Assembly: GCF_024138165.1 (NCBI RefSeq) | Contig: NZ_CP100001.1 | Location: 1-64,000, forward strand | Reading direction: 5' to 3' | DNA length: 64,000 nt | Origin: Halorussus vallis | GTDB taxonomy: Archaea; Halobacteriota; Halobacteria; Halobacteriales; Haladaptataceae | Notes under the pieces: generated by a model | The model's database searches: none | The model's input: the letters and a program-made list of their open reading frames with translations, nothing else | What the model was told of the DNA's origin: nothing | In this document: piece by piece, positions 1-64,000 of the stretch | How the letters are laid out: every line of letters begins with the position of its first letter | Numbering within the stretch: the stretch's first letter is position 1 | Translations under genes and position numbers: made by a program

Positions 1-316
1 TGTTCGGGTCGCCGTCGCGAATCTGCCAGTATATCTTCGAGGCGACGGTGAACCGTTCGCGGTCGCGCTCGGCCAGCCAATCGCCGATCCACTCCTCGCT
101 CTTGCCGCCGCCGTACACGTCGGCAGTGTCGATGTACCGGCCGCCGGCCGCCTCGTAGGCGTCGAGCAGTTTGTGGGCGCGCTCCTCGTCGATTTCGACG
201 TTCCCCTCTTCGGTTTCCTTGCCGAACCGCCAGGTGCCGAACTGGAGTTCGCTGGTCCGGATGCCGGTCGAACCAAACTGGACGAAATCGAGGTCGAGTG
301 CTTCGAGATCGCTCAT
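1..316 (-). CDS. aldo/keto reductase, N-terminal part (cut by window edge)
   Basis: About 105 codons read leftward from an ATG at 314-316; the gene continues past position 1. The protein shows the aldo/keto reductase start: a strand with GSTGIRTSELQFGTW, then DTADVYGGGKSEEWIG, which carries the catalytic Asp and Tyr of the AKR tetrad, then VASKIYW with the catalytic Lys. The family reduces aldehydes and ketones with NADPH in the cytoplasm; the substrate cannot be told. It is divergent from the transporter at 471 with about 150 bp between them. The C-terminal half is not visible. Confidence 0.85.
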   Translation of the reverse strand, partial: MSDLEALDLDFVQFGSTGIRTSELQFGTWRFGKETEEGNVEIDEERAHKLLDAYEAAGGRYIDTADVYGGGKSEEWIGDWLAERDRERFTVASKIYWQIRDGDPN

Positions 317-470
317 TGACGGATGGGTGTTCGGAGGTCCCGCTGAAAAGGGTTCAGCAACCGGCAGGCTCGGTGCGGAGGTTCGGGCGACTCCGCGTCG
401 AGCGACGCGGGCCGACCATGGTAGCCCGTGGCTTTAGGCGGCCGTCAGAACATGGTGTGTATGTAATAGC

Positions 471-1940
471 ATGCCAGACTCAGAGGCGAGAACGGCCCGA
501 GAAGAGTGGGGCACCCGGTTCGGGTTCCTCATGGCCATGCTCGGTGCGATGGTCGGGGCCGGAAACATTTGGCGACTCCCGTACACCACCGGGCAGAACG
601 GAGGTGGCGTGTTTCTGCTCGCGTACGTGCTCCTCCTGTTCCTGATCGCCATCCCGGGGCTCATGGCCGAGACGATGCTCGGGCGGTACACCCAGAAGGG
701 TGTCGTCGGGTCGTTCAGGGAGATAGTCGGAGACGACCTCTATAGCGGACTCTCGCTCGTCGTCGTTCTGGTCAACGTCGGGGTCATGTCCTACTACGCA
801 CCCGTCATCGGCTGGACGATGTACTACGCGGCCAACTCGCTGCTGCTCACGTTCTTCCAGTCCGGGTTCGAGGCGGCGGCGTTCTGGAACTCGTTCACGG
901 GTTCGCCGGTGCTGACGGTCGGGACGCACCCGGTCACGATGGCGGCTATCGCGGTCGTCCTGGCGTTCGGCATCCGCCGGGGGATCGAACGGGTCGTGAA
1001 GTACCTGATTCCGTTCCTCATCGTCGCGCTCGTCGCCGTCTCCATCCGCGGACTCACGCTTCCCGGCGGGATGAAGGGACTCGCGTTCGTGTTCACGCCC
1101 GACTGGAGTCACCTCCTCCGCGGCGACACGTGGGTCGCGGCCCTCGGACAGGCGCTGTTCTCGACCGGCTTGGGCTGGGGAATCGCGCTGACGTACGGAA
1201 GCTACCTCCGCAAGTACGACGACGTTCCGCTCGGCGGCGGCGTGTTCACCGCCGTCGGGAACACGAGCATCGGACTGCTCGCTATCTTCGCGGTGTTCCC
1301 GGTCGTGTTCGCGTTCGGACTCGAACCCGCGTCGGGTGCGCAGCTCACGTTCGTCTCGCTGGTGAAGGTGTTCCCGAAGCTCCTGGGCGGACAGGCGTGG
1401 GCTATCGTGTTCTTCCTCGGGTTCTTCGCCGCGACGTTCACGTCCGGTATCGCGATCACCGAGGTCGGCGTGACGACGGTCGCCGAGGAGACGCGGCTGA
1501 GCCGAACGCAGTCCGTGGCGGCCGTCGTGGCCACCATCTGGCTGATCGGACTCCCGAGCGCGTACTCGTCGGAGTTCCTCGGCGCGATGGACTACGTGTT
1601 CGGGAACTTCGGATTCCCGTTCGCGACGCTGACGATCATCCTGCTCGTGGGCTGGAAGTTCGGTCCCGAACGCGCGCGAGTCATCGACGTGAACCGGAGC
1701 ACCGACCTCTACGTGGGCCGGTGGTGGAACGGCATCGTCAAGTACGTCATCCCGGTCGTGATCGCCTTCATCCTCGGGTACGGCGCGATAAACAGCATCG
1801 GAACGGAGAACCAGACGCTCATGATGGGCGGCATCGCCCTGATGGTCGTTCTCTCTCTCGGGAGCGTCCTCGTGATGAAGTTCGTCTCGGAACCGACGCC
1901 GACCGAATCGACTTCGTCGACCGTCCAGCGGGGTGACTGA
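471..1940 (+). CDS. NSS-family sodium-dependent amino-acid transporter
   Basis: A 489-residue polytopic membrane protein with about 11-12 hydrophobic segments. The N-terminus has the family signature for the first helix (AMVGAGNIWRLPY, followed by QNGGGVFLLAY), which forms the sodium and substrate site in LeuT-like transporters. The length is normal for archaeal and bacterial NSS proteins, which lack the long eukaryotic tails. The next gene, 2 bp downstream, begins with a membrane segment like the small subunits that accompany some prokaryotic NSS carriers. A racemase, regulator and proline-degrading genes follow, so proline, hydroxyproline or a related amino acid is a reasonable substrate guess; this is inference from context. 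Confidence 0.9.
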   Translation: MPDSEARTAREEWGTRFGFLMAMLGAMVGAGNIWRLPYTTGQNGGGVFLLAYVLLLFLIAIPGLMAETMLGRYTQKGVVGSFREIVGDDLYSGLSLVVVLVNVGVMSYYAPVIGWTMYYAANSLLLTFFQSGFEAAAFWNSFTGSPVLTVGTHPVTMAAIAVVLAFGIRRGIERVVKYLIPFLIVALVAVSIRGLTLPGGMKGLAFVFTPDWSHLLRGDTWVAALGQALFSTGLGWGIALTYGSYLRKYDDVPLGGGVFTAVGNTSIGLLAIFAVFPVVFAFGLEPASGAQLTFVSLVKVFPKLLGGQAWAIVFFLGFFAATFTSGIAITEVGVTTVAEETRLSRTQSVAAVVATIWLIGLPSAYSSEFLGAMDYVFGNFGFPFATLTIILLVGWKFGPERARVIDVNRSTDLYVGRWWNGIVKYVIPVVIAFILGYGAINSIGTENQTLMMGGIALMVVLSLGSVLVMKFVSEPTPTESTSSTVQRGD

Positions 1941-1942
1941 CG

Positions 1943-2268
1943 ATGGCGCTCACGACGGCTACCTGGGTCGTGATGCTCGTCGTCGTCACCGTCGTGTGGG
2001 GAGCGCTTCGGTGGCGATTCGGCGCTCGCTCGCCGACGAGGAGCGAAAACTCCGGCTCGTGCAGCGACAGGGTGAAATCGACACCTACTCACCGAAAGCG
2101 CTCGCCGACCTCCGAACGTGGGTCGAGGAGCACCCCGCGGACCCGTACGCCGACGAGGCGAAGGAACGTCACGACGAGTGCGTCGAGACGCTCCGCCAAC
2201 TCGACGAACCGTTCTACGACTGGAGCGACGACGAAATCGAATCCCTCGAAACCTTCAACGAAACATGA
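1943..2268 (+). CDS. small NSS-transporter partner, apparent frameshift
   Basis: From ATG 1943 one frame encodes a hydrophobic helix (ALTTATWVVMLVVVTVVWG, then ALRW) and then turns to low-quality sequence. From about 2011 a second frame encodes an acidic, well-formed domain (SLADEERKLRLVQRQ... to FYDWSDDEIESLETFNET) that stops at 2266-2268. Joining the two frames at about 2010-2025, as if one base were missing, gives a membrane anchor of about 25 residues plus an 80-residue cytoplasmic tail, which fits a transporter small subunit. Without a shift the second frame could start at GTG 1933 or GTG 2011 and lack the anchor. The stop overlaps the next ATG (ATGA), so the genes are translationally coupled. 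Confidence 0.55.
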
Positions 2269-3269
2269 ACGCCGACGTTCGCATCGAAACGGTCGACACT
2301 CACACGCAGGGCGAACCGACACGAATCGTGACCGACGGCCTCGACCGGTCGGCCTTCGCCGGCGGAACCGTCGCCGACCAGCGCGACGCCTTCGCCGACT
2401 CGCTCGACTGGGTGCGGGAGTTCCTGATGAAGGAGCCTCGCGGTCACGACGACATGTTCGGCGCGGTCCTCGCCGAACCGCGACACGAGAAGGCCGACGT
2501 CGGGGCGTTCTTCATGGACAGCGGCGGCTACCTCGACATGTGCGGACACGGGACCATCGGGCTGGTCACGGCGCTCGTCGAACTCGGGGAGGTCGAACCC
2601 CGGTCGCCGATCTACCTCGAGACGCCGGCAGGGCTGGTCGAAACGCACCCCGAAGTCGAAGACGGAATCGTGACGTCGGTCGCGCTACGGAACGTCGAGT
2701 CGTTCGTGTACGACCGGACGACGGTCACCGTCGACGGGCCGGCGGGCCCGACGGCGATTCCGGTCGACGTCGTCTACGCGGGGAACTTCTTCGCGCTCGT
2801 CGACGGCGACGAACTCGGAATCGCCGTCGACACGGCGAACACCGACCGGTTCGTCGAGTACGGTCTCCGGATTCGAGAGCGGGTCAACGACGAACTCGAC
2901 GTCGTCGATCCGTTCACCGGTGAGGCCGACTCCGTGTCCATCGCGGAGTTCTACCAGTCCACCGCGGAGGCCGACCGGAACGTCGTCGTCTTCGGCGAAG
3001 GGTCGGTCGACCGCTCCCCGTGCGGCACCGGCACCTGCGCGAAGATGACGCTGCTGCACGAGAAGGACCGACTCGACGTCGGCGAACCCTACCTGCACGA
3101 GAGCATCATCGGAACGCGATTCGAAGGGCGACTCGTGGACGCTCGGGACCGTCGCGGGACGACGGTCGTGACGCCGGAGGTGTCCGGGTCGGCGAGAATC
3201 ATCGGGAAGCACACGTTCATCAAACAGCCCCACGATTCCCTCGACGGGTTCAGCGTGTCGGCCGACTGA
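2265..3269 (+). CDS. proline racemase / 4-hydroxyproline epimerase family protein
   Basis: 334 residues, the usual length for this cofactor-independent family. Both catalytic cysteines are present: Cys93 in MCGHGTIG and Cys253 in SPCGTGTCA. Having Cys rather than Thr at the second site points to a racemase or 2-epimerase and away from trans-3-hydroxy-proline dehydratase. The N-terminal VDTHTQGEPTRIV is the family opening. The enzyme would interconvert L- and D-proline or trans-4-hydroxy-L-proline and cis-4-hydroxy-D-proline in the cytoplasm. It overlaps the upstream gene by ATGA and lies in the same run as the transporter, so imported amino acid is its likely substrate. Which of the two amino acids it acts on cannot be told from sequence alone. 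Confidence 0.88.
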   Translation: MNADVRIETVDTHTQGEPTRIVTDGLDRSAFAGGTVADQRDAFADSLDWVREFLMKEPRGHDDMFGAVLAEPRHEKADVGAFFMDSGGYLDMCGHGTIGLVTALVELGEVEPRSPIYLETPAGLVETHPEVEDGIVTSVALRNVESFVYDRTTVTVDGPAGPTAIPVDVVYAGNFFALVDGDELGIAVDTANTDRFVEYGLRIRERVNDELDVVDPFTGEADSVSIAEFYQSTAEADRNVVVFGEGSVDRSPCGTGTCAKMTLLHEKDRLDVGEPYLHESIIGTRFEGRLVDARDRRGTTVVTPEVSGSARIIGKHTFIKQPHDSLDGFSVSAD

Positions 3270-3452
3270 CTTCCGACCGCGCGGAAACCGTGTTCCGGCG
3301 CGTCGTCCGGAACCGGTTCCGGCAGGCCGACGGATAGACGAGGGGACCGGTCGACGCCACCTCACAGAGGACCGGCCGTCGCCTCACGATCATCGGAATT
3401 CGGACAACTTTCCCGAGAGAACCGAACCGAGATAGGAAGATGTTTATGAATT

Positions 3453-3473
3453 GTTTGCTAACTTGTGGCAAAC
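3453..3473. promoter_or_regulatory. inverted repeat GTTTGC-N9-GCAAAC upstream of HTH_10 gene
   Basis: Two perfect 6-base arms (3453-3458 and 3468-3473) lie 20 bp before the chosen ATG of the regulator and just after an AT-rich TTTATG that may be the TATA element. A dimeric regulator could bind here; self-regulation by the adjacent HTH_10 protein is the simplest guess. Confidence 0.45.
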
Positions 3474-3492
3474 GTGGGGTGTTCGTGATACT

Positions 3493-4209
3493 ATGAGTGA
3501 ACTATCGGCGGAGCCGGGAGTCGGCTCGAAGATCACGCTGAAGGTCTGGCATCCGCACTGCTGGACGCTCAGGGTCACCGAGGAAACCGACGCGGGACTG
3601 CTCGCCCACACGGTGTACAACACGACCGGCGACACGGTCAAGGCGAACTTCACGGTGTACGGCGACACGACCGACGACGTAGAGGCGCTGATCGAGGCGG
3701 CGCGGGCCTCCGAGCTAACGGACAGCGTGGCGGTGATGGAACGGCGCCACGATTTCCGCCAGAACGTGCCGTCGCTGGGGAACACGACGCGCGAACTGTT
3801 CGTCGAGTACGACCTGCAGAACAGCATGAGCGACGCGCTGGTCACGCAGGGGTTCGTCCACTACGCGCCGGTTCGAATCGACGACGGCCGGGAGTACTGG
3901 CCCGTGTTCACCGACGAGGGTCGGGACGGGCTACAACCGCGAATCGACGCGCTGCGCGAGGAGAAGGACGCCGACGTCGAAGTGACGAAGATCACGTCGC
4001 TCGAAACCGAGGAACGGAACGTCGAATCTCGGCTGTACAAGCTGTCCGACCGGCAACGGGAGGTCTTCGAGTTGGCGTGCGAACTCGACTACTACACGTG
4101 GCCCAGGGAGATCTCCACCAGGGAACTCGCCGACGAACTCGACATCTCGAAGACGACGCTCCTTGAACACCTGCGCAAAGCCGAAGCGAAGTTGCTGAAC
4201 CCCGAGTAG
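3493..4209 (+). CDS. HTH_10 (Bat-type) transcriptional regulator
   Basis: 238 residues with the standard haloarchaeal layout: an N-terminal ligand/sensor-like domain (about 1-175) and a C-terminal HTH_10 domain (about 183-238) with LSDRQREVFELACELDYY and the recognition region STRELADELDISKTTLLEHL. The start at 3493 was chosen because the family begins near here and the 14 residues encoded upstream overlap an inverted repeat that looks like promoter DNA. It sits between the racemase and the proline-degrading genes, facing the aldehyde dehydrogenase, so it probably controls this catabolic set. The ligand is unknown. Confidence 0.85.
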   Translation: MSELSAEPGVGSKITLKVWHPHCWTLRVTEETDAGLLAHTVYNTTGDTVKANFTVYGDTTDDVEALIEAARASELTDSVAVMERRHDFRQNVPSLGNTTRELFVEYDLQNSMSDALVTQGFVHYAPVRIDDGREYWPVFTDEGRDGLQPRIDALREEKDADVEVTKITSLETEERNVESRLYKLSDRQREVFELACELDYYTWPREISTRELADELDISKTTLLEHLRKAEAKLLNPE

Positions 4210-4242
4210 TTCCGCCGGACGACCGAGCGGGGGAAGAAACCG

Positions 4243-5778
4243 TCAGTCGTCCTGCGTTTTGATATCGGCCGACAGCCCCTGAGCCATCTCGATGTCCCTG
4301 GAGTTGTTCAGCGTCCACGCCGTACGCTCGGTGACGGCTTCGATGACCTCGCGCCCGCTCGGATAGCCGTTGCCGGACTTCTTGACCCCGCCGAACGGGA
4401 GGTGGACCTCTGCGCCGATGCACGGCAGGTTGGCGTACGCGAGTCCGATTTCGGCGTGGTCGCGGTAGTAGTTGATCTGGCGGTAGTCCTCGCTGACGAT
4501 CGCGCCGGCGAGTCCGTAGTCGGTGTCGTTCTGGAGGGTGACGGCGTCTTCGATGCTACCGGAGTACTCGATGAGGGCGACGTGCGGGGCGAACACCTCC
4601 TCGTGGATGCAGCGGAGGTCCTCGTCGTACTCCGTCTCGTAGACGAACGGACCGACCCAGTGGCCGCCCTCGTGACCCTCGGGAATCTCGTCGTCGTCGA
4701 GTTCCTCGCGGTCGACCAGCACGTCGACGCCCTCCTCGCGCGCCAGTTCGTTGTACCGGCGGAACTTCTCTTCGTGCTCGGCTTCGATGAGCGGGCCCAT
4801 GAACGTCTCCTCGTCGAGCGGGTCGCCGACCGAGACGTTCTCCGCGGTTTCGACGAACCGTCGCTTGAACTCGTCGTAGACGTCCTCGTGGACGATGAGA
4901 CGCTCGGAGGAGACGCAGCGCTGACCCGTCGTCTTGAACGATGACATGATGGCCGAGTGGACCGCGACGTCGAGGTCGGCCTCCTCGGTGACGACGACGG
5001 CGTTCTTGCCGCCCATCTCGCACGCCGCCAGCTTGCCCGGTTGGGCCGCGACCTTCTGGGCGACCTGGTGGCCGACCTCCGCCGACCCCGTGAAGAGGAC
5101 GGTGTCGACGCGGTCGTCCTCGACGATTGCGTTACCGACGTCGCCGAAGCCCTGGACCATGTTGAACACACCCTCTGGGATGCCGGCGTCGTCGAACATC
5201 TCGGCGATAATCTGGCCGCACCAGGGGGTCTGTTCGGCGGGTTTCCAGACGACGGTGTTGCCCTCGACCAGCGCGACGGCCATGTGCCAGAACGGGATGG
5301 CGACCGGGAAGTTCCACGGCGTGATACAGCCGATGACGCCCCGGGGTTGCCGGCGCATGTAGGCGTCCTTGCTCCCGATTTCGGAGGGGACGATGTCGCC
5401 GTGGGGGTGGCGGGCGTTGCCCGCGGCCCACTCGACCATGTGGGCGGCCTCGACCACGTCGGCCTTCCCTTCCGAGATCTCCTTGCCGCACTCCTTGGTG
5501 ACGATTTCTCCGAGTTCGTCCGTGCGCTCTTTGAGTTCGTGATAGATGTCCCAGAGGTACTCCGCGCGGTCGATGTACGAGAGTTCACGCCACTCCGCTT
5601 GCGCGTCTTCGGCCGCCGACACGGCGCGTGCGACGTCGTCTTCGGTGCTGCGACAGAACGTCTTCAGCGAATCGCCCGTCGCGGGGTTCTCGCTCGTGAA
5701 CTCGTTCTCGCCGGTTCCTTCGGTCCACTCGCCGTCGATGTAGTGACGACCGAGTCGAGTCCCAGTCTGCTGACTCAT
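4243..5778 (-). CDS. aldehyde dehydrogenase, probably delta-1-pyrroline-5-carboxylate dehydrogenase
   Basis: 511 residues, typical NAD(P)-dependent ALDH. Visible motifs are the dinucleotide-site ITPWNFP and FTGSAEVG, the general base Glu254 in CEMGGKN, the catalytic thiol Cys288 in GQRCVSSE, and the C-terminal LPFGGVKKSGNG. It lies divergent from proline dehydrogenase with 227 bp between, which makes oxidation of glutamate semialdehyde (P5C) to glutamate its likely task, although its sequence is a general class one. It is convergent with the HTH_10 regulator (33 bp between stops). Broad-specificity ALDH activity is the alternative. Confidence 0.87.
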   Translation of the reverse strand: MSQQTGTRLGRHYIDGEWTEGTGENEFTSENPATGDSLKTFCRSTEDDVARAVSAAEDAQAEWRELSYIDRAEYLWDIYHELKERTDELGEIVTKECGKEISEGKADVVEAAHMVEWAAGNARHPHGDIVPSEIGSKDAYMRRQPRGVIGCITPWNFPVAIPFWHMAVALVEGNTVVWKPAEQTPWCGQIIAEMFDDAGIPEGVFNMVQGFGDVGNAIVEDDRVDTVLFTGSAEVGHQVAQKVAAQPGKLAACEMGGKNAVVVTEEADLDVAVHSAIMSSFKTTGQRCVSSERLIVHEDVYDEFKRRFVETAENVSVGDPLDEETFMGPLIEAEHEEKFRRYNELAREEGVDVLVDREELDDDEIPEGHEGGHWVGPFVYETEYDEDLRCIHEEVFAPHVALIEYSGSIEDAVTLQNDTDYGLAGAIVSEDYRQINYYRDHAEIGLAYANLPCIGAEVHLPFGGVKKSGNGYPSGREVIEAVTERTAWTLNNSRDIEMAQGLSADIKTQDD

Positions 5779-6005
5779 GCGTTATCGTCCCGGCGGACCG
5801 CGGTAATAGACACTCCCTCATATGGTCGGGGGACGGTGCGACGCGGCGGTCGGAGGCGGTGGTCGGATGCGGCGGGCGGAGGCGGCGGTAAGAATGCGAC
5901 GGGCGGGACGGGGACCGTCCGTCCCGCCCGTTTGTTTCATAGCTATCTACAGTGATTCGTTTGGTAGGGTGTTGCTATAGGGGGGTACAGTCGAACTGTC
6001 GAACG

Positions 6006-6845
6006 ATGATCCCGCCGATCGCGAATCGATTCGTGGCTGGAACGACGATGGCCGGAGCGATCGACCACGTCTCGATGCTCAACGACCGGGGCGTCGGTGG
6101 AATTCTGAACCTACTGGGCGAGCACTACCACGACGCCGAATCGGCAGTCGAAGACGCGCGGGTCTATCGGGAGCTGATTCGAGCGGTGGACGACAGCGGC
6201 GTCGACGCGAGCATCTCCGTGAAACCGTCTCAGATCGGAATCGACGTCGGGGCGGAGACGTTCAGCCAAAATCTAGCCCGTATCGTCGACGCCGCGGCCG
6301 ACCGCGACGTCTTCGTCTGGGTCGACATGGAGGACCACACGACGACCGACGCGACCCTCGACGCGTTCGAACGGGCCGCGACCGAGCACCGCGGCGGCGT
6401 CGGCCTCGCCATCCAGGCGAACCTCAAGCGGACGCGCGACGACCTCGAACGCCTCGCGGAACTCCCGGGGAGCGTCCGCCTCGTGAAGGGCGCGTACGAC
6501 GAACCGGAGTCGGTCGCGTACCAGCAGAAGGAACGCGTCGACGAGGCGTACAGGGACCACCTCGAGTTCATGTTCGAGGAGTTCGACGACGGCGTCGCCG
6601 TGGGAAGCCACGACCCCGCGATGATCGGCCACGCGAAGCGGCTTCACGACGAGTACGGGACGCCGTTCGAGGTGCAGATGCTGATGGGCGTGCGCGACGA
6701 CGCTCAGTTCACGCTCGCCGACGAGGGGTGCGAGGTCAACCAGTACGTCCCGTACGGCGACAAGTGGATGCTGTACTTCTACCGTCGAATTCGAGAGCGC
6801 AAGGAGAACGCGCTGTTCGCGCTGCGCGCCATCGCGGGCGTCTGA
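6006..6845 (+). CDS. proline dehydrogenase
   Basis: 279 residues, matching monofunctional FAD-dependent PRODH. The protein opens with PPIANRFVAG, carries the barrel strand motifs ISVKPSQIG, RLVKGAYDEPESVAY and VGSHD, and ends with the substrate-binding signature YFYRRIRERKENALFALR. It oxidises L-proline to P5C and passes electrons to the membrane quinone pool. The ATG at 6006 gives the usual family start; an open frame extends upstream but contains no family sequence. With the divergent aldehyde dehydrogenase it forms a complete proline-to-glutamate pathway. Confidence 0.88.
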   Translation: MIPPIANRFVAGTTMAGAIDHVSMLNDRGVGGILNLLGEHYHDAESAVEDARVYRELIRAVDDSGVDASISVKPSQIGIDVGAETFSQNLARIVDAAADRDVFVWVDMEDHTTTDATLDAFERAATEHRGGVGLAIQANLKRTRDDLERLAELPGSVRLVKGAYDEPESVAYQQKERVDEAYRDHLEFMFEEFDDGVAVGSHDPAMIGHAKRLHDEYGTPFEVQMLMGVRDDAQFTLADEGCEVNQYVPYGDKWMLYFYRRIRERKENALFALRAIAGV

Positions 6846-6890
6846 ACGAGTCCGCCCTCGGGCGAGCACCGTCGACGCATTAGAACGAAA

Positions 6891-7136
6891 TCAGTCGCCT
6901 GAAGCGACGTCGGCGTCGGCATCGGCATCGGCATCGGCGTCGTCGCTCCGGCACCGTCGTAGCCCCCTCGAAGAGAGGCGGTACACGCCGCAACTCGTCG
7001 TCGTGAGGTGACCCTCCCGGAACAACCGCGTACAGCACCGCTCCACCTCGAAGGGATGTCCGTCGAGTTCGGCGACGACGTCGTCGATGTGCACCGGACC
7101 GCGACGGTACAGCAGTTCGAGCAGGCGTCGTTCCAT
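6891..7136 (-). CDS. small winged-helix protein with Asp-Ala tail
   Basis: 81 residues from ATG 7136 (an in-frame GTG at 7172 would overlap the preceding gene). Residues 1-60 form a winged helix (MERRLLELLYRRGPVHIDDV, then VERCCTRLFREGHL and GVYRLSSRGLRR). The tail is a DADADADADAD run encoded by a hexanucleotide repeat at about 6909-6940. It follows the zinc micro-protein by 8 bp, so the two are probably one transcript. It may be a small DNA-binding regulator; no target is evident. Confidence 0.7.
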   Translation of the reverse strand: MERRLLELLYRRGPVHIDDVVAELDGHPFEVERCCTRLFREGHLTTTSCGVYRLSSRGLRRCRSDDADADADADADVASGD

Positions 7137-7144
7137 CGGTTCGA

Positions 7145-7270
7145 TCAGTCGGTCCCCCGCGGGTAGCACCACGCACAGTCGTTACAGCGCTCGACACCGT
7201 TCACCCAGCGCGTCTCCGCGTCGCAGCGCGGACACCGTCGGTCTAACTCGAGGTTTCGGTGGAACGACAT
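7145..7270 (-). CDS. CPxCG-type zinc micro-protein (41 aa)
   Basis: A 41-residue open frame from ATG 7270 to TGA 7145. It contains RRCPRCDAETRW and, nine residues later, ERCNDCAWC, so two CxxC pairs can hold a zinc ion. Small two-CxxC proteins of this kind are abundant in haloarchaea and often act as regulators or partners of other proteins. It is followed closely by the winged-helix gene. Confidence 0.75.
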   Translation of the reverse strand: MSFHRNLELDRRCPRCDAETRWVNGVERCNDCAWCYPRGTD

Positions 7271-7513
7271 CGTATCTTCGACCTCGTATCGGACGCCGTA
7301 ATAACCACTCCCGACCATGACCGGGACGATGTGCGCTCGGCCGGAATCGGACGCTTTCGGCCTCGTGACGGCGTTCAGTCGGAAGTTCGGTGTAAGCAGC
7401 GAGGTCGCGTTCGTCGACGGTAACGGAGCGCGGTCGCGTACGAACCGTCAAAGCGCAGGACGCGGCCGCGAAACGGATGGTTTTATCTAGTCGAAGCTGA
7501 GAGTATCTTCTGC

Positions 7514-7681
7514 ATGGCAGACCTAATCGTCAAAGCGGCCGTCAAGGACGCACTCGAAGGCAAGAACGTCTCCTCGGACTTCTACGACGCGCTCGACGAG
7601 CGCGTCGCGGAACTCCTCGAGGAAGCCGGAACCCGAGCGGGTGCGAACGACCGCAAGACCGTTCAGCCCCGCGACCTCTGA
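7514..7681 (+). CDS. DUF1931-type histone-fold small protein (55 aa)
   Basis: 55 residues: MADLIVKAAVKDAL, then NVSSDFYDALDERVAELLEEAG and NDRKTVQPRDL. The sequence matches the small haloarchaeal DUF1931 proteins, which adopt a single histone fold in solved bacterial relatives. The final RKTVQPRDL resembles the end of archaeal histone alpha-2/alpha-3 segments. DNA binding or a regulatory role is possible but not shown. An AT-rich ATGGTTTTATCTAG lies about 30 bp before the start and probably serves as its promoter. Confidence 0.8.
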   Translation: MADLIVKAAVKDALEGKNVSSDFYDALDERVAELLEEAGTRAGANDRKTVQPRDL

Positions 7682-7770
7682 GGTCGGCGCACGAACGAAC
7701 TTTCTCGTTTATCGGACCGACGCCGTAGTCGCTTCACTGTTCCGACTCGTGAGTCCGCCGACCGACGGGA

Positions 7771-7798
7771 ACGGTCCGCGCCGCGCGGCGCGGACCGT
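7771..7798. repeat. 28-bp perfect GC palindrome
   Basis: Arms ACGGTCCGCGCCGC (7771-7784) and GCGGCGCGGACCGT (7785-7798) abut with no spacer. It lies between the convergent DUF1931 and GH97 genes. It could form a hairpin in either transcript; no T tract follows, so intrinsic termination is uncertain. Confidence 0.7.
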
Positions 7799-7838
7799 CC
7801 CCGCTTTCCGTCGTTCTCTAATCGTCCCTCTATCTCTC

Positions 7839-7874
7839 GGCGGCCCGGCCGGTCGGGCGACCGGCCGGGCCGCC
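7839..7874. terminator. GC hairpin between convergent genes
   Basis: A 15-bp perfect stem (GGCGGCCCGGCCGGT at 7839-7853, its complement at 7860-7874) with a 6-base loop, ending 9 bp from the GH97 stop codon. Its place after a convergent pair suggests a 3'-end or bidirectional stop role; haloarchaeal terminators usually also need a T tract, present here only weakly upstream. Confidence 0.45.
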
Positions 7875-7883
7875 CGATTCGGC

Positions 7884-10800
7884 TCAGACGTCGTAATCGG
7901 GCCGGACGGGGCCGATGGGTCCCGCGTAGAGGCCGCCGCCGCCGCCGGCGTCGTAGACCCGAATCGCGATGACGTTCTCGCCGCCGTAGTTGACGCTCTC
8001 CGAGGGCACCCGGTACTTCCGCTCGACCTGCCACGCGGTGGCGAAGCCGTCGTCGGGGCTTCCGCTCTGGCCGACCGTCTCCCCGTTGAAGAAGGTCCGG
8101 TCGACGTCGTCTATCTTCCCCAGCGGGACCAGCAGGTCGGCGTCGTACTGCGCCCAGGACTCGGGGACGGTGATGGTCTTGCGGTACCACCCGAAGACGT
8201 TGCTCTCGGTGTACCCCGAGTGGTCCTCCCAGTTGGCGGGCAGTTCGACCCGCTCCCAGCCGCTATCGTCGTAGTTCGGGGCCGCCCGGGCCGGGTCGTC
8301 GCCGGGTTCGAACAGCCACGTCGGCGAGAGTTCCATCGCCGGCAGCACCTCGACCGTCTGGGCGGGAAGCGCCTCCGCCGCCGACCGGCCGACCCGTATC
8401 TCGTGGTCGCCCGCCGAGAGGTAGGGTAACTCGACCTGCGCGGTGGCCTCGCCCTCGCCGGGGGCCAACCGGACGAACGCGCTGGCCACCTCCTCGCCGT
8501 CGACGAACACCCCCAGGCGCTCGCCGCCGACGACCGACCCGGCGTTCCGCCCCGAAATCGTGAGGCGTATCGACCCGCCGGAGACGGCGACGTCGGGCGC
8601 CTCGAAGCCGGTGTAGGTCTGGTCCGGCGCCTCGTAGGCGGGGACGTCCCGCCGGTCGCCCCCGTCGGCGGGCCGGAGTCGAATCGCCTGACCGCCGCTG
8701 GCGGCCATCGAGGCGACGGCGGTCGTCCCGGGGTCGACCAGCAGTTCGTCGACCCGGACGTCGGTGGGGTTCTCGTCGTAGCGGGTGCCGGCCGCGTCCG
8801 AGTAAATCTCCGCGACGTACTTCGGGCCTCGCGGCGCGCCGCGGCCGTCGGCGTTCTCGTCACGGGGGCTGAGGAACGAGAGCGGGACGTCGACGGCGCG
8901 GCCCGCCCCGTTCGTCATCGCGCCGACGTACCACTCCTCGCCCTTCCGGCGGGCGGTGACGACGTACTCGCCGATTTCGGCGTCGACGACGGTCGTGTCG
9001 TCCCACCCGCCGGCCGGGACCACGGCGAGGAAGTCGAACTCGCGCTCGGTTTCGAAGTTCTCGGCCTCGGGGGCGTAGCCCTCGTACGCCTCGGGAATCG
9101 GCGACTCCGCGCCGTGCTCGGTGACCGCGACCGTGTTGAGGTTGAACCCGCCGACGTCGCCGGTGAACATCTCGCCCGAATCGTCGTAGTGGAGTTCGAC
9201 GGCGACGGTGTTGTCGCCCGCTGTGAGTTCGACCGAGGTCGTGAACACCCGCCAGTCGTCCCAGTACTCGGTGAACGGCGGTTCGAGGGTCCGGGTCTCG
9301 CCGTTGACCCGGAGCGTGGCCCGCGGCCCGCCGGCGTCGATGACGCGCTGGGAGTTCTCATTGGGCGCGCTGGCGTACCGGAGGTGGAGGTCGTAGGTCC
9401 CGTCGGCCGGCACGTCGGTCACCGCCCACGACGCCGACGACCCTGACGGCACCCGGTTGGGGTCGACCGCGACGTAGTTGGTCCCGAAGGCGTTCCGCCA
9501 GTTGTCGGCGGTGACGAACGCGCCGAGGTCGCCGCTGGCCGCCTGGAGGAGTTCGCCGACCGAAAGCTCGGGGTTCACGTAGGCCTCGATGCGGTCGGCG
9601 GCCATCTGCAATCCGGCGTTGTAGTTGGGGTACATCGCGAGCTGTTTCGCCCGCGTCGTCTGTATCTGCCCGCCGGTGTCGTCGTGGAACGTGATGTCGA
9701 AGATGCCGGGCTGATAGCTCGCCGGGCCGGCGAGCATCCGGGTGAACGGCAGCGTGACGTGGTGGTCCGTGCCGACGTCCGACCCGAGCGCGGTGAAGCC
9801 GTCGTACTCCTGGGCCTTGACCGTCTCCGTCGACGCGAGGTTGGGGTAGGTGCGGCGCTTGCCGGTGGGCTTGTCGGCCTCGTGGCGTTCGAGCAACTGC
9901 CGGTTGCCGGCGGCGCGCCGCGCGACCAGTTCGTGGTGGTTCACCGCGATCTGGCTGTGGTGGTTGGTCGTCGCCGTCCCGCCGTCACCCTCGTGGCCCA
10001 GGCCGTTGTCGTTGACGTAGCCGTTCTTGATGCTCCGGATGTGGTTGTCCTCGTAGAACGCGAAGATGTCGTCGTTCAGTATCTGGTCCTCGTAGTTGGG
10101 GAGGTTCCCCGCGGTTTCGTTGTGAGCGGTCATCTCGACGCTCGGGTCGAGCGACTGGCCGTAGTCGGTGACCGCTGGCAGGTCGAAGTCGGGATACGAC
10201 TCGTCGAAGTCCATCGACACTCCGGACCCGGGGTAGCTATCCCATCCCCGATTCCAGCCCTCGACGAGCACGCTCTCGACGCCGTTCTCGCTGGCGAACC
10301 GCATGTACCGCTTCATGCGCTCGGTGCGGGCGCCGTGGATGTACGCCGCCGGGTCGCCGCCGTTCGCCTCGATGTCGGCGTCGGACTTGTACTCCCAGTT
10401 GGCGTTGCCCGCGATCATCGTCCACCAGATGCCGACGTACGTCCGGGGCGTCATCCAACTCGTGTCGGGTTCGCCGCCGACGGTCGGCAGCACCGACTCG
10501 TCGAGGTCGTCGTTGAGTAGCGGAATCAGCGACGACTCCATCAGGTCGCCGGGGTTGCGCCCGAGTTGGACGGTCCGCCAGGGCGTCGCCAGCGGGGGTT
10601 CGGCCGACACCTTCGTCCCGTCGGGGAGCGGCGCGAGTTCCGCCGAGAAGTCGGTTCCGCCCTCCGTCGACCGGGGTGCGAGCGACATCGTGGCGTAGTC
10701 GGTGAGGTCGGCCTCGTGGACGCTCAGGTACGCGTCCTCGCCGGCCCTGACCGTGAACGGGGTGTGGGCGCCGTTCCGGACGGCGTTCCCGTTCGGGCGG

Positions 10801-11552
10801 GTCGTCCGGGTGCCCGACTCGACCTCGCTGAGTTTCGTCCGCTGGTACTCCTGTTCGAACCGCGGGTTGACGAACTCGTTCGGAATCCACCAGGCGTCGT
10901 AGTCGTCGTCGAACGCGAACCGCGTGTTCTCGGCGGTGACGACGGTCCGTCCGGCGTTGCTCGCGAAGTCCTCGCCGAGGACGAACCGGAAGCCGAGTCC
11001 GTCGTCGAACACGCGGAATTCGAGGTTCGCCGACCGGCCCGGGCCGGCCGTCTCGGCCAGTCCGACCCGGAGGTAGCTGTACTCCGCCTCGATGCGGTCG
11101 TACTGGTCCCATATCGGCTCCCAGCGCTCGGTTTCGGTGCCGCGCTCGGTGCCGGTTATCGTGACGTCGGCGCCGTCGGCGCCGTCCGACGCCGCGCCGA
11201 ACGTCGACTGGTTACGGAACTCGAAGCCCAGCGCCGACGGCTCGAGGTACGTCGTCCCGTCGAACGAAACCGCGTACGTCGGCACGCCGTCGGCGGCGTC
11301 GACGGTCACCTCGACGGCGCCGTCGGGCGACGTGACGCGCTGAGTGTCGCCGTCGCGCTCGTTCGCGATTCGCCCCGAAACCGTCTCGGGCACCGACGCG
11401 GAGTAGGCCGCGGCGGCAAGCAGTCCGGCCGCGCCGCCGAGGAATCCCCGCCGACCGAGCGTCTCGGCCGGCCGCGACTCGTCGTCGTTCGATTCCGCGC
11501 CGCCCGATTCGCCTCGCCCGGTTCGCCCGTTTTCGTCTGGGTCGCTCGCCAT
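7884..11552 (-). CDS. secreted multidomain GH97 glycoside hydrolase
   Basis: 1222 residues, far longer than the roughly 650-720 of simple GH97 enzymes. A Tat signal (RRGFLGG at about 34, then an alanine-rich core) sends it out folded. Residues about 65-330 form the GH97 N-terminal beta-sandwich; about 365-650 the barrel (YVGIWWTMIAGN, VESVLVEGWNRGWD, MTAHNETAGN, GPASYQPGIFD). A jelly-roll carbohydrate-binding module follows (about 690-800), then a sandwich with a CARDB-like repeat, and a GH2-like galactose-binding fold at the C-terminus. GH97 enzymes are alpha-glucosidases or alpha-galactosidases; the neighbouring amylase, glucoamylase and importer favour alpha-glucan. It would release sugars outside the cell. 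Confidence 0.85.
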   Translation of the reverse strand: MASDPDENGRTGRGESGGAESNDDESRPAETLGRRGFLGGAAGLLAAAAYSASVPETVSGRIANERDGDTQRVTSPDGAVEVTVDAADGVPTYAVSFDGTTYLEPSALGFEFRNQSTFGAASDGADGADVTITGTERGTETERWEPIWDQYDRIEAEYSYLRVGLAETAGPGRSANLEFRVFDDGLGFRFVLGEDFASNAGRTVVTAENTRFAFDDDYDAWWIPNEFVNPRFEQEYQRTKLSEVESGTRTTRPNGNAVRNGAHTPFTVRAGEDAYLSVHEADLTDYATMSLAPRSTEGGTDFSAELAPLPDGTKVSAEPPLATPWRTVQLGRNPGDLMESSLIPLLNDDLDESVLPTVGGEPDTSWMTPRTYVGIWWTMIAGNANWEYKSDADIEANGGDPAAYIHGARTERMKRYMRFASENGVESVLVEGWNRGWDSYPGSGVSMDFDESYPDFDLPAVTDYGQSLDPSVEMTAHNETAGNLPNYEDQILNDDIFAFYEDNHIRSIKNGYVNDNGLGHEGDGGTATTNHHSQIAVNHHELVARRAAGNRQLLERHEADKPTGKRRTYPNLASTETVKAQEYDGFTALGSDVGTDHHVTLPFTRMLAGPASYQPGIFDITFHDDTGGQIQTTRAKQLAMYPNYNAGLQMAADRIEAYVNPELSVGELLQAASGDLGAFVTADNWRNAFGTNYVAVDPNRVPSGSSASWAVTDVPADGTYDLHLRYASAPNENSQRVIDAGGPRATLRVNGETRTLEPPFTEYWDDWRVFTTSVELTAGDNTVAVELHYDDSGEMFTGDVGGFNLNTVAVTEHGAESPIPEAYEGYAPEAENFETEREFDFLAVVPAGGWDDTTVVDAEIGEYVVTARRKGEEWYVGAMTNGAGRAVDVPLSFLSPRDENADGRGAPRGPKYVAEIYSDAAGTRYDENPTDVRVDELLVDPGTTAVASMAASGGQAIRLRPADGGDRRDVPAYEAPDQTYTGFEAPDVAVSGGSIRLTISGRNAGSVVGGERLGVFVDGEEVASAFVRLAPGEGEATAQVELPYLSAGDHEIRVGRSAAEALPAQTVEVLPAMELSPTWLFEPGDDPARAAPNYDDSGWERVELPANWEDHSGYTESNVFGWYRKTITVPESWAQYDADLLVPLGKIDDVDRTFFNGETVGQSGSPDDGFATAWQVERKYRVPSESVNYGGENVIAIRVYDAGGGGGLYAGPIGPVRPDYDV

Positions 11553-11575
11553 TCCACGAACCGGTTGACAGCTAC

Positions 11576-11617
11576 GGAATATAAAATTTATTGCCGAACG
11601 AAGTAATTACTCTTCGT
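11576..11617 (-). promoter_or_regulatory. promoter of GH97 gene with AGTAATTACT palindrome
   Basis: On the minus strand a TATA-like AAATTTTATATT is centred about 30 bp before the ATG, which fits a leaderless transcript. Upstream of it, 11602-11611 is the 10-bp palindrome AGTAATTACT, flanked by CGA and TTCG. A regulator bound there, upstream of TATA, could activate; TrmB at 15721 is a candidate. Confidence 0.5.
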
Positions 11618-11753
11618 ATGCGTCCGGAGTCGAACGTCGCCCGGCGCGACCCGCCGCAGGCGTCGAAACCTCCGCACGAAGGACGGTGACGTTATAAAGC
11701 AACCCCGGTGGCGGGGCAGCGAACTCATTCGATTCGGAGGAGACGTTCGACGC

Positions 11754-12674
11754 ATGGACGACCGGACGACGTGGAACCACGACACCGTCGCGGCCAACGG
11801 ACTCTCGTTCCACTACGTCGAAGCGGGTCGCGGCCCGCTCGTGCTGTTACTCCACGGTTTCCCGGAGTTCTGGTATTCGTGGCGCGAACAACTCACTCCG
11901 CTCGCCGACGCCGGCTATCGGGCCGTCGCGCCGGACCTTCGGGGCTACAACGGGACCGAGAAGCCGACCGGCGTCGAACGGTACGCCGTCGACGAACTCG
12001 TCGCCGACGTGGCGGAACTCGTCGAGGCGCTCGACCACGAGACGGCCCACCTCGTCGGACACGACTGGGGCGGTTTCCTCGCCTGGGAGACGGCGAGTCG
12101 GCGGCCCGAAGTGGTGGACCGACTCGTCTCCGTCGGCGTCACCCATCCCGTCGCGTTCGACCGCGGACTCGACCGATTCGACCAGTTCCGGCGGGCGTGG
12201 TACACGTACTTCTTCCGACTCCCGGGGCTTCCCGAGCGGGCGCTTCGCGCGAACGACTACGCGGCCCACGAGCGGATGGTTTCGGACGGAGTCGGACGCG
12301 ACGACGCCTTCGACGCCGCCGACTTCGAGCGCTATCGAGACGCGCTCGCCGAACCCGGGGCGCTCACCGCGATGGTGAACTACTACCGCGCGAACCTCGG
12401 CAAGCGCTTCCTCCGCAAACTCGTGTTGCCCCGGTTCGGGCGACGCGTCTCGTCGACGGGGTTCGAGGCCGGCCGGATTACGGCTCCCACGATGATACTC
12501 TACGGCGAACGGGACCACTTCGACGCGGCGGCGATGTTCGACGGCGTCGACCGGTGGGTCGAGGACCTGCGACTCGAACGCTTCCCCGACGCCGGCCACT
12601 GGGTCCAACTGGAGCGTCCGTCCCGGACGAACGAACTGCTCCGCGAGTTCCTCGGCGACGCCGGCGACGGGTAG
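11754..12674 (+). CDS. alpha/beta hydrolase, epoxide hydrolase-like
   Basis: 306 residues with the alpha/beta hydrolase fold. The oxyanion motif HGFPEFWYSWR (from His34) and nucleophile elbow GHDWGG (Asp104) match soluble epoxide hydrolases and haloacid dehalogenases; Asp254 in GERDHFD and His282 in AGHWV complete the triad. An Asp rather than Ser nucleophile separates it from lipases and esterases. It probably hydrolyses an epoxide or haloalkane in the cytoplasm. It is convergent with the acyl-CoA dehydrogenase (21 bp between stops), with no clear link to the glucan genes. Confidence 0.82.
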   Translation: MDDRTTWNHDTVAANGLSFHYVEAGRGPLVLLLHGFPEFWYSWREQLTPLADAGYRAVAPDLRGYNGTEKPTGVERYAVDELVADVAELVEALDHETAHLVGHDWGGFLAWETASRRPEVVDRLVSVGVTHPVAFDRGLDRFDQFRRAWYTYFFRLPGLPERALRANDYAAHERMVSDGVGRDDAFDAADFERYRDALAEPGALTAMVNYYRANLGKRFLRKLVLPRFGRRVSSTGFEAGRITAPTMILYGERDHFDAAAMFDGVDRWVEDLRLERFPDAGHWVQLERPSRTNELLREFLGDAGDG

Positions 12675-12695
12675 GGCGTCCCGCGCTGGGGTTCG

Positions 12696-14480
12696 TCAGT
12701 CGTCGGCCGCCCCGACCTCGACCAGCGCGTCGGGGGCGACCGACGCGTACCGAGAGACAGACGCGAAGACGTCGTCGTCCGCCGCGAAGCGGTCGCCCGA
12801 CGCGACGCCGTAGGCCTCCGCGTCGCCGAACCGCGTCTCGACGAACCGTCGGGCGACGAGCGCCTTCCGGGCGTCCTCTCGCTCGTCCAGTTGCCGTTGC
12901 GCTTCCTCGAGCAACAGCGCGGCCGAGACGACGTCGAATATCAGGTCGGCGAGTCGTTTCGCGTGGTACTGGGCGTAGTCGGCGTCCTCGGTCGCCAGCG
13001 TCCCCAGGCCGGCCTGGAGTTCGCGGAACTTCTCGTCGGCGTCGGCGGCGAGGTCCTCGAGAAGCGAGTGGTCGAGGTCGACGGCGTCGAGTTTCTCCCG
13101 GACGTACGGAATCAGCGCCTCGTAGGCGTCCTCGCGGTTCAACGCGCGGAGCACGTCGAGCGCGAGGACGTTCGACGGCCCCTCCCAGATGGGCAGCACC
13201 TGGGCGTCGCGGTGCAGGCGCTCGACGGTGTGTTCCCGGACGTAGCCGTTGCCGCCCAGCACCTCCATCGCGTAGGAGGTCGCGTCGACGGCCGTCCGCG
13301 CGGTCCTGTACTTCGCGACGGGGACGAACAGTCGCATCAGCCGATAGGCGTCGGAGTCGTCGCCGACCCGCTCGCGCACGTCGAGCAGTCGCGCCGCTTC
13401 GAACGTGAAGGCGGCCGCGGCCTCGTAGTCGACGGTCATGTCCACGAGGTCCCGGCGCATCAGCGGGTGTTCGTCGAGGGGCTTGCCGAACGCCTCCCGC
13501 CGGGCGGCCCGCACCTTCGCCTCCAGGAGCGCCCGGCCCATCACGCCCACCGCGCCCGCCGCGTTCGTCAACCGCTCGAAGTTCATCATCTCGGCCATGT
13601 ACCGGAACCCCGACTCCGGCTCGCCGACGAGGTACGCCTCGGCGCCCTCGAACTCGATTTCGCCCGTCGGAACCGAGACGGTCCCGAGTTTGTCCTTCAG
13701 TCGCCGGAAGTGGGCCTCGTTGACCTCGCCGTCGGGTCCGGTGCGCGGCACGAGGAACAGCGACAGGCCGGCGACGCCGTCGGGAGCGTCCGGCGTGCGC
13801 GCCAGCGCCAGCGCGCCCTCGGCGTCGATATTCGAGCAGAACCACTTCTCGCCGTACAGTCGGTAGACGCCCGCCTCGTCGGTGGGTTCGGCGCGCACCT
13901 CGTTGGTCCCCACGTCGGACCCGCCCTGCTCCTCGGTGAGGAACATCGCCCCTTCGATGTGGTCGTCGAGACTGCGGGACGTCAGGCGCTCGAAGTACTC
14001 CGCGAGCGCGCCGTCGTCGAACTTCTCCAGGATGATGGCGACGCCGGTCGTCATCGAAACCGGACAGCAGAACCCGATGTCGACGTAGCACAGCAGCGCC
14101 TGCATCGTCAGCGCGTGGGTCAGGCCGACGGGTTCGTCCCGACCCGGCGGCGCGTGGAAGGGGTCGTGGGTCAGCCCGAACTCCTCGTAGGCTATCTCCT
14201 CCTGCTCGCGCAGGAGCGGGTGGTACTCGACCTCGTTCAGTCGCTCGCCGTACTTGTCGAACGACCGGAGTTCGTGGCCCGCCTCGTCGATGCGGTCGGC
14301 GGCGTCGGCCATCCGGTGGCCCAGCGCCTCGCCGAACGCCGAGAGGACCGGTTCGGCCCACTCGAACTCGTCGTCGGGGTAGACGCGCCGCGCTTCGAAC
14401 CGGAGCGTCGGGTCCATCTCCCAGTAGTTGCAGTCGCGGCCCTCCTCGAGTCGGGCGTAGTCTATCGGTTCCGAGGGCAT
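12696..14480 (-). CDS. acyl-CoA dehydrogenase family protein (AidB/ACAD11-like)
   Basis: 594 residues from ATG 14480. The FAD-binding middle domain shows MFLTEEQGGSDVGTNEVRA and YGEKWFCSNIDA; the C-terminal helical domain shows YAMEVLGGNGYVREHTVERLHRD... and PIWEGPSNVLALDVLRAL, close to the AidB branch. The extra C-terminal helical segment of about 130 residues makes it longer than simple ACADs. It oxidises acyl-CoA or acts on a related substrate. A divergent APH-fold kinase starts 127 bp away; the same two domains are fused in animal ACAD10 and ACAD11, so the pair may act together. Confidence 0.85.
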   Translation of the reverse strand: MPSEPIDYARLEEGRDCNYWEMDPTLRFEARRVYPDDEFEWAEPVLSAFGEALGHRMADAADRIDEAGHELRSFDKYGERLNEVEYHPLLREQEEIAYEEFGLTHDPFHAPPGRDEPVGLTHALTMQALLCYVDIGFCCPVSMTTGVAIILEKFDDGALAEYFERLTSRSLDDHIEGAMFLTEEQGGSDVGTNEVRAEPTDEAGVYRLYGEKWFCSNIDAEGALALARTPDAPDGVAGLSLFLVPRTGPDGEVNEAHFRRLKDKLGTVSVPTGEIEFEGAEAYLVGEPESGFRYMAEMMNFERLTNAAGAVGVMGRALLEAKVRAARREAFGKPLDEHPLMRRDLVDMTVDYEAAAAFTFEAARLLDVRERVGDDSDAYRLMRLFVPVAKYRTARTAVDATSYAMEVLGGNGYVREHTVERLHRDAQVLPIWEGPSNVLALDVLRALNREDAYEALIPYVREKLDAVDLDHSLLEDLAADADEKFRELQAGLGTLATEDADYAQYHAKRLADLIFDVVSAALLLEEAQRQLDEREDARKALVARRFVETRFGDAEAYGVASGDRFAADDDVFASVSRYASVAPDALVEVGAADD

Positions 14481-14607
14481 GTTACCGAACGGTCGCGGCG
14501 AGTTGTCATAAATCCAACCCGGCGAAGCGCGCGTCGGCGCGCACCGTTTGGGTGACCATCCCACACCTCCGGGAGTCTTTTTTGAGCACCCCGCGTTCCG
14601 TCGGACT

Positions 14608-15702
14608 ATGACCGCGACCGGGACGGACGTGGACGCCGCCGCGCTCGAATCGTACCTCTCCGCGGAACTGGGCGCGGCCGTGAACGGAACCGAGGTGCTC
14701 CACGACGGACTCAACCTCGTCGTCGCCGTCTCGACCGTCGCGGACGGCGACGCGTACGTCCTTCGACGGCCGAAGAAGCTGCGAGACGCCAGTTACATGA
14801 ACGGAATAGAGCGGGAGTACCGAGTGCTGGAACGACTCGCCGAAACCGAGGTTCCAACCCCGGAGCCGGTGGCGTTCTGCACCGACGAGTCGGTTCTCGG
14901 CGGCCCCTTCTTCGTCATCACCCGCCTCGACGGCGCGGCGGTTCCGCTCGGCTCGGACCTGCCCGAGCGATTTCAGAACCCCGAAGCGCGCGGTCGCGTG
15001 GCCGATCTGCTGGTCGATACGCTGGCCGAGATTCACTCCGTGGACGTCGACCCGTTCGAGGGCGTCTGCGACCGCGTCACCCCGCGCGAACAGGTCGTTC
15101 GCGCGACGGAGCGACTCGACGAGACGACGGGCGTGACGGGCCGGGAACTCCCGACGCTCCGCTCGGTGGGGGACTGGCTCCTAGAAAACGCCCCGTCCGA
15201 CCCGGAAATCACCCTGGTTCACGGGGACTTCCGGCCGGGCAACGTGCTGTTCGCAGGGGCCGACCGCCCCGAGATAACCGGCGTACTCGACTGGGAGACG
15301 GCGATGCTCGGAGACCCGCTGACCGAACTCGGCTACCTCCTGCTCCGGTGGCGCGACGACGGCGACCTGACGCCGTCGCTGGCCGAACTCCGGGCGCGGT
15401 ACGATAACGAGGACGCGATACGGGACCTGGAGGAGAGGAACGAAGAGGGACTCGCCCCGTTCACGGCGAGAGCCGGTAGCCCCAGAAGACGCGAACTGGT
15501 CGCTCGGTACGAGCGGCGAACTGGTCGCTCGTTCTCGAACGAGCGGTTCTACCGGGCGCAAGCGGCGTTCCTCCTCGCGACGGTCTGGGAGGACCTCCAC
15601 CGCCACCGACTGGAAGCGGGCGCGGCGTCCGACTGGGAGCCGTACGTCGACTACGCGTCGATGCTCGCCCACAGCATCGTAAAGGGGGACCTCCGACTGT
15701 AG
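14608..15702 (+). CDS. APH-family phosphotransferase (ACAD10/11 kinase-domain-like)
   Basis: 364 residues with the aminoglycoside phosphotransferase/choline kinase fold: the N-lobe DAYVLRRPKKL, the catalytic loop HGDFRPGNVLF (Asp207) and the metal-binding VLDWETAMLGDPLTELGY (Asp228). The sequence around these motifs resembles the kinase domain of ACAD10/11 more than drug-resistance enzymes. The ATG at 14608 gives the usual start. It is divergent from the ACAD gene. A 16-base exact direct repeat (15491-15506 and 15516-15531) lies in the C-terminal part in two different frames. Phosphorylation of a hydroxyacyl-CoA is a hypothesis from the animal proteins. Confidence 0.82.
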   Translation: MTATGTDVDAAALESYLSAELGAAVNGTEVLHDGLNLVVAVSTVADGDAYVLRRPKKLRDASYMNGIEREYRVLERLAETEVPTPEPVAFCTDESVLGGPFFVITRLDGAAVPLGSDLPERFQNPEARGRVADLLVDTLAEIHSVDVDPFEGVCDRVTPREQVVRATERLDETTGVTGRELPTLRSVGDWLLENAPSDPEITLVHGDFRPGNVLFAGADRPEITGVLDWETAMLGDPLTELGYLLLRWRDDGDLTPSLAELRARYDNEDAIRDLEERNEEGLAPFTARAGSPRRRELVARYERRTGRSFSNERFYRAQAAFLLATVWEDLHRHRLEAGAASDWEPYVDYASMLAHSIVKGDLRL

Positions 15703-15720
15703 CGGGAGCGCCGACCCCGG

Positions 15721-16776
15721 TCACTCCGCGAACGCCAGGTCGACCGCCTCCGCTTCGAAGTCCTCGACGAACGCGCCCTCGCCGCCGACGAGGTACCGGC
15801 CGGCGCCCGTCTCGACGACGAGCGCCGCTTCGACCGGAAACGAGTTGTTCGCGGGTTCGACCAGTCCCTGCCGGACTGCCACGACCCGACCCTCGATTTC
15901 GTCGGGGCCGTCGTCGTCCTCGTCGACCGGACGCCCCCGGACGGTAGCGACGACGTCGGCGCCCGCCCGGAGGTGGAGGGTCGCCTGCAGGACCGCCTGC
16001 CGGAAGTCGTCGTACGTCTCGGGCAGGTCGTGGGGGTCGGCGACGTACACTTCCTGGGCCATCGGCCAGTAGTTACCGAAAAAGGAGCCGATCATGACCG
16101 GGGCGAGCTGGCGCTGGGTGAACGCGATGGCGCGCTCGCCGCTGTTCGACCGTGCGATCATCGCGGGCGGGGCGACGATGCTCCGGGTCCGGTCGGCGGT
16201 TATCATCGTCGGCATCGACTCCCGCCAGGCGCGGGCGACGGTGGCGACCCCGTCGAGACCGAGGTCGGCGGCGGGGTCGGCGCCGGTGACGACCAGCAGA
16301 ACGAGGACGCCGCGGTCGACCGCGTCGCGCAGTTCGTCGGCCACCTCCGAGAGGCGGTCGTACGGCAGCGACAGCGCCACCTCCTGTTCGGCCTCGCGGA
16401 TGAGCGCGGTCACGCGCTTGAGCACCGTCACGCGGGCTTTGATGACCTCGAACTCGTCGGACTGGGGCGCGACCCGGGAGTAGCGGGCTTCGAGCGCGGG
16501 CCGCATCTGCTCGGCGTGGTCGGTGAGCGAAGCGACGACCTGCTCGGGCGGGACGGCCCTGATGGTCGCGGGCACCGCGTGGTCGTTGACCGAGACGAAC
16601 CCCCGTTCCTCCAGTTCCTCGCTGACGCTGTAGACGTACCGCTTGGAGACGCCGGCGTCGTCGGCGACGACGCTTGCCTTCGCTTCGCCGTGGTCGAGTA
16701 CCGTCAGATAGATGTCTATCTCCTTGTCCGAGAAGCCGAACTCCCGCAGCAGTCGAGAGAGCATCGGGTCGTCCAT
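15721..16776 (-). CDS. TrmB-family sugar-sensing transcriptional regulator
   Basis: 351 residues. The N-terminal winged helix (LLREFGFSDKEIDIYLTVL, then ADDAGVSKRYVYSVSEELEERGFV) is the TrmB DNA-binding domain. The C-terminal half (about 110-351) is the TrmB ligand domain that binds maltose, glucose or related sugars. It sits beside the amylase, glucoamylase and Mal importer and very probably controls them. An open amylase frame runs into this gene out of phase, but the TrmB frame is intact throughout. Confidence 0.85.
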   Translation of the reverse strand: MDDPMLSRLLREFGFSDKEIDIYLTVLDHGEAKASVVADDAGVSKRYVYSVSEELEERGFVSVNDHAVPATIRAVPPEQVVASLTDHAEQMRPALEARYSRVAPQSDEFEVIKARVTVLKRVTALIREAEQEVALSLPYDRLSEVADELRDAVDRGVLVLLVVTGADPAADLGLDGVATVARAWRESMPTMITADRTRSIVAPPAMIARSNSGERAIAFTQRQLAPVMIGSFFGNYWPMAQEVYVADPHDLPETYDDFRQAVLQATLHLRAGADVVATVRGRPVDEDDDGPDEIEGRVVAVRQGLVEPANNSFPVEAALVVETGAGRYLVGGEGAFVEDFEAEAVDLAFAE

Positions 16777-16877
16777 CGTTCACAGATGGCCCGGGACGGC
16801 ACTTAAGGACCGTGTATCGCGCAACTCGCGAGTCCGATAGGATTCGCGCGGCGGGGTCGACCGGTCGCGCATCGCGC

Positions 16878-18988
16878 TCACACTCGCCTTCGAGGACGAC
16901 CGCGTCGGCGACCTCGACGACGGTTTCGTCGGACCCGCCCGCGCCCGCCCCGGCGGCGACCGACTCGCCGGTCAGCAGGTCGGTCGTCCCGACGGGTTCG
17001 CCGACCGCCACGTCTCGGGGTTCCGCGCCGAAGTTGAGGACGACCACGAGTCGGGAGTCGCCGTCGTCGCGGGCGTAGGCGACCGTTCGGTCGTCGCCAG
17101 AGCTATCCGGACACGCCCACTCGACGCGCTCGACGTCGCCCGTCCGCAGGACCGACCGGCGACGCCGCAGGCGCGAGAGCCGCCGGTGAAACGCGGTGAG
17201 CGCGTCGTCGCCGTCGTGCCACTTCATCTCGCCGCGCTGTTCGGAGACGCCCCGCTCCTGGCCGTAGTAGATCATCGGCGCGCCCGGCAGGGTGAACGTC
17301 GCGGCGGCGGCCGCCGGGAGCGCAGCCCGGCCGCACTCTTCGAGGTAGCGCGTCTCGTCGTGGTTCTCGACGTACCGGAGCAGCAGCGACGACTCGGGGA
17401 AGCCCTCTCGGTGGTTGGCGTCCAGCGCGTCGAACAGCGCGGCGGCGGGGGCCTCACCGTTGCCGATATCGCGGAGCGCACCGTAGAGCGCGGTGTCGTA
17501 GTGGGCGTCGAACTCGTTCTCGTGGAACTGGGGGTCCCGCGGGATGGTCTCGTCGAGCAGGAAGAACTCCGAATCCTCGGCCTTCACTCGCTCGCGGACC
17601 TCCTTCCAGAAGCCGTGGGGGACGCCCCACGCCACGTCGGCCCGGAACCCGTCGACGAGCGGCGCCCACTCGTCGACCACGTCGAGCATCCACGACCGCA
17701 CCGCTAGCGAGTCGTAGTTTAGGTTGGGGATGCGGGTCCAGTTGAAGTAGTAGCCCGGCGCGCCCGTGCCCGCCCAGTCGACGTCGTCGGTGTCGACGAA
17801 GTCGCGGTCGGCTTCCGCGGGGTCGGCAGGCACCCGCTCGTAGTGGTCGGCGTACTCGGGGACGCCCGCCGAGTGCATCTGGAACGCGGGGTGGTCCCGG
17901 GAGGTGTGGTTGACGACGAGGTCGAAGACGACCCGGATACCGGCCTCGCGGAGTCGCCCGACCAGCGATTCGAATTTCTCGCGGGTACCGAGGTCGCTCG
18001 CGGTGTCGAAGTAGTCGGTGACGTGGTAGCCGTGGTCGGTGGGGCTCTCGACGACCGGCGTGAGCCACAGGCAGTCGACGCCGAGCGATTCGAGGTACGG
18101 CACTCGACGCTCTATCTCCTCGAAGGTCGTCTCGACGGTCTCGCCCGCGAACCGCCGGACGAATATCTGGTAGACGGTGGCGTGGCGCGCCCACTCGGGC
18201 GGGTCGTTGGGCCGGGAGACGGCCACGTCGCCGTCGGCGGAGACGACCAGGGTGTCGGCGACGCCGTGGCGCTCGGCGACCGGGACGGCGTGGACGCGCG
18301 CCAGTTCGGGGAGGTCGGCGACCGGGACGCGGAGTTCGTCGCCGTCCTCGGTGACGGCCGACTCCGCGAGGTCGTCGCGGTCGTCCAGCCAGAACTCCAC
18401 GTCCGGGTCGCTCCCGTCGGGCGCGGCCTCGGCCTGTGCGGTCACGACCAGCGTCTCGCCTTCGACGTGACCCTCCAGGTGGACGCGGGGCCGCCCCGTC
18501 CCGGGAACCGAGACCTCGACCGTCCGGGTGTGCTCGAAGTCGTCGTCGAAGACGCAGATGCCCTCGTGGTCGCCCGGCGGCAGGTCGAGGTCGGCGACGT
18601 ACGCGTCGCCCTCACGGACCATCGCGTCGCGGCCGAGCGTGTACTCGTTGAACGGACCGATAAGAGAGACGTCGCCGACCTCGTCCTCCGGCAGGGGCAG
18701 GTCCGAGACGGGGAGACTGAACTGAGTCTCCCGGCGAGGGTCGGGGAACGCCCGGACGGTCTGGCGGTGGGTCCCGTCGGGAGCGTCGAGTTCGAGCGCG
18801 TACGCGCCGGGCGCGTCGGGTTCGAGGTGGACGACCGCGCCGTCGCTGACTGCGCGGTCGTCCAGCGCGCTGTCCTCCGGGCTATCGACGAGCGTCCAGG
18901 CGAACGTCGCGTCGGGATTCGGACGTCGGGGCGCGAGTTCGACCGATTCGCCGACGGCGACGAATCTGGGCGGACCGGGTTCGTGCAT
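16878..18988 (-). CDS. GH13 alpha-amylase / cyclomaltodextrinase-like, normal stop missing
   Basis: About 700 residues from ATG 18988. Residues about 1-265 are beta-sandwich modules; the barrel follows with the four GH13 regions: DLVVNHTS, GFRADVAWG (nucleophile Asp), FFLLDE (acid Glu) and VENHDET. No signal peptide is seen, so it is likely cytoplasmic and cuts imported maltodextrins. The C-terminal sandwich ends naturally at VVEVADAVVLEGE near 16880, but no stop follows: the frame stays open to 16073, reading 700 bp of trmB in the wrong phase. A TGA lies at 16878-16880 in an adjacent frame, so a small indel here most likely removed the stop. Divergent from the glucoamylase gene. Confidence 0.8.
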
Positions 18989-19037
18989 ACTCCCACGGGG
19001 CGTGGCGACACACTTCACTGTTCCGCAATTCGTGTAC

Positions 19038-19057
19038 GTGTGAACAACTATTACACC
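19038..19057 (+). promoter_or_regulatory. GTGTGAACAACTATTACACC motif in divergent amylase/glucoamylase promoter
   Basis: The core GTGAACAACTATT recurs as GTGAACAACTAATT before the maltose-binding-protein gene (22761). Here it lies directly upstream of the AT-rich GGTTATTAAC (19061-19070), a probable TATA element about 30 bp before the glucoamylase ATG. A shared regulator such as TrmB is the likely reader; position upstream of TATA would suit activation. Confidence 0.5.
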
Positions 19058-19094
19058 AAAGGTTATTAACCGGGGCGCCGCGTCCGTTCCGCCA

Positions 19095-21197
19095 ATGCAA
19101 CTCCGCGACGCCCTCGACGACTTCAAACGACACGAGGGCCACGAGACGCGCTTTCCCGGCGAGCGCCGGACCACCGCAGGACTGTTCTCCGGATACACGC
19201 CCGCCGCCGACGACGCCAGACTCGTCCACGTCGGCCGCGGCGGCCGACTCCGAGACTTCGGGTCGCCGCTCACCGGTCGCAACGGCCTCGACGTCTCCCG
19301 ACTGGGCGTGCGACGCGGCGGCGAGGTGACCTGGTTCGACGACTGCGAGACAGTCGACCAGCGTTACGACGGCGCGACGACGCTCGTCGTCACCGAGCAC
19401 CGACTCCCCGACGGCGAGACGCTCGTCCAGTACGACCTCACGCTCGGACCCGCGCACGTGACCCGCGTCGAGCGTGGAGAGGTCGGACGAGACGTCGAGG
19501 AAGGCGACGAGTTCGAACTCGTCGCCTTCCTCGGCTTCGGTCCGGACGGCCGCGACACGGGAATCGGACAACTCCACCACGCCGACGCCGTCGAGGTGTA
19601 CCACGACGACGAACACGACTTCGTCGCCGGCGCGGCCGGGTTCGACGCTCGCGGATGCGTTCCGGCCGACTTCGCGCGATTGCTCGACGCCGACCCGGTC
19701 GAGCGCCCCCGGACCGACGAGGGCGGCCGCCGGGAGGAGGCCAGTCTGAGCGGCGACGTTCTCTGCGAACTCCGCTTCGCCGACGGCGCGGCAACGTTCG
19801 CGACCTTGTTGACCGACGCCACCGAAACCGACCGCGAGGCCGCACTCGACCGCCTCGCGGCGGTGCTGGACGACTACGTCGACGTCGACTCTCTGAAGCG
19901 GGCCGCCGCTGAGCGCGCGCCCGCGGTTCCCGACGGCCTCCCCGAGTCCGACGCGGTGACGGCCGACCTCCGGGCCGTCGGCGCGCTGTCGGCTTCCACC
20001 GGCCTCCGCATCGCCGGCCCGGAGTTCGACGCCTACTACGCCCACTCGGGCGGCTACGGCTACACCTGGTTCCGCGACGACGCCGAGATCGCCCGGTTCC
20101 TCCTGCGCGCCGACCGCCGGTTCGACCTCGGCCTCGGCGACTGGCACGCCCGGAGCGCCGACAGCTACTGCGCGACCCAACTCGCCGACGGGGCGTGGCC
20201 CCACCGCGTGTGGCCGCGCAACCGGACGCTCGCGCCCGGGTGGGCGAACAGCCACCTCGCGGCCGGCGAGGGGACCGACTACAGCGAGTACCAGGCCGAC
20301 CAGACCGCGAGCGTCGCCGCGTTCCTCGCCGACGCGCTCGCCGACCTCGACGCCGACCGCGCCGACCGGGCGCGCGAGACGCTCGCGGCCGCGCTCGACG
20401 GACTCGACCGCACCGTCGAGGGAGACGGCCTCCCGGTGGCCTGCCAGAACGCCTGGGAGGACGCCGTCGGCCGGTTCTGCCACACCGCCGCGACGTTCCT
20501 CGAAGCCTACGCGACGGCGGCCGCGACCGACGCGGCGTTCGCCGACCGCGCCGCCGAGGGGGCCGACCGCGTCTACGACGCACTCGACGACCTCTGGGTC
20601 CCCGATAGGGGCGTCTACGGCTACCGAATCGTCGCGGAAACCGTGGAGGGCGAGGAGGGGGAAGTCGGCGACGTCGACCCCCGGTGCGACTCGGCCTCGC
20701 TGGCGCTGGCGAGCGCCCACCTCGCGTACGACCGGGTGAGCGAGGTCGACGACCGCCGCCTCGACAGACTGGTTTCGCACGTCCGGACCGTCGTGGACGC
20801 ACTCCACCGCGACCCCGCGGGGAGTCCGGTCCGGGGCCTCGCGCGCTACGAGGGCGACGACTGGCGGACCCGCTCGCAGGACGGCGAGAAAATCTGGACG
20901 GTTTCGACCGCGTGGGGCGCGTTCGCGTGCGCGAACCTCGCGGCGCTGCTCTCGGACCGCGGCGACCGGCGCGCCGGGGAGTTCGCGGAGAAATCGCGGG
21001 ACCTGCTGAGTCTCGTCATGCCCGACGGGCCGCTCTGTCCGAACGGCGCGCTGCTCCCCGAGCAGGTGTTCGACGACGGGACGCCCGACAGCGCCACGCC
21101 GCTGGGGTGGCCACACGCGCTTCGGACGGCGACGCTGGCGCTGCTGGACCGCGAGGGGATGTTACACGAGGAGCCGGCGGCGGTCGCCGAAGATTAG
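19095..21197 (+). CDS. GH15 glucoamylase / glucodextranase-type enzyme
   Basis: 700 residues without signal peptide. The N-terminal super-sandwich (about 1-300) is followed by the (alpha/alpha)6 barrel: AHSGGYGYTWFRDDAE, HRVWPRNRT, CQNAWEDAVG with the catalytic acid, GEKIWTVSTAWG, and GALLPEQVFDDG with the catalytic base. It releases glucose from the ends of alpha-1,4 (and possibly 1,6) glucans in the cytoplasm, completing the work of the GH13 enzyme on imported maltodextrin. The 106-bp divergent gap to the amylase holds the shared regulatory motif. Confidence 0.87.
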   Translation: MQLRDALDDFKRHEGHETRFPGERRTTAGLFSGYTPAADDARLVHVGRGGRLRDFGSPLTGRNGLDVSRLGVRRGGEVTWFDDCETVDQRYDGATTLVVTEHRLPDGETLVQYDLTLGPAHVTRVERGEVGRDVEEGDEFELVAFLGFGPDGRDTGIGQLHHADAVEVYHDDEHDFVAGAAGFDARGCVPADFARLLDADPVERPRTDEGGRREEASLSGDVLCELRFADGAATFATLLTDATETDREAALDRLAAVLDDYVDVDSLKRAAAERAPAVPDGLPESDAVTADLRAVGALSASTGLRIAGPEFDAYYAHSGGYGYTWFRDDAEIARFLLRADRRFDLGLGDWHARSADSYCATQLADGAWPHRVWPRNRTLAPGWANSHLAAGEGTDYSEYQADQTASVAAFLADALADLDADRADRARETLAAALDGLDRTVEGDGLPVACQNAWEDAVGRFCHTAATFLEAYATAAATDAAFADRAAEGADRVYDALDDLWVPDRGVYGYRIVAETVEGEEGEVGDVDPRCDSASLALASAHLAYDRVSEVDDRRLDRLVSHVRTVVDALHRDPAGSPVRGLARYEGDDWRTRSQDGEKIWTVSTAWGAFACANLAALLSDRGDRRAGEFAEKSRDLLSLVMPDGPLCPNGALLPEQVFDDGTPDSATPLGWPHALRTATLALLDREGMLHEEPAAVAED

Positions 21198-21390
21198 TGC
21201 CGACCCGGCCGCGTTCGACAAAGTCCTGGCTGAACGCTCTGCGTTCGGGACCGCACCCTCGGTCGCCGTCACACGGACGCTATGGGTAATCGTCGTCGCG
21301 GTCCTGCTCGGTGCTATTCGGCCGCTCGTCCTCTCACGAAGCGAAAACAGCGAGTCGTTCGACCGAATTCCTTTCTCGAAACGCCCGCGC

Positions 21391-22515
21391 TCAGACGGTC
21401 GGGGCCGCCGACCGCTCGGGTTCGTACAGCAGCGATTCGCCGTCTTCGGCGTCGAAGAGGTGGACGTCGTTCGCGTCGAACGCGACGTGGACCGTCTCGC
21501 CCCGCGTCGGCTGGACGCCCGAGTCGACCCGCGCGATGAAGTCCTCGCCCAGGCCGAGGTGGAGGTAGTTGTCAGAGCCGACCGGTTCGACGACCTCGAC
21601 GGTGGTTTCGACGGCCTCGCGCCCCGGTCCGGCGACCGAGACGTCCTCGGGCCGGACGCCGAGTCGGACCCGGTCGCGGCCCCGGACGGCGCTCCGGAGT
21701 CGCTCGTCGGCGAGTTCGTAGTCGAAGCCGTCCGCGCCGACGAGCCGTGTCGTCCCGCCCTCCTGCTCGACGGCCACCGTCAGGAAGTTCATGCTCGGCG
21801 AGCCGACGAACCCGGCGACGAACTCGTTGGCCGGGTCGTCGTACACTTCCGTGGGCACGCCGGTCTGCTGGAGTTCGCCGCCGTCCAGGATGACGATGCG
21901 GTCGCCCATCGTCATCGCCTCCTCCTGGTCGTGGGTCACGTAGATGGAGGTGGTGCCGAGTTCGTCCTGAAGCCGCTGAATCTCGGTTCGCATCGTGGTC
22001 CGGAGCTTCGCGTCGAGGTTCGAGAGCGGTTCGTCGAACAGGAAGACGTCGGGGTCCCGGACGATGGCGCGGCCGAGCGCCACCCGCTGTTTCTGGCCGC
22101 CAGAGAGTTCGTCGGGCTTCTGGTCGAGCAGGTCCTCGATGCCCATCATTTCGGCGGTTTCGCGGACCTTCTCGCGGCGCTCGTCCTTCGAGAGGTCGGT
22201 GGACATCCGCAGGCCGAACGCCATGTTCTGCGCGACTGTCTTGTGGGGGTAGAGCGCGTAGTTTTGGAACACCATCGCCACGTCGCGCTCGCGGGCGTGG
22301 ACGGCGGTCACGTCCTCGCCGTCGACGAAGATTCGCCCGGCGGTCGGTCGCTCGAGACCTGCGATCATCCGGAGCGTGGTGGACTTTCCACAGCCCGACG
22401 GTCCGACGACGGTGATGAACTCCCCGTCTTCGACGTCCAGGTGGATGTCGTCGACGGCCACGATCCGACCGTTGGTATACTCCTTCCTGAGCGCGTCCAG
22501 CGTTACTGTCGCCAT
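21391..22515 (-). CDS. sugar ABC transporter ATPase (MalK/UgpC type)
   Basis: 374 residues from ATG 22515. It has Walker A (GPSGCGKST), Q-loop (FQNYALYPH), the signature LSGGQKQRVALGRAIVRDP, Walker B (VFLFDEPLSNLD), the switch His in VTHDQEEAM, and the C-terminal OB-fold regulatory domain (PSMNFL... to YEPERS) typical of MalK-type subunits. It energises the importer encoded by the divergent genes from 22792; such ATPases can serve more than one sugar importer. Convergent with the glucoamylase gene. Confidence 0.9.
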   Translation of the reverse strand: MATVTLDALRKEYTNGRIVAVDDIHLDVEDGEFITVVGPSGCGKSTTLRMIAGLERPTAGRIFVDGEDVTAVHARERDVAMVFQNYALYPHKTVAQNMAFGLRMSTDLSKDERREKVRETAEMMGIEDLLDQKPDELSGGQKQRVALGRAIVRDPDVFLFDEPLSNLDAKLRTTMRTEIQRLQDELGTTSIYVTHDQEEAMTMGDRIVILDGGELQQTGVPTEVYDDPANEFVAGFVGSPSMNFLTVAVEQEGGTTRLVGADGFDYELADERLRSAVRGRDRVRLGVRPEDVSVAGPGREAVETTVEVVEPVGSDNYLHLGLGEDFIARVDSGVQPTRGETVHVAFDANDVHLFDAEDGESLLYEPERSAAPTV

Positions 22516-22758
22516 CTTTCCCGTGAGTACGTCTCCCACGCTTTAGTTCTTGCCCTCTTCGTCGAATATGTGATGCATTATTTCGTCGCTCTTTTTTCTC
22601 CGTTCGCCGAGTTCCGTCGGTCGGCGTCGGCCCAAAGGCCGACACGTTTATGCCAATTCGACGAACTGGAGCTACGAAACGCCGTTTCGTCCGGTTTTCG
22701 GTCCGAACGAAGACTTCTATTCCGCGTGAAAGACCGTGTTGGAACCCGAGGATTTAAG

Positions 22759-22782
22759 TTGTGAACAACTAATTCAACACAT
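22759..22782 (+). promoter_or_regulatory. GTGAACAACTAATT motif and promoter of sugar-binding protein gene
   Basis: GATTTAAGT at 22751-22759 is a likely TATA element, followed by TTGTGAACAACTAATTCAAC, an imperfect inverted repeat. The same core occurs at 19038. Here it lies between TATA and the ATG at 22792, so a bound regulator would block initiation. Confidence 0.5.
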
Positions 22783-22791
22783 ATTCACCCC

Positions 22792-24090
22792 ATGACAGTG
22801 AATCGCAGAAAAGCTCTCGAGAGCATCGGCGTGGCTGGCATCGTCGGACTGGCGGGCTGCGCGAGCGTCCAGAAACAGGGCGGGACGACCGAGGGCGGCG
22901 ACGGCGGAGACGGCGGCGGGGGGACCACGTCCGGCGAGGACTCCGGGCAGGCCGGGACCACCGAGTCCGGCCCGGCCGGCACCGCGAAGGCGTGGTACAG
23001 TCTCCAGGACACGGAGCTACAGGCCCGCAAGCAGGCGCTGAAGCGGTTCAACGGTAACTCGAAGCACACCGTCGAGGGCGCCGACATCTCCGACCTGAAG
23101 AAGAAGACCACGAGCGCGATTCCGGCCGGCCAGGGACCGCAACTGTTCGACTGGGCCCACGACTGGGTCGGCGACTACTACCAGCGCGGGTTCGTCGCCG
23201 ACCGGAGCGACCAGTTGAACGTCTCGCTCGACACCTTCACCGACACCGCCGCGGAGGCGGTCCAGTTCGACGGGAAGGTCGTCGGCCTCCCGTACGCGGC
23301 CGAGACGGTGTCGCTCATCTACAACAAGTCGATGGTCGACGAACCGCCGAAGACCGTCGCCGACATGAAGTCGGCGATGAAAGAGCACCACGACCCGAAC
23401 AACAACACCTACGGGCTCAGCTACCCCTTCGACCCCTACTTCGTCAGCGCGTGGGGCCAGGCGTTCGGCGGCTACTACTTCGACCCCGAGAAGGACCCGA
23501 TGCTCGGGCTGACCCAGTCGAAGACGCTGGAGGGCTTCCAGTTCGCGCTCGACACGTTCAAGCCCTACATGCCGAAGGACCCCAGCTACGAGACCCAGGC
23601 CGCGCCGTTCGCGTCGGGCAACGCCGCGTTCGCCATCAACGGACCGTGGTACCTCGCCACGCTCAACGAGAAGGGCGTCGACTTCGGCGTGACGAAACTG
23701 CCGACGCCCGACGGCGGCCAGCCCCGGCCGTACACCGGCATCCAGATGTGGTACTTCGCGAAGGCGATGCAGAACGACGACGCGAGCGCCGCGGCCGCCC
23801 AGTCGTTCGCCGAGTGGTACGTCACCGACGAGAAGATGCTGAAGTCGGCCGCCCAGGAGCAGGGGTCCATCCCGGTGCTGGAGAGTCTGGCCGGGAGCGA
23901 CGCGCTGCCCGAGAACGTCAGGGCGTTCTCCGAGACGGTCCAGCAGGGCGTGCCGATGCCGACCGACCCCAAGATGGGGAAGGTGTGGCAGCCGCTCACC
24001 GACGCCGTGACGAAGATGTTCAACGGCAACGTCGGCGTCGAGAAGGCCATGAAGCAGGCCGAAAAGACCGTCCGGAAGAACTGGGAGTAG
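22792..24090 (+). CDS. maltose/maltodextrin-type substrate-binding lipoprotein
   Basis: 432 residues. A Tat-lipoprotein signal (NRRKALESIGVAGIVGLAGC, lipid-modified Cys at 23) is followed by a glycine/threonine-rich linker and a cluster B (MalE-like) binding fold: GLPYAAETVSLIYNK, FAINGPWYLATL, PYTGIQMWYFAKAM. It would sit on the outer face of the membrane and deliver maltodextrins to the permeases encoded just downstream (9 bp gap). The surrounding amylase and glucoamylase genes support the substrate. Confidence 0.9.
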   Translation: MTVNRRKALESIGVAGIVGLAGCASVQKQGGTTEGGDGGDGGGGTTSGEDSGQAGTTESGPAGTAKAWYSLQDTELQARKQALKRFNGNSKHTVEGADISDLKKKTTSAIPAGQGPQLFDWAHDWVGDYYQRGFVADRSDQLNVSLDTFTDTAAEAVQFDGKVVGLPYAAETVSLIYNKSMVDEPPKTVADMKSAMKEHHDPNNNTYGLSYPFDPYFVSAWGQAFGGYYFDPEKDPMLGLTQSKTLEGFQFALDTFKPYMPKDPSYETQAAPFASGNAAFAINGPWYLATLNEKGVDFGVTKLPTPDGGQPRPYTGIQMWYFAKAMQNDDASAAAAQSFAEWYVTDEKMLKSAAQEQGSIPVLESLAGSDALPENVRAFSETVQQGVPMPTDPKMGKVWQPLTDAVTKMFNGNVGVEKAMKQAEKTVRKNWE

Positions 24091-24099
24091 ACCGAACCA

Positions 24100-25065
24100 A
24101 TGAGCACCGTCTCTCGCGTCACCCGCCGGATCGAAGACGTCCCCTTCCTCGAACGGGGCGACGCCTCGCTGTTGCTGGTGCTGCCGGGCCTGTTCGTCTT
24201 CTCGGCGTTCATGCTGTTCCCGATACTGTACCTGCTCGGCATCTCCTTCACGAACGCCGAGCCCTCGAACCTGTTCGCGGGCGACGGCGCGCTGTCGGTG
24301 TTGACCTTCGGCGAGGCGACGTTCGTCGGGTTGCGGAACTACGTCGCGGTCCTGACCGACCCGCAGTTCTGGAACTCCTTCGGCATCACGTGGCTGTTCG
24401 TCGCCACCAGCGTGACGCTGAAGATCGCATTGAGCATCGGCGTCGCGCTCATCGTCACCGGCGATAGGGTCCGAGGCAAGCGCGTCATGCGCTCGCTCAT
24501 CATCATCCCGATGGGCCTGCCCGCCATCTTCACCATCACGGTGTGGCGGGGCATCTTCAGTTCGGCCGAGTTCGGACTGGCCAACCAGGTCCTCGGAATG
24601 CTGGGCTTCGCGTCGGTGTCGTGGCTGAACGACCGCTGGATGGCGTTCCTCGCGTACAACGTCACCGAGGCGTGGTTGGCCTACCCGTTCATGGTCATCA
24701 TCACCGTGAGCGCGCTTCAGGACGTGTCCGAAGAGCTCCACGAGGCCGCGAAGGTCGACGGCGCGGGCTACGTCGCGCGGTTCCTCCACGTCACGCTGCC
24801 GTCGATCAAGCGACCGGTGCTGTTCGCCTCGATACTGACCGCGGCCGCCTCGTTCCAGCAGTTCCTCATCCCCTACGTGTTCAATCAGGGCGGACCCGCG
24901 CGGGCGAACGAACTCATCGTCGTCTACGGCTACCGCGAGGCGTTCACCTACTTCGAGTACGGTCAGGGCGCCGCCATCAGCCTGATCGCCGTCGCGTTCA
25001 TCGGCGCGTTCATGTGGCTGAACGTCAAGAAGGGACGGCTCGCAGACGGGGTGAACGAGGCGTGA
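24100..25065 (+). CDS. sugar ABC transporter permease (MalF type)
   Basis: 321 residues with six predicted membrane segments and the ATPase-docking EAA loop ELHEAAKVDGAGYVARFLHVTLP. It pairs with the next permease to form the channel of the maltodextrin importer. The gene starts 9 bp after the binding protein and overlaps the next gene by GTGA, so the three are one operon. Confidence 0.9.
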   Translation: MSTVSRVTRRIEDVPFLERGDASLLLVLPGLFVFSAFMLFPILYLLGISFTNAEPSNLFAGDGALSVLTFGEATFVGLRNYVAVLTDPQFWNSFGITWLFVATSVTLKIALSIGVALIVTGDRVRGKRVMRSLIIIPMGLPAIFTITVWRGIFSSAEFGLANQVLGMLGFASVSWLNDRWMAFLAYNVTEAWLAYPFMVIITVSALQDVSEELHEAAKVDGAGYVARFLHVTLPSIKRPVLFASILTAAASFQQFLIPYVFNQGGPARANELIVVYGYREAFTYFEYGQGAAISLIAVAFIGAFMWLNVKKGRLADGVNEA

Positions 25066-26168
25066 GCCTGCTTCGCTCCGTCGCCCGGGAACTCAAGGAC
25101 GACGCGGTCGGCCTGGCGACGACGCCGGTCGACACCTACCGGGAGATGCGCTACACCGCCGAGGGCGTCCGGAAGGGCGAGATATCGCCGGTGCGGCCGC
25201 TCAAGACCCTCGGCATCACGCTGGGCGCGCTCGTCGTCGTGCTCGCGCTGCTGTTCCCCATCTACTGGATCCTCATCTCGGCGCTGTCGGGCTCCGGCGG
25301 CTCCATCTACTCCGTCAACGGACTGCGACTCCTGCCCGAGAACCCGTCGGTCCAGCCGTTCGTCTGGGTGCTCGGCGACCTCATCGTCCCGAGCTACCGC
25401 GTCGGGCTTGCCATCCCGTTCACCGACTCGGCGCTGGTGTTCGGCACGCCTCGACTGGAGTTCCTCGACGCCTCCGACTACGGCGTCACCAGTCCGTCGG
25501 GCTTCAAGCGGTTCTTCTGGAACAGCCTCACCGTCGCGATTCCGACGGTCATCCTGTCGATGTGCCTTGTCGTCCCGGGCGCGTACGCGCTCTCGCGCCG
25601 GAAGTTCATCGGCCGCCGCCAGATTCTGTTCGGCTACGTGCTGTTGACGCAGGTCGGCGGCGGCCTCGGCATCGCGCTGCTCATCGGCCTCTACACGGTC
25701 TTCGTCCAGATCGGGTTGAACGACTCGAAGCTCGCGCTGTCGGTCTACTACGCGGCGACGGCGGTTCCGTTCAACACCTGGCTGCTGAAAACCTACATGG
25801 ACGGCATCCCCGTCTCCTACGAGGAGGCCGCGGTGGTCGACGGCGCGCCGGCCTGGCGGGTGGTCGTCGAGGTCATCCTGCCGCTGTCGAAGGCGGGGCT
25901 GGCGACCGTGCTCATCTTCACCTTCCTCACGGGGTGGACCGAGTTCGTGGTCGCCCAGACGCTGCTGGGCACCGAGAACTACACGCTCCCGGTCGGGCTG
26001 TTCTCGCTCGTCTCGGAGTACTCGGTGCCGTGGGCGCGGTTCTCGGCGTTCGCGCTGACGTTCGCCTCGCCCATCATGCTGGTCTACCTGTTCGCCCAGC
26101 GCTACATCGAGGGCGGCCTCTCGTTCGGCGGGATGGAAGGCAGCTCTCGGCGGCGGTTCTCGTCTTGA
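25062..26168 (+). CDS. sugar ABC transporter permease (MalG type)
   Basis: 368 residues from a GTG overlapping the stop of the MalF gene. A cytoplasmic N-terminal segment of about 55 residues precedes six membrane helices; the EAA loop reads YEEAAVVDGAPAWRVVVEVILPLSKAGL. A periplasm-side loop between the first two helices (about 75-140) is longer than in many MalG proteins. It completes the MalEFG set with the MalK-type ATPase at 21391. Confidence 0.9.
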   Translation: MSLLRSVARELKDDAVGLATTPVDTYREMRYTAEGVRKGEISPVRPLKTLGITLGALVVVLALLFPIYWILISALSGSGGSIYSVNGLRLLPENPSVQPFVWVLGDLIVPSYRVGLAIPFTDSALVFGTPRLEFLDASDYGVTSPSGFKRFFWNSLTVAIPTVILSMCLVVPGAYALSRRKFIGRRQILFGYVLLTQVGGGLGIALLIGLYTVFVQIGLNDSKLALSVYYAATAVPFNTWLLKTYMDGIPVSYEEAAVVDGAPAWRVVVEVILPLSKAGLATVLIFTFLTGWTEFVVAQTLLGTENYTLPVGLFSLVSEYSVPWARFSAFALTFASPIMLVYLFAQRYIEGGLSFGGMEGSSRRRFSS

Positions 26169-26324
26169 TTCGGAAGAATCCTTTGCTCAACTACTGGGGT
26201 GGTCGGCAACGGTTTCTCTGGCCCGATTCATCTGTAGCGTAAATCCCCCTCCATCGGCATCACAATTCCCGGTCGTCCTCGTCTCCGTTCGAGAACGGAA
26301 TTCCCCCGGCCAGGAACGAAGCCC

Positions 26325-27797
26325 TCAGAACCCCCGGTCCACCTCGAAGCGCGCGCCGCCCGCGTCGCTCTCGCCGACGCGTATCTCCCAGTCGTGGGCG
26401 TCGACGATGTTCTCGACGATGGTGAGGCCGAGCCCCGACCCGTCGGCGGCGGTGGAGTAGCCGTGGTCGAAGACGCGCTCGCGCTCGTCCGCGGGGACGC
26501 CCGGCCCGTCGTCTGCGACGGCGAAGCCATCGGGCGTCCCGGCGACGGTGACGGTCGCGTCGGCGCCGGCGTGTTCGACGCTGTTCCGAAACAGGTTCTC
26601 GAACAGTTCGCGCAGTCGGCCGCCGTCGGCCTCGATTTCGCCGAGGTCGCCGTCGACGACGAGCGTCGCGTCGCCGGTCGACACCGTCGACCACGCCCGG
26701 GCGACCACGGTTTCGAGGTCCAGGCGCTCGGTTTCGCGGACGTCCTGGCCCTGTCTGGCGAGGCTCAGCAGGTCGCCGATGAGCGTCTCCATCCGGTCGA
26801 GCGCGCGCTCGGTCTTCTCGAAGTGGTGGTCGCCGCCGGTGTCGCGGGCGAGTTCGAGGTGGCCGCGCGCGACGTTCAGCGGGTTGCGCAGGTCGTGGGA
26901 GACCACGCTGGCGAACTCCTTCAGACGCTCGTTCTGGCGCTCGACCGTCCGCTTGCGCTCGCGGCGCTCGGTCACGTCGCGGGCCGAGCCGAGGTGGGCG
27001 ATTTCGCCCTCGTAGGAGATGACCTGCACGCTCATCTCCAGGTACCGGACCTCGCCGTCCTTCGTGCGGATGCGGAGTTCGTAGTGGGGCGCGCCCTCGT
27101 CGCGCTCGCGGCGCTCGACCAGTTCCCTGACGAACTCGCGGTCGCCTTCGTGGATGAGTTCTCGAACGTCCATCCCGAGCAGTTCCTCGCGGTCGTAGCC
27201 GGTGAGGTCGGCGACGCGGTCGTTGACGAACCGGAACCGCCTGTCGCTGTGGATGAAGATGGCGTCGTGGCTCCCCTCGACCAGCGTCCGGTACTTCTGC
27301 TCGCTCTCCCGGAGCGCCGACTGGGAGTCGATGCGGGCGAGCACCTGCGTGACGTGTGACAGCAGCAGTTCCGCGAGTTCGAGGTCCTCCTCGTCGAACG
27401 CGCCCGTCTCGCGCGACCCCGCCTGGAAGACGCCGTGGTCGCCGAGCGGGACGCTGAGGACGGACCGGTACTCCGTGTCGACCGGTTCGGCCGCGTCGGT
27501 CGCCCGGACGTCCGGAATTACGAACGACTCGCCCTCACGGTAGGTCCGACCCGCGATGCCCTCGTCGACCGCGACGGCGTCGTAGCCGTCGGCGGGCATC
27601 TCGGTCGACGTCGCCTTCGGGACTAGGTAGCCGTCCTCGGCCGCGTCGATGCCGCAGATGTCGAACTCCAGAATGCTCTCGGCGGCGTCGACGCCGCGGC
27701 GGTACACCTCGTCCTCGGCGGTGCACGCCTCCATCTCGGCGGCGACCTCGTGGAGTTCCTCGATCTTTCGCTTTTCCTCTCGTAACTGGTCGCTCAT
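26325..27797 (-). CDS. GAF-PAS sensor histidine kinase
   Basis: 490 residues, no membrane segment, so a cytoplasmic sensor. Domains in order: short coiled coil, GAF (about 20-150, ending near VLARIDSQ), PAS with PAC (about 165-285; YRTLVEGSHDAIFIHSDRR, VTERRERKR), HisKA with the phospho-acceptor FASVVSHDLRNPLN, and HATPase_c with N box FENLFRNSVEHA and G boxes ADDGPGVP and GSGLGLTIVENIV. No response regulator gene is adjacent, which is common in haloarchaea. The signal is unknown. Confidence 0.88.
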   Translation of the reverse strand: MSDQLREEKRKIEELHEVAAEMEACTAEDEVYRRGVDAAESILEFDICGIDAAEDGYLVPKATSTEMPADGYDAVAVDEGIAGRTYREGESFVIPDVRATDAAEPVDTEYRSVLSVPLGDHGVFQAGSRETGAFDEEDLELAELLLSHVTQVLARIDSQSALRESEQKYRTLVEGSHDAIFIHSDRRFRFVNDRVADLTGYDREELLGMDVRELIHEGDREFVRELVERRERDEGAPHYELRIRTKDGEVRYLEMSVQVISYEGEIAHLGSARDVTERRERKRTVERQNERLKEFASVVSHDLRNPLNVARGHLELARDTGGDHHFEKTERALDRMETLIGDLLSLARQGQDVRETERLDLETVVARAWSTVSTGDATLVVDGDLGEIEADGGRLRELFENLFRNSVEHAGADATVTVAGTPDGFAVADDGPGVPADERERVFDHGYSTAADGSGLGLTIVENIVDAHDWEIRVGESDAGGARFEVDRGF

Positions 27798-27983
27798 GGG
27801 CTGTCGTTCGGGCGCGACTCGGGCGATTCGCCGACGAACGGTCGGTCGCCACGTCGACGGCGGCCGCGTCGACTGGAATCGGCGCGGCCGCCCCGGCGCT
27901 CCGGTCGGACGCGTTCGTGTCGCTTTCCTTGAACGCAGATACGATTCGCCCGACTTAAGCGTAGTGCTCCGTGCTCCCGTCTC

Positions 27984-28482
27984 TCACCGAACGCCCTCGG
28001 CGACGTCGCGTATCGTCTCGTACTCATCGCCGTAACCGACGAACCGAACGTCTTCGAGCGACGTCGGTTCGAACGCCGCGATTTCCTCGCAGATGATTCG
28101 CGCGCCCTCCCGGAGGTCGAACCCCGCGACGCCGCATCCGAGCGCCGGGAGCACCACCGATGTCGCGCCGAGGTCGTCGGCCGCGGCGAGCGCGTTGCGG
28201 GTCGCGTCCCGGACGCTTCGCTCGGTGGCCTTCCCGTCCCCGTAGTGGGGCATCGCGGCGGCGTGGACGACGTGCTCGGCGTCGAGGTCGTAGGCGTCGG
28301 TGACCGCCACCTCGCCGAGGTCGACCGGTCCCTTCGCGGTGGCCGCCTCGTTCAACTCGGGGCCGGCCTTCCGGCGGAGCGCGCCGGCGACGCCGCTACC
28401 CATCTCCAGGCTTGTCCCCGCGGCGTTGACGACCACGTCCGCGCGTTGGTCGGCGATATCCCCGGACGACGGTGAACTCCAT
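27984..28482 (-). CDS. macro-domain (ADP-ribose-binding) protein, frameshifted near start
   Basis: ATG 28482 encodes MEFTVVRG, then the frame fails; the main frame resumes as GDIADQRADVVVNAAGTSLEMGSGVAGALRR and runs to a stop at 27984. Restoring two bases in the GGGG run at about 28460-28463 rejoins them. The macro motifs are clear: VVNAAG, GSGVAGAL, and LPALGCGVAGFDL. About 165 residues in all. Macro domains bind or hydrolyse ADP-ribose or its esters. If the shift is real, translation from 28482 gives only a short peptide and the gene would be broken. Confidence 0.75.
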
Positions 28483-28543
28483 GCGCGGGGCCACGGCGGC
28501 CGCGAGCAAGGATGTGGCGATTTCGCGCTCCCGAACCGGTCGG

Positions 28544-28714
28544 CTACCAGCGGGTCTTCCCGTCGTCGTCCACGTTGCCGACCCAGAGGAGGTTGGGGTA
28601 GGGGACGAACGCGAGGAACTCGCCGCTCCCGTCGTACAGTTCGATGCCGGCGTCCTGGCGCTCGTACTCCTCGCACTCTATCTGCTCGCCGTCGGTGAGT
28701 TGGGCTTTGTACAT
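28544..28714 (-). CDS. conserved haloarchaeal small protein (56 aa)
   Basis: 56 residues from ATG 28714: YKAQLTDGEQIECEEYERQD, then GIELYDGSGEFLAFVPYPNLLWV. It is a compact beta-rich sequence with alternating hydrophobic residues. Very similar short proteins recur in haloarchaea, but I know of no function. It precedes the macro-domain gene on the same strand, and the PAC2 gene diverges upstream. Confidence 0.65.
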   Translation of the reverse strand: MYKAQLTDGEQIECEEYERQDAGIELYDGSGEFLAFVPYPNLLWVGNVDDDGKTRW

Positions 28715-28847
28715 CACGGAAATAGGGCGACGGCGAACGGGAAATGATTGTCGGTGGTTCGGGGTCGGCGCGGCCCGCCGACGACCGACCGGACGGCCGA
28801 GGCCCCGGCAATCAGAGTTACGGTCCGACGAGTCGCACAGGTACGGG

Positions 28848-29603
28848 ATGCCCAGAACGGACGCAACCGCCCGATTCGAACGACGCGCCGAACTCTCGCC
28901 CGAGGCGCCGACGCTCCTGGTCGGGATGCCCGAGAACGGGGTGGTCGGAAGTATCGCGGTCAACCAGGTAACCGAACAACTCGACCTCGAACGACAGGGC
29001 CACATCGTCTCCGAGTCGTTCCCGCCGGTGACGACGTTCGGCGAGGGCCGGGTTCGCGACCTGGTGCGCGTGTACGCCGGCACCGACCCGTCGGTCGTGG
29101 TTCCGCAGTGCGACGTCGCCATGCCCCCGGAGGCGAGCGCCGACCTGGCGGCCTGCATCGTCAACGACCTGGCGGCCGACTTCGAGCGGGCCATCGTCCT
29201 GGCCGGCGTCCCGGCCCAGAACGAGGAGGCGGTCGGCGAGGTCACCGCCGTCGTGACCTCCGAGGAGATGGCGAGCGAGGTCGAAGCGATCGGCGTCCCC
29301 CTGGAATCCGGCGTCGGCTTCATCGGCGGCACGAGCGGCGCCGTGGTGAACGACTGCTATCACGCGAACGTCCCCACGATAGCGCTCGTGGTGAAGGCCC
29401 ACCCGTTCCTCCCCGACCCGAACGCCGCGCGGGCGCTCATCGAGAAGGCGCTGGAACCGCTCGTCGAGTTCGACATCGACACCCGCGAACTGGAGGAGGA
29501 GGCCGAGGCCATCCGGAACGAGATGGAACAGGTCGCCCGCTACTTCGAGCAGTTACAGTCCGACCCGGACCACTCGACCGCCGAGTCGTCGATGTACCAG
29601 TGA
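28848..29603 (+). CDS. PAC2-family (proteasome assembly chaperone-like) protein
   Basis: 251 residues. PAC2 motifs are visible: TLLVGMPENGVVGSIAVNQV near the N-terminus, VVPQCDVAMPPEA in the middle, and GVGFIGGTSGAVVNDCYHAN followed by ALVVKAHPFLPDP. The C-terminus ends in a helical ELEEEAEAIRNEMEQVARYF segment. Archaeal PAC2 proteins are related to eukaryotic proteasome chaperone PAC2, but their task is not established. It stands alone, followed by a strong hairpin at 29709. Confidence 0.87.
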   Translation: MPRTDATARFERRAELSPEAPTLLVGMPENGVVGSIAVNQVTEQLDLERQGHIVSESFPPVTTFGEGRVRDLVRVYAGTDPSVVVPQCDVAMPPEASADLAACIVNDLAADFERAIVLAGVPAQNEEAVGEVTAVVTSEEMASEVEAIGVPLESGVGFIGGTSGAVVNDCYHANVPTIALVVKAHPFLPDPNAARALIEKALEPLVEFDIDTRELEEEAEAIRNEMEQVARYFEQLQSDPDHSTAESSMYQ

Positions 29604-29708
29604 CGGACCCGCGACGCCGACGTCGGGCACGCGGCGAGTCTGACCACGTGACGAGTCAGGCACGCGACGACGCCGCTACCGGTTCGCGTGCGTACCCGAA
29701 AAGCGGTA

Positions 29709-31362
<1,654 letters not shown>

Positions 31363-31383
31363 GAGAGTCCCGACGCGCCGGAC

Positions 31384-32133
31384 CTACCGAGCGCCGCCGG
31401 CCCCGAGCGCGCCGGCGACGACCCGACCGATTCTGTCGAGCGCCCGGAGCGCGGCGAACACCGCGACCGTGATGAGGAAGTGGTGGCCCACCAGGCTGAG
31501 CACGATGCCGATGGAGTAGGCCGCGCTCCCGAACTCGACGGTCGGCAGGGCGTCGCGGTACCACTGCACCGCGTACCACGACGCGAGCAGTAGCGCGGCG
31601 AGGTGCGGGGTCCGCCTGACCGCTCGGGCCGTGAGCGGTCCGCCGTCGAACTCGGCGAAGGCGTCGGCCCGCGCGATGAACGGAACGTAGACGAACACGA
31701 GCGCGTAGACGACGCTGGACCCGAGGACGCTCTCGGCCCCCTGGGCGTACCGGCCGACGATGACCAGCACCACGGAGACGACCAGCGTGACGAAGGCGTA
31801 CATGAAGACGGCGTAGCCGAACAGCAACGCGTACGCCCCGTGTGCCCGCGCGCGCTCGGTGGCCCGGTAGGAGTTCCGCAGCGCCACGACCGCCGTGAGC
31901 ATGAACAGCACCAGCACCGCGCCGACGCCGCCCTTCGTGGCGGCGGTCGACGACCGCTGGAACTGGGTGAGGTACACCGCCAGCGTCCCGAAGACGCTGA
32001 TGACGGTGAACAGCCGGTAGTTGTCCTCGATGAACTCCTCCAGCGTCGGCGGGCGGTCGCCTCGCCCGCCCGTTCCCTCCTCGTCGGTTTCTCCCCCGCG
32101 GGACCGTCCCGCGAGCGCGGCCCATCGTCTCAT
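31384..32133 (-). CDS. multi-pass membrane protein of unknown function
   Basis: 249 residues from ATG 32133. A cytoplasmic Gly/Arg-rich leader and the acidic PPTLEEFIEDNYRLF precede six hydrophobic segments (LFTVISVFGTLAVYL, VGAVLVLFMLTAVVAL, YALLFGYAVFMYAFVTL, VLGSSVVYALVFVYVPFIA, and two near the C-terminus). No catalytic or transport signature is seen. It is convergent with the lyxose isomerase-like gene (21 bp between stops) and follows the propeller gene on the same strand. Confidence 0.7.
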   Translation of the reverse strand: MRRWAALAGRSRGGETDEEGTGGRGDRPPTLEEFIEDNYRLFTVISVFGTLAVYLTQFQRSSTAATKGGVGAVLVLFMLTAVVALRNSYRATERARAHGAYALLFGYAVFMYAFVTLVVSVVLVIVGRYAQGAESVLGSSVVYALVFVYVPFIARADAFAEFDGGPLTARAVRRTPHLAALLLASWYAVQWYRDALPTVEFGSAAYSIGIVLSLVGHHFLITVAVFAALRALDRIGRVVAGALGAGGAR

Positions 32134-32298
32134 GGTAGTCGGCGTTCGGGCGAGGTTCAAAAAAGGACCGTAATTCAAGTTAGACAGGTCGGCGGGCTGG
32201 CACGGTCGCTCCACCCGTCGACTTCCTCTGTCCTTGTCCTCCCGTCCCTGCTCTCGTCCGTCTTGGCCCTCCTCCGTCCCTATCCTCCTTTCGCTCGG

Positions 32299-33246
32299 CT
32301 ACCTCTTCGTCCCGACGTCCACCCTCGCCCGCCGCAACTCGAACGCGCCGTCGTCGCGGGCGACCTCGAAGAACAGTTCCCACTCGTCGCCCCGGTCGAG
32401 CGCGTCCAGATACCGGCACGCGGTGAGGGTGTCGACGCCGACCCGTCGGTCGGTCGTGTCGGCCCAGTAGGTAGGCCCCCGCGCGCTCGCCTCCCGAATC
32501 GTCTCGAAGTCGCGGGCGACCGCCATCCCGGTCCGGAGGTTCCAGGTCCGGCCGTAGTCGGCCCGGCCGCTCCCCTCGTAGAACACCTGCCAAACGGGGG
32601 CGTCGGGCGCCGGCAAGACACAGGAAACTCTGGTGTGGTGGTCGTGCCACCCGCCGCGCTCGAACACCGGATTCGCGGGCGAGCGAGTCCAGGTTTCGCC
32701 GTCGGTGCTGGTGGCGAGGTGGGCCTGCTCGGACGCCCCGTCGTGGCCCGAGTAGAACATGTGGAGTCGCCCGCCGAGCGCCACCACGTGCGGGTCCTTC
32801 ACCGTCGCGCGGTCGGTGGTCCCCTCGCGGGGCGCGAGCACCGTCCGGGCCGTGGTTGAGTCGAACTCCGTGGGGTCGGCCGCGGGCGCGAGCGAGACGA
32901 TGCGCCAGTCGCCCGTCCCGCGGTCCACCGGCAGGTAGAGTCGCAGGTCCCCCGTTCCGGGGTCGGTCGCCATCGCGGGGCGTTCGACGCTCTCGACCCC
33001 CAACTCGTCGGCGGAGACGGCGGCGACCTCTCGGAGGTCGCCGCCGTTTCCGGCTTCGTATTCGAAGATTCTGACCCCGCTCCCCCGCGCTTCGGACGTG
33101 CGCTCTCGCACGGCGAGGTACGCGTCGCCGTCGTAGCGGTGGACGCACGGCGCGCCCACCCAGTTGCCCTCACCCGAATCGTCGGGTTCGAGTAGCGTCT
33201 CTGCGTCCGCCACGTCGAGTTCCGGAACGCGTGCGTACTCCCCCAT
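32299..33246 (-). CDS. GH43-like five-bladed beta-propeller protein
   Basis: 315 residues. It has repeated propeller elements of the GH32/43/62/68/130 fold: NWVGAPCVHRYDGDAYLAVR, TVKDPHVVALGGRLHMFYSG, SPANPVFERGGWHDHHTR and WQVFYEGSG. Such proteins bind or cleave sugars. Its DPH and ERGGWHD motifs sit where the family places active-site acids. No signal peptide is seen, so it is likely intracellular. Substrate is unknown; a non-enzymatic lectin-like role is possible. Confidence 0.68.
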   Translation of the reverse strand: MGEYARVPELDVADAETLLEPDDSGEGNWVGAPCVHRYDGDAYLAVRERTSEARGSGVRIFEYEAGNGGDLREVAAVSADELGVESVERPAMATDPGTGDLRLYLPVDRGTGDWRIVSLAPAADPTEFDSTTARTVLAPREGTTDRATVKDPHVVALGGRLHMFYSGHDGASEQAHLATSTDGETWTRSPANPVFERGGWHDHHTRVSCVLPAPDAPVWQVFYEGSGRADYGRTWNLRTGMAVARDFETIREASARGPTYWADTTDRRVGVDTLTACRYLDALDRGDEWELFFEVARDDGAFELRRARVDVGTKR

Positions 33247-33526
33247 GGGGCCGAGTTCGCGCGCCGGGACCGAAATCCCTGCGATGTCAGATGTGGCTCG
33301 CTACCGTCCTCCCACGGACGGTATCACAGACTGACTTACGAATCGGGTCAAAGAAGAAGGTCGCATGGAATATCAGACACCAAACTACTGAGCCGTTGTA
33401 TGTCGAGTCGGTACTAGCCGAAAACAGAAAGTGGAGCAAGTCAAACAGACGAATCAACACTGTGTTTTCAACATTCCCCCTAAGTTGGGAGTCACACCGA
33501 TAGGATATCTGGCTGTATCCCGGTGT
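33247..33526. other. AT-richer intergenic segment, left edge of probable acquired region
   Basis: 280 bp less GC-rich by eye than flanking DNA. An ATG at 33284 opens a short frame (SDVARYRPPTDGITD) ended by TGA, and the same phase then continues as LTNRVKEEGRMEYQTPNY before another stop; this may be the remnant of a broken small gene. No terminal inverted repeat or transposase was recognised. Confidence 0.4.
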
Positions 33527-34165
33527 ATGTCCGACCACGAATGTGCGTGCGGCTGTCGCAGCGACCGACAGGGATCGAACGCCAACGCGACGACTGAGCG
33601 ATGGTTCGCCGACGACTCCGTTCTTACTGCGGAACTCCCCGCTGACGTTCGGTCATCACTGGCACGACTGATCGGGGTGGACACGGTAGAGACGCTGGGC
33701 GACTGGATTATCGAGGTCCGTCGCCGGACCGTCGGTAGAGCCATACAGATCGATGACCTCTGCCACGCAGACGAGAAGACGGACCACCGAGGTGAGTTAG
33801 ACGGAGAAACGTACTACTTCCGTTGTTTCTACGATGCGGTGGCCCTGTCAGCCCTCACAGAGACGCCGGTCGATATTCGGACCGAGAGTCCAGACGGTAC
33901 TGTGATTAAAGCGCGCGCAAACGGAACGACTGACCTGACGGTCACGCCCGAAACGGCGGTATTCTCGTTCGGCATTGAGGATTTAGTCGACTCGCCCGTA
34001 GACGGCACGCTATCGCACGAAGACATCTACGCGGCAGTCTGTCCCTACGTCAGGGCATTTCCTAATAGAGAAGCATACGAACGCTGGGAAAAGACGGTTC
34101 CTGCAGCGACCGTTGCGTTGCCACTCCCGGGCGCTACGGACATCGCAGCCGGCCTCATCGAGTAA
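33527..34165 (+). CDS. MerB-like organomercurial lyase family protein
   Basis: 212 residues. The MerB catalytic arrangement is present: Cys100-x-x-Asp103 in YYFRCFYDAVAL, and Cys172 in AAVCPYVRAFPNREAYERW. In MerB these break the carbon-mercury bond and carry Hg(II) to MerA. The N-terminus adds a cysteine-rich HECACGC not found in classical MerB. No mercuric reductase or MerR gene lies within the window, so another thiol or metal reaction, or an uncoupled lyase, is possible. Base composition and codon use are less GC-rich than in neighbouring genes. Confidence 0.75.
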   Translation: MSDHECACGCRSDRQGSNANATTERWFADDSVLTAELPADVRSSLARLIGVDTVETLGDWIIEVRRRTVGRAIQIDDLCHADEKTDHRGELDGETYYFRCFYDAVALSALTETPVDIRTESPDGTVIKARANGTTDLTVTPETAVFSFGIEDLVDSPVDGTLSHEDIYAAVCPYVRAFPNREAYERWEKTVPAATVALPLPGATDIAAGLIE

Positions 34166-34213
34166 TTTTAGAAAAGGCTGGTCGAGTACTTCGAAAGCAC
34201 CCCCCGGGCCAGT

Positions 34214-34852
34214 TCATCGTCCGAGGTGGTGACGCAACAGGTTTCGTTCGGCGCGCTGCAGATGTTCGGCGACCGTCGATGAATCAATATCTAATTCTCC
34301 AGCAATGTCATCAGTCGTCACCTCGCGAGGCACCTCGTAGTACCCGTTGTCGTAGGCCGTCTGAATCACCTCACGCTGACGATTCGTGAGGTCGTCTATC
34401 GGTCGCTCACGTCCCTCGTACACGTCAAGTTTCCGGAGATCCGGCGATACCCCGGCAGTCTCATACCTGTCGACGGTCCCTGCAATGGCCTCTTGTGGGC
34501 CGACGAGTGACAGAGTTGCCCCGTGCTCGTTTACGACCGGATTACAGGTGCCGACAAGGTCCTCCATCTCGCCGGCGAGGCTCTCCGGGAGTCCCGGCGC
34601 AGTGAATGCGATGACATACAGTTGTATATCGTCTATCTCCGCAACGTGTTCCCACTGATCAACGCACTCAAGCGACGACAGTCGTTTCTCATCGAGGCGC
34701 GTTTCAACTTCTACCTGCACTACTGCACCGAACCCACGACAGACGAGTTCCTCGAAGTCCTGTAGTCCCGCCTCTTGGCAGAGCGAAACGAGCCCCTCGA
34801 TGCCCATCGTTTCGTATTCTGAATCGCTGATCGTTATGCGGGCCTCGCGCAT
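34214..34852 (-). CDS. HTH_10 (Bat-type) transcriptional regulator
   Basis: 212 residues from ATG 34852. The N-terminal part (about 1-150) is a divergent sensor domain; the C-terminus has the HTH_10 region: DDLTNRQREVIQTAYDNGYY, then TTDDIAGELDIDSSTVAEHL. It faces the MerB-like gene at its 3' end and is divergent from the ABC-2 transporter, with an operator-like palindrome between. It probably regulates the transporter. Confidence 0.83.
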   Translation of the reverse strand: MREARITISDSEYETMGIEGLVSLCQEAGLQDFEELVCRGFGAVVQVEVETRLDEKRLSSLECVDQWEHVAEIDDIQLYVIAFTAPGLPESLAGEMEDLVGTCNPVVNEHGATLSLVGPQEAIAGTVDRYETAGVSPDLRKLDVYEGRERPIDDLTNRQREVIQTAYDNGYYEVPREVTTDDIAGELDIDSSTVAEHLQRAERNLLRHHLGR

Positions 34853-34893
34853 GGCACGACTCGGTATCCACTGGCCATTTAATAAAACGTAGC

Positions 34894-34909
34894 GCCCAAC
34901 ATATTGGGC
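34894..34909. promoter_or_regulatory. GCCCAA-CATA-TTGGGC palindrome in divergent promoter
   Basis: Two perfect 6-base arms with a 4-base spacer, 42 bp before the regulator ATG and next to the AT-rich TTTAATAAAA (34878-34887), which is the regulator's likely TATA element on the minus strand. It is a plausible binding site for the HTH_10 protein. Confidence 0.5.
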
Positions 34910-35006
34910 AGTGACCACGACCGAAATGGACACTACCTCCCGGAGATAAAGCGTCCTAGCATTTCCGGAGGACAATCTTTTGTCCTGTTTCTGGTACGCT
35001 ACGACG

Positions 35007-35957
35007 ATGACAGCCATCGAAACACACGGCCTCACCAAGCGCTTCGGCGACGTCGTAGCCGTTGACGACCTCGACTTATCCGTCGAGAAAGGTGAGGTAT
35101 TCGGCTTCCTCGGGCCGAACGGTGCAGGCAAGTCCACCACCATCGACATGCTACTGGACTACGTTCGCCCCACCGAGGGGACCGCGACAGTACTGGAGAT
35201 GAACGTTCACGAGGAGTCGGAGGCGCTTCGAGAGCGCATCGGCGTCCTCCCTGAGGGACTCGGCCTCTACGAACGGCTGACAGGGCGGCGTCACCTCGAA
35301 CTCGCCGCCAATTGGACGGACGCCACTACCACTTCCGACGCAGTCCTCGACCGCGTCGGTCTGGCCGAGGGTGACGCTGCCCGACCCGTCGGCGATTACT
35401 CGAAAGGAATGCAACAACGGTTGGCGCTAGGAATGGCGCTGGTCGGTGATCCCGATCTCCTCGTCCTCGACGAACCCTCGTCTGGTTTCGACCCCCACGG
35501 CATCCGGGAGATGCGCGACCTTGTCCGCGAAGAGGCTGCCGACGGGACGACCGTCTTCTTCTGCCACATCCTCGGCCAAGTCGAAGCAGTGTGTGATCGC
35601 GTCGCCATTCTGTCCGAGGGCGACTTAGTGGCCGTCGATACCGTCGAGGGACTACGGAAAACTGTCGGGGCTGGCTCCGAACTTCACCTGCGCATAGCCG
35701 GTGATTTCGATAGTAGTGTGGCCGACATCGATGGTGTCGATTCCACGCAGTTTGCGGACGGCATCCTCCGAATCGGATGTGGGGACTCACGTGCGAAAGC
35801 ACGAGTCATTACGAAACTCACGAACGACGGTATCGAAATCCTCGACGTAGACTCCGAGCAGGCATCGTTGGAAGACGTGTTCACAGCGTACACGACGGGT
35901 GGTCGTTCCGACGCGGACCGTAACGACTTCCGTCAAACCCAAACGGTGAAACCATGA
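35007..35957 (+). CDS. ABC-2 type transporter ATP-binding protein
   Basis: 316 residues from ATG 35007. Walker A (GPNGAGKST), Q-loop region (LPEGLGLYERLTG), signature YSKGMQQRLALGMALV, Walker B (LLVLDEPSSGFDPHG) and His switch (VFFCHILGQVEAV) are intact. The roughly 90-residue C-terminal extension is usual for exporters of the NatA/CcmA type. The stop overlaps the ATG of the permease. It may export a toxic compound, lipid or peptide; nothing in the sequence fixes the cargo. Confidence 0.87.
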   Translation: MTAIETHGLTKRFGDVVAVDDLDLSVEKGEVFGFLGPNGAGKSTTIDMLLDYVRPTEGTATVLEMNVHEESEALRERIGVLPEGLGLYERLTGRRHLELAANWTDATTTSDAVLDRVGLAEGDAARPVGDYSKGMQQRLALGMALVGDPDLLVLDEPSSGFDPHGIREMRDLVREEAADGTTVFFCHILGQVEAVCDRVAILSEGDLVAVDTVEGLRKTVGAGSELHLRIAGDFDSSVADIDGVDSTQFADGILRIGCGDSRAKARVITKLTNDGIEILDVDSEQASLEDVFTAYTTGGRSDADRNDFRQTQTVKP

Positions 35958-36850
35958 CGGTGAACTGGATGGACGTTGCCCGGAAAGACTTCGAGGACGC
36001 CGTGCGTTCTAGGATGCTGTGGGGCATCAGTTCCGTGTTCGTGGCCTTTCTGGTGATGTCCCTGCTATCGGCCGAACAGCTATTTCCGGCTACCGTAACC
36101 GTCGATGCCTCGATGGCGCTGGCAGGCGTGGCGATGCTTGCCCAACTGTTCGTCCCGGGCGTCGCGTTGGTCGCCAGCTATCTTTCTGTCGTCAGTGAGC
36201 GCCGCTCGGGCAGCCTGCGCGTACTATTGAGCTATCCGTTCTCCAGGTTCGACATCGTGGCAGGCAAACTCGTCGGACGGACGTTGGTTACCGGCGTGGC
36301 ATTGACCGTGGGACTCACTATCGCCACCGTCTTCGTCGTGGTGCTGTACGGGTTCCCGAACCTCACATCGTTTGCCGGGTTCATCGCCGCGAGCGTGCTG
36401 GTCGGGCTGACGTTCACGGGATTAGCAGTCGGCGGCTCGGCCGCTGCGGCAACCCGCGGGCGAGCGATGGCGTTCACGATAGGGTCGTTCGTAGGCATGG
36501 TGTTCTTCTGGAAACCGGTGGTCGTCGGCCTCTATTACGCGGTTACCGGCTCGCTTCCGGGGGTGGAAGTCGAACGGTGGTACGTCTTCCTGCAGCGACT
36601 CAATCCGCTGGAGGCGTACCGCGTAATTGCGAGCGCTGCCCTCGACCGCCCGGTGAGCGAGGTCCCCGAACTTCCTATCGAAGACATCCCCGCAGGGATT
36701 TCGTCCGAGAGACTGGCGCTCGCGGACCGGCTCGGAGGCGATGTACCCATCTACCTCACGGACTGGTTCTCGGTCGTCGTCCTGCTCCTCTGGGGACTTG
36801 TCCCTGTCCTCGTTGGCTACTGGTGGTTCGAGAATTCCGACCTGGGGTGA
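35954..36850 (+). CDS. ABC-2 type transporter permease
   Basis: 298 residues with six membrane segments. It starts with the family-typical DVARKDFEDAVRSRMLWG and has a large extracytoplasmic section between the fifth and sixth helices (about 205-270). Overlaps the ATPase gene by ATGA, so the two form one exporter of ABC-2 architecture. The long C-terminal loop before the last helix is common in NosY-like permeases. Confidence 0.85.
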   Translation: MTVNWMDVARKDFEDAVRSRMLWGISSVFVAFLVMSLLSAEQLFPATVTVDASMALAGVAMLAQLFVPGVALVASYLSVVSERRSGSLRVLLSYPFSRFDIVAGKLVGRTLVTGVALTVGLTIATVFVVVLYGFPNLTSFAGFIAASVLVGLTFTGLAVGGSAAAATRGRAMAFTIGSFVGMVFFWKPVVVGLYYAVTGSLPGVEVERWYVFLQRLNPLEAYRVIASAALDRPVSEVPELPIEDIPAGISSERLALADRLGGDVPIYLTDWFSVVVLLLWGLVPVLVGYWWFENSDLG

Positions 36851-37117
36851 CTCAGCGACGCGGCGATGAACGACCCCGCCCTGTCGGTTCAAGAGGCTGC
36901 CCAAGCGGCCTTGGAACGGACGGAGAGTCGAATCGGGGGCGTAAGATAACACGGAGATAGAGTCGCCGACACACGCGAACAGGGAGGTGCGAATCCGACC
37001 GGGAAACGTCACGAGCAACGAGTAGGCGGGTTCCGTTCCGCATTTAACGATTGGGCCGAAGGCGACCGGGCTCGCCCGGCGCACGACTCAAGTCGCTCGC
37101 GCCCGTCCCGTCCTCCG
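36851..37117. other. intergenic segment at right edge of AT-richer region
   Basis: Contains a 27-codon open frame at 36866-36949 (begins MNDPALSVQEAAQAALERTE) that could be a tiny gene or a remnant; no family recognised. The composition returns to the high-GC background by about 37040. Confidence 0.35.
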
Positions 37118-37246
37118 ATGACGCTCCTCGTCGACATCGGCTGTCCGGACTGCGGTCGGAAGCGGACGGTCGAGAAGCGCGGCCTCGACCGCTACTACTG
37201 CACCGAGTGCGACCGGGCGTTCACCAGCGAGGACGTGCTCCCCTGA
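37118..37246 (+). CDS. small zinc-ribbon protein (42 aa)
   Basis: 42 residues with two CxxC pairs: DIGCPDCGRKRTVEK and YYCTECDRAF. This is a classic rubredoxin-like zinc ribbon, one of the many zinc micro-proteins in haloarchaea. It ends 9 bp before the stop of the convergent SIMPL gene. Function is not known. Confidence 0.72.
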   Translation: MTLLVDIGCPDCGRKRTVEKRGLDRYYCTECDRAFTSEDVLP

Positions 37247-37255
37247 TTCGGTCGG

Positions 37256-37915
37256 CTACTCCTCGCAGAGTTCGTAGGTCGCCTCGACGCGCGCCGTCAC
37301 GTCCATGGGACCGCTCTCGGGACCCTGCGACCCCGACTCCTGTAGCGCCTCGCCGAGTCCGGACGCGGTCCGTCGGTTCATCGCCTCCTGGTCGGTGGCG
37401 ATGGAGCGCACGTCGCCGACGCGCAGGCCCTCGGCCGCGGCGGCGGCCTCGGCCCGCTTCCGGGCGGTTTCGGCGGCGTCGGCGACGGCCTCCCGGTCGA
37501 GTTCGCGCTCCGTCTCGGTCCGGAAGCCGAAGTTCACGGTGTCGACCTCCGCGCCCGCGTCGTCGACGGCGGCCGTCAGCACCTCGCCGACCGAGTCGAG
37601 GTCCCCGAGCGTGACGATCAGCGTCTCGGTCGCCTCGTAGGGTCGGGATTCGGGGTCGTCCTCGGACTCCCGCGTGCAGTGGGGCGTGCGGTGGGGCGGT
37701 CGCTGGGTGACGGTGAATCGAATCGTCCGGACCCGGTCGCCGGGAACCCCGGCGTCGGCGAGGACGCTCCGCAGTCGGGCGGCCCGCTCCGCGACCCCGC
37801 GGCGGGCGGCCATCACGTCCGGTTCGACCGCGTTCGACGACAGTTGGACGGTCACCTCGTCGGGCGGTGCGCTCGTCCGGCCGGTCGCGGCGGTGGTGAC
37901 GGTTCGGTCCGGCAT
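37256..37915 (-). CDS. SIMPL-domain (DUF541) protein
   Basis: 219 residues from ATG 37915. The start TVTTAATGRTSAPPDEVTVQ is the SIMPL opening, and the body has the repeated pattern of the fold (VMAARRGVAERAARLRSVLA, ATETLIVTLGDLDSVGEVL, FGFRTETERELDREAVADAA). Bacterial relatives (YggE) are linked to oxidative-stress defence and form rings or channels. No signal peptide is visible here, unlike most bacterial members. Confidence 0.8.
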   Translation of the reverse strand: MPDRTVTTAATGRTSAPPDEVTVQLSSNAVEPDVMAARRGVAERAARLRSVLADAGVPGDRVRTIRFTVTQRPPHRTPHCTRESEDDPESRPYEATETLIVTLGDLDSVGEVLTAAVDDAGAEVDTVNFGFRTETERELDREAVADAAETARKRAEAAAAAEGLRVGDVRSIATDQEAMNRRTASGLGEALQESGSQGPESGPMDVTARVEATYELCEE

Positions 37916-38004
37916 GGCGGTATCGTCGGCGGCCGAGATTTTGTAGTTTACCCGACCGGTGGACGTGGTACCGATTCGCGTCGGCGCATCCGGGGCGTGA
38001 CGGG

Positions 38005-38298
38005 TCACCGCGGCAGACTCTCGATACCGACCGTCTTCGCGGTCCGCCATCCCGCGACGACGGCCGAGAGGGTGCCGATGACCAGCACGATGGCCGCCCC
38101 GAGCAGCAGCGCCCGGGCCTGGAGTTGGACAAGCCCTTCGAAGCCGACCACGTGCTCGGCGACGACGTTCAGGCCGAAGACGAACGGCGGGTCGGGGTGG
38201 GCCCGTTCGAGTTCCGGCGCCACCGCCCTCGCGTTCGTCTCCGCCCCGTTTCCGCGTCGGTTCGGCCCTCCGGTCGCCGCGTCGGAACTCCCGTCCAT
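38005..38298 (-). CDS. small membrane protein (97 aa)
   Basis: 97 residues from ATG 38298. A polar N-terminal half is followed by two hydrophobic stretches (FVFGLNVVAEHVVGFEGLV and LLLGAAIVLVIGTLSAVVAG) with a basic C-terminus (WRTAKTV). No family recognised. It follows the divergent region before the trehalose-synthase-like gene. Confidence 0.5.
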   Translation of the reverse strand: MDGSSDAATGGPNRRGNGAETNARAVAPELERAHPDPPFVFGLNVVAEHVVGFEGLVQLQARALLLGAAIVLVIGTLSAVVAGWRTAKTVGIESLPR

Positions 38299-38607
38299 CT
38301 CCCCGCACTCGGAACGGTTACTGGAACGGCGGCCCGACACTTATGGTTTCAGACGGTCCGAGCCGACCGGCGGTAAATTCGAGTGCGGCCGGGGAGCGGG
38401 CGACTCCGCCGGTCGCCGGTCCCGCAATCCCGCGGTTTCCGACGGGAGCGAGTGCCGCGGTCGCACCGACATTGGGAGCCGACCCGGAGCGCGGACGACT
38501 CCGCATCGTGTCAGCCCGGTAGAGGCGAATACTGTCGTCGGCGCGACGATTCCGCCCCGAGACTTTTCCTCCTTCCCGTTGACGACTCCGGCAGTGGGTG
38601 CTCTCGT
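38299..38607. other. divergent intergenic region, no gene seen
   Basis: 309 bp between the small membrane protein (minus) and the GH13 enzyme (plus). It must hold both promoters. No clear TATA box, repeat or RNA structure was recognised; the only AT-rich stretch is ACTTATGG near 38339. Confidence 0.4.
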
Positions 38608-40356
38608 ATGACGACCAAAGACCGCTGGTACGAAAACGCCGTCTTCTACGCCGTCGACGTCGAGGCGTTCGCCGACGCCGACGGCGACGGCGTCGGCGAC
38701 TTCGAGGGACTGACGAACCGCCTCGACTACCTCTCCAGTCTGGGCGTCGACTGCCTGTGGCTCCTGCCGTTCTACCCCTCCCCGAACCGCGACAACGGCT
38801 ACGACGTGACCGACTACTACGGCATCGACCCGCGCCACGGCACGTTCGGCGACTTCGTGGAGTTCATGCGGGCGGCCGACCACCACGGCATCGAGGTCAT
38901 CGTCGACCTGGTGGTCAACCACACCTCCGACCAGCACCCGTGGTTCCAGAAGGCTCGCCAGGACCCCGACTCGGAGTACCGCGACTACTACGTCTGGCGC
39001 GACGACCCGCCCGAGAACCCCGACCCCCACCGCGGCCCGGTGTTCCCCGACGTCGAGGACAGCGTCTGGAGCTACGACGAGCAGGCCGAGGCGTTCTACT
39101 ACCACCGGTTCTACCACTTCCAACCCGACCTCAACACGGCCAACCCCGACGTCCGCGAGGAGATTCGCAAGATAATGGGGTTCTGGCTCGAACTGGGCGT
39201 CTCGGGCTTCCGGGTCGACGCCGCGACGCTGATGATAGACAACAAGGGCGGCCTCGAATCCACGAAACTCGACGACCCCCACGGCGTCCTCCGGGACATG
39301 CGGTCGTTCGTCGAGCGGCGGGGCGACGACGCCATCCTGCTGGCGGAGGCCGACGACGAACCGTCGAAACTCGCCCACTACTTCGGCAACACGAACGGGA
39401 GCGGTCGGCGTTCTCCCGGCGACTACGTGCCGACCGCGCCCGGCGAGAACGCCGACCCGCTCGCGGAACCCGACGCCGACGCCTTCGGCGAGGGCGACGA
39501 GATGAACGTCCTGTTGAACTTCCTGGTGTCGGCGTACCTCGTCTCGGCGCTCGCCGAGGAGCGCGCCCAACCCCTCCGTGAGGTCGAGGAACTCCTCCCC
39601 GAGATTCCCGACGAGGGCCAGTGGGCCAACTTCCTCCGGAACTACGACGAACTCAACGTCGGCCGCCTCCCGACCGAGCGCCAGCGCGAGGTGTTCGAGA
39701 CGTTCGCGCCCGACGAGGACATGCGCATCTTCGGCCGGGGCATCCGCCGCCGCCTCGCGCCGATGCTCGCGACCGACGACGGCGACCCCGACCGCGACCG
39801 CCTCGAACTCGCCTACAGCCTGCTGTTCTCGCTCCCGGGTGCGCCGCTGTTCGTCTACGGCGACGAGATCGGAATGGGCGACGACCTCTCGCTCCCGGGC
39901 CGGAACGCGGTCAGGACGCCGATGCAGTGGTCGGCCGAGCGAAACGCCGGCTTCTCGACGGCCGACCCCGAGGACCTGGTTCGGCCCGTCGTCTCGGAGG
40001 GACCGTTCCGGTACGAGCGCGTCAACGTCGCCGACCAGCGCGGCGAGTCGGACTCGTTGCTGGGGTGGTTCTCGCGACTGATTCGGGTCCGCAAGGAGTG
40101 TCCCGAAATCGGAACCGGCGACTTCGAACTCCTCGAAACCGACGACCCGACCGTCTTCGCCCACCGGATGTCCCGACCCGGCGGCGAGGTCGTCGCGGTC
40201 CACAACCTCTCGACCGAACCGACGACCGCGACCCTCGACCTGGGCGGCGTGGCGGTCCGCCTCCTCGGCGAGGTGACGGTCGAGGAGACGGCCGACGGAC
40301 ACCGCTTCGAACTCGGGCGCTACGGCCACTGCTGGGTTCGCGTGGGCGAGAACTGA
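38608..40356 (+). CDS. GH13 trehalose synthase-like glucosyltransferase
   Basis: 582 residues. GH13 regions: DLVVNHTSDQHPWFQ, GVSGFRVDAATLMI (nucleophile Asp), AILLAEADDEPSK (acid/base Glu), and FLRNYDELNVGRLP in place of the usual NHDE, where the family keeps the transition-state Asp. The start KDRWYENAVFYAVDVEAF and the RNYDEL motif are those of trehalose synthase (maltose alpha-glucosyltransferase, GH13_16). It would rearrange maltose and trehalose. No maltokinase domain is fused. A trehalose role would fit osmoprotection. Simple alpha-glucosidase activity is the alternative. Confidence 0.83.
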   Translation: MTTKDRWYENAVFYAVDVEAFADADGDGVGDFEGLTNRLDYLSSLGVDCLWLLPFYPSPNRDNGYDVTDYYGIDPRHGTFGDFVEFMRAADHHGIEVIVDLVVNHTSDQHPWFQKARQDPDSEYRDYYVWRDDPPENPDPHRGPVFPDVEDSVWSYDEQAEAFYYHRFYHFQPDLNTANPDVREEIRKIMGFWLELGVSGFRVDAATLMIDNKGGLESTKLDDPHGVLRDMRSFVERRGDDAILLAEADDEPSKLAHYFGNTNGSGRRSPGDYVPTAPGENADPLAEPDADAFGEGDEMNVLLNFLVSAYLVSALAEERAQPLREVEELLPEIPDEGQWANFLRNYDELNVGRLPTERQREVFETFAPDEDMRIFGRGIRRRLAPMLATDDGDPDRDRLELAYSLLFSLPGAPLFVYGDEIGMGDDLSLPGRNAVRTPMQWSAERNAGFSTADPEDLVRPVVSEGPFRYERVNVADQRGESDSLLGWFSRLIRVRKECPEIGTGDFELLETDDPTVFAHRMSRPGGEVVAVHNLSTEPTTATLDLGGVAVRLLGEVTVEETADGHRFELGRYGHCWVRVGEN

Positions 40357-40505
40357 CCCGGCCGGGTCGGTTCTCGCCGATTCGCGCCAGACGGGGGCGG
40401 TCGACCGCGAACGACTCGACCGCCGCCTCCCCGTCGACGGTTCCGGGCGACGCTCCCAGTCGACCGAATCCGCGCGGTTTTCCGCCCCCGAATCGAACGG
40501 GAGGT

Positions 40506-41180
40506 ATGACAGTCAGCACGGCACTCGTCGCCGGAGTGGTCCTCGGCGTGCGCCACGCGCTCGAAGCCGACCACCTGGCGGCGGTCGCGACGCTGGTGGA
40601 CGACGACCGGCGGGCGAGCGCGGTCGGGGCGTCGTGGGGCGTCGGCCACTCCGTCCCCATCGCGGCGCTCGGCCTCCTGTTCGTCCTCCTCGGCGTTCGA
40701 CTTCCGGACCCCGTCACGACGCTGTTCGAGGCGGTGGTCGGCGTCGTCCTGGTCGCGCTGGGTGCGCGGACGCTGTGGCGGGTGGTCGGCCGGACGGACG
40801 CGAACGTCGGCACCCGCGAACACGCCCACGGCGGCGGCGGTCTCCACTCCCACCTCGGCATCGGAAGCCTCTCGGTCGGACTCACCCACTCCCACCTCGA
40901 CGGCGACTCGTTCGTCGTCGGCGTCGTCCACGGCTTCGCCGGGAGCGGCGCGCTGGTCGTCGCGCTCGTCTCGACGGCGCCGACGCCGGAGTCGGCGGTT
41001 TCGTTTCTGGGGACGTTCAGCCTCCTCTCGGTCGCGACGATGGCCGCGGCGGCCGCCGTCTGGGGCCGGACGCTCGGCACGTCGCTCGAAACGTACCTGA
41101 AAGCGGGGTCGGGCATCCTCAGTGCGGTCGTGGGCGCGGTGTTGCTCGCCGAGCAGGTCGGCGCGCTCGGACTCGCGTAG
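40506..41180 (+). CDS. NicO/HoxN-like nickel/cobalt (or UreH-like) transporter
   Basis: 224 residues with six membrane segments. The first helix has the metal-binding HALEADH (His17, Asp22, His23), the H-x4-D-H motif of nickel-cobalt permeases. A His-rich cytoplasmic loop (REHAHGGGGLHSHLG, then LTHSHLDGD) follows, and a second conserved GVVHGFAGSGAL helix. It is likely to move nickel or cobalt ions across the membrane; the exact metal cannot be told. Confidence 0.8.
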   Translation: MTVSTALVAGVVLGVRHALEADHLAAVATLVDDDRRASAVGASWGVGHSVPIAALGLLFVLLGVRLPDPVTTLFEAVVGVVLVALGARTLWRVVGRTDANVGTREHAHGGGGLHSHLGIGSLSVGLTHSHLDGDSFVVGVVHGFAGSGALVVALVSTAPTPESAVSFLGTFSLLSVATMAAAAAVWGRTLGTSLETYLKAGSGILSAVVGAVLLAEQVGALGLA

Positions 41181-41228
41181 AAAGAGTCTGAAACTGAATC
41201 GCAGGTGGTCCGCGGCGCGAAGCCGGGG

Positions 41229-41606
41229 TTACTCGCCGAACTCCTCTTCGAGGAGCTTCACGTTGCGCTGGTTGGCCTTGAAGACGGCGTCGACGATGGA
41301 ACCGAGGATCGGAATCGACCCGCCGACCGCGTCGAAGACGACGTTGGCGAGCATCCGGAGCACGGTGTCCTGGGAGGCGCCCATCCGCGCGCCCTCGGCG
41401 ACGATGTACAGCGAGATGGCCGCCGAGACGGCGTCGCCGCCCACCGGCAGCAGTCCGAGGATGGGGTCGAGGCCGATCTTGTAGTTGACGACCGGCACTT
41501 CGACGGCCTCGTCGAGCAGGTCGGCGACGGCGCGCACGCGCTCCATCCCCGGCGGTTCGTCGCTGACGTTCACCTCGATGGACTGGCCTTCGGAATCGGT
41601 ACCCAT
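41229..41606 (-). CDS. DUF4112-type small membrane protein
   Basis: 125 residues. The motif YKIGLDPILGLLPVGGDAVSAAISLYIV and GSIPILGSIVDAVFKANQRNVKLLE is that of DUF4112, found widely in bacteria and haloarchaea. Two amphipathic/hydrophobic stretches suggest membrane association. No function is established. It lies convergent with the NicO-like gene. Confidence 0.82.
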   Translation of the reverse strand: MGTDSEGQSIEVNVSDEPPGMERVRAVADLLDEAVEVPVVNYKIGLDPILGLLPVGGDAVSAAISLYIVAEGARMGASQDTVLRMLANVVFDAVGGSIPILGSIVDAVFKANQRNVKLLEEEFGE

Positions 41607-41739
41607 AGCTGTTCGCGGTAGGACCCCCGAGGGGAAAAGTTCGCTGGCCCGTCCGCGTCTGCCCGCGAATCGACGGCTCGAATCGCCCGGCGGGTGACCG
41701 ACGGTACACTTTTTTGGCCCCGCCGGGCGACCACTCGAC

Positions 41740-42714
41740 ATGGAGTACACGACGCTCGGCGACACCGGCATCGAGGTCAGCCGACTCTGTCTGGGTTGCA
41801 TGAGTTTCGGGTCGAGCGACTGGCGGCCGTGGGTGCTCGACGCCGAGGAGGCCGAGGAGATCATCGACCGGGCCATCGACCTCGGCATCAACTTCTTCGA
41901 CACCGCGAACATGTACTCGAACGGCGAGAGCGAGCGCGTACTGGGCGACGCGCTTGAGGGTCGGCGCGACGAGAGCGTGGTCGCGACGAAGTGCTACTTC
42001 CAGATGGACGACGAGGACCCCAACTCGGGCGGCCTCTCGCGGAAGGCCATCGAGCAGGAACTCGAGAACTCGCTCGACCGCCTCGGGATGGACGCCGTCG
42101 ACCTCTACCAAATTCACCGCTGGGACGACGACACGCCCATCGAGCAGACGCTCCGGGCGTTGGACGACGCGGTGCGGCGCGGGAAGGTACGGCACGTCGG
42201 CGCGAGTTCGATGTGGGCCTACCAGTTCGCCGAGGCGCTCCGGACCAGCGACCTCGAAGGCCTCGAGCGGTTCCAGACGATGCAGAACCACTACAACCTC
42301 GTGTATCGGGAGGAAGAGCGCGAGATGCTCCCGCTGTGCGACCGCGAGAACGTCGGCGTCCTGCCGTGGAGTCCGCTGGCGAGGGGGTACCTCGCCCGAC
42401 CGCACGAGGACATCGACGCGACGACCCGCGGCGGGTCCGAGGAGTACATGTACGAACACCCCTACCGCGAGGGCGGCGGGAAGGAGGTAAACGAGCGCGT
42501 CCAGGAACTCGCGGCCGACAAGGGCGTCAAGATGGCCCAGATAGCGCTGGCGTGGCTCCTCCACAAGGACCGGGTCGACGCCCCCATCGTCGGCACCACC
42601 AGCGTCGAACACCTGGAGGACGCCGTCGAGGCGCTCGAAATCGACCTCACGGCGAGCGATATGGCCTACCTCGAAGAACCCTACGAACCCGTGCGGGTTT
42701 CGGGCCACGACTGA
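41740..42714 (+). CDS. aldo/keto reductase
   Basis: 324 residues with all AKR landmarks: EYTTLGDTGIEVSRLCLGC, the tetrad Asp/Tyr in FFDTANMYSNGESERVLG, Lys in VVATKCYF, His in DLYQIHRWDDDTP, and the NADP site in WSPLARGYLARP and PIVGTTSVEHLEDAVEALE. It reduces carbonyl groups with NADPH in the cytoplasm. It resembles YajO/IolS-type bacterial reductases; substrate unknown. A strong hairpin follows at 42780. Confidence 0.87.
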   Translation: MEYTTLGDTGIEVSRLCLGCMSFGSSDWRPWVLDAEEAEEIIDRAIDLGINFFDTANMYSNGESERVLGDALEGRRDESVVATKCYFQMDDEDPNSGGLSRKAIEQELENSLDRLGMDAVDLYQIHRWDDDTPIEQTLRALDDAVRRGKVRHVGASSMWAYQFAEALRTSDLEGLERFQTMQNHYNLVYREEEREMLPLCDRENVGVLPWSPLARGYLARPHEDIDATTRGGSEEYMYEHPYREGGGKEVNERVQELAADKGVKMAQIALAWLLHKDRVDAPIVGTTSVEHLEDAVEALEIDLTASDMAYLEEPYEPVRVSGHD

Positions 42715-42779
42715 GCGCCGCGTCCCCTTTCGCGTCGATTCGAGTGCCGCATTTGTTCTCGTCGGTTCGAACGCCGTGC

Positions 42780-42815
42780 TTCGGGCCGGTCGGCGAGTTC
42801 GCCGACCGGCCCGAA
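42780..42815. terminator. 17-bp perfect GC hairpin after aldo/keto reductase gene
   Basis: Arms TTCGGGCCGGTCGGCGA (42780-42796) and exact complement (42799-42815) around GT. It lies 66 bp after the stop of the reductase and about 100 bp before the next gene, so it may mark the end of that transcript. Confidence 0.45.
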
Positions 42816-42911
42816 CTCCCGAGAACGGTCGAGTCCCGTCGCTAACTGCCGTCCTCAAAACGACAGCTTTCAATAGTTATATACGTGATAACTGTGAATC
42901 GGTCGCAGAGC

Positions 42912-43604
42912 ATGCGACGACGCGAATTCCTCCTCGCGAGCGGTCTCGCCGCCGCGACGGCCCTCGCCGGTTGCTCCGGAAACGCCGCCCCGCCCCCGCG
43001 AAAGTCCAACGTCGTCTCGAACGTCGAGACGACCGACACCGCCCTCCGCATCGACCTCGCCGACCAGGCGTGGGTCATGTCCCGCTACGACGGCGGCGGT
43101 AGCCAGTCGCTCGCCGACCCCGACGACGTCGGAGGGTTCGGCCCCGTCGGCGTCGCCGGCGCGAAGGGGAAGGGCGGCGGCGGCGGTCGAGGCGCGACCG
43201 GTCGCGGCACCGGCGGCTACAGCAAGGCGCCCCGGACCCACCACGGCCGGGCGTGGTTCCACGGCGGCGGCTACGCCGACGACTGGTACGAGAACCACTC
43301 CGACGAGGTGTCGAAGTACCCGGTGGCCGTCGCGGCGCTCGGCGTCGCGTACCTCGGGTCGTCCTTCGCGTTTCAGGACGACAAGCCCGGTCCCGGCCCG
43401 GTCAACTGGGACGAAGTGTACCGGAACCCCGACGACGCGGTGAAACACCCCATCTCACAGGACGGATGGTACCGCGTCGGCACCCGCATCGAGGGCGAAA
43501 AGTCGGGCCACGACTTCCGCTGGGAGTCCATCGACCTCGAGGTCAAGGACGCCGGGTCCGGCTACGAGATCGGCGAGGAGTGGAAGGTTTCCCCGCGAAT
43601 CTGA
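42912..43604 (+). CDS. Tat-exported lipoprotein at head of SpeE-like cluster
   Basis: 230 residues from ATG 42912. The Tat signal MRRREFLLASGLAAATALAG ends at the lipid-modified Cys21. A Gly-rich stretch (AKGKGGGGGRGATGRGTGG) at about 86-105 divides the protein; after it come GRAWFHGGGYADDWYENH and a hydrophobic VAVAALGVAYLGSSF, which may be a membrane segment. The C-terminus (WYRVGTRIEGEKSGHDFRWE) is beta-rich. I do not recognise a named family with certainty; DUF4247-type lipoproteins accompany similar clusters in bacteria. It is the first gene of the run ending with the channel at 49986. Confidence 0.7.
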   Translation: MRRREFLLASGLAAATALAGCSGNAAPPPRKSNVVSNVETTDTALRIDLADQAWVMSRYDGGGSQSLADPDDVGGFGPVGVAGAKGKGGGGGRGATGRGTGGYSKAPRTHHGRAWFHGGGYADDWYENHSDEVSKYPVAVAALGVAYLGSSFAFQDDKPGPGPVNWDEVYRNPDDAVKHPISQDGWYRVGTRIEGEKSGHDFRWESIDLEVKDAGSGYEIGEEWKVSPRI

Positions 43605-43874
43605 CCCGACGCGCCCGCCCCGAGCAGTAGCGTTTCCAACAAGTCTATAAGTGAGATTCGAGAACGCAGACGCCATGCGACGGTGTGAGTCCCGCCCGGA
43701 CGACCCTCCCCGACCCGAACCGGGCGTCGCTCGCGGACGAATCGTCGCCCGCGATTTCGCCGTCGCCCGTACGCCCGCCACCGCACGGCGGCCGATTACC
43801 CCTCCGGTCGGGTGCGTCGACGCGCGGTCGCGCGACCGTCCACATTCGAACCCGCCGCCGGTCCCCCATCCACG

Positions 43875-45641
43875 ATGAAGGCAGCGACCCAGACGAAACG
43901 GCTGACCCTGCTCGCTCTGACGTACGTCGTCTCGTTCTGTAGCTTCGCCTACGAGTTCGTCTACTCCGAACTGCTGACGGTGATGTACGGCGGCACCGTG
44001 ACCCAGTACGTCATCACGGTGGGACTGTACTTCTTCAGCCTCGGAATCGGGTCGGCGCTGTCGGACGACCTCGACGCCGACGCGCCGTCGAACTTCTTCC
44101 GGACCGAGGTTTACCTCGCGGCAGTCGCGCCCGCCGGATTCATGCTCATCGTCGGCTTGAACAGCGTCGCGATTCCGAAGGCCGTCCCGAACGAACTGAT
44201 ATGGGTGCTGGCGCGACTCCCGGCGGTCGCGGTCGGCTTCCTCTCGGGGTTCGAACTCCCGCTGTTGACCCGGATGGTCGACGACCTCGAAACCGAGTCG
44301 CGGCTCCTCCCCCGTCGGGTCACCGGCGCGTTCGCCCGAATTCACCGCCTCGCGCTCGGGGTCGTCGGCCTGTTCTGGTCGGTCGAGCGCCGCGAGGGCG
44401 AGCGCAGCGGTCTGTCGGTCGTGCTGGCGCTCGACTACGTCGGCGGCCTGTTCGGCGCGGTCGTCTACGCCCGGGTGCTCTACCCGAAACTCGGCCTCGT
44501 CCCCACCATCTTCGTGCTGGCGCTGCTCAACGCCGTCGCCGCGCTCGCGTTCGTCGCGCGGTTCAGCGACCGGCCCTGGGGGCTGTTCGCCGGCGAGGAC
44601 CGGTCGCTGGTCAGCCGCGAGTCGCGGGCGCTGTTCGCCGTCTGCCTGCTGTTGACGGCGGCCTACGGCGGTGCGGTCGTCGAGCACGAGCGGGTCGACC
44701 GCGGCGTGACCGAACTCTACCTCGAACGCCAGATAGAGTCCGAGTACGCGAAGGGCGCGATGAAAGCGGAGATCACGAGCCAGACGACCACGAAGTACCA
44801 GCACGTCGTCCGGTATCGGCGGACCTGGACCGGCGCGGGCGACAACCCCCACTTCGAGGGCGACACCGAGGAGTGTCTGCGACTCGGGACGGCGGTCCAG
44901 CTCTGCGAGAGCTGGGCCGACTCCTACCACCAGGGACTGGTCGACGTGCCGATGTCGATGTACGACCACTCGCCGGAGACGAACGTCCTCGTGGTCGGCG
45001 GCGGCGACTGGATCGCGGTCGACCACCTCCGGAAGTACAACGTGAGCGTCGACCACGTCGACCTCGACGCCGAGTTCATGGCGACGGCGCGCAACGACTC
45101 GTTCTACGCCCGCTGGCACGACGACGCCTACGAGTACGACCGGCTGAACACCACCGTCGGCGACGGCTACGCGTTCCTGAAGCGGACGAACGAAACCTAC
45201 GACCTCGTGTTGCTCGACCTGCCGGGCGCGACCGACAGCGACCTGCTGAAACTCTACTCGAAGGAGTTCTACTCGTCGCTGCGCCGCCACCTCGAACCCG
45301 ACGGGACCGTGGTGACCTGGGCGTACTCGCCCGACGGCTACCCCCAGCACCACAAGGCCTACGTCAACACCGTCCGGGCCGCGGGCTTCGACCGCTACCT
45401 GCCCTACTCGTCGTGGGAGGACGTGGACGCCGACGGCGAAGTCGAGCGCGTCGAGCGGTTCTACGTCCTCGCGCCCGGCCCGCGCGAACAACTCCCGGTC
45501 GCCGAGGGAACCGACTACGTCCGGAAGTACCGCGACCGCTACCGGGACCTCCGGTGGCGCGAGATGCCCCGCTACCGCGGCGTGGGCGTGAACTCGCTGT
45601 TCCACCCGAACTACGACATCATCATCGACGACTGGCCATGA
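43875..45641 (+). CDS. membrane-anchored spermidine synthase-like protein
   Basis: 588 residues. The first half has six or seven membrane helices (LTLLALTYVVSFCSFAYEF, YVITVGLYFFSLGIGSAL, LIWVLARLPAVAVGFLSGF and others). The second half, from about 320, is a spermidine-synthase fold: MYDHSPETNVLVVGGGDWIA, VDHVDLDAEFM, and LVLLDLPGATDSDLLKLYSK. The normal DxxD active-site Asp is replaced in context (LPGATD), so true aminopropyl transfer to putrescine is not certain. The ATG at 43875 is close to the first helix. The next gene overlaps by ATGA. Such proteins occur with DUF2617 and DUF350/DUF4178 genes in bacteria, in membrane-stress type clusters. Confidence 0.82.
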   Translation: MKAATQTKRLTLLALTYVVSFCSFAYEFVYSELLTVMYGGTVTQYVITVGLYFFSLGIGSALSDDLDADAPSNFFRTEVYLAAVAPAGFMLIVGLNSVAIPKAVPNELIWVLARLPAVAVGFLSGFELPLLTRMVDDLETESRLLPRRVTGAFARIHRLALGVVGLFWSVERREGERSGLSVVLALDYVGGLFGAVVYARVLYPKLGLVPTIFVLALLNAVAALAFVARFSDRPWGLFAGEDRSLVSRESRALFAVCLLLTAAYGGAVVEHERVDRGVTELYLERQIESEYAKGAMKAEITSQTTTKYQHVVRYRRTWTGAGDNPHFEGDTEECLRLGTAVQLCESWADSYHQGLVDVPMSMYDHSPETNVLVVGGGDWIAVDHLRKYNVSVDHVDLDAEFMATARNDSFYARWHDDAYEYDRLNTTVGDGYAFLKRTNETYDLVLLDLPGATDSDLLKLYSKEFYSSLRRHLEPDGTVVTWAYSPDGYPQHHKAYVNTVRAAGFDRYLPYSSWEDVDADGEVERVERFYVLAPGPREQLPVAEGTDYVRKYRDRYRDLRWREMPRYRGVGVNSLFHPNYDIIIDDWP

Positions 45642-46282
45642 CTCCAGACGAACCCCCCGCGCCGGACGACGTCACCGAACTCCACTTCGCCTACGCGACC
45701 GACGCGCCGAGTCTCGACGCCTTCGACGTGAAGGCCGTCGTCCCCGCGGAACTCCTCGGTCGACCGGCCGCGCTCACGGTCATCGGCGCGTCCCACTACG
45801 TCGGCGTCCCCGACCTCGGCTACCACGAACTCTGTTCGTGCCGGCCGCCGACGGCGGCCGGCACGGACGCGGACGGTTTCGCGGGCGCCGACGCCTTCGC
45901 GACCCCGCTGGAGGTGGGCGTCGAGCGCAAATTTGGATTCGAAACCGACCGCCTGCGCGCGGAAACCCGCGCCGACGTGCGCGACATCGACGCGTTCCCC
46001 GGCGCGGCCGACGCCGACGCGTCCTACAGGTTCGGTCCCGGGGCGTGGACGACCATCGAACTCGGCGCGTCGCGCCGGACTGCTCGCCCCTCCGCCCGCT
46101 ACGAGACGTACCACACGTACCCCGAGTACGGCCTCGCCGTCTACACCGAGACGCGACTGACGCTCTGCGCCGAGGGTGCAACCTCCGACTCGGCCGACGA
46201 GCGACCGGCCGACGACCCACGCGAGTCGACCGACCGCGAAAACACCCCGCCGACCGACACTCCCCACTCACACCACCCATGA
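45638..46282 (+). CDS. DUF2617-like protein
   Basis: 214 residues. The region ELLGRPAALTVIGASHYVGV resembles the LxLRxLGASH motif of DUF2617, a family encoded next to membrane SpeE-like genes in actinobacteria. The rest alternates short beta strands. A 12-bp inverted repeat with 3-base loop (45838-45864) encodes CRPPTAAGTD in a linker. It overlaps both neighbours (ATGA each side), so translation is coupled. The C-terminal 35 residues are disordered and acidic. Family assignment is moderate. Confidence 0.6.
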   Translation: MTPDEPPAPDDVTELHFAYATDAPSLDAFDVKAVVPAELLGRPAALTVIGASHYVGVPDLGYHELCSCRPPTAAGTDADGFAGADAFATPLEVGVERKFGFETDRLRAETRADVRDIDAFPGAADADASYRFGPGAWTTIELGASRRTARPSARYETYHTYPEYGLAVYTETRLTLCAEGATSDSADERPADDPRESTDRENTPPTDTPHSHHP

Positions 46283-47232
46283 CCGACGAGACCGACACCT
46301 ACAGCGGCGACGTGACGCTCAGCGGCCACGAGGACGCCCCCGTGGCGGTTCAGGACCCCGAAGATGTGTTCTTCCGCACCGGGAGCGTCTCGGGCGACGT
46401 GGAACTCCGGAACCCCGAGTACGTCTTCACCCACCAACCCACCGGCGACGCCGAGGTCGGCGACCCCGAGACGGTCGTTCGCGGCGACCTCGAAGACGGC
46501 TACACCGAAACCGGCGGCGTCGACGGCGACGTCGCGGTCGAGGACGCCGGCGACGTGTTCGTCCCGGCCGACGCCGCGGCGGGCGGCCTCGCTGTCGTCG
46601 GCGCGGAGAACGTCTACTCGGACGACGCGGGACCGTCTCGGGACCCCGACGAGTACGACGTCTCGCTCACCGGGTGGAAGCAGTCCGGCCGGGTCAGCGA
46701 CCCCGACACGGGCGTCTACGTCACGGGCGCTCACCACGAGGTGACGGTCGAGAAGGCCCGCCGGGACCTCGACATCTACGTCGTCGGCCACGGCCACACC
46801 GTCGAGATTTCGGGGCGGAACGCCGCCGTCTCGGTGCGGTTCCTCGGCTACGAGAACACCGTCGAACGCGGGCCGTACCTCACGGCCGACGTGGTCGCCG
46901 ACACCGGTTTCGACAACGAGGTCGCCGCCGAACCGTACCCCGTCGAGGACCTGATAGAGGTGCCGAAGGCCGAGGCGTTCTCGAACGCCGGGTTCGGCCG
47001 GAAGAAGGTCACCTTCCAGGTGCCCGCCGACGGCGACGACTGGTGTCCCAACTGCGGCGAACCTGCCGACGCCATCGTCGAACGCCACCAGATGGAGGCG
47101 TGGTTCCTCTTCGGCCACCCGATACGGACCTACGACCGCTCGACCAACCCGGCCCGCGAGTGCGAACACTGCTCGCCCAACGCCTTCGACGCGACGCTCA
47201 CCGCCGAGGAGCGCCGCGACGTGCTGAAGTGA
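46279..47232 (+). CDS. acidic beta-structure protein with CxxC zinc-binding motifs
   Basis: 317 residues. The first 190 residues are short repeats in which acidic and Val/Gly residues alternate (SGDVTLSGHEDAPVAVQDPEDV, DVELRNPEYVF, DVAVEDAGDVF), typical of a right-handed beta-solenoid like bactofilin or DUF3060. The middle has VGHGHTVEISGRNAAVSVRF. The C-terminus contains WCPNCGEPADAIVERHQMEAW and RECEHCSPNAF, which can hold one zinc ion. I do not recognise a named family for the whole. It is coupled to the DUF2617-like gene and belongs to the cluster. Confidence 0.6.
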   Translation: MTDETDTYSGDVTLSGHEDAPVAVQDPEDVFFRTGSVSGDVELRNPEYVFTHQPTGDAEVGDPETVVRGDLEDGYTETGGVDGDVAVEDAGDVFVPADAAAGGLAVVGAENVYSDDAGPSRDPDEYDVSLTGWKQSGRVSDPDTGVYVTGAHHEVTVEKARRDLDIYVVGHGHTVEISGRNAAVSVRFLGYENTVERGPYLTADVVADTGFDNEVAAEPYPVEDLIEVPKAEAFSNAGFGRKKVTFQVPADGDDWCPNCGEPADAIVERHQMEAWFLFGHPIRTYDRSTNPARECEHCSPNAFDATLTAEERRDVLK

Positions 47233-47430
47233 CCCCCGCCCGCGCAGAATCGAGCGCCGGACCGCGATTTCGGGAGCGACGACCCGACGCCCCCGAATTC
47301 GACCGTTCGACCCGGCACGAAACCCCAAATCTATATATCGCTGTGGTGAACAATCGAGGAGACGTGAGAGCTACCCCCGCGAACCGTCTGACGAACGACC
47401 CCGCCCTCCGCTCCCCGCACCTTCGAACCC

Positions 47431-49986
47431 ATGGCAGGAACTGAAGACGAACCGACGGACGAATCGGACCGCGAGTCGCCCAATCGCTCGGCGGCCGGGC
47501 GCGCGCCGCCGACCCGGCGCGGATCGACGAACGGACGCGTCCCCGAGAACGGGTCGGCGCCCGTGACGCGCGAGAACGGGTTCGACCACGGCCGCGCGTC
47601 CGCCGATGGAGAGGGCGAGGACCCGCAGGACGAGTCGTCGCCGTCCCCGTCGGCCGACAGGTCGCGGACCCCGTCGTCCCGCGACGACCCGTCGACCTGC
47701 CGGTACGCCTTCGACCCGACCCAGAAGACCGACGCCCACCTCCAGACGACGTGGGAGTGCCCGCACGCCGCCCACGCCGACAGCGAGTTCTGCGTGTTCC
47801 ACATGAACTACGACGAGCGCAAGGCCTGCGGCGTGACCGCCGCAGACGTGGTCGCTCGCCTCAAGGAGAACCTGAAAGCCGAAGACACCCGCGCGAACGA
47901 GTACGTCGGTGCCGACCTCCCGCACCTCTCGCTGACCTACCAGGACATCAACGGCGACACCAACCACGTCATCAACTTCCAGCACGCCGACATCGACGGC
48001 ATCGACATCACCCACGGCCGCCTCGACCAGGGGCTGAACCTCCGGGAGGCCACGGTCGGCACCCTCAAACTCGAGGACGCCATCGTCACCGGCCTGTTCG
48101 AGGCCCCCGGCATCACCGTCGAGGAGGCGTTCGTGACCGACGAGTCGACGTTCCACCAGGACGTCCACTTCGAGGACGCCGACTTCCGCGGGCCGGTCGA
48201 CTGCGACGAGGCGACGTTCACCGAGGACACCAGTTTCGCGGGCGCGACGTTCCACGACGTGGCGCACTTCCGGAACGTCGAAACCAGCGGCACGAGCCAC
48301 GTCCTCGAAGACCGCGTCTCGTTCGCCGACGTCGAGTTCCGCGACGACACCAGTTTCCGCCAGGCCGACTTCGAGTACGCCACCTTCGAGGGCGCGACGT
48401 TCCACGCCGAGTCGGACTTCGAACACGCCGTCTTCGACGGCGACGCCCAGTTCGACCGCGTCACCTTCCACCAGGTCGCCGACTTCGACGAGGCCCGGTT
48501 CGACGACGACGTGAGCTTCGAGGAGGCCCGGTTCATGGCGCTGGCGGAGTTCCGCGGCGTGGAGTTCAACGGCGGCAGTCGGACCTCCGACGACGACGTG
48601 ACCTTCGAGAACGCGATTTTCGAGGGCGAGGCCGACTTCAAACTCGCGCGGTTCCGGTTCGCCGACTTCAAGGACGCGACGTTCGAGGGCGACCTGAACT
48701 TCGACCGCGCGCGGTTCGACGCCCGGGCCGACTGCCACCGCATCTCGGTCGCGGGGCAGACCGACCTCCGGCGAGTCGAGTTCGTCGACACCGTCAACTT
48801 CGACGGGAGCGAGTTCGCCGACGAGGTGACCGCCGTCGAGGCCGAGTTCGGCGGCGACGCCGACTTCGTGAAGGCGACCTTCGACGCTGTCGCTCGGTTC
48901 ACCGAGGCCCGCTTCCGCGAGGACGCGAGCTTTCGGGCCGGTACCTTCCGCGACCGGGCGGTGTTCCGCGGCGCGGTGTTCGAGGGCGAGGCCAAGCACC
49001 TGGAGGAGAACGCCTCCTTCGAGGAGGTGGCGTTCCTGTCGAGCGCGGACTTCGAGGCCGCACGGTTCACCAACGCCTCGTTCCGGGACGCGACGTTCCA
49101 CGACGAGTGTCGGTTCCGGCGCGCCGAGTTCCTCGACGGGGTCAACTTCCGGGTGCACGCCGGCGACGACGACGTGTACGTCGACCTCACCGAGGCGACG
49201 GTCGAGGGCGGTTCGGTGGTCCTGGCCGGCGGCGACCCGGTGCTGTACGACTTCACCAGGGCGACGGTCGGCGAACTCCAGTTGGAGAGCGAGGGGAGCG
49301 AACACGAACTGCTCGACCACTTCCGCATCTGTCTCACCGACTTCGACCACTTCGACTTCAGCAACCACCACGGCTACCTGGAGCGCAACGACTGGAACGT
49401 CCACGCCTTCCTCGGCGACGACCGGCCGGCCACGCCCACGCCGACCGTCGAGATGACCGACGAAGTGATCGAGGAGACCTACCGGAAGGCCCAGGACAGC
49501 GCCGACGCGGTCGGCGACACGCCCGCCTCCCGGGAGTTCGAGTTCAAGCGCTACTACTACAACCGCAGGAAGAACCTCGACATCGTCCGCAACGAGTACT
49601 CGCTCAACGGGTGGAGTCGGGCGAAGAAGGCCTCCAGCGTCGCGCTCAACTACTTCATGCAGTTCACCTGCGGCTACGGCAACCGCCTGCCGCGAATCGC
49701 GGCGCTCACCTTCTTCCTCCCGGCGCTGTTCGGCGTCCTCTACGTCCTCGGCGGGCCGTTCCAGACCCAGGCGGGCGTCCTCTGGAGCGACGGTACCATC
49801 GACCCGACGGTGCTGTTCGACGGGCTGTACTACAGCTACATCAGCTTCAGCACCATCGGCTATGGCGACATCGGGCCGGTCGGCTGGGCCGCGAAGCTCC
49901 TGGCGATGAGCCAGGGGATGTTGAACGGGTTGTTCTTCACCCTGCTCACGTTCACGCTGTTCAAGCGGGTACTGGGTGGGAGCTAG
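47431..49986 (+). CDS. pentapeptide-repeat protein fused to a two-helix K+ channel
   Basis: 851 residues. A disordered acidic leader (about 1-90), a Cys/His-rich segment (TWECPHAAHADSEFCVFHMNY), then about 400 residues of pentapeptide-type repeats (FEDADFRGPVDCDEATFTED and many more F-x-x-A-x-F units) forming a right-handed beta-helix. After a linker the C-terminus is a membrane pore: IAALTFFLPALFGVLYVL, pore helix and selectivity filter STIGYGDIGPVGW, then GMLNGLFFTLLTFTLF. It would conduct potassium. The 5' leader holds a TATA-like CTATATATCG about 95 bp before the start. The beta-helix may sense the membrane or the neighbouring proteins. Confidence 0.8.
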   Translation: MAGTEDEPTDESDRESPNRSAAGRAPPTRRGSTNGRVPENGSAPVTRENGFDHGRASADGEGEDPQDESSPSPSADRSRTPSSRDDPSTCRYAFDPTQKTDAHLQTTWECPHAAHADSEFCVFHMNYDERKACGVTAADVVARLKENLKAEDTRANEYVGADLPHLSLTYQDINGDTNHVINFQHADIDGIDITHGRLDQGLNLREATVGTLKLEDAIVTGLFEAPGITVEEAFVTDESTFHQDVHFEDADFRGPVDCDEATFTEDTSFAGATFHDVAHFRNVETSGTSHVLEDRVSFADVEFRDDTSFRQADFEYATFEGATFHAESDFEHAVFDGDAQFDRVTFHQVADFDEARFDDDVSFEEARFMALAEFRGVEFNGGSRTSDDDVTFENAIFEGEADFKLARFRFADFKDATFEGDLNFDRARFDARADCHRISVAGQTDLRRVEFVDTVNFDGSEFADEVTAVEAEFGGDADFVKATFDAVARFTEARFREDASFRAGTFRDRAVFRGAVFEGEAKHLEENASFEEVAFLSSADFEAARFTNASFRDATFHDECRFRRAEFLDGVNFRVHAGDDDVYVDLTEATVEGGSVVLAGGDPVLYDFTRATVGELQLESEGSEHELLDHFRICLTDFDHFDFSNHHGYLERNDWNVHAFLGDDRPATPTPTVEMTDEVIEETYRKAQDSADAVGDTPASREFEFKRYYYNRRKNLDIVRNEYSLNGWSRAKKASSVALNYFMQFTCGYGNRLPRIAALTFFLPALFGVLYVLGGPFQTQAGVLWSDGTIDPTVLFDGLYYSYISFSTIGYGDIGPVGWAAKLLAMSQGMLNGLFFTLLTFTLFKRVLGGS

Positions 49987-50447
49987 GTTCGCCCGACTTT
50001 TCTCCGGTTCTTCGCGTTCTTCCGTGTCGCTCGCGCCGACGAGCACATTCGCGGAAGGATCGGCGGTGGTCCGTCTTTCGCGGCGACAGCGCCCGCGCGG
50101 GCGCTGTCGCCGACGTCGCGGATGACGAATTTTGCTCGCGACTCTGCGGGAACGAGGACGCGACTCGGCGGTTGACGCAGTGGCGGGCGATGGACCCGAA
50201 CGTCGCACGACTGCAGGTGGTACGTCGGGCCGCGAACGGCGACCGCTTTCCGTCCTCCGACGAGCACCGCGGGACGTCCTCCCCGCGTCGTTTCGGGACC
50301 GAAATTGGCGCTCCGCTCGCCCGGAACCGCCCGACGCTCGCCGAGAGAAACGGTCGATTTCGACCGCGACAATCCTCGTTGCTCCCGTCGAGCTTACGTC
50401 CATCTACGCTTTCTCGGACGGGTACATATTGAATAATAATTAAAGTT
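49987..50447. other. intergenic region with GC palindrome, no gene
   Basis: 461 bp. No convincing coding sequence on either strand; the short open frames here have poor codon use. It holds a 32-bp perfect palindrome (50081-50112) and an AT-rich promoter TATTGAATAATAATTAAAG just before the next start. Confidence 0.5.
50081..50112. repeat. 32-bp perfect GC palindrome
   Basis: Arms CGGCGACAGCGCCCGC (50081-50096) and GCGGGCGCTGTCGCCG (50097-50112) abut directly. It lies about 95 bp downstream of the channel gene and could end or stabilise the cluster transcript. Confidence 0.6.
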
Positions 50448-51824
50448 ATGGCCTCACCTCCCGACCACGGGAAAGGGATGCGAACCGACACGTCACGACG
50501 ACAGTACCTCAGGGCGACCGGCGCCGCGGGCGTCACGGTGCTGACGGGAATCGGGGGAGCGGCGGCACAGAACCAGACTATCACGCTCGGCGGGTCGATG
50601 AGTCTCTCGGGGGACAACGCCGACCTCGGGCAACTCTACCGGGATTCGTACCGGCTGACCATCCGGCGAATCAACGAGGCGGGCGGGGTCAAGGCGGGCG
50701 ACGGCAACACCTACCGGTTGGAGATGATTCTCCGGGACGACGAGAGCGACGCCTCGACCAGCAGGGCCATCTACCAGGAACTCATCGACCGCCAGGGGGT
50801 GAACTACCTGCTCGGGCCGTACTCCAGCACCGTCACGCTCCCGGCGTCGGCGGTCGCTGCCCAGAACCAGAAACCGATGGTCGAGGGCGGCGGGGCGAGC
50901 CCTGAAATTTTCAGTCAGGGCAACGAGTGGATATTCGGCCTGCTGCCGACCGCAGACAAGTATCCGCTGTCGAGCATCGATATGGCGATGGCCCAGGACC
51001 AACCGCCGAAAGCGGCGGCCCTGCTCGCGGAGAGCGACACCTTCAGCCAGAGCTCCGCGAAGGGGGCGCGCCAGAAGCTGAAGCAGGCCGGCGTGAACGT
51101 CGCGGTCGACCAGACGTTCCCCAGCGAAACCTCCGACCTCTCGACGATTCTCGGGCAGGTCCGGAGCAGCCCCGCGGATATCCTCATCCTCGCAGCCCAC
51201 CAGAAGCACGCGGTCATCCTGGCCAAGCAGATGGAGGCCCAGAATGTCGACGTCGACATGGCGATGGCGACCGTCGGGAGCCTCACCGCCTCGTTCAAGC
51301 AGCAGACCGGCGAGAACGGCGACTACATGTACGGGCCGAGTTCGTGGGCCATCAACGCGGACTTCCAGGACAGCGTCTTCGGGTCTACGAGCGGGTTCGT
51401 CGACGCGATACAGAGCGAGTACGGCTACCAACCCGATTACCACAACGCGGCCGGCGCGGCCGTCATCGAGACGTTCCAGCGGGCGTTCCAACAGGTCCAG
51501 AACCTGACCCCGACGAACGTCAGGAACGCCATTCGGGACATCCAATTCCCGAGCGCGTACGGCGACATCTCGTTCGGCCAGAACGGCGTCATCAGCAAGA
51601 ACATGCTCGTCTACCAGTGGCAGCCACCCCAGGCCGGCGGCGCGACCCAGACGGGCGACGGTAACGCGACCGCCGCCGGGAACGGGACTGCGACCCAGAC
51701 CGGAAACGGCACCGCGACGCGGGGCGGCGGCGCCGGCGGGTCGTCTCGGAAGACCATCGTCTGGCCCGAGCAGGTCCAGCAGCGCCCGCCGATCTACCCG
51801 ATGCCGGACTGGTCGAGGCGGTAG
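50448..51824 (+). CDS. branched-chain amino-acid-type ABC substrate-binding protein
   Basis: 458 residues. A Tat-like leader (TSRRQYLRATGAAGVTVLTG) precedes a type I periplasmic-binding fold: ITLGGSMSLSGDNADLG, YLLGPYSSTVTLPASAV, AAALLAESDTFSQSSAKGA and GYQPDYHNAAGAAVIETF. Clear LivJ/K family. A C-terminal Gly/Thr/Asn linker ends in PPIYPMPDW, a usual end for these. The ATG at 50448 follows an AT-rich promoter; an internal ATG at 50478 is possible. The downstream genes complete the importer. The substrate could be leucine-type amino acids, amides or urea. Confidence 0.88.
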   Translation: MASPPDHGKGMRTDTSRRQYLRATGAAGVTVLTGIGGAAAQNQTITLGGSMSLSGDNADLGQLYRDSYRLTIRRINEAGGVKAGDGNTYRLEMILRDDESDASTSRAIYQELIDRQGVNYLLGPYSSTVTLPASAVAAQNQKPMVEGGGASPEIFSQGNEWIFGLLPTADKYPLSSIDMAMAQDQPPKAAALLAESDTFSQSSAKGARQKLKQAGVNVAVDQTFPSETSDLSTILGQVRSSPADILILAAHQKHAVILAKQMEAQNVDVDMAMATVGSLTASFKQQTGENGDYMYGPSSWAINADFQDSVFGSTSGFVDAIQSEYGYQPDYHNAAGAAVIETFQRAFQQVQNLTPTNVRNAIRDIQFPSAYGDISFGQNGVISKNMLVYQWQPPQAGGATQTGDGNATAAGNGTATQTGNGTATRGGGAGGSSRKTIVWPEQVQQRPPIYPMPDWSRR

Positions 51825-51831
51825 CCGACGG

Positions 51832-52719
51832 ATGGCCGTCACACAGTTCGTCGTCAACGGCCTGCTGGTCGGAGCGCTGTTCGCCGCCGTCGCGGTCGGA
51901 TTCGCGCTCATCTGGGGCGTCGTCGGCATCATCAACCTCGCCCACGGGGAACTGGTGATGCTCGGGGGGTACGTCACGTACTGGCTGGTGGCGTTCGCCG
52001 GAGGCGTCCGGTCGCCGTGGCTTGTGCTGTCGACGGTTCCCGTCGCCGTCGCGGTGCTGTACGTGGTGGGATACTTGCTCCAGCGACTGCTCGTCACCCG
52101 AATCAGCGAGGCCGACCTCTTTCTGACTCTGCTGGTGACGTTCGGCGTCAGCATCGTCCTCCAGCAACTCGCGATTCAGGCCTGGAGCGCCACGCCGCGG
52201 ACGGTCGGAGTCGCGTTCGCGGAACCGTCGCTAATCGTGGCCAGCGTCGTCGTCCCGAAACTGAAACTCATCGCGTTCGCGGGCGCCATCGCGCTGACGC
52301 TCGCGTTGTGGGCCTACCTCCGGCGAACCCGCCGCGGACGGGCGATTCGAGCGGTCGCCCAGAACCCCGAAGCCGCCCGGTTGGTCGGCATCGACGTGGC
52401 CCACACCCGCGCGGTGACGTTCGGCCTGTCGGCGGCCATCGCGGGCGGAACCGGGAGTTTCGTCGCGATGATTCTGAACATCCAGCCCCAGATGGGGCTG
52501 GTGTACACGCTCAAGAGCTTCGTCATCGTCGTCTTCGGCGGCCTCGGGAGCATCCCCGGGGCGCTCGTCGGCGGCCTGCTGTTGGGGTCGGTCGAAGAGC
52601 TGACGGCGGGGTTGGTCGGGAGCCAGTGGACGCTGGCGGTCAGCTTCTCGCTGCTCATCGTGCTGTTGCTCGTCAGGCCGAGCGGACTGTTCGGCCGCCC
52701 GATAGAGGAGGGCGAGTAG
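51832..52719 (+). CDS. branched-chain amino-acid-type ABC permease (LivH)
   Basis: 295 residues with eight or so membrane segments and the LivH loop FGLSAAIAGGTGSFVAMI. Starts NGLLVGALFAAVAVGFALIWGVVGIINLAHGELVML, a family hallmark around LAHGE. It pairs with LivM in the membrane channel. 7 bp after the binding protein. Confidence 0.9.
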   Translation: MAVTQFVVNGLLVGALFAAVAVGFALIWGVVGIINLAHGELVMLGGYVTYWLVAFAGGVRSPWLVLSTVPVAVAVLYVVGYLLQRLLVTRISEADLFLTLLVTFGVSIVLQQLAIQAWSATPRTVGVAFAEPSLIVASVVVPKLKLIAFAGAIALTLALWAYLRRTRRGRAIRAVAQNPEAARLVGIDVAHTRAVTFGLSAAIAGGTGSFVAMILNIQPQMGLVYTLKSFVIVVFGGLGSIPGALVGGLLLGSVEELTAGLVGSQWTLAVSFSLLIVLLLVRPSGLFGRPIEEGE

Positions 52720-53826
52720 ATGGCCGAGCGAAACGCCACCGCCGAGGACGCCGGCGGACTCTCGCGGCTGCTGGCCGCGTCGAGTCGCCACGCGTGGGTC
52801 CTCCTCGGCGCACTGGTGGTGGTCGCAGCGGCCCTGCCGGCGCTCGGACTCTCGGGCTTCTACATGACGGTCGTGGCCGAGATGTTCGTCTTCGCCGTGC
52901 TGGCGCTGTCGTGGGACTTCGTCGGCGGCCAGACGGGCTACCCGAGCTTCGGCAACATGGCGTTCTTCGGGTTCGGCGCGTACACGACCGCCATCCTGCT
53001 GAAGGACGTCGGTGTCGCCTTCCCGGCGGCGGTGCTGGTCGCCGGCCCGGTCGCGATGGCGTTCGCGCTCGTCATCGGCCTCGCGGTCCTCCGCCTGCGC
53101 GGGGGTTACTTCGCCATCGCCACGCTCGGCGTGTTGCTGGTCTCGGTCCAGCTCAGCCGCAACTTCGAGTTCACGGGCGGGGCCAGCGGAAAGATACTGT
53201 TCGACGTGCCGCCGGAACTGACCTTCTACTACGTCTTCCTCGCTATTCTGGCGGTCGAGACCGCGGCGGTCCTCTACCTGACCCGGACCCAGTTCGGCTA
53301 CGTGCTGAACGCCATCCGGGACGACGAACCCCGGGCGGTCGCGATGGGCGTCGATACCACCTACTACAAGACGGCGGCGTGGATGCTCTCGGCGCTGTTC
53401 ACCGGTTGGGTCGGCGGCGCGTGGGGGACGTTCAACACCTTCATCGACCCCCAGACCGCCTACAACCTCGGCTGGAACGTCGAACTCATCACGATGGCGC
53501 TCATCGGCGGGGCGGGCACCGTCGCCGGTCCCATCCTCGGCGCGTTCGTGCTCACGCTCGTCATCTTCGCGGTCAACACCGTCTTTCCGGGATGGCAGTT
53601 GGTCGCGCTTGGCCTCGTCATCGTCGCCACCGTCCTGTTGCTACCCGACGGCATCGTGGGCACCGTTCAGGAACGCGCGGCGGCGATGGAGTACTATCAG
53701 GTGAGCGGTGGTGCCGCCCCGGACGACACCGAGCGCGACCGGGCCGGAGACGGGGGAGACGGAGGCGGGAGCCGAGACCGAGAGGGTGGGGACCCCGAGC
53801 GCGATTCGGAGGTGACCGACCCGTGA
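52720..53826 (+). CDS. branched-chain amino-acid-type ABC permease (LivM)
   Basis: 368 residues. LivM markers: FVGGQTGYPSFGNMAFFGFGAYTTA, LRLRGGYFAIATLGVLL, and NAIRDDEPRAVAMGVDTTYYK. It starts immediately after the LivH stop. The C-terminal tail of about 45 residues is acidic and disordered, and its last codon overlaps the LivG start (GTGA). Confidence 0.9.
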   Translation: MAERNATAEDAGGLSRLLAASSRHAWVLLGALVVVAAALPALGLSGFYMTVVAEMFVFAVLALSWDFVGGQTGYPSFGNMAFFGFGAYTTAILLKDVGVAFPAAVLVAGPVAMAFALVIGLAVLRLRGGYFAIATLGVLLVSVQLSRNFEFTGGASGKILFDVPPELTFYYVFLAILAVETAAVLYLTRTQFGYVLNAIRDDEPRAVAMGVDTTYYKTAAWMLSALFTGWVGGAWGTFNTFIDPQTAYNLGWNVELITMALIGGAGTVAGPILGAFVLTLVIFAVNTVFPGWQLVALGLVIVATVLLLPDGIVGTVQERAAAMEYYQVSGGAAPDDTERDRAGDGGDGGGSRDREGGDPERDSEVTDP

Positions 53827-54635
53827 GCGGCGACGCCGACGCCCCCGAATCCGCTTCGCGCGCCGACGCGCCGACCGGCGCGTCGGCGCGCGATGCGGAC
53901 GACCCCGTCCTGCGCGTCGAGGGCGTGACCAAGCGGTTCGGCGGCCTGACCGCGGTCGACGACGTCGACGCCGAGATCCACGACGGGGAGATCGTCGGGC
54001 TCATCGGCCCGAACGGATCGGGGAAGACGACGCTGTTCGACTGCATCACCGGCCGACTCGACCCGGAGGAGGGGTCGATTTCGCTCCGCGGTCGGGAGAT
54101 AACCGGTCGGCCCGAACACCGCATCGCGGCGGCCGGCCTCGGCCGGATGTTCCAGCACACCCGGGTGTACGGCGGGATGTCGGTCCTCCGGAACCTCCTC
54201 GTGGCGGCGAGCGAGGACCGGCGGCCAACGCGGCTGTTCCGGCCGCCGAGCGACGCGGCCCGCGAGCGCGCCGAGGAGCTTCTCGGGCAGGTGAACCTCT
54301 GGGAACTCCGCCGGATGCGGGCCGGGCGGATGAGCTTCGGCCAGCAGAAGCTCCTGGAGTTCGCGATGGTGCTGATGACCGACCCGGACGTCCTGTTGAT
54401 GGACGAACCCGCGGGCGGCATCAACCCCTCGATGATACGCCGGATGCTCGACTACATCCGCGAGGCCAACGAGGGCGGGTTGACGATCTTCCTCATCGAA
54501 CACAACATGGACGTGGTGATGGACGTCTCCGAGCGCGTGTACGTCCTCGCCCACGGCGAGAAGATAGCCGAGGGGACGCCGGCCGAGATTCAATCGGACG
54601 ACCGCGTCCTCGACGCCTACCTGGGGAGGGAGTGA
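53823..54635 (+). CDS. branched-chain amino-acid-type ABC ATPase (LivG)
   Basis: 270 residues from a GTG overlapping the LivM stop. Walker A GPNGSGKTT, signature MSFGQQKLLEFAMVL, Walker B VLLMDEPAGGINP and His switch LIEHNMD are intact. Residues about 12-23 are encoded by a 16-bp perfect hairpin with a 4-base loop (53857-53892), an Ala/Asp linker before the domain. Unusual signature (SFGQQK for SGGQ), common in LivG. Confidence 0.9.
   Translation: MSGDADAPESASRADAPTGASARDADDPVLRVEGVTKRFGGLTAVDDVDAEIHDGEIVGLIGPNGSGKTTLFDCITGRLDPEEGSISLRGREITGRPEHRIAAAGLGRMFQHTRVYGGMSVLRNLLVAASEDRRPTRLFRPPSDAARERAEELLGQVNLWELRRMRAGRMSFGQQKLLEFAMVLMTDPDVLLMDEPAGGINPSMIRRMLDYIREANEGGLTIFLIEHNMDVVMDVSERVYVLAHGEKIAEGTPAEIQSDDRVLDAYLGRE
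53857..53892 (+). repeat. 16-bp perfect hairpin inside livG 5' coding region
   Basis: Arms CGCGCGCCGACGCGCC (53857-53872) and its complement (53877-53892) around GACC, 34 bp after the GTG. It could fold in the mRNA and slow translation of the coupled gene; it encodes a linker, so it is not needed for the protein fold. Confidence 0.55.
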
Positions 54636-55423
54636 TGTCGGCCGACCGCGACTCGGACGCCGACGCCGACGTCGGTTCCGACGCCGCCGTCGACTCGGAC
54701 CGCACCGACGGCGACGCGCTGCTCTCGCTCGTCGGCGTGACCGCCGGCTACGGGAACACGACGGTCGTCCACGACGTCGACCTCGCGGTTCCGAAGGGCC
54801 AAATCGCCTGCCTCGTCGGCCCCAACGGGTCGGGCAAGAGCACCGTGATGAAGGCCATCTACGGTTTCGCCGACGTGTTCGCGGGCACCGTCTCGTTCGA
54901 CGGCGAGGACGTGACCGGCCGCGACCCCAAGGACAGTCTGCGGTCGGGGATGAGCTACGTTCTCCAGTCCCCGAGCGTCTTCCCGGAGATGTCGGTCCAC
55001 GAGAACATGTTGATGGGCGGGTACGTCTTCGACGACGACGAGCGGGCCGCCGCCCGGGCCGAGCAACTGTACGAGGAGTTTCCGCGGCTCACCGACCTGC
55101 GAGACCAGGAGGCGGGGATGCTCTCGGGCGGCGAGCGCCGACTGCTCGAACTCGCGCGGGGCCTGATGGTCGAACCCGAACTGATGCTGCTCGACGAACC
55201 GTCCATCGGCCTGGAACCGGCGTACATCGAGCAGGTGTTCGACAGGATTCGGCAGTTGAACGACTTCGGGACGACCATCCTGCTGGTCGAACAGAACGCC
55301 GAGAAAGGCCTCTCGGTGGCCGACCGGGGCTACGTGCTGGCGAGCGGAGAAATCAAGCACGCCGGGTCGGGCGCCGAACTGCTCGAAGACGAGGAGGTCG
55401 GTCGGCTCTACCTCGGCGGGTGA
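54635..55423 (+). CDS. branched-chain amino-acid-type ABC ATPase (LivF)
   Basis: 262 residues. An acidic leader precedes the ATPase: Walker A GPNGSGKST, signature LSGGERRLLELARGLM, Walker B LMLLDEPSIGLEP and switch LVEQNAEKGLSV. The ATG at 54635 overlaps the LivG stop by one base (TGATG); a GTG at 54632 is the alternative. With LivG it powers the importer. Confidence 0.9.
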   Translation: MSADRDSDADADVGSDAAVDSDRTDGDALLSLVGVTAGYGNTTVVHDVDLAVPKGQIACLVGPNGSGKSTVMKAIYGFADVFAGTVSFDGEDVTGRDPKDSLRSGMSYVLQSPSVFPEMSVHENMLMGGYVFDDDERAAARAEQLYEEFPRLTDLRDQEAGMLSGGERRLLELARGLMVEPELMLLDEPSIGLEPAYIEQVFDRIRQLNDFGTTILLVEQNAEKGLSVADRGYVLASGEIKHAGSGAELLEDEEVGRLYLGG

Positions 55424-55462
55424 GCGGCGGCGCTCGCAAAAGAGGGACGTGGTCGGGGAGTC

Positions 55463-56758
55463 CTACGTCGCCGCGTCGATGGCGGCTTCCAGGTCGGCGA
55501 TGATGTCGCCGGGGTCCTCGATGCCGACCGACAGGCGCACGAGGTCGTCGGTCACGCCGGACGATTCCTTCTCTTCGTCGGTGAGTTGCTGGTGGGTGGT
55601 GCTCGCGGGGTGGATGATGAGCGTCTTGGCGTCGCCGACGTTCGCCAGCATGCTCGCGAGGCTGGTCGACTCGACGGTCGTGCGGGCGGCGTCGTAGCCA
55701 CCCTCGAGTCCGAAGGTTATCATCCCGCCGTAGCCGCCATCCAGGTACTCGCTGGCGTTGTCGTGGGTCGGGTGCGACTCGAGGCCCGGGTAGTTCACCC
55801 ACGCGACGTCGTCGTGGTCCTCGAGGAACTCGGCGACGACCATCGCGTTCTCGCAGTGGCGCTCCATTCGGAGCGGGAGCGTCTCGAGTCCCTGGATGGT
55901 CTGCCAGGCGTCGAAGGGCGCCTGCTGGTTGCCCAGGTCGCGCAGGCCGCGGGCGATGGCGGCGTAGGTGAACGCCGCGTCGCCGAACGTCTCCGCGAAG
56001 TTGACGCCGTGGTAGGCGGGGTTGTCCGCGGCGAGTTCCGAGTACTTCTCGGCGTGGTCGGCCCACGGGAAGCTTCCACCGTCGACGACGACGCCGCCGA
56101 CGGTCGTGCCGGAGCCGTGGAGCCACTTGGTCGTCGAGTTCCACACCAGGTCGGCGCCGTGCTCGATGGGCCGGCAGAGGTGGGGCGTCGCGAAGGTGTT
56201 GTCGACGAACAGCGGGACGCCGTTGTCGTGGGCGATGTCGGCGATACGGGCGATGTCCGGCGTGTCGAGCGCCGGATTCCCGATGGTTTCGAGGTGGACG
56301 TAGGCGGTGTCGCCGTCGATGGCCTCCTCGTAGGCGTCGTAGTCGAGCGTGTCGACGAACCGGGTGGAGATGCCCCGGCGCTCGACGGTGTGGGTGAAGT
56401 AGGTGTAGGTGCCGCCGTACAGCGACGAGGCGGTGACGACGTTGTCGCCGGCCTCCGCTAGCAGGAAGGTGGTCAGGTCGAGCGCGGCCATCCCCGAGGA
56501 CGTGACGGCCGCCCCGACGCCGCCTTCGAGCGCCGCTAGGCGCTCCTGGAGCGTTTCGAGCGTCGGGTTCATTAGCCGGGAGTAGATGTACCCCGGCTCT
56601 TCGAGCGCGAACTGCGCGGCGGCGTCCTCGGCGTCGTCGAAGACGTAGGACGTGGTCTGGTACAGCGGCGGCGCGCGGGCCCCGGTCGCGGGGTCCGGTT
56701 CCTGGCCGGCGTGTAGCGAGTCGGTGGCGAACGAGCGTTCGTCGTTGTCGTCGCTCAT
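55463..56758 (-). CDS. O-acetylhomoserine (thiol)-lyase-type PLP enzyme (MetY)
   Basis: 431 residues, the MetY length. Motifs: FATDSLHAGQEPDP, SRLMNPTLETLQERLAALEG, SSLYGGTYTYF, VDNTFATPHLCRPIEHGADL, and the PLP lysine in NSTTKWLHGSGTTVGG. It joins sulfide or methanethiol to O-acetylhomoserine to make homocysteine or methionine in the cytoplasm. It lies convergent with the Liv operon (39 bp between stops). No homoserine acetyltransferase gene is in the window. Confidence 0.87.
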   Translation of the reverse strand: MSDDNDERSFATDSLHAGQEPDPATGARAPPLYQTTSYVFDDAEDAAAQFALEEPGYIYSRLMNPTLETLQERLAALEGGVGAAVTSSGMAALDLTTFLLAEAGDNVVTASSLYGGTYTYFTHTVERRGISTRFVDTLDYDAYEEAIDGDTAYVHLETIGNPALDTPDIARIADIAHDNGVPLFVDNTFATPHLCRPIEHGADLVWNSTTKWLHGSGTTVGGVVVDGGSFPWADHAEKYSELAADNPAYHGVNFAETFGDAAFTYAAIARGLRDLGNQQAPFDAWQTIQGLETLPLRMERHCENAMVVAEFLEDHDDVAWVNYPGLESHPTHDNASEYLDGGYGGMITFGLEGGYDAARTTVESTSLASMLANVGDAKTLIIHPASTTHQQLTDEEKESSGVTDDLVRLSVGIEDPGDIIADLEAAIDAAT

Positions 56759-56842
56759 ACGGACTCCAATACTCTCACTGGTAATAGAGGACCGGTGACT
56801 GGTGAACGTTGCCGCGGTCGGTGACGCGAAGGGCGTCGCGGG

Positions 56843-56900
56843 ACCTCGCGGTCGCCCCGCGAGAACCGGTTCGCGAAACCTCGCGTTCGCTCCGCGAGAA
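56843..56900. repeat. two near-identical 23-bp hairpin repeats
   Basis: ACCTCGCGgTCGCcCCGCGAGAA (56843-56865) and ACCTCGCGtTCGCtCCGCGAGAA (56878-56900) differ at two bases, and each can form a short hairpin. They lie between the start of the MetY gene and the stop of the next gene upstream. Confidence 0.6.
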
Positions 56901-56918
56901 TATTCGCCCTGCGGGAGT

Positions 56919-57320
56919 TCAGACGTCCTGACCGTACAGCGGCGGTTCGTCGGCGGTGTCGGTCACTACGAGCGGTTCGCTGTCCTCGAACATCTCCGCG
57001 ACGGTCTCGCGCTCGCCGCGCGCTTCCGCGGAGTCGAGCATCGCCTGCCGGTGGACCTCGCGCGCGGCGTCGAGGCGGTCGCCCGAGAGGTCGAGTTCGT
57101 GCCCGAGCGTCTCCCAGATGCCGTCGCCGTAGAGGTAGTAGGCCTCCTCGTCGCGCCAACCGTAGTTGTGCTCCGAGGAGTACTCGTACTCGCCGTCGCC
57201 CCTGGCTATCGCGTCCTGGATGCGGTCGAGCGCGTCGTTCGCGTCGTCGACGTCGACGCCGTACTCCTCGGCGACCGTCGAAACCCGGTCGCGCGAGAAG
57301 GGATGGGATGCGGTGGTCAT
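56919..57320 (-). CDS. conserved haloarchaeal acidic protein (133 aa)
   Basis: 133 residues from ATG 57320. An N-terminal helical part (FSRDRVSTVAEEYGVDVDDA, LDRIQDAIARGDGEYEYSSE) and a central aromatic-rich HNYGWRDEEAYYLYGDGIWE, then acidic helices and a C-terminal PPLYGQDV. It is soluble. No catalytic motif recognised; the pattern recurs in halophilic archaea, so it is likely a real gene. Confidence 0.65.
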   Translation of the reverse strand: MTTASHPFSRDRVSTVAEEYGVDVDDANDALDRIQDAIARGDGEYEYSSEHNYGWRDEEAYYLYGDGIWETLGHELDLSGDRLDAAREVHRQAMLDSAEARGERETVAEMFEDSEPLVVTDTADEPPLYGQDV

Positions 57321-57437
57321 CGTCCCCGGCAACTACCGGCCCGACACATAGCAAACTAACGGCGGATTCGCCCCGGTCGGTCCGAGCGGGCGACGGAGTC
57401 GCCCGCCCTCGCGTCTGTCGGACCCGTCGGCGCGTCG

Positions 57438-57463
57438 GTCGGACTCGGCGCGCCGAGTCCGAC
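57438..57463. repeat. 26-bp perfect GC palindrome in divergent region
   Basis: GTCGGACTCGGCG and CGCCGAGTCCGAC meet without spacer between the divergent genes at 57320 and 57552. A second short stem (GCGGGCGAC with GTCGCCCGC, 57386-57406) lies nearby. As both genes point away, termination is unlikely; it could be a regulatory or DNA-structural element. Confidence 0.6.
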
Positions 57464-57551
57464 AGTACAAGGGCCTCGGCGTGCGTAGTCGACGCATGGA
57501 CACCCGAACGACCGGGACCCGACCGAACGACGGCGTCCTCCGGAACGCCAC

Positions 57552-58094
57552 ATGACGACCTTCGTCGAGGACGTCCGTGCGATACCGGACGGTGACGCGG
57601 CCGCGCTGACCCGCCGGCTGACCGAGCGCATCGAGACCATCGGCGAGGCGCTCGACCTGCTGGAGGAGTGGACCGAGGCGAGTCGGACGACCCGCACCGA
57701 GTTGGCCTCGCAGTACGAGGCGGCGAAGACCCTCGCGCGCGACGAGATTCGAGAGGCGACGGGCGAGAGCGCGGAGGACCTCCCGGCCGAGGACCTGCTG
57801 GACCACCCGGCGGTCGACGACCAGACCAAGCGCCGGCTTCGGGAGTACAGTACCAAACTGTTCGTCTACCTCGACGAGGAGAGTTCCTACGGCGAGGCGC
57901 GCTCGGAGCTGTTGCGCTCGCTGGGGGACGAACTCGACCTCTACAAGCGACTCCTGCCGGAGCTAGAGTCGGGCGAGACGTCGGTCGGCGACGCCCGAGA
58001 GCGCATCGCGGCGTTCGCCCGCGAGGAGATCGGACCGGACGACAGCACTGCCGCCGACGTGGTGCTCGAATCGACGCCGGACGCCGAGGAGTGA
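57552..58094 (+). CDS. helical acidic protein of unknown function (180 aa)
   Basis: 180 residues, almost all helix by composition: LTRRLTERIETIGEALDLLE, EEWTEASRTTRTELASQYEA, RLREYSTKLFVYLDEESSYG, ELRLSLGDELDLYKRLLPEL-type heptads. No membrane segment or catalytic motif. It may be a coiled-coil scaffold or regulator. A strong GC palindrome follows its stop at 58111. Confidence 0.62.
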   Translation: MTTFVEDVRAIPDGDAAALTRRLTERIETIGEALDLLEEWTEASRTTRTELASQYEAAKTLARDEIREATGESAEDLPAEDLLDHPAVDDQTKRRLREYSTKLFVYLDEESSYGEARSELLRSLGDELDLYKRLLPELESGETSVGDARERIAAFAREEIGPDDSTAADVVLESTPDAEE

Positions 58095-58110
58095 GCCGAA
58101 TCCGGGTCCA

Positions 58111-58148
58111 CGGCGGCGTCGCGCGGTCCGGACCGCGCGACGCCGCCG
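58111..58148. terminator. 38-bp perfect GC palindrome after helical protein gene
   Basis: Arms CGGCGGCGTCGCGCGGTCC (58111-58129) and GGACCGCGCGACGCCGCCG (58130-58148) abut. It starts 17 bp after a stop codon and precedes the next gene by 40 bp, so it could end or stabilise the transcript. Confidence 0.5.
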
Positions 58149-58188
58149 CTTCGGAACTTCCTTGACGCCCGATGCGGTAGTCGCTCGC

Positions 58189-58482
58189 ATGAGCGAGAAC
58201 AGCAGAGCTGAGCTTCGCCAGGCGGCCGACCGACTCGACGACGTTCGAGAGCGCGCGTCCGACGACGAGGCCGCCGAGCGCCTCGACTCGCTGTCCGGCC
58301 AACTCCGCAAGATGGCCGACGGCGACCGCGGACCGGACCACGGCCGACTCGCCCGAATCCAGCACACCATCGACGACATCGAGGACGACCTCGCCGACTC
58401 CGACCCCGACGCGGCGGGCGACGACCTCGACGCGGCGCTCGAACACGTCGTGAGCTACCGCGAAACCGTCCAGGGCGTCTGA
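58189..58482 (+). CDS. small coiled-coil protein with GPDHGRLARI motif (97 aa)
   Basis: 97 residues from ATG 58189. Helices at 1-40 and 55-97 flank a conserved turn ADGDRGPDHGRLARIQHTID that recurs in haloarchaeal small proteins. Highly acidic, no Cys. Likely a helical hairpin or oligomer; function unknown. Confidence 0.65.
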   Translation: MSENSRAELRQAADRLDDVRERASDDEAAERLDSLSGQLRKMADGDRGPDHGRLARIQHTIDDIEDDLADSDPDAAGDDLDAALEHVVSYRETVQGV

Positions 58483-58549
58483 ACGCGCGTCGCAGTTCTA
58501 GAACGGCTGCGTATTTTCGAGAAACCTCGTCGCCGCTCGCCGAGCGTCG

Positions 58550-59908
58550 CTACTCCGTTATCGGCCGGAGCTCCGCGCTGAAGTGGCGGAGTTCGGCCAT
58601 CCCCGGTTCGTCGACGATTTCGAGGCCCGAAACCTCGCCCGCGTCCCGTCGCTCGGCCACCGCCTCGAACGTGTCGGCGACGTGCTCGAGGTGGTCGGCG
58701 CCGTACGTTCGGCGTGGGACCGCGAGTCGCACCAGTTCCGGCCGGTCGGTGTCGGGGAACGCGAAACTCCCGAGTTCGACCCCGCGCACCCCGCCTTCGC
58801 GGTAGAGCTCGCAGACCAGCGCCTGGCCGGGGAACTCCTCGGCCGGAATCTCGGGGAAGAACCGGGCGGCGTCGACGTAGACGGCGTGGCCGCCGGTCGG
58901 TCGGTGGACCGGCACGTCCCGGTCGGCCAGCAGGTCGCCGAGTCGCCGGACCTGCTCGACACGGTCGGCGACGTACTCCTCGGTCACGGCCTCCCGGAGG
59001 CCCACCGCGAACGCTTCGAGGTCGCGGCCCGCCATCCCCCCGTAGGTCGTAAAGCCCTCGTAGAGGATACCCCGTTCCCTGGCGCGCTCGTAGAGGCCGT
59101 CGAGTTCGGGGTCGTCGCCGACGCCGACGAAACCGCCGACGTTGACCAGACCGTCCTTCTTGCCGCTCATGACCACCGCGTCGGCGTAGGACAGTTGCTC
59201 GCGGGCCACCTCGGCGACCGAGGCGTCGGCGAACTCGGCCTCGCGCTCCCGGACGAAGTAGGCGTTCTCGGCGAACCGGCAGGCGTCGATGACCAGCAGG
59301 GCGTCCAGTTCGTCGGCGACCTCGCGGGCCGCCCGGACGTTCTCGACGCTGACCGGTTGGCCGGCCAGCGAGTTGTTGGTGACGGTGACGAGCACCGCCG
59401 GAATCTTCTCGGCGCCGACTTCCTCGGCCAGGTCGCGGACCTTCTCGACGTCGAGGTCGCCGGCGAACTCACGGTCGCTCGACAGCGCGCCCTCGACGGG
59501 GCAGTCGACCGCCGTCGCGCCGTTGTTGGCGATGTGTGCCCGGGTGGTGTCGAAGTGGGTGTTGTTCGGCACGTAGTCGCCATCCTCGACCAGCGCGCCG
59601 TAGAGGACGTTCTCTGCGCCGCGGCCCTGGTGGGCGGGGACAATCCGCTCGAAGCCCATCACGTCCGAGACCGCCGACTCCAGACGCTCGAAGCTCTGGC
59701 TCCCCGCATAGGCCTCGTCGCCGCGCATCAGGGCCGCCCACTGCTCGTCGCTCATCGTCCCGGTCCCGCTGTCGGTGAGTAGGTCGACGAACACGTCGCC
59801 GGAGTCGAGATTGAAGACGTTGTATCCCGCACCCGACAGATTCGCCTCGCGCTCCTCGCGGTCGGGGAGCCGAATCGGCGTGACCACCTTCGACTTGTAC
59901 GCTCTCAT
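58550..59908 (-). CDS. tryptophanase / tyrosine phenol-lyase family PLP enzyme
   Basis: 452 residues from ATG 59908. Features of the beta-eliminating lyase family: GYNVFNLDSGDVFVDLLTDS, MRGDEAYAGSQSF, IVPAHQGRGAEN, VDCPVEGAL, and PLP lysine in AVVMSGKKDGLVNVGG. It splits L-tryptophan to indole, pyruvate and ammonia (or tyrosine to phenol). Stands alone; no tryptophan-specific permease lies next to it, which differs from the E. coli tnaAB arrangement. Expression control is not visible. Confidence 0.85.
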   Translation of the reverse strand: MRAYKSKVVTPIRLPDREEREANLSGAGYNVFNLDSGDVFVDLLTDSGTGTMSDEQWAALMRGDEAYAGSQSFERLESAVSDVMGFERIVPAHQGRGAENVLYGALVEDGDYVPNNTHFDTTRAHIANNGATAVDCPVEGALSSDREFAGDLDVEKVRDLAEEVGAEKIPAVLVTVTNNSLAGQPVSVENVRAAREVADELDALLVIDACRFAENAYFVREREAEFADASVAEVAREQLSYADAVVMSGKKDGLVNVGGFVGVGDDPELDGLYERARERGILYEGFTTYGGMAGRDLEAFAVGLREAVTEEYVADRVEQVRRLGDLLADRDVPVHRPTGGHAVYVDAARFFPEIPAEEFPGQALVCELYREGGVRGVELGSFAFPDTDRPELVRLAVPRRTYGADHLEHVADTFEAVAERRDAGEVSGLEIVDEPGMAELRHFSAELRPITE

Positions 59909-60100
59909 GTGGCGGGCCACGACGACCTGCGATATATTAGTGGCGCGATACTTCCGTCCATCAGTGACCCACACCGCGGTCCGGTCGCCGACTCTGGTCG
60001 TCACCGAACTGGTTCGGCGCGGTCGGAGTCGGCGTCCGGGTCGGACCCGAGGGACGGAGCCGTCAGGATTATTGTCGCGGTGGCTCTGTCACCAAGTGTC

Positions 60101-60544
60101 ATGCCCGACGACGCCTCCGGTTCCGACGACCGAGACGCCTCGCCCGCCGGTTCGGACGCATCGGGCGACGTCGTCCACGACCGACTCGACGAGACGTTCG
60201 AACTCATGTCGAACCGCCGCTGTCGGTACGCGCTCTACCACTTCGACTCGGCGTCGGTCGACGTGTTCGACTTCGAGGAACTCGTCGACGCCGTCGCGGC
60301 CTGGGAGCGGGAAACCGACGCGGCCGACGTCGAGCGGGGTGAAACCGACGCCGCGGACGCCGAGGCGAAGACCGACGGGAACCACCGCCAAGCCGTCGCG
60401 GTGGCGCTCCACCACGACTGTCTGCCGAGACTGGTCGACTTCGGCGCGGTGGAGTACGACCCGCGCTCGAAGACGATTCGGTACTACGGTTCCGACGACC
60501 TGACCCCGTATCTCCGCCTGAGCGTTTCGCTCGACCGTCGGTGA
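60101..60544 (+). CDS. DUF7344-type winged-helix protein
   Basis: 147 residues. An acidic leader, then LDETFELMSNRRCRYALYHFDSASVDVF, FEELVDAVAAW, a charged insert, and HHDCLPRLVDFGAVEYDPRSKTIRYYG. This is the haloarchaeal winged-helix fold also seen at 29738 and 30094, with an Asp/Glu-rich insert between helices. A regulator role is likely; targets unknown. Followed by a hairpin at 60591. Confidence 0.72.
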   Translation: MPDDASGSDDRDASPAGSDASGDVVHDRLDETFELMSNRRCRYALYHFDSASVDVFDFEELVDAVAAWERETDAADVERGETDAADAEAKTDGNHRQAVAVALHHDCLPRLVDFGAVEYDPRSKTIRYYGSDDLTPYLRLSVSLDRR

Positions 60545-60590
60545 CGCCGGATGTCGGCGTCGGCGCGGCCCGGGGTCGGCGTCTTCGCCG

Positions 60591-60620
60591 CCGGTCGACG
60601 CGCGGTCGCGCGTCGACCGG
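60591..60620. terminator. 14-bp perfect GC hairpin after DUF7344-type gene
   Basis: Arms CCGGTCGACGCGCG (60591-60604) and complement (60607-60620) around GT, 46 bp after the stop at 60544. It precedes the terpene-synthase-like gene by about 90 bp. Possibly a transcript end. Confidence 0.45.
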
Positions 60621-60708
60621 TCACCGTCTCGAACGGAGTTTCAACGACGCGTCTCGAACGGCGTCCGGAAGGCTATCGGTTGCCAGCCGATATAACTAAG
60701 CGAATTCG

Positions 60709-61743
60709 ATGCCTCTTGGGCGACACGTGACGTTCGACGAGCGACCGGATTCGCTGGACGACGCCGTCGGCGACGCCGAAGCGCCCGAACGACGCATCGA
60801 ACGCGTCCGCCGGTGTGAACTCCCGGGCGGCGTTGCGGCTCTGGTCGACGCCTACGAGAAGACGGTCGGCGAGCGCGACCGGTTTCTCTGGCGGTGGCTC
60901 TACTTCGTCTTCCCGGCGGTGACGCTCTCGTGCGTCGACTCGACCGACGAGGAGCGGGTCCGCGACCGGAAATTGCTGGCCTCGCTGTACGTCGTCCTGC
61001 TCGACGACGTTGCCGAGCGCCGGATGGACCGGGCGACGTTCGAGGAACTCGGGAAGGTGCCGTTCGACCACCGGACGCCCCGCCCCGACCGCGAGGGGGT
61101 CGACGCCGACGTCGTCGGGTTCGGCGAGCGGGTCTGGTCGGCGCTCGAAACCGACCTCGAGACGGCGCCGCGGGCCGAGGAGTTCCGCTCGCTGTTCGAG
61201 TTCGACGTCAAACAGAACGTCAACGCGGTCGACTACTCCTACACGGTCAATCAGCGACTGGAGATGGCGAACCTCGCCGAGACCGACGCCTACGACCCCA
61301 ACAACATGATGTTGTTCACGTACGCGACCGTCGACCTGATGCACGCGCCGTCGTTCGACCGCGACGACCTCTCGGCGCTCCGGCGAATGCTGTTCGAAGC
61401 CCAGGAGATGGCCCGAATCGGCAACTGGGTCACGACGTGGGAGCGCGAACTGCGCGAGGGCGACTACAGCTCGGGCGTCGTCGTCTACGCGCTCGAAAAC
61501 GACATCGTCGACAGGGAGGAACTCTACAAGCTCAGCGCCGGCCGGTTCGAGGCCGGATGCGACGACCTCGTCGAGCGAATCCGGACCCGCGGCGTCGAGG
61601 AGCACTTCCTCGACGAGTGGCACCGGCGCTACGAGGCGGTGGAGGCGTTCGAGGGCGACCTCGACTCGGTCGACGTGCGTTCGTTCCGGTCGGGGATGGA
61701 GAAGGTGCTCTCGTACCAACTCGCCAGTCGGGGGTTGAAGTGA
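60709..61743 (+). CDS. class I terpene synthase-like protein
   Basis: 344 residues, all-helical by composition. It holds the two metal-binding signatures of class I terpene synthases in the right order and spacing: an Asp-rich motif LLDDVAE (Asp99, Asp100, Glu103) and an NSE-type motif NWVTTWERE (Asn239, Thr243, Glu247) 140 residues later, followed about 60 residues on by an RRY pair. These bind the three Mg2+ ions and the diphosphate. No N-terminal DXDD class II motif is seen. It would convert a C15 or C20 prenyl diphosphate into a terpene. One base separates it from the regulator downstream. An inactive relative of the fold is the alternative. Confidence 0.65.
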   Translation: MPLGRHVTFDERPDSLDDAVGDAEAPERRIERVRRCELPGGVAALVDAYEKTVGERDRFLWRWLYFVFPAVTLSCVDSTDEERVRDRKLLASLYVVLLDDVAERRMDRATFEELGKVPFDHRTPRPDREGVDADVVGFGERVWSALETDLETAPRAEEFRSLFEFDVKQNVNAVDYSYTVNQRLEMANLAETDAYDPNNMMLFTYATVDLMHAPSFDRDDLSALRRMLFEAQEMARIGNWVTTWERELREGDYSSGVVVYALENDIVDREELYKLSAGRFEAGCDDLVERIRTRGVEEHFLDEWHRRYEAVEAFEGDLDSVDVRSFRSGMEKVLSYQLASRGLK

Positions 61744-61744
61744 G

Positions 61745-62506
61745 ATGGCCGACTCGTTCCTCGTCGAGGCTGTCAAGCGCGCCTCGCTGTTCGAGCAGTT
61801 GGCCGACGGACCGTACGACGTTCCGGAACTGGTCGACGACCTGGAGATGTCCCGTTCGACGGTCCACCGCTCCGTCCAGTCGTTCCTGGAGAAGGACCTG
61901 CTCCGGGAGACCGACGACGGCCTCGAACTCACGGGACTCGGTCGGTACGTCGGCGAGGCCGTCGCCGACTTCCAGACTCGGGCGGAGGCGGCGGCCGAAC
62001 TCGGGTCGTTCCTGAACACCGCCGACCCGACCGAGGTCGACGTTCCGCTCGACGTGTTCGCCGACGCGACCGCCATCCACCCCAAGCCGCGCCAGCCACA
62101 CTTCGCGGTCAAGCGCATCATCGAACTCATCGAACAGTCCGAGTCGGTCCGAATCTTCTCCAGCATCATCTCGCCGTTCTACGTCGACGTGGCCTACCGG
62201 GAGATGATGGAGGGCACCGACATCGAGGTCATCTTCGACCACGAGGTTGTCGAGATCATCGCGACCGAGTACGCGGACAAGGCGGTCGAAGCCGCCGCGA
62301 CCGGCCTGTTCGACGTTCGGGTGCGCGAGAGCCTGCCGTTCGAACTGTTCGTGTTCGACGACAGGATGGGGATGGCGGCCCACGACGACGACGGCATCGC
62401 CCGCGTGTTCGTCGAAGCCGACGCTCCGGAGGCCGTCGAGTGGGCCGAGGAGACCTACGACCGCTACCGGGAGAGCGCCGAGCGAATCGACGTGAGTTCC
62501 TTCTGA
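61745..62506 (+). CDS. winged-helix regulator of FilR1 type
   Basis: 253 residues. N-terminal winged helix (LFEQLADGPYDVPELVDDLE, MSRSTVHRSVQSFLEKDLL) and a middle/C-terminal domain of the FilR1 type (RIFSSIISPFYVDVAYREMM, EVIFDHEVVEII). The ATG is one base after the stop of the upstream gene, so the two form an operon. It is likely to control expression in response to a small molecule and may regulate the terpene-synthase-like gene itself. Confidence 0.82.
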   Translation: MADSFLVEAVKRASLFEQLADGPYDVPELVDDLEMSRSTVHRSVQSFLEKDLLRETDDGLELTGLGRYVGEAVADFQTRAEAAAELGSFLNTADPTEVDVPLDVFADATAIHPKPRQPHFAVKRIIELIEQSESVRIFSSIISPFYVDVAYREMMEGTDIEVIFDHEVVEIIATEYADKAVEAAATGLFDVRVRESLPFELFVFDDRMGMAAHDDDGIARVFVEADAPEAVEWAEETYDRYRESAERIDVSSF

Positions 62507-62841
62507 GAATCGGCGCGAGTTCCTTCCGAAGTCGAGTCCCGCCGGGCGTTTTCTGCGCGAGCGACATCGTCAACGCCGCGAGCGACCGGCGAGCGCGTCG
62601 ACCGGGAGCCGTCCGCCGAGCGTTCGTCGGCGGAATCTCTCCCAGCCGTGAACGGTCGTTCACCGACGACGGAGGTTCTCCGTCTGACCGGAATCCCAAT
62701 CTTCGACGGGCGACGCCGGTGATTATAAGAGGTTGTGTACGCTACTGTTCGCCCGTCACGCTTCCCGTGAGCGCGACCGCACCGCCGAGCGCTTCGCGGC
62801 GCGCCGGAGTACGGTCTCACAACACGGACAGTGGTTACACG
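62507..62841. other. intergenic leader region, no gene seen
   Basis: 335 bp. No convincing coding frame; a TATA-like GATTATAAG at 62719-62727 lies about 115 bp before the HalOD1 start, so that transcript may have a leader. Confidence 0.4.
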
Positions 62842-63150
62842 ATGGACGTTACCGAACCCACCGACGGAACGCGACGTCACTCCGGAGCAGAGACGTACCG
62901 CGTCCGCTACGACCCCGACGGCGAACTCGAACTCAGCGAACTCATCGTGATGGCCGTAGCCGACGCCAGCGACACCGACCCGCTCGACATGGACCCGCTC
63001 TACGACGCCGTTGACCCGGAGACGGTCAACGACTTCGTCGACCGCGGCGGCTCCGCGGGGTTCGACGGGTCGGTCACCTTCGCCTTCGAGGGGTACGAGG
63101 TGACGGTCGAAGCCAGCGGCCTGGTGGACCTCGTCCGGTCTGACGCGTAA
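62842..63150 (+). CDS. HalOD1 output-domain protein
   Basis: 102 residues from ATG 62842. It carries the HalOD1 pattern: ELSELIVMAVADASDTDPLD, PLYDAVDPETVNDFV, VTFAFEGYEVTVEASGLVDL. In haloarchaea this domain stands alone or as the output part of signalling proteins; its biochemical role is not known. The upstream 335 bp hold no other gene. Confidence 0.85.
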   Translation: MDVTEPTDGTRRHSGAETYRVRYDPDGELELSELIVMAVADASDTDPLDMDPLYDAVDPETVNDFVDRGGSAGFDGSVTFAFEGYEVTVEASGLVDLVRSDA

Positions 63151-63296
63151 TCGTCGAGTTCCCCCGGCGGCGAGTGCCTCCGTCGTTTGCGCTTTCGTAA
63201 ACGAAGCGGTCAGTCCACGAGCCCCGGTCGTTCGCCGGAGTCGTCTTCTGTCAGTAGTCGATTCGCTGTGAGTTCCTATCGTCGCTCGCAGTCCCG

Positions 63297-64000
63297 TCAG
63301 TCGCCACCGGTTCCGTCGCCGCGTCTCGCGACTACGGCGAGCGAACGTCCCAGCGCGTACATCGGGTAGCCGACTGCGACGCGAGCACGACCGGCCCGGC
63401 GACGCTCCCTGCCAGCACGTCCAGTCCGTACGGAGAGCCCAGCCCCGCCACCGCCGCCGCCGCGGCGAACGCCGGCGCCGCGAGCACGGGAAGGAACGGC
63501 GACCACCGCGGAACTGGCCGGCCGCGCACCGTCGCCCACAGCGCGAGTCCGCCGGCCGACGCGGCGACGACGCCGACCCCGGACAGGACGTGTACTCGCC
63601 CGGCGACCAGCGGCGCGCTCCCAGTGTAGACGGGGTGGACGACCGCGAGCAGACCGACGGCGGTCACGCCGCCGGCGAACGTCCGCCCGGACGGGTGCCA
63701 CGCGAATCGCCGGAGCGGTCCGGTTCTGCCGAGCGCGGCCATCCCGCCGGCGAAGACGACCGCCGCGGGGAGGAGGAACGCCAGATTCGTGAGGACCGCC
63801 GGGGCCGCCCGCGCGGCCAGCGCGAGGTGGGTCGCCGCGCGAGCGGTCGCGCCGTCGTCGGACGCGAAGACGAGGTACGCGTCGGGGACGCTGTCGTCGA
63901 AGTGGTAGCCTTCTTCGCCGCGATTGACCACCGTCACGCGATTGCCCCGGACCTGCCCGATAGCAGGGTCGTTCGTCACCGCAGTTCCCGCGGGGCCGAC
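63297..64000 (-). CDS. multi-pass membrane protein, frameshifted and cut by window edge
   Basis: The minus-strand frame is open from the right window edge through AIGQVRGNRVTVVNRGEEGYHF, so the real start lies beyond 64000; a GTG at 63979 is not a convincing start. Four or five hydrophobic segments follow (VLTNLAFLLPAAVVFAGGM, FAGGVTAVGLLAVVHPVY, VLSGVGVVAASAGGLALWA). Near 63383 the frame changes: the original runs into a stop at 63332, while the neighbouring frame continues the protein as VAVGYPMYALGRSLAVVARR and stops at 63297. A missing base in the CTCGCG segment explains it. No function is recognised. Confidence 0.55.
   Translation of the reverse strand, partial: RPRGNCGDERPCYRAGPGQSRDGGQSRRRRLPLRRQRPRRVPRLRVRRRRDRSRGDPPRAGRAGGPGGPHESGVPPPRGGRLRRRDGRARQNRTAPAIRVAPVRADVRRRRDRRRSARGRPPRLHWERAAGRRASTRPVRGRRRRRVGRRTRAVGDGARPASSAVVAVPSRARGAGVRRGGGGGGAGLSVRTGRAGRERRRAGRARVAVGYPMYALGRSLAVVARRGDGTGGD

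Follow-up and report, generated by a model that had tools for sequence, protein, structure and literature searches.

A conserved haloarchaeal module of a membrane SpeE-like protein, a DUF2617 protein with SpeD-like motifs and a pentapeptide-potassium channel

Five genes (A to E), all present on the same strand in the 64-kb Halorussus vallis window, i.e., the whole stretch of DNA that was analysed, were found to be real genes that are kept together as a module in haloarchaea, and the grouping of three of them (B, C and E) in genomes is far beyond chance. B encodes a membrane protein of the SpeE type, and C, a DUF2617 protein, is a candidate source of decarboxylated S-adenosylmethionine (dcAdoMet) for haloarchaeal SpeE-like proteins on the basis of its motifs. 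A search of the literature on DUF2617, membrane aminopropyltransferases and archaeal pentapeptide channels retrieved nothing relevant beyond three papers (PMC11237479, PMC10407285, PMC5178350); a related bacterial cluster is already described there. The haloarchaeal gene composition and the link between DUF2617 and SpeD are not described in the literature searched.

Results

Organization and conservation of the module

The initial annotation had proposed five same-strand genes, three of which are joined by ATGA, and this layout was indeed confirmed (Table 1), the three genes being joined by two such overlaps (B/C and C/D); the intergenic gaps are 270 nt between A and B, and 198 nt between D and E. 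The genes are also neighbours in other haloarchaea: A adjoins B in 57 of 57 named haloarchaeal loci and A-B-C are contiguous in 56 of them, D being part of 53 of the loci, and E of 44. At 22/22 loci, the ends of B and C overlap or come close to touching, in 21 of them within 30 nt. An all-against-all comparison of the flanking ORFs of 22 loci and the window revealed no further member common to more than five loci.

Table 1. Genes of the module and their sequence features, with positions in the window
Feature	Position	Strand	Description
Gene A	42912..43604	+	Tat/lipobox protein; no Pfam family
Gene B	43875..45641	+	7-TM plus spermidine-synthase-like protein; best start 43875
B, seven predicted membrane helices (residues 11-270)	43905..44684	+	from hydropathy of 73 homologues
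B, cysteine pair C334...C344	44874..44906	+	invariant in 73 homologues
B, GGGD 375-378	44997..45008	+	SpeE donor-site motif; Asp D378 in 73/73 homologues
B, D448-x-P-G451	45216..45227	+	first SpeE acidic residue (D448) kept
Gene C	45638..46282	+	DUF2617 protein, AdoMet-decarboxylase-like as proposed here; overlaps B by 4 nt
C, N-half motif I49-G-x-S52-H53...E64..S67-C68	45782..45841	+	matches SpeD ESH...TC (pyruvoyl Ser63, Cys83 positions)
C, C-half motif F132.P.A.T138...H159-T-Y-P-E163	46031..46126	+	matches SpeD F.P.G.[ST]...H68-T-W-P-E
Gene D	46279..47232	+	acidic beta protein with a zinc-ribbon-like module at the C-terminus; overlaps C by 4 nt
D, cysteine pairs C256/C259, C295/C298	47044..47172	+	the same in all 14 homologues; probably a zinc site
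Gene E	47431..49986	+	pentapeptide beta-helix at the N-terminus, fused to a two-helix K+ channel pore at the C-terminus
E, selectivity filter T-I-G-Y-G, T808-G812	49852..49866	+	T808, G810, Y811, G812 invariant in 16

Full-length orthologues of B and of C were found in the same 44 of 294 Halobacteria genomes, and E occurs in all 44 of these and in 3 of the remaining 250 (Fisher p ~1e-53 for B with C and ~1e-49 for E, the relatedness of the genomes not being corrected for). E is missing from the locus in several genomes. Since none of the sampled genomes that carry B and C lacks E, including those in which it lies apart from them, the channel belongs to the module, as had been supposed. SpeD (PF02675) gave no match in a profile search of the H. 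vallis genome, and was found in only 2 of the 294 Halobacteria genomes, neither of them with B; canonical SpeD is thus in none of the 44 genomes with B and C. A plasmid search for DUF2617 returned 11 haloarchaeal plasmid records, its matches being haloarchaeal only, with no bacterial sequences.

The membrane SpeE-like protein

The description of B as a multi-helix membrane protein resembling spermidine synthase held well, as it matched Pfam Spermine_synth (PF01564) with E 2e-18 and aminopropyltransferases in the PDB with E down to 2e-22, along with seven predicted helices. Its score of 227 bits was nonetheless below the spermidine synthase equivalog cut-off of 472 (NCBIfam PRK03612). The positive-inside pattern predicts an N-in orientation, which would place the C-terminal SpeE domain outside the cell. 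The two invariant cysteines sit on either side of a predicted hairpin in the SpeE N-terminal beta domain. The Asp of the GGGD motif, which we take to be the SpeE residue that binds the aminopropyl group of dcAdoMet, is kept throughout; the second acidic position, on the putrescine (acceptor) side, is G451 in 73/73 homologues, the Asp of spermidine synthases being absent.

Likeness of DUF2617 to SpeD

The proposed relation of C to DUF2617 was upheld by Pfam (PF10936, E 5e-8, 33.7 bits against a curated cut-off of 22.3), and the DUF2617 profile matched 17/17 members. In profile-profile comparison with SpeD, the match probability was 82-87%, with 91-93% for the C-half alone and 10-14% for the N-half alone, whereas the four families used as controls, drawn from these loci, scored below 1% and 60 column shuffles at most 4.8%; when HTYPE was masked, the match fell to 2.8%. 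BLAST of the C-halves against SpeD reached E 2e-7 at best, in a set of fewer than 20 proteins, and the N-halves matched weakly (IVGESHAVSVP...IFSC against LISESHVSIHTWPE...VFTC, E 0.004). Pfam AdoMet_dc touched only 2 of 17 members, with a best E of 0.028, short of significance, and the DUF2617 profile had a single match up to E 10 among all PDB chains, namely a weak one (E 0.22) to an AdoMetDC proenzyme.

At the residue level, C and SpeD agree without gaps over ~25 residues, and the spacing from F to H, 19, equals that of SpeD in 42 of 67 sequences. The essential residues of SpeD are S63, H68 and C83 (PMC10407285), and the equivalents of these catalytic Ser63, His68 and Cys83 (T. maritima numbering) would be S52, H159 and C68 of C, each kept in at least 65 of 67 homologues: S52 in 67, C68 in 66 and H159 in 65, the remaining two having a gap and an unread residue at the last position; T138 is kept in 66. 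The spacing between S52 and C68 is 16 throughout the 67. C appears, from these alignments, to resemble SpeD across two half-domains, the first with S52/C68 and the second with T138/H159 (the S55/H68 positions), a resemblance that is supported but short, and the N-half assignment is weaker than that of the C-half.

The arrangement recalls SpeD class 1b and eukaryotic class 2 enzymes, with SH...C in the N-half and F.P..T...HT.PE in the C-half, and the division of the catalytic positions over two halves is also that of class 2 AdoMetDC, which consists of two fused halves (PMC10407285). Unlike SpeD, the C domain (~165 residues) is shorter than two SpeD chains, lacks a fixed Glu before Ser52 (the residue there varies among S, E and N, whereas SpeD normally has Glu before the pyruvoyl Ser), has no Ser and Cys of its own in the C-half, and falls below the Pfam threshold.

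Partner proteins

The N-terminus of A (MRRREFLL...LAGC) combines a Tat RR motif with the lipobox LAGC, in agreement with its annotation as a Tat lipoprotein, and continues into PPPR[KR]S, followed by glycine-rich sequence and a beta domain at the C-terminus; the protein is predicted to be located outside the cell. Its suggested relation to the lipoproteins of bacterial clusters, DUF4247 or Ctha_1186, found no support in Pfam searches, as A matched neither DUF4247 nor any Pfam family; none of 15 homologues matched any relevant Pfam family either, and membership of a known lipoprotein family was rejected. In the structure model of A, confidence is largely confined to the beta part at the C-terminus, and the model had no significant match in the PDB.

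D is a beta protein with cysteine pairs, as annotated, its AlphaFold model being almost all beta (mean pLDDT 91). Its only Pfam signal was sub-threshold (DUF3060, E 3e-4). The best Foldseek match of the model to solved folds, a bactofilin (E 0.48), was not significant despite the good model, and kinship with a solved fold was rejected.

E is indeed the pentapeptide-K+ channel fusion that had been recognized (Pentapeptide_3, E 2e-59; Ion_trans_2, E 2e-10). It resembles two-TM K+ channels (Ion_trans_2) in its pore helix and TxGYG filter, but differs from them in its cytoplasmic part, which is a long pentapeptide beta-helix; no RCK domain was found in E.

Comparison with known systems

Bacterial membrane-SpeE clusters comprise a DUF2617/DUF4247 variant and a DUF4178/DUF350/PspA group, and Ravi et al. 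(2024, PMC11237479) already include a potassium channel in a group of related operons; participation of a channel is therefore not new in itself. By eye, a Thalassobacillus locus (L113) reads DUF4178-PspA-lipoprotein-DUF350-membrane SpeE. The haloarchaeal module shares with the bacterial clusters a 7-TM SpeE-like enzyme, DUF2617 and a lipoprotein, besides the K+ channel of the related group. It differs in that DUF350 and DUF4178, rightly reported as missing, had no match anywhere in the H. vallis genome, which was searched in full, and no PspA was seen in the module; the lipoprotein is unrelated by sequence, a zinc/beta protein (D) is added, the channel is fused to a pentapeptide helix, and C and E accompany B in every sampled haloarchaeal genome with B. 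The idea of an archaeal version of the bacterial cluster thus stands for the membrane SpeE, DUF2617 and the presence of a lipoprotein, and not for the kinship of that lipoprotein; the interpretation in the initial annotation is, overall, partly supported.

A 2016 study (PMC5178350) describes two Hfx. volcanii SpeE homologues, HVO_B0357 and HVO_0255, and poses the source of dcAdoMet as an open question. Like B, both are 7-TM SpeE-like proteins that have lost putrescine-binding residues, in a host without AdoMetDC according to the same study. Hfx. volcanii carries a DUF2617 match in our control search.

Discussion

The likeness of DUF2617 to SpeD, taken together with the absence of SpeD, suggests a concrete reaction. 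We consider the case evenly balanced that the genes form one membrane module in which C supplies or hands on dcAdoMet and B carries out aminopropyl transfer to an acceptor other than putrescine, with A, D and E as partners. C would be a diverged two-half relative of AdoMet decarboxylase whose task is to produce dcAdoMet or a close analogue, or at the least to bind it and pass it on; B would move the aminopropyl group onto its acceptor at the membrane, probably an amine, a lipid or a surface component; A may be the extracellular partner of B, and D a cytoplasmic zinc/beta adaptor; and the cytoplasmic pentapeptide helix of the K+ channel E would link the module to K+ flow. The genes themselves, the way they are linked and co-occur, the lack of SpeD, DUF350 and DUF4178, and the residues kept in B and C are computational results; what we infer is the decarboxylase activity of C, the acceptor of B, the membrane face at which B acts, and the gating of E. 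Against this proposal, the likeness of C to SpeD is concentrated in short motifs, the residue before S52 is variable, E is missing from the locus in several genomes and, if the SpeE domain of B lies outside as predicted, a C protein in the cytoplasm could supply it only by way of export. No phenotype was seen, under the conditions of PMC5178350, when the haloarchaeal 7-TM SpeE HVO_B0357 was deleted. An unlikely, more ambitious form would make DUF2617 a compact prokaryotic two-half AdoMet decarboxylase architecture, parallel to eukaryotic class 2, which feeds a membrane aminopropyltransferase with a surface or lipid acceptor, possibly at the outer membrane face, such that the product or the membrane state sets K+ flow through the pentapeptide-gated channel.

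It is somewhat unlikely that C has kept the AdoMetDC fold and lost the decarboxylase function, and that it controls B as a binding or regulatory protein for AdoMet, dcAdoMet or the product; B, as an aminopropyl- or methyltransferase-like enzyme, would then draw on a different donor. The missing standard Glu-Ser cleavage pair, the confinement of the SpeD similarity to motifs and the fact that B has only the first of the two acidic residues found in spermidine synthases all agree with such a role, as do the statements in PMC5178350 that AdoMet decarboxylase is not known in halophiles and that spermidine was not found in Hfx. volcanii. However, four separate catalytic positions are nearly fully kept in 67 sequences of C, which is more than a mere binder would need, and the Asp of GGGD is kept in all 73 homologues of B.

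Quite improbable, in our estimate, is that DUF2617 is unrelated to SpeD and HTYPE convergent, the module being an envelope system with chemistry other than aminopropyl transfer. The AdoMetDC match in the PDB is indeed only E 0.22, most of the signal is lost on masking HTYPE, and an earlier description of DUF2617 (PMC11237479) went no further than a beta-sandwich enzyme in which His, Asp and Glu are conserved; the ungapped agreement at equal F-to-H spacing, the second match in the N-half with its conserved Ser and Cys, the silence of shuffles and unrelated families, and the pathway logic of a SpeE next door to C nevertheless argue for kinship. A role of the module as a mobile cassette for stress or defence on haloarchaeal plasmids, in which E would be the effector channel and possible killer, would accord with the patchy distribution (44/294), the frequent plasmid location, the flanks that vary between loci, and a weak match of the SpeE domain of B to the PADLOC model mad2, but is very improbable indeed, as only 1 of 5 proteins matches a defence model, over the shared SAM fold alone, A to D look metabolic or structural, and no other defence genes were noticed in the flanks; assignment as a defence system was rejected.

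Since a SpeD-like DUF2617 protein co-occurs one to one with a single membrane SpeE family, the question of the dcAdoMet source posed in PMC5178350 can be put to a direct test. Should C prove to be an enzyme, the DUF2617 proteins of bacterial clusters (PMC11237479) could be read in the same light, and C would be a second example of an AdoMetDC divided between two half-domains. For this type of pentapeptide-K+ channel, the close association of E with B and C across genomes provides a first partner set.

The five genes and their conservation in Halobacteria

The window is the first part of contig C2 (557 kb) in a 5.05-Mb haloarchaeal genome, and its closest plasmid matches belong to Halorussus (B identity 81, 79 and 78%). 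The five plus-strand genes that the initial annotation had described as a candidate envelope system are indeed present at 42912-49986, and three of them are linked by two ATGA overlaps, at B/C and C/D.

Genes of the module in the window
Gene	Position	Strand	Product	Features
A	42912-43604	+	Tat lipoprotein	twin-arginine signal and lipobox
B	43875-45641	+	7-TM membrane SpeE (spermidine synthase)-like protein	Spermine_synth (Pfam)
C	45638-46282	+	DUF2617 protein	DUF2617 (Pfam, above family cut-off)
D	46279-47232	+	acidic beta protein	invariant Cys pairs; confident all-beta model
E	47431-49986	+	pentapeptide beta-helix fused to K+ channel	Pentapeptide_3 and Ion_trans_2 (Pfam)

A Pfam match to DUF2617 was found in 23 of 294 Halobacteria genomes, the window genome included; in all 22 others A, B, C and E lie inside ~7 kb, and D is near them in 21. 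When GTDB genomes were scanned with a B alignment, 57 haloarchaeal loci from more than 20 genera were retrieved, and the expected conservation of the neighborhood was borne out: A is next to B at every locus and A-B-C is contiguous at 56, the exception being cut by a contig end. D was found at 53 and E at 44 of these loci, in variable order and strand (ABCDE, 19; ABC-E-D, 7; ABC with reversed D and E, 7; reversed D upstream, 10; and further arrangements), and comparison of the flanking genes among 22 loci and the window revealed none that was conserved.

By profile search of the 294 genomes, full-length B orthologues were detected in 44, and C in exactly the same 44. Some genomes (e.g., L085, L086, L097) showed no E at the locus itself. 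Since all 44 genomes with B and C encode a full-length E, even when it has moved elsewhere, E is a genuine member of the module that is sometimes relocated. It sits on a different contig from B in G114 and G213, and ~160 kb away from B on a Haloferax larsenii plasmid; full-length E was also found in G053, G192 and G050. Because the genomes share ancestry, Fisher p-values for the co-occurrence overstate their independence, but the pattern covers 20 genera. Full-length E channels apart from any A-D were seen at L181, L182, L183 and L184, i.e., in three genomes without the module and as a second copy in G284.

Likeness of gene C to SpeD

Canonical S-adenosylmethionine decarboxylase (SpeD, AdoMetDC) was absent from the window genome when searched for, and among the 294 Halobacteria just two encode it, both of them lacking B. 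Comparison of the DUF2617 profile with all PDB chains gave one match up to E 10, namely the AdoMetDC proenzyme 2iii (E 0.22), gap-free over FepeAvTai...HtYpEh / FQPHGATGV...HTWPEH. Two C members touched Pfam AdoMet_dc (best E 0.028), and BLAST aligned the N-terminal half of C with SpeD, placing SH over SH and SC over TC (best E 0.004). In profile-profile comparison, 67 C proteins matched archaeal SpeD at 82% (E 1e-5), rising to 87% after two haloarchaeal SpeDs were added and to 91-93% for the C-terminal half alone. This signal is concentrated in HTYPE, since masking that motif lowers the match to 2.8%, which leaves some room for a chance resemblance; against chance, A, B, D and E each scored below 1% with the same SpeD profile, none of 60 column shuffles of the C profile exceeded 4.8%, and reversing the profile gave 0.2%. 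Homology of C to AdoMetDC is regarded as probable.

Among the 67 C proteins, S52, H53 and E64 are kept in all, C68 and T138 in 66, and H159 and E163 in 65. S63, H68 and C83 are essential in SpeD, and the eukaryotic class 2 AdoMetDC consists of two fused class 1b halves, the second without a cleavage site (PMC10407285). C shows this arrangement: its first half carries the Ser/Cys positions, and those of S55/H68 fall in its second. The match to S55 and the correspondence of C residues to those of the eukaryotic enzyme are presumed. For C as a putative AdoMet decarboxylase, we consider the chances of the predicted activity to be even, the rival being that C only binds, without catalysis.

The rare haloarchaeal SpeD of L180 (FGVIGESHISVHTWPE...LLTC) has VIGESH in common with many C proteins. 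Its gene adjoins a soluble SpeE gene (L180:8373-8789 and 9246-10154; G140:C2); the contig measures 93.7 kb, and the genome lacks the B-C module.

The membrane SpeE-like protein

Aminopropyltransferase similarity is confined to the C-terminal part of B. The functions of its individual SpeE residues are presumably those in SpeE structures. Because GGGD (D378), D448, Q309, Y351 and H352 are kept in all 73 B homologues, a glycine (G451, 73/73) invariably takes the place of the second acidic residue in the acceptor site, and B scores below the NCBIfam equivalog cut-offs, its donor is probably decarboxylated AdoMet (dcAdoMet) or a similar compound, whereas putrescine is probably not a substrate. A 2016 study (PMC5178350) takes the same view of the Hfx. 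homologues.

Averaged hydropathy revealed seven helices in B, and its basic residues fall at the N-terminus and in loops 2-3, 4-5 and 6-7, which by the positive-inside rule suggests that the SpeE domain lies outside the cell. An external disulfide would suit the C334/C344 pair, which is invariant among homologues; the outside placement fits poorly with a donor supplied from the cytoplasm. A bacterial homologue (L113) has a similar helix and charge pattern, with one helix under threshold. The pattern, located at 43905-44684 in the window and at L113:7941-9500 (Bacillota), suggests an extracytoplasmic catalytic domain for the membrane SpeE of haloarchaea and a Bacillota member.

About 134 of 294 Halobacteria genomes carry a second SpeE-like family, whose match to B is restricted to the catalytic part (E about 1e-8 to 1e-16). 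It is common in genomes without C, most of them also without SpeD, and is perhaps of the HVO_0255 type.

Genes A, D and E

Invariant features of A are RR, GC, PPR, GxxGR and W/D residues; its structure model is good mainly for the C-terminal beta part, and had no significant match among known folds. D, a beta protein, ends in a zinc-ribbon-like part, and its model had no significant match in the PDB. At L041, L042, L046, L047 and L097, D is split between neighboring ORFs, one for the N-terminal part, a small acidic protein of beta repeats, and the other for the C-terminal zinc ribbon, so the window D looks like a fusion of the two. E combines a long pentapeptide helix with a two-helix pore in which TxGYG is invariant. 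An N-terminal C...CPH...C..H motif (47698-47810), a possible zinc site, occurs in E of the window and closer relatives, but most members of the other E subgroup lack it. Besides the SpeD of L180, haloarchaea yielded just one more, at a contig end (L179, about 7550-9600; G091:C34); it directly adjoins a distant relative of E, and may point to a second, SpeD-based pairing with pentapeptide-K+ channels.

Relation to bacterial clusters and proposed mechanism

Ravi et al. (PMC11237479) reported bacterial operons that combine a 7-TM SpeE fusion with DUF350, DUF4178, lipoproteins and CesT-Tir/PspA, together with a related operon group containing a potassium channel and a variant with DUF4247 and DUF2617. 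The Thalassobacillus locus L113 is such a cluster, its families being assigned by eye. Membrane SpeE, DUF2617 and a lipoprotein are common to these clusters and the haloarchaeal module; in contrast, a search of the whole window genome gave zero matches to DUF350 or DUF4178, in agreement with the initial annotation. The relation suggested there to DUF2617 and the cluster lipoproteins held for C by Pfam, but not for A, which matched no Pfam family. Neither the haloarchaeal composition nor a DUF2617-SpeD relation was found in the literature searched, which covered few subscription papers. The bacterial cluster type is already known, and the haloarchaeal module is a variant of it.

Alongside the observed linkage, co-occurrence and residue conservation, we infer every biochemical step of the best model. 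C would supply dcAdoMet or an analogue, and B, assisted by A outside the cell and by D inside, would aminopropylate a membrane-located acceptor that is not a diamine. E would couple the module's state to K+ flow.
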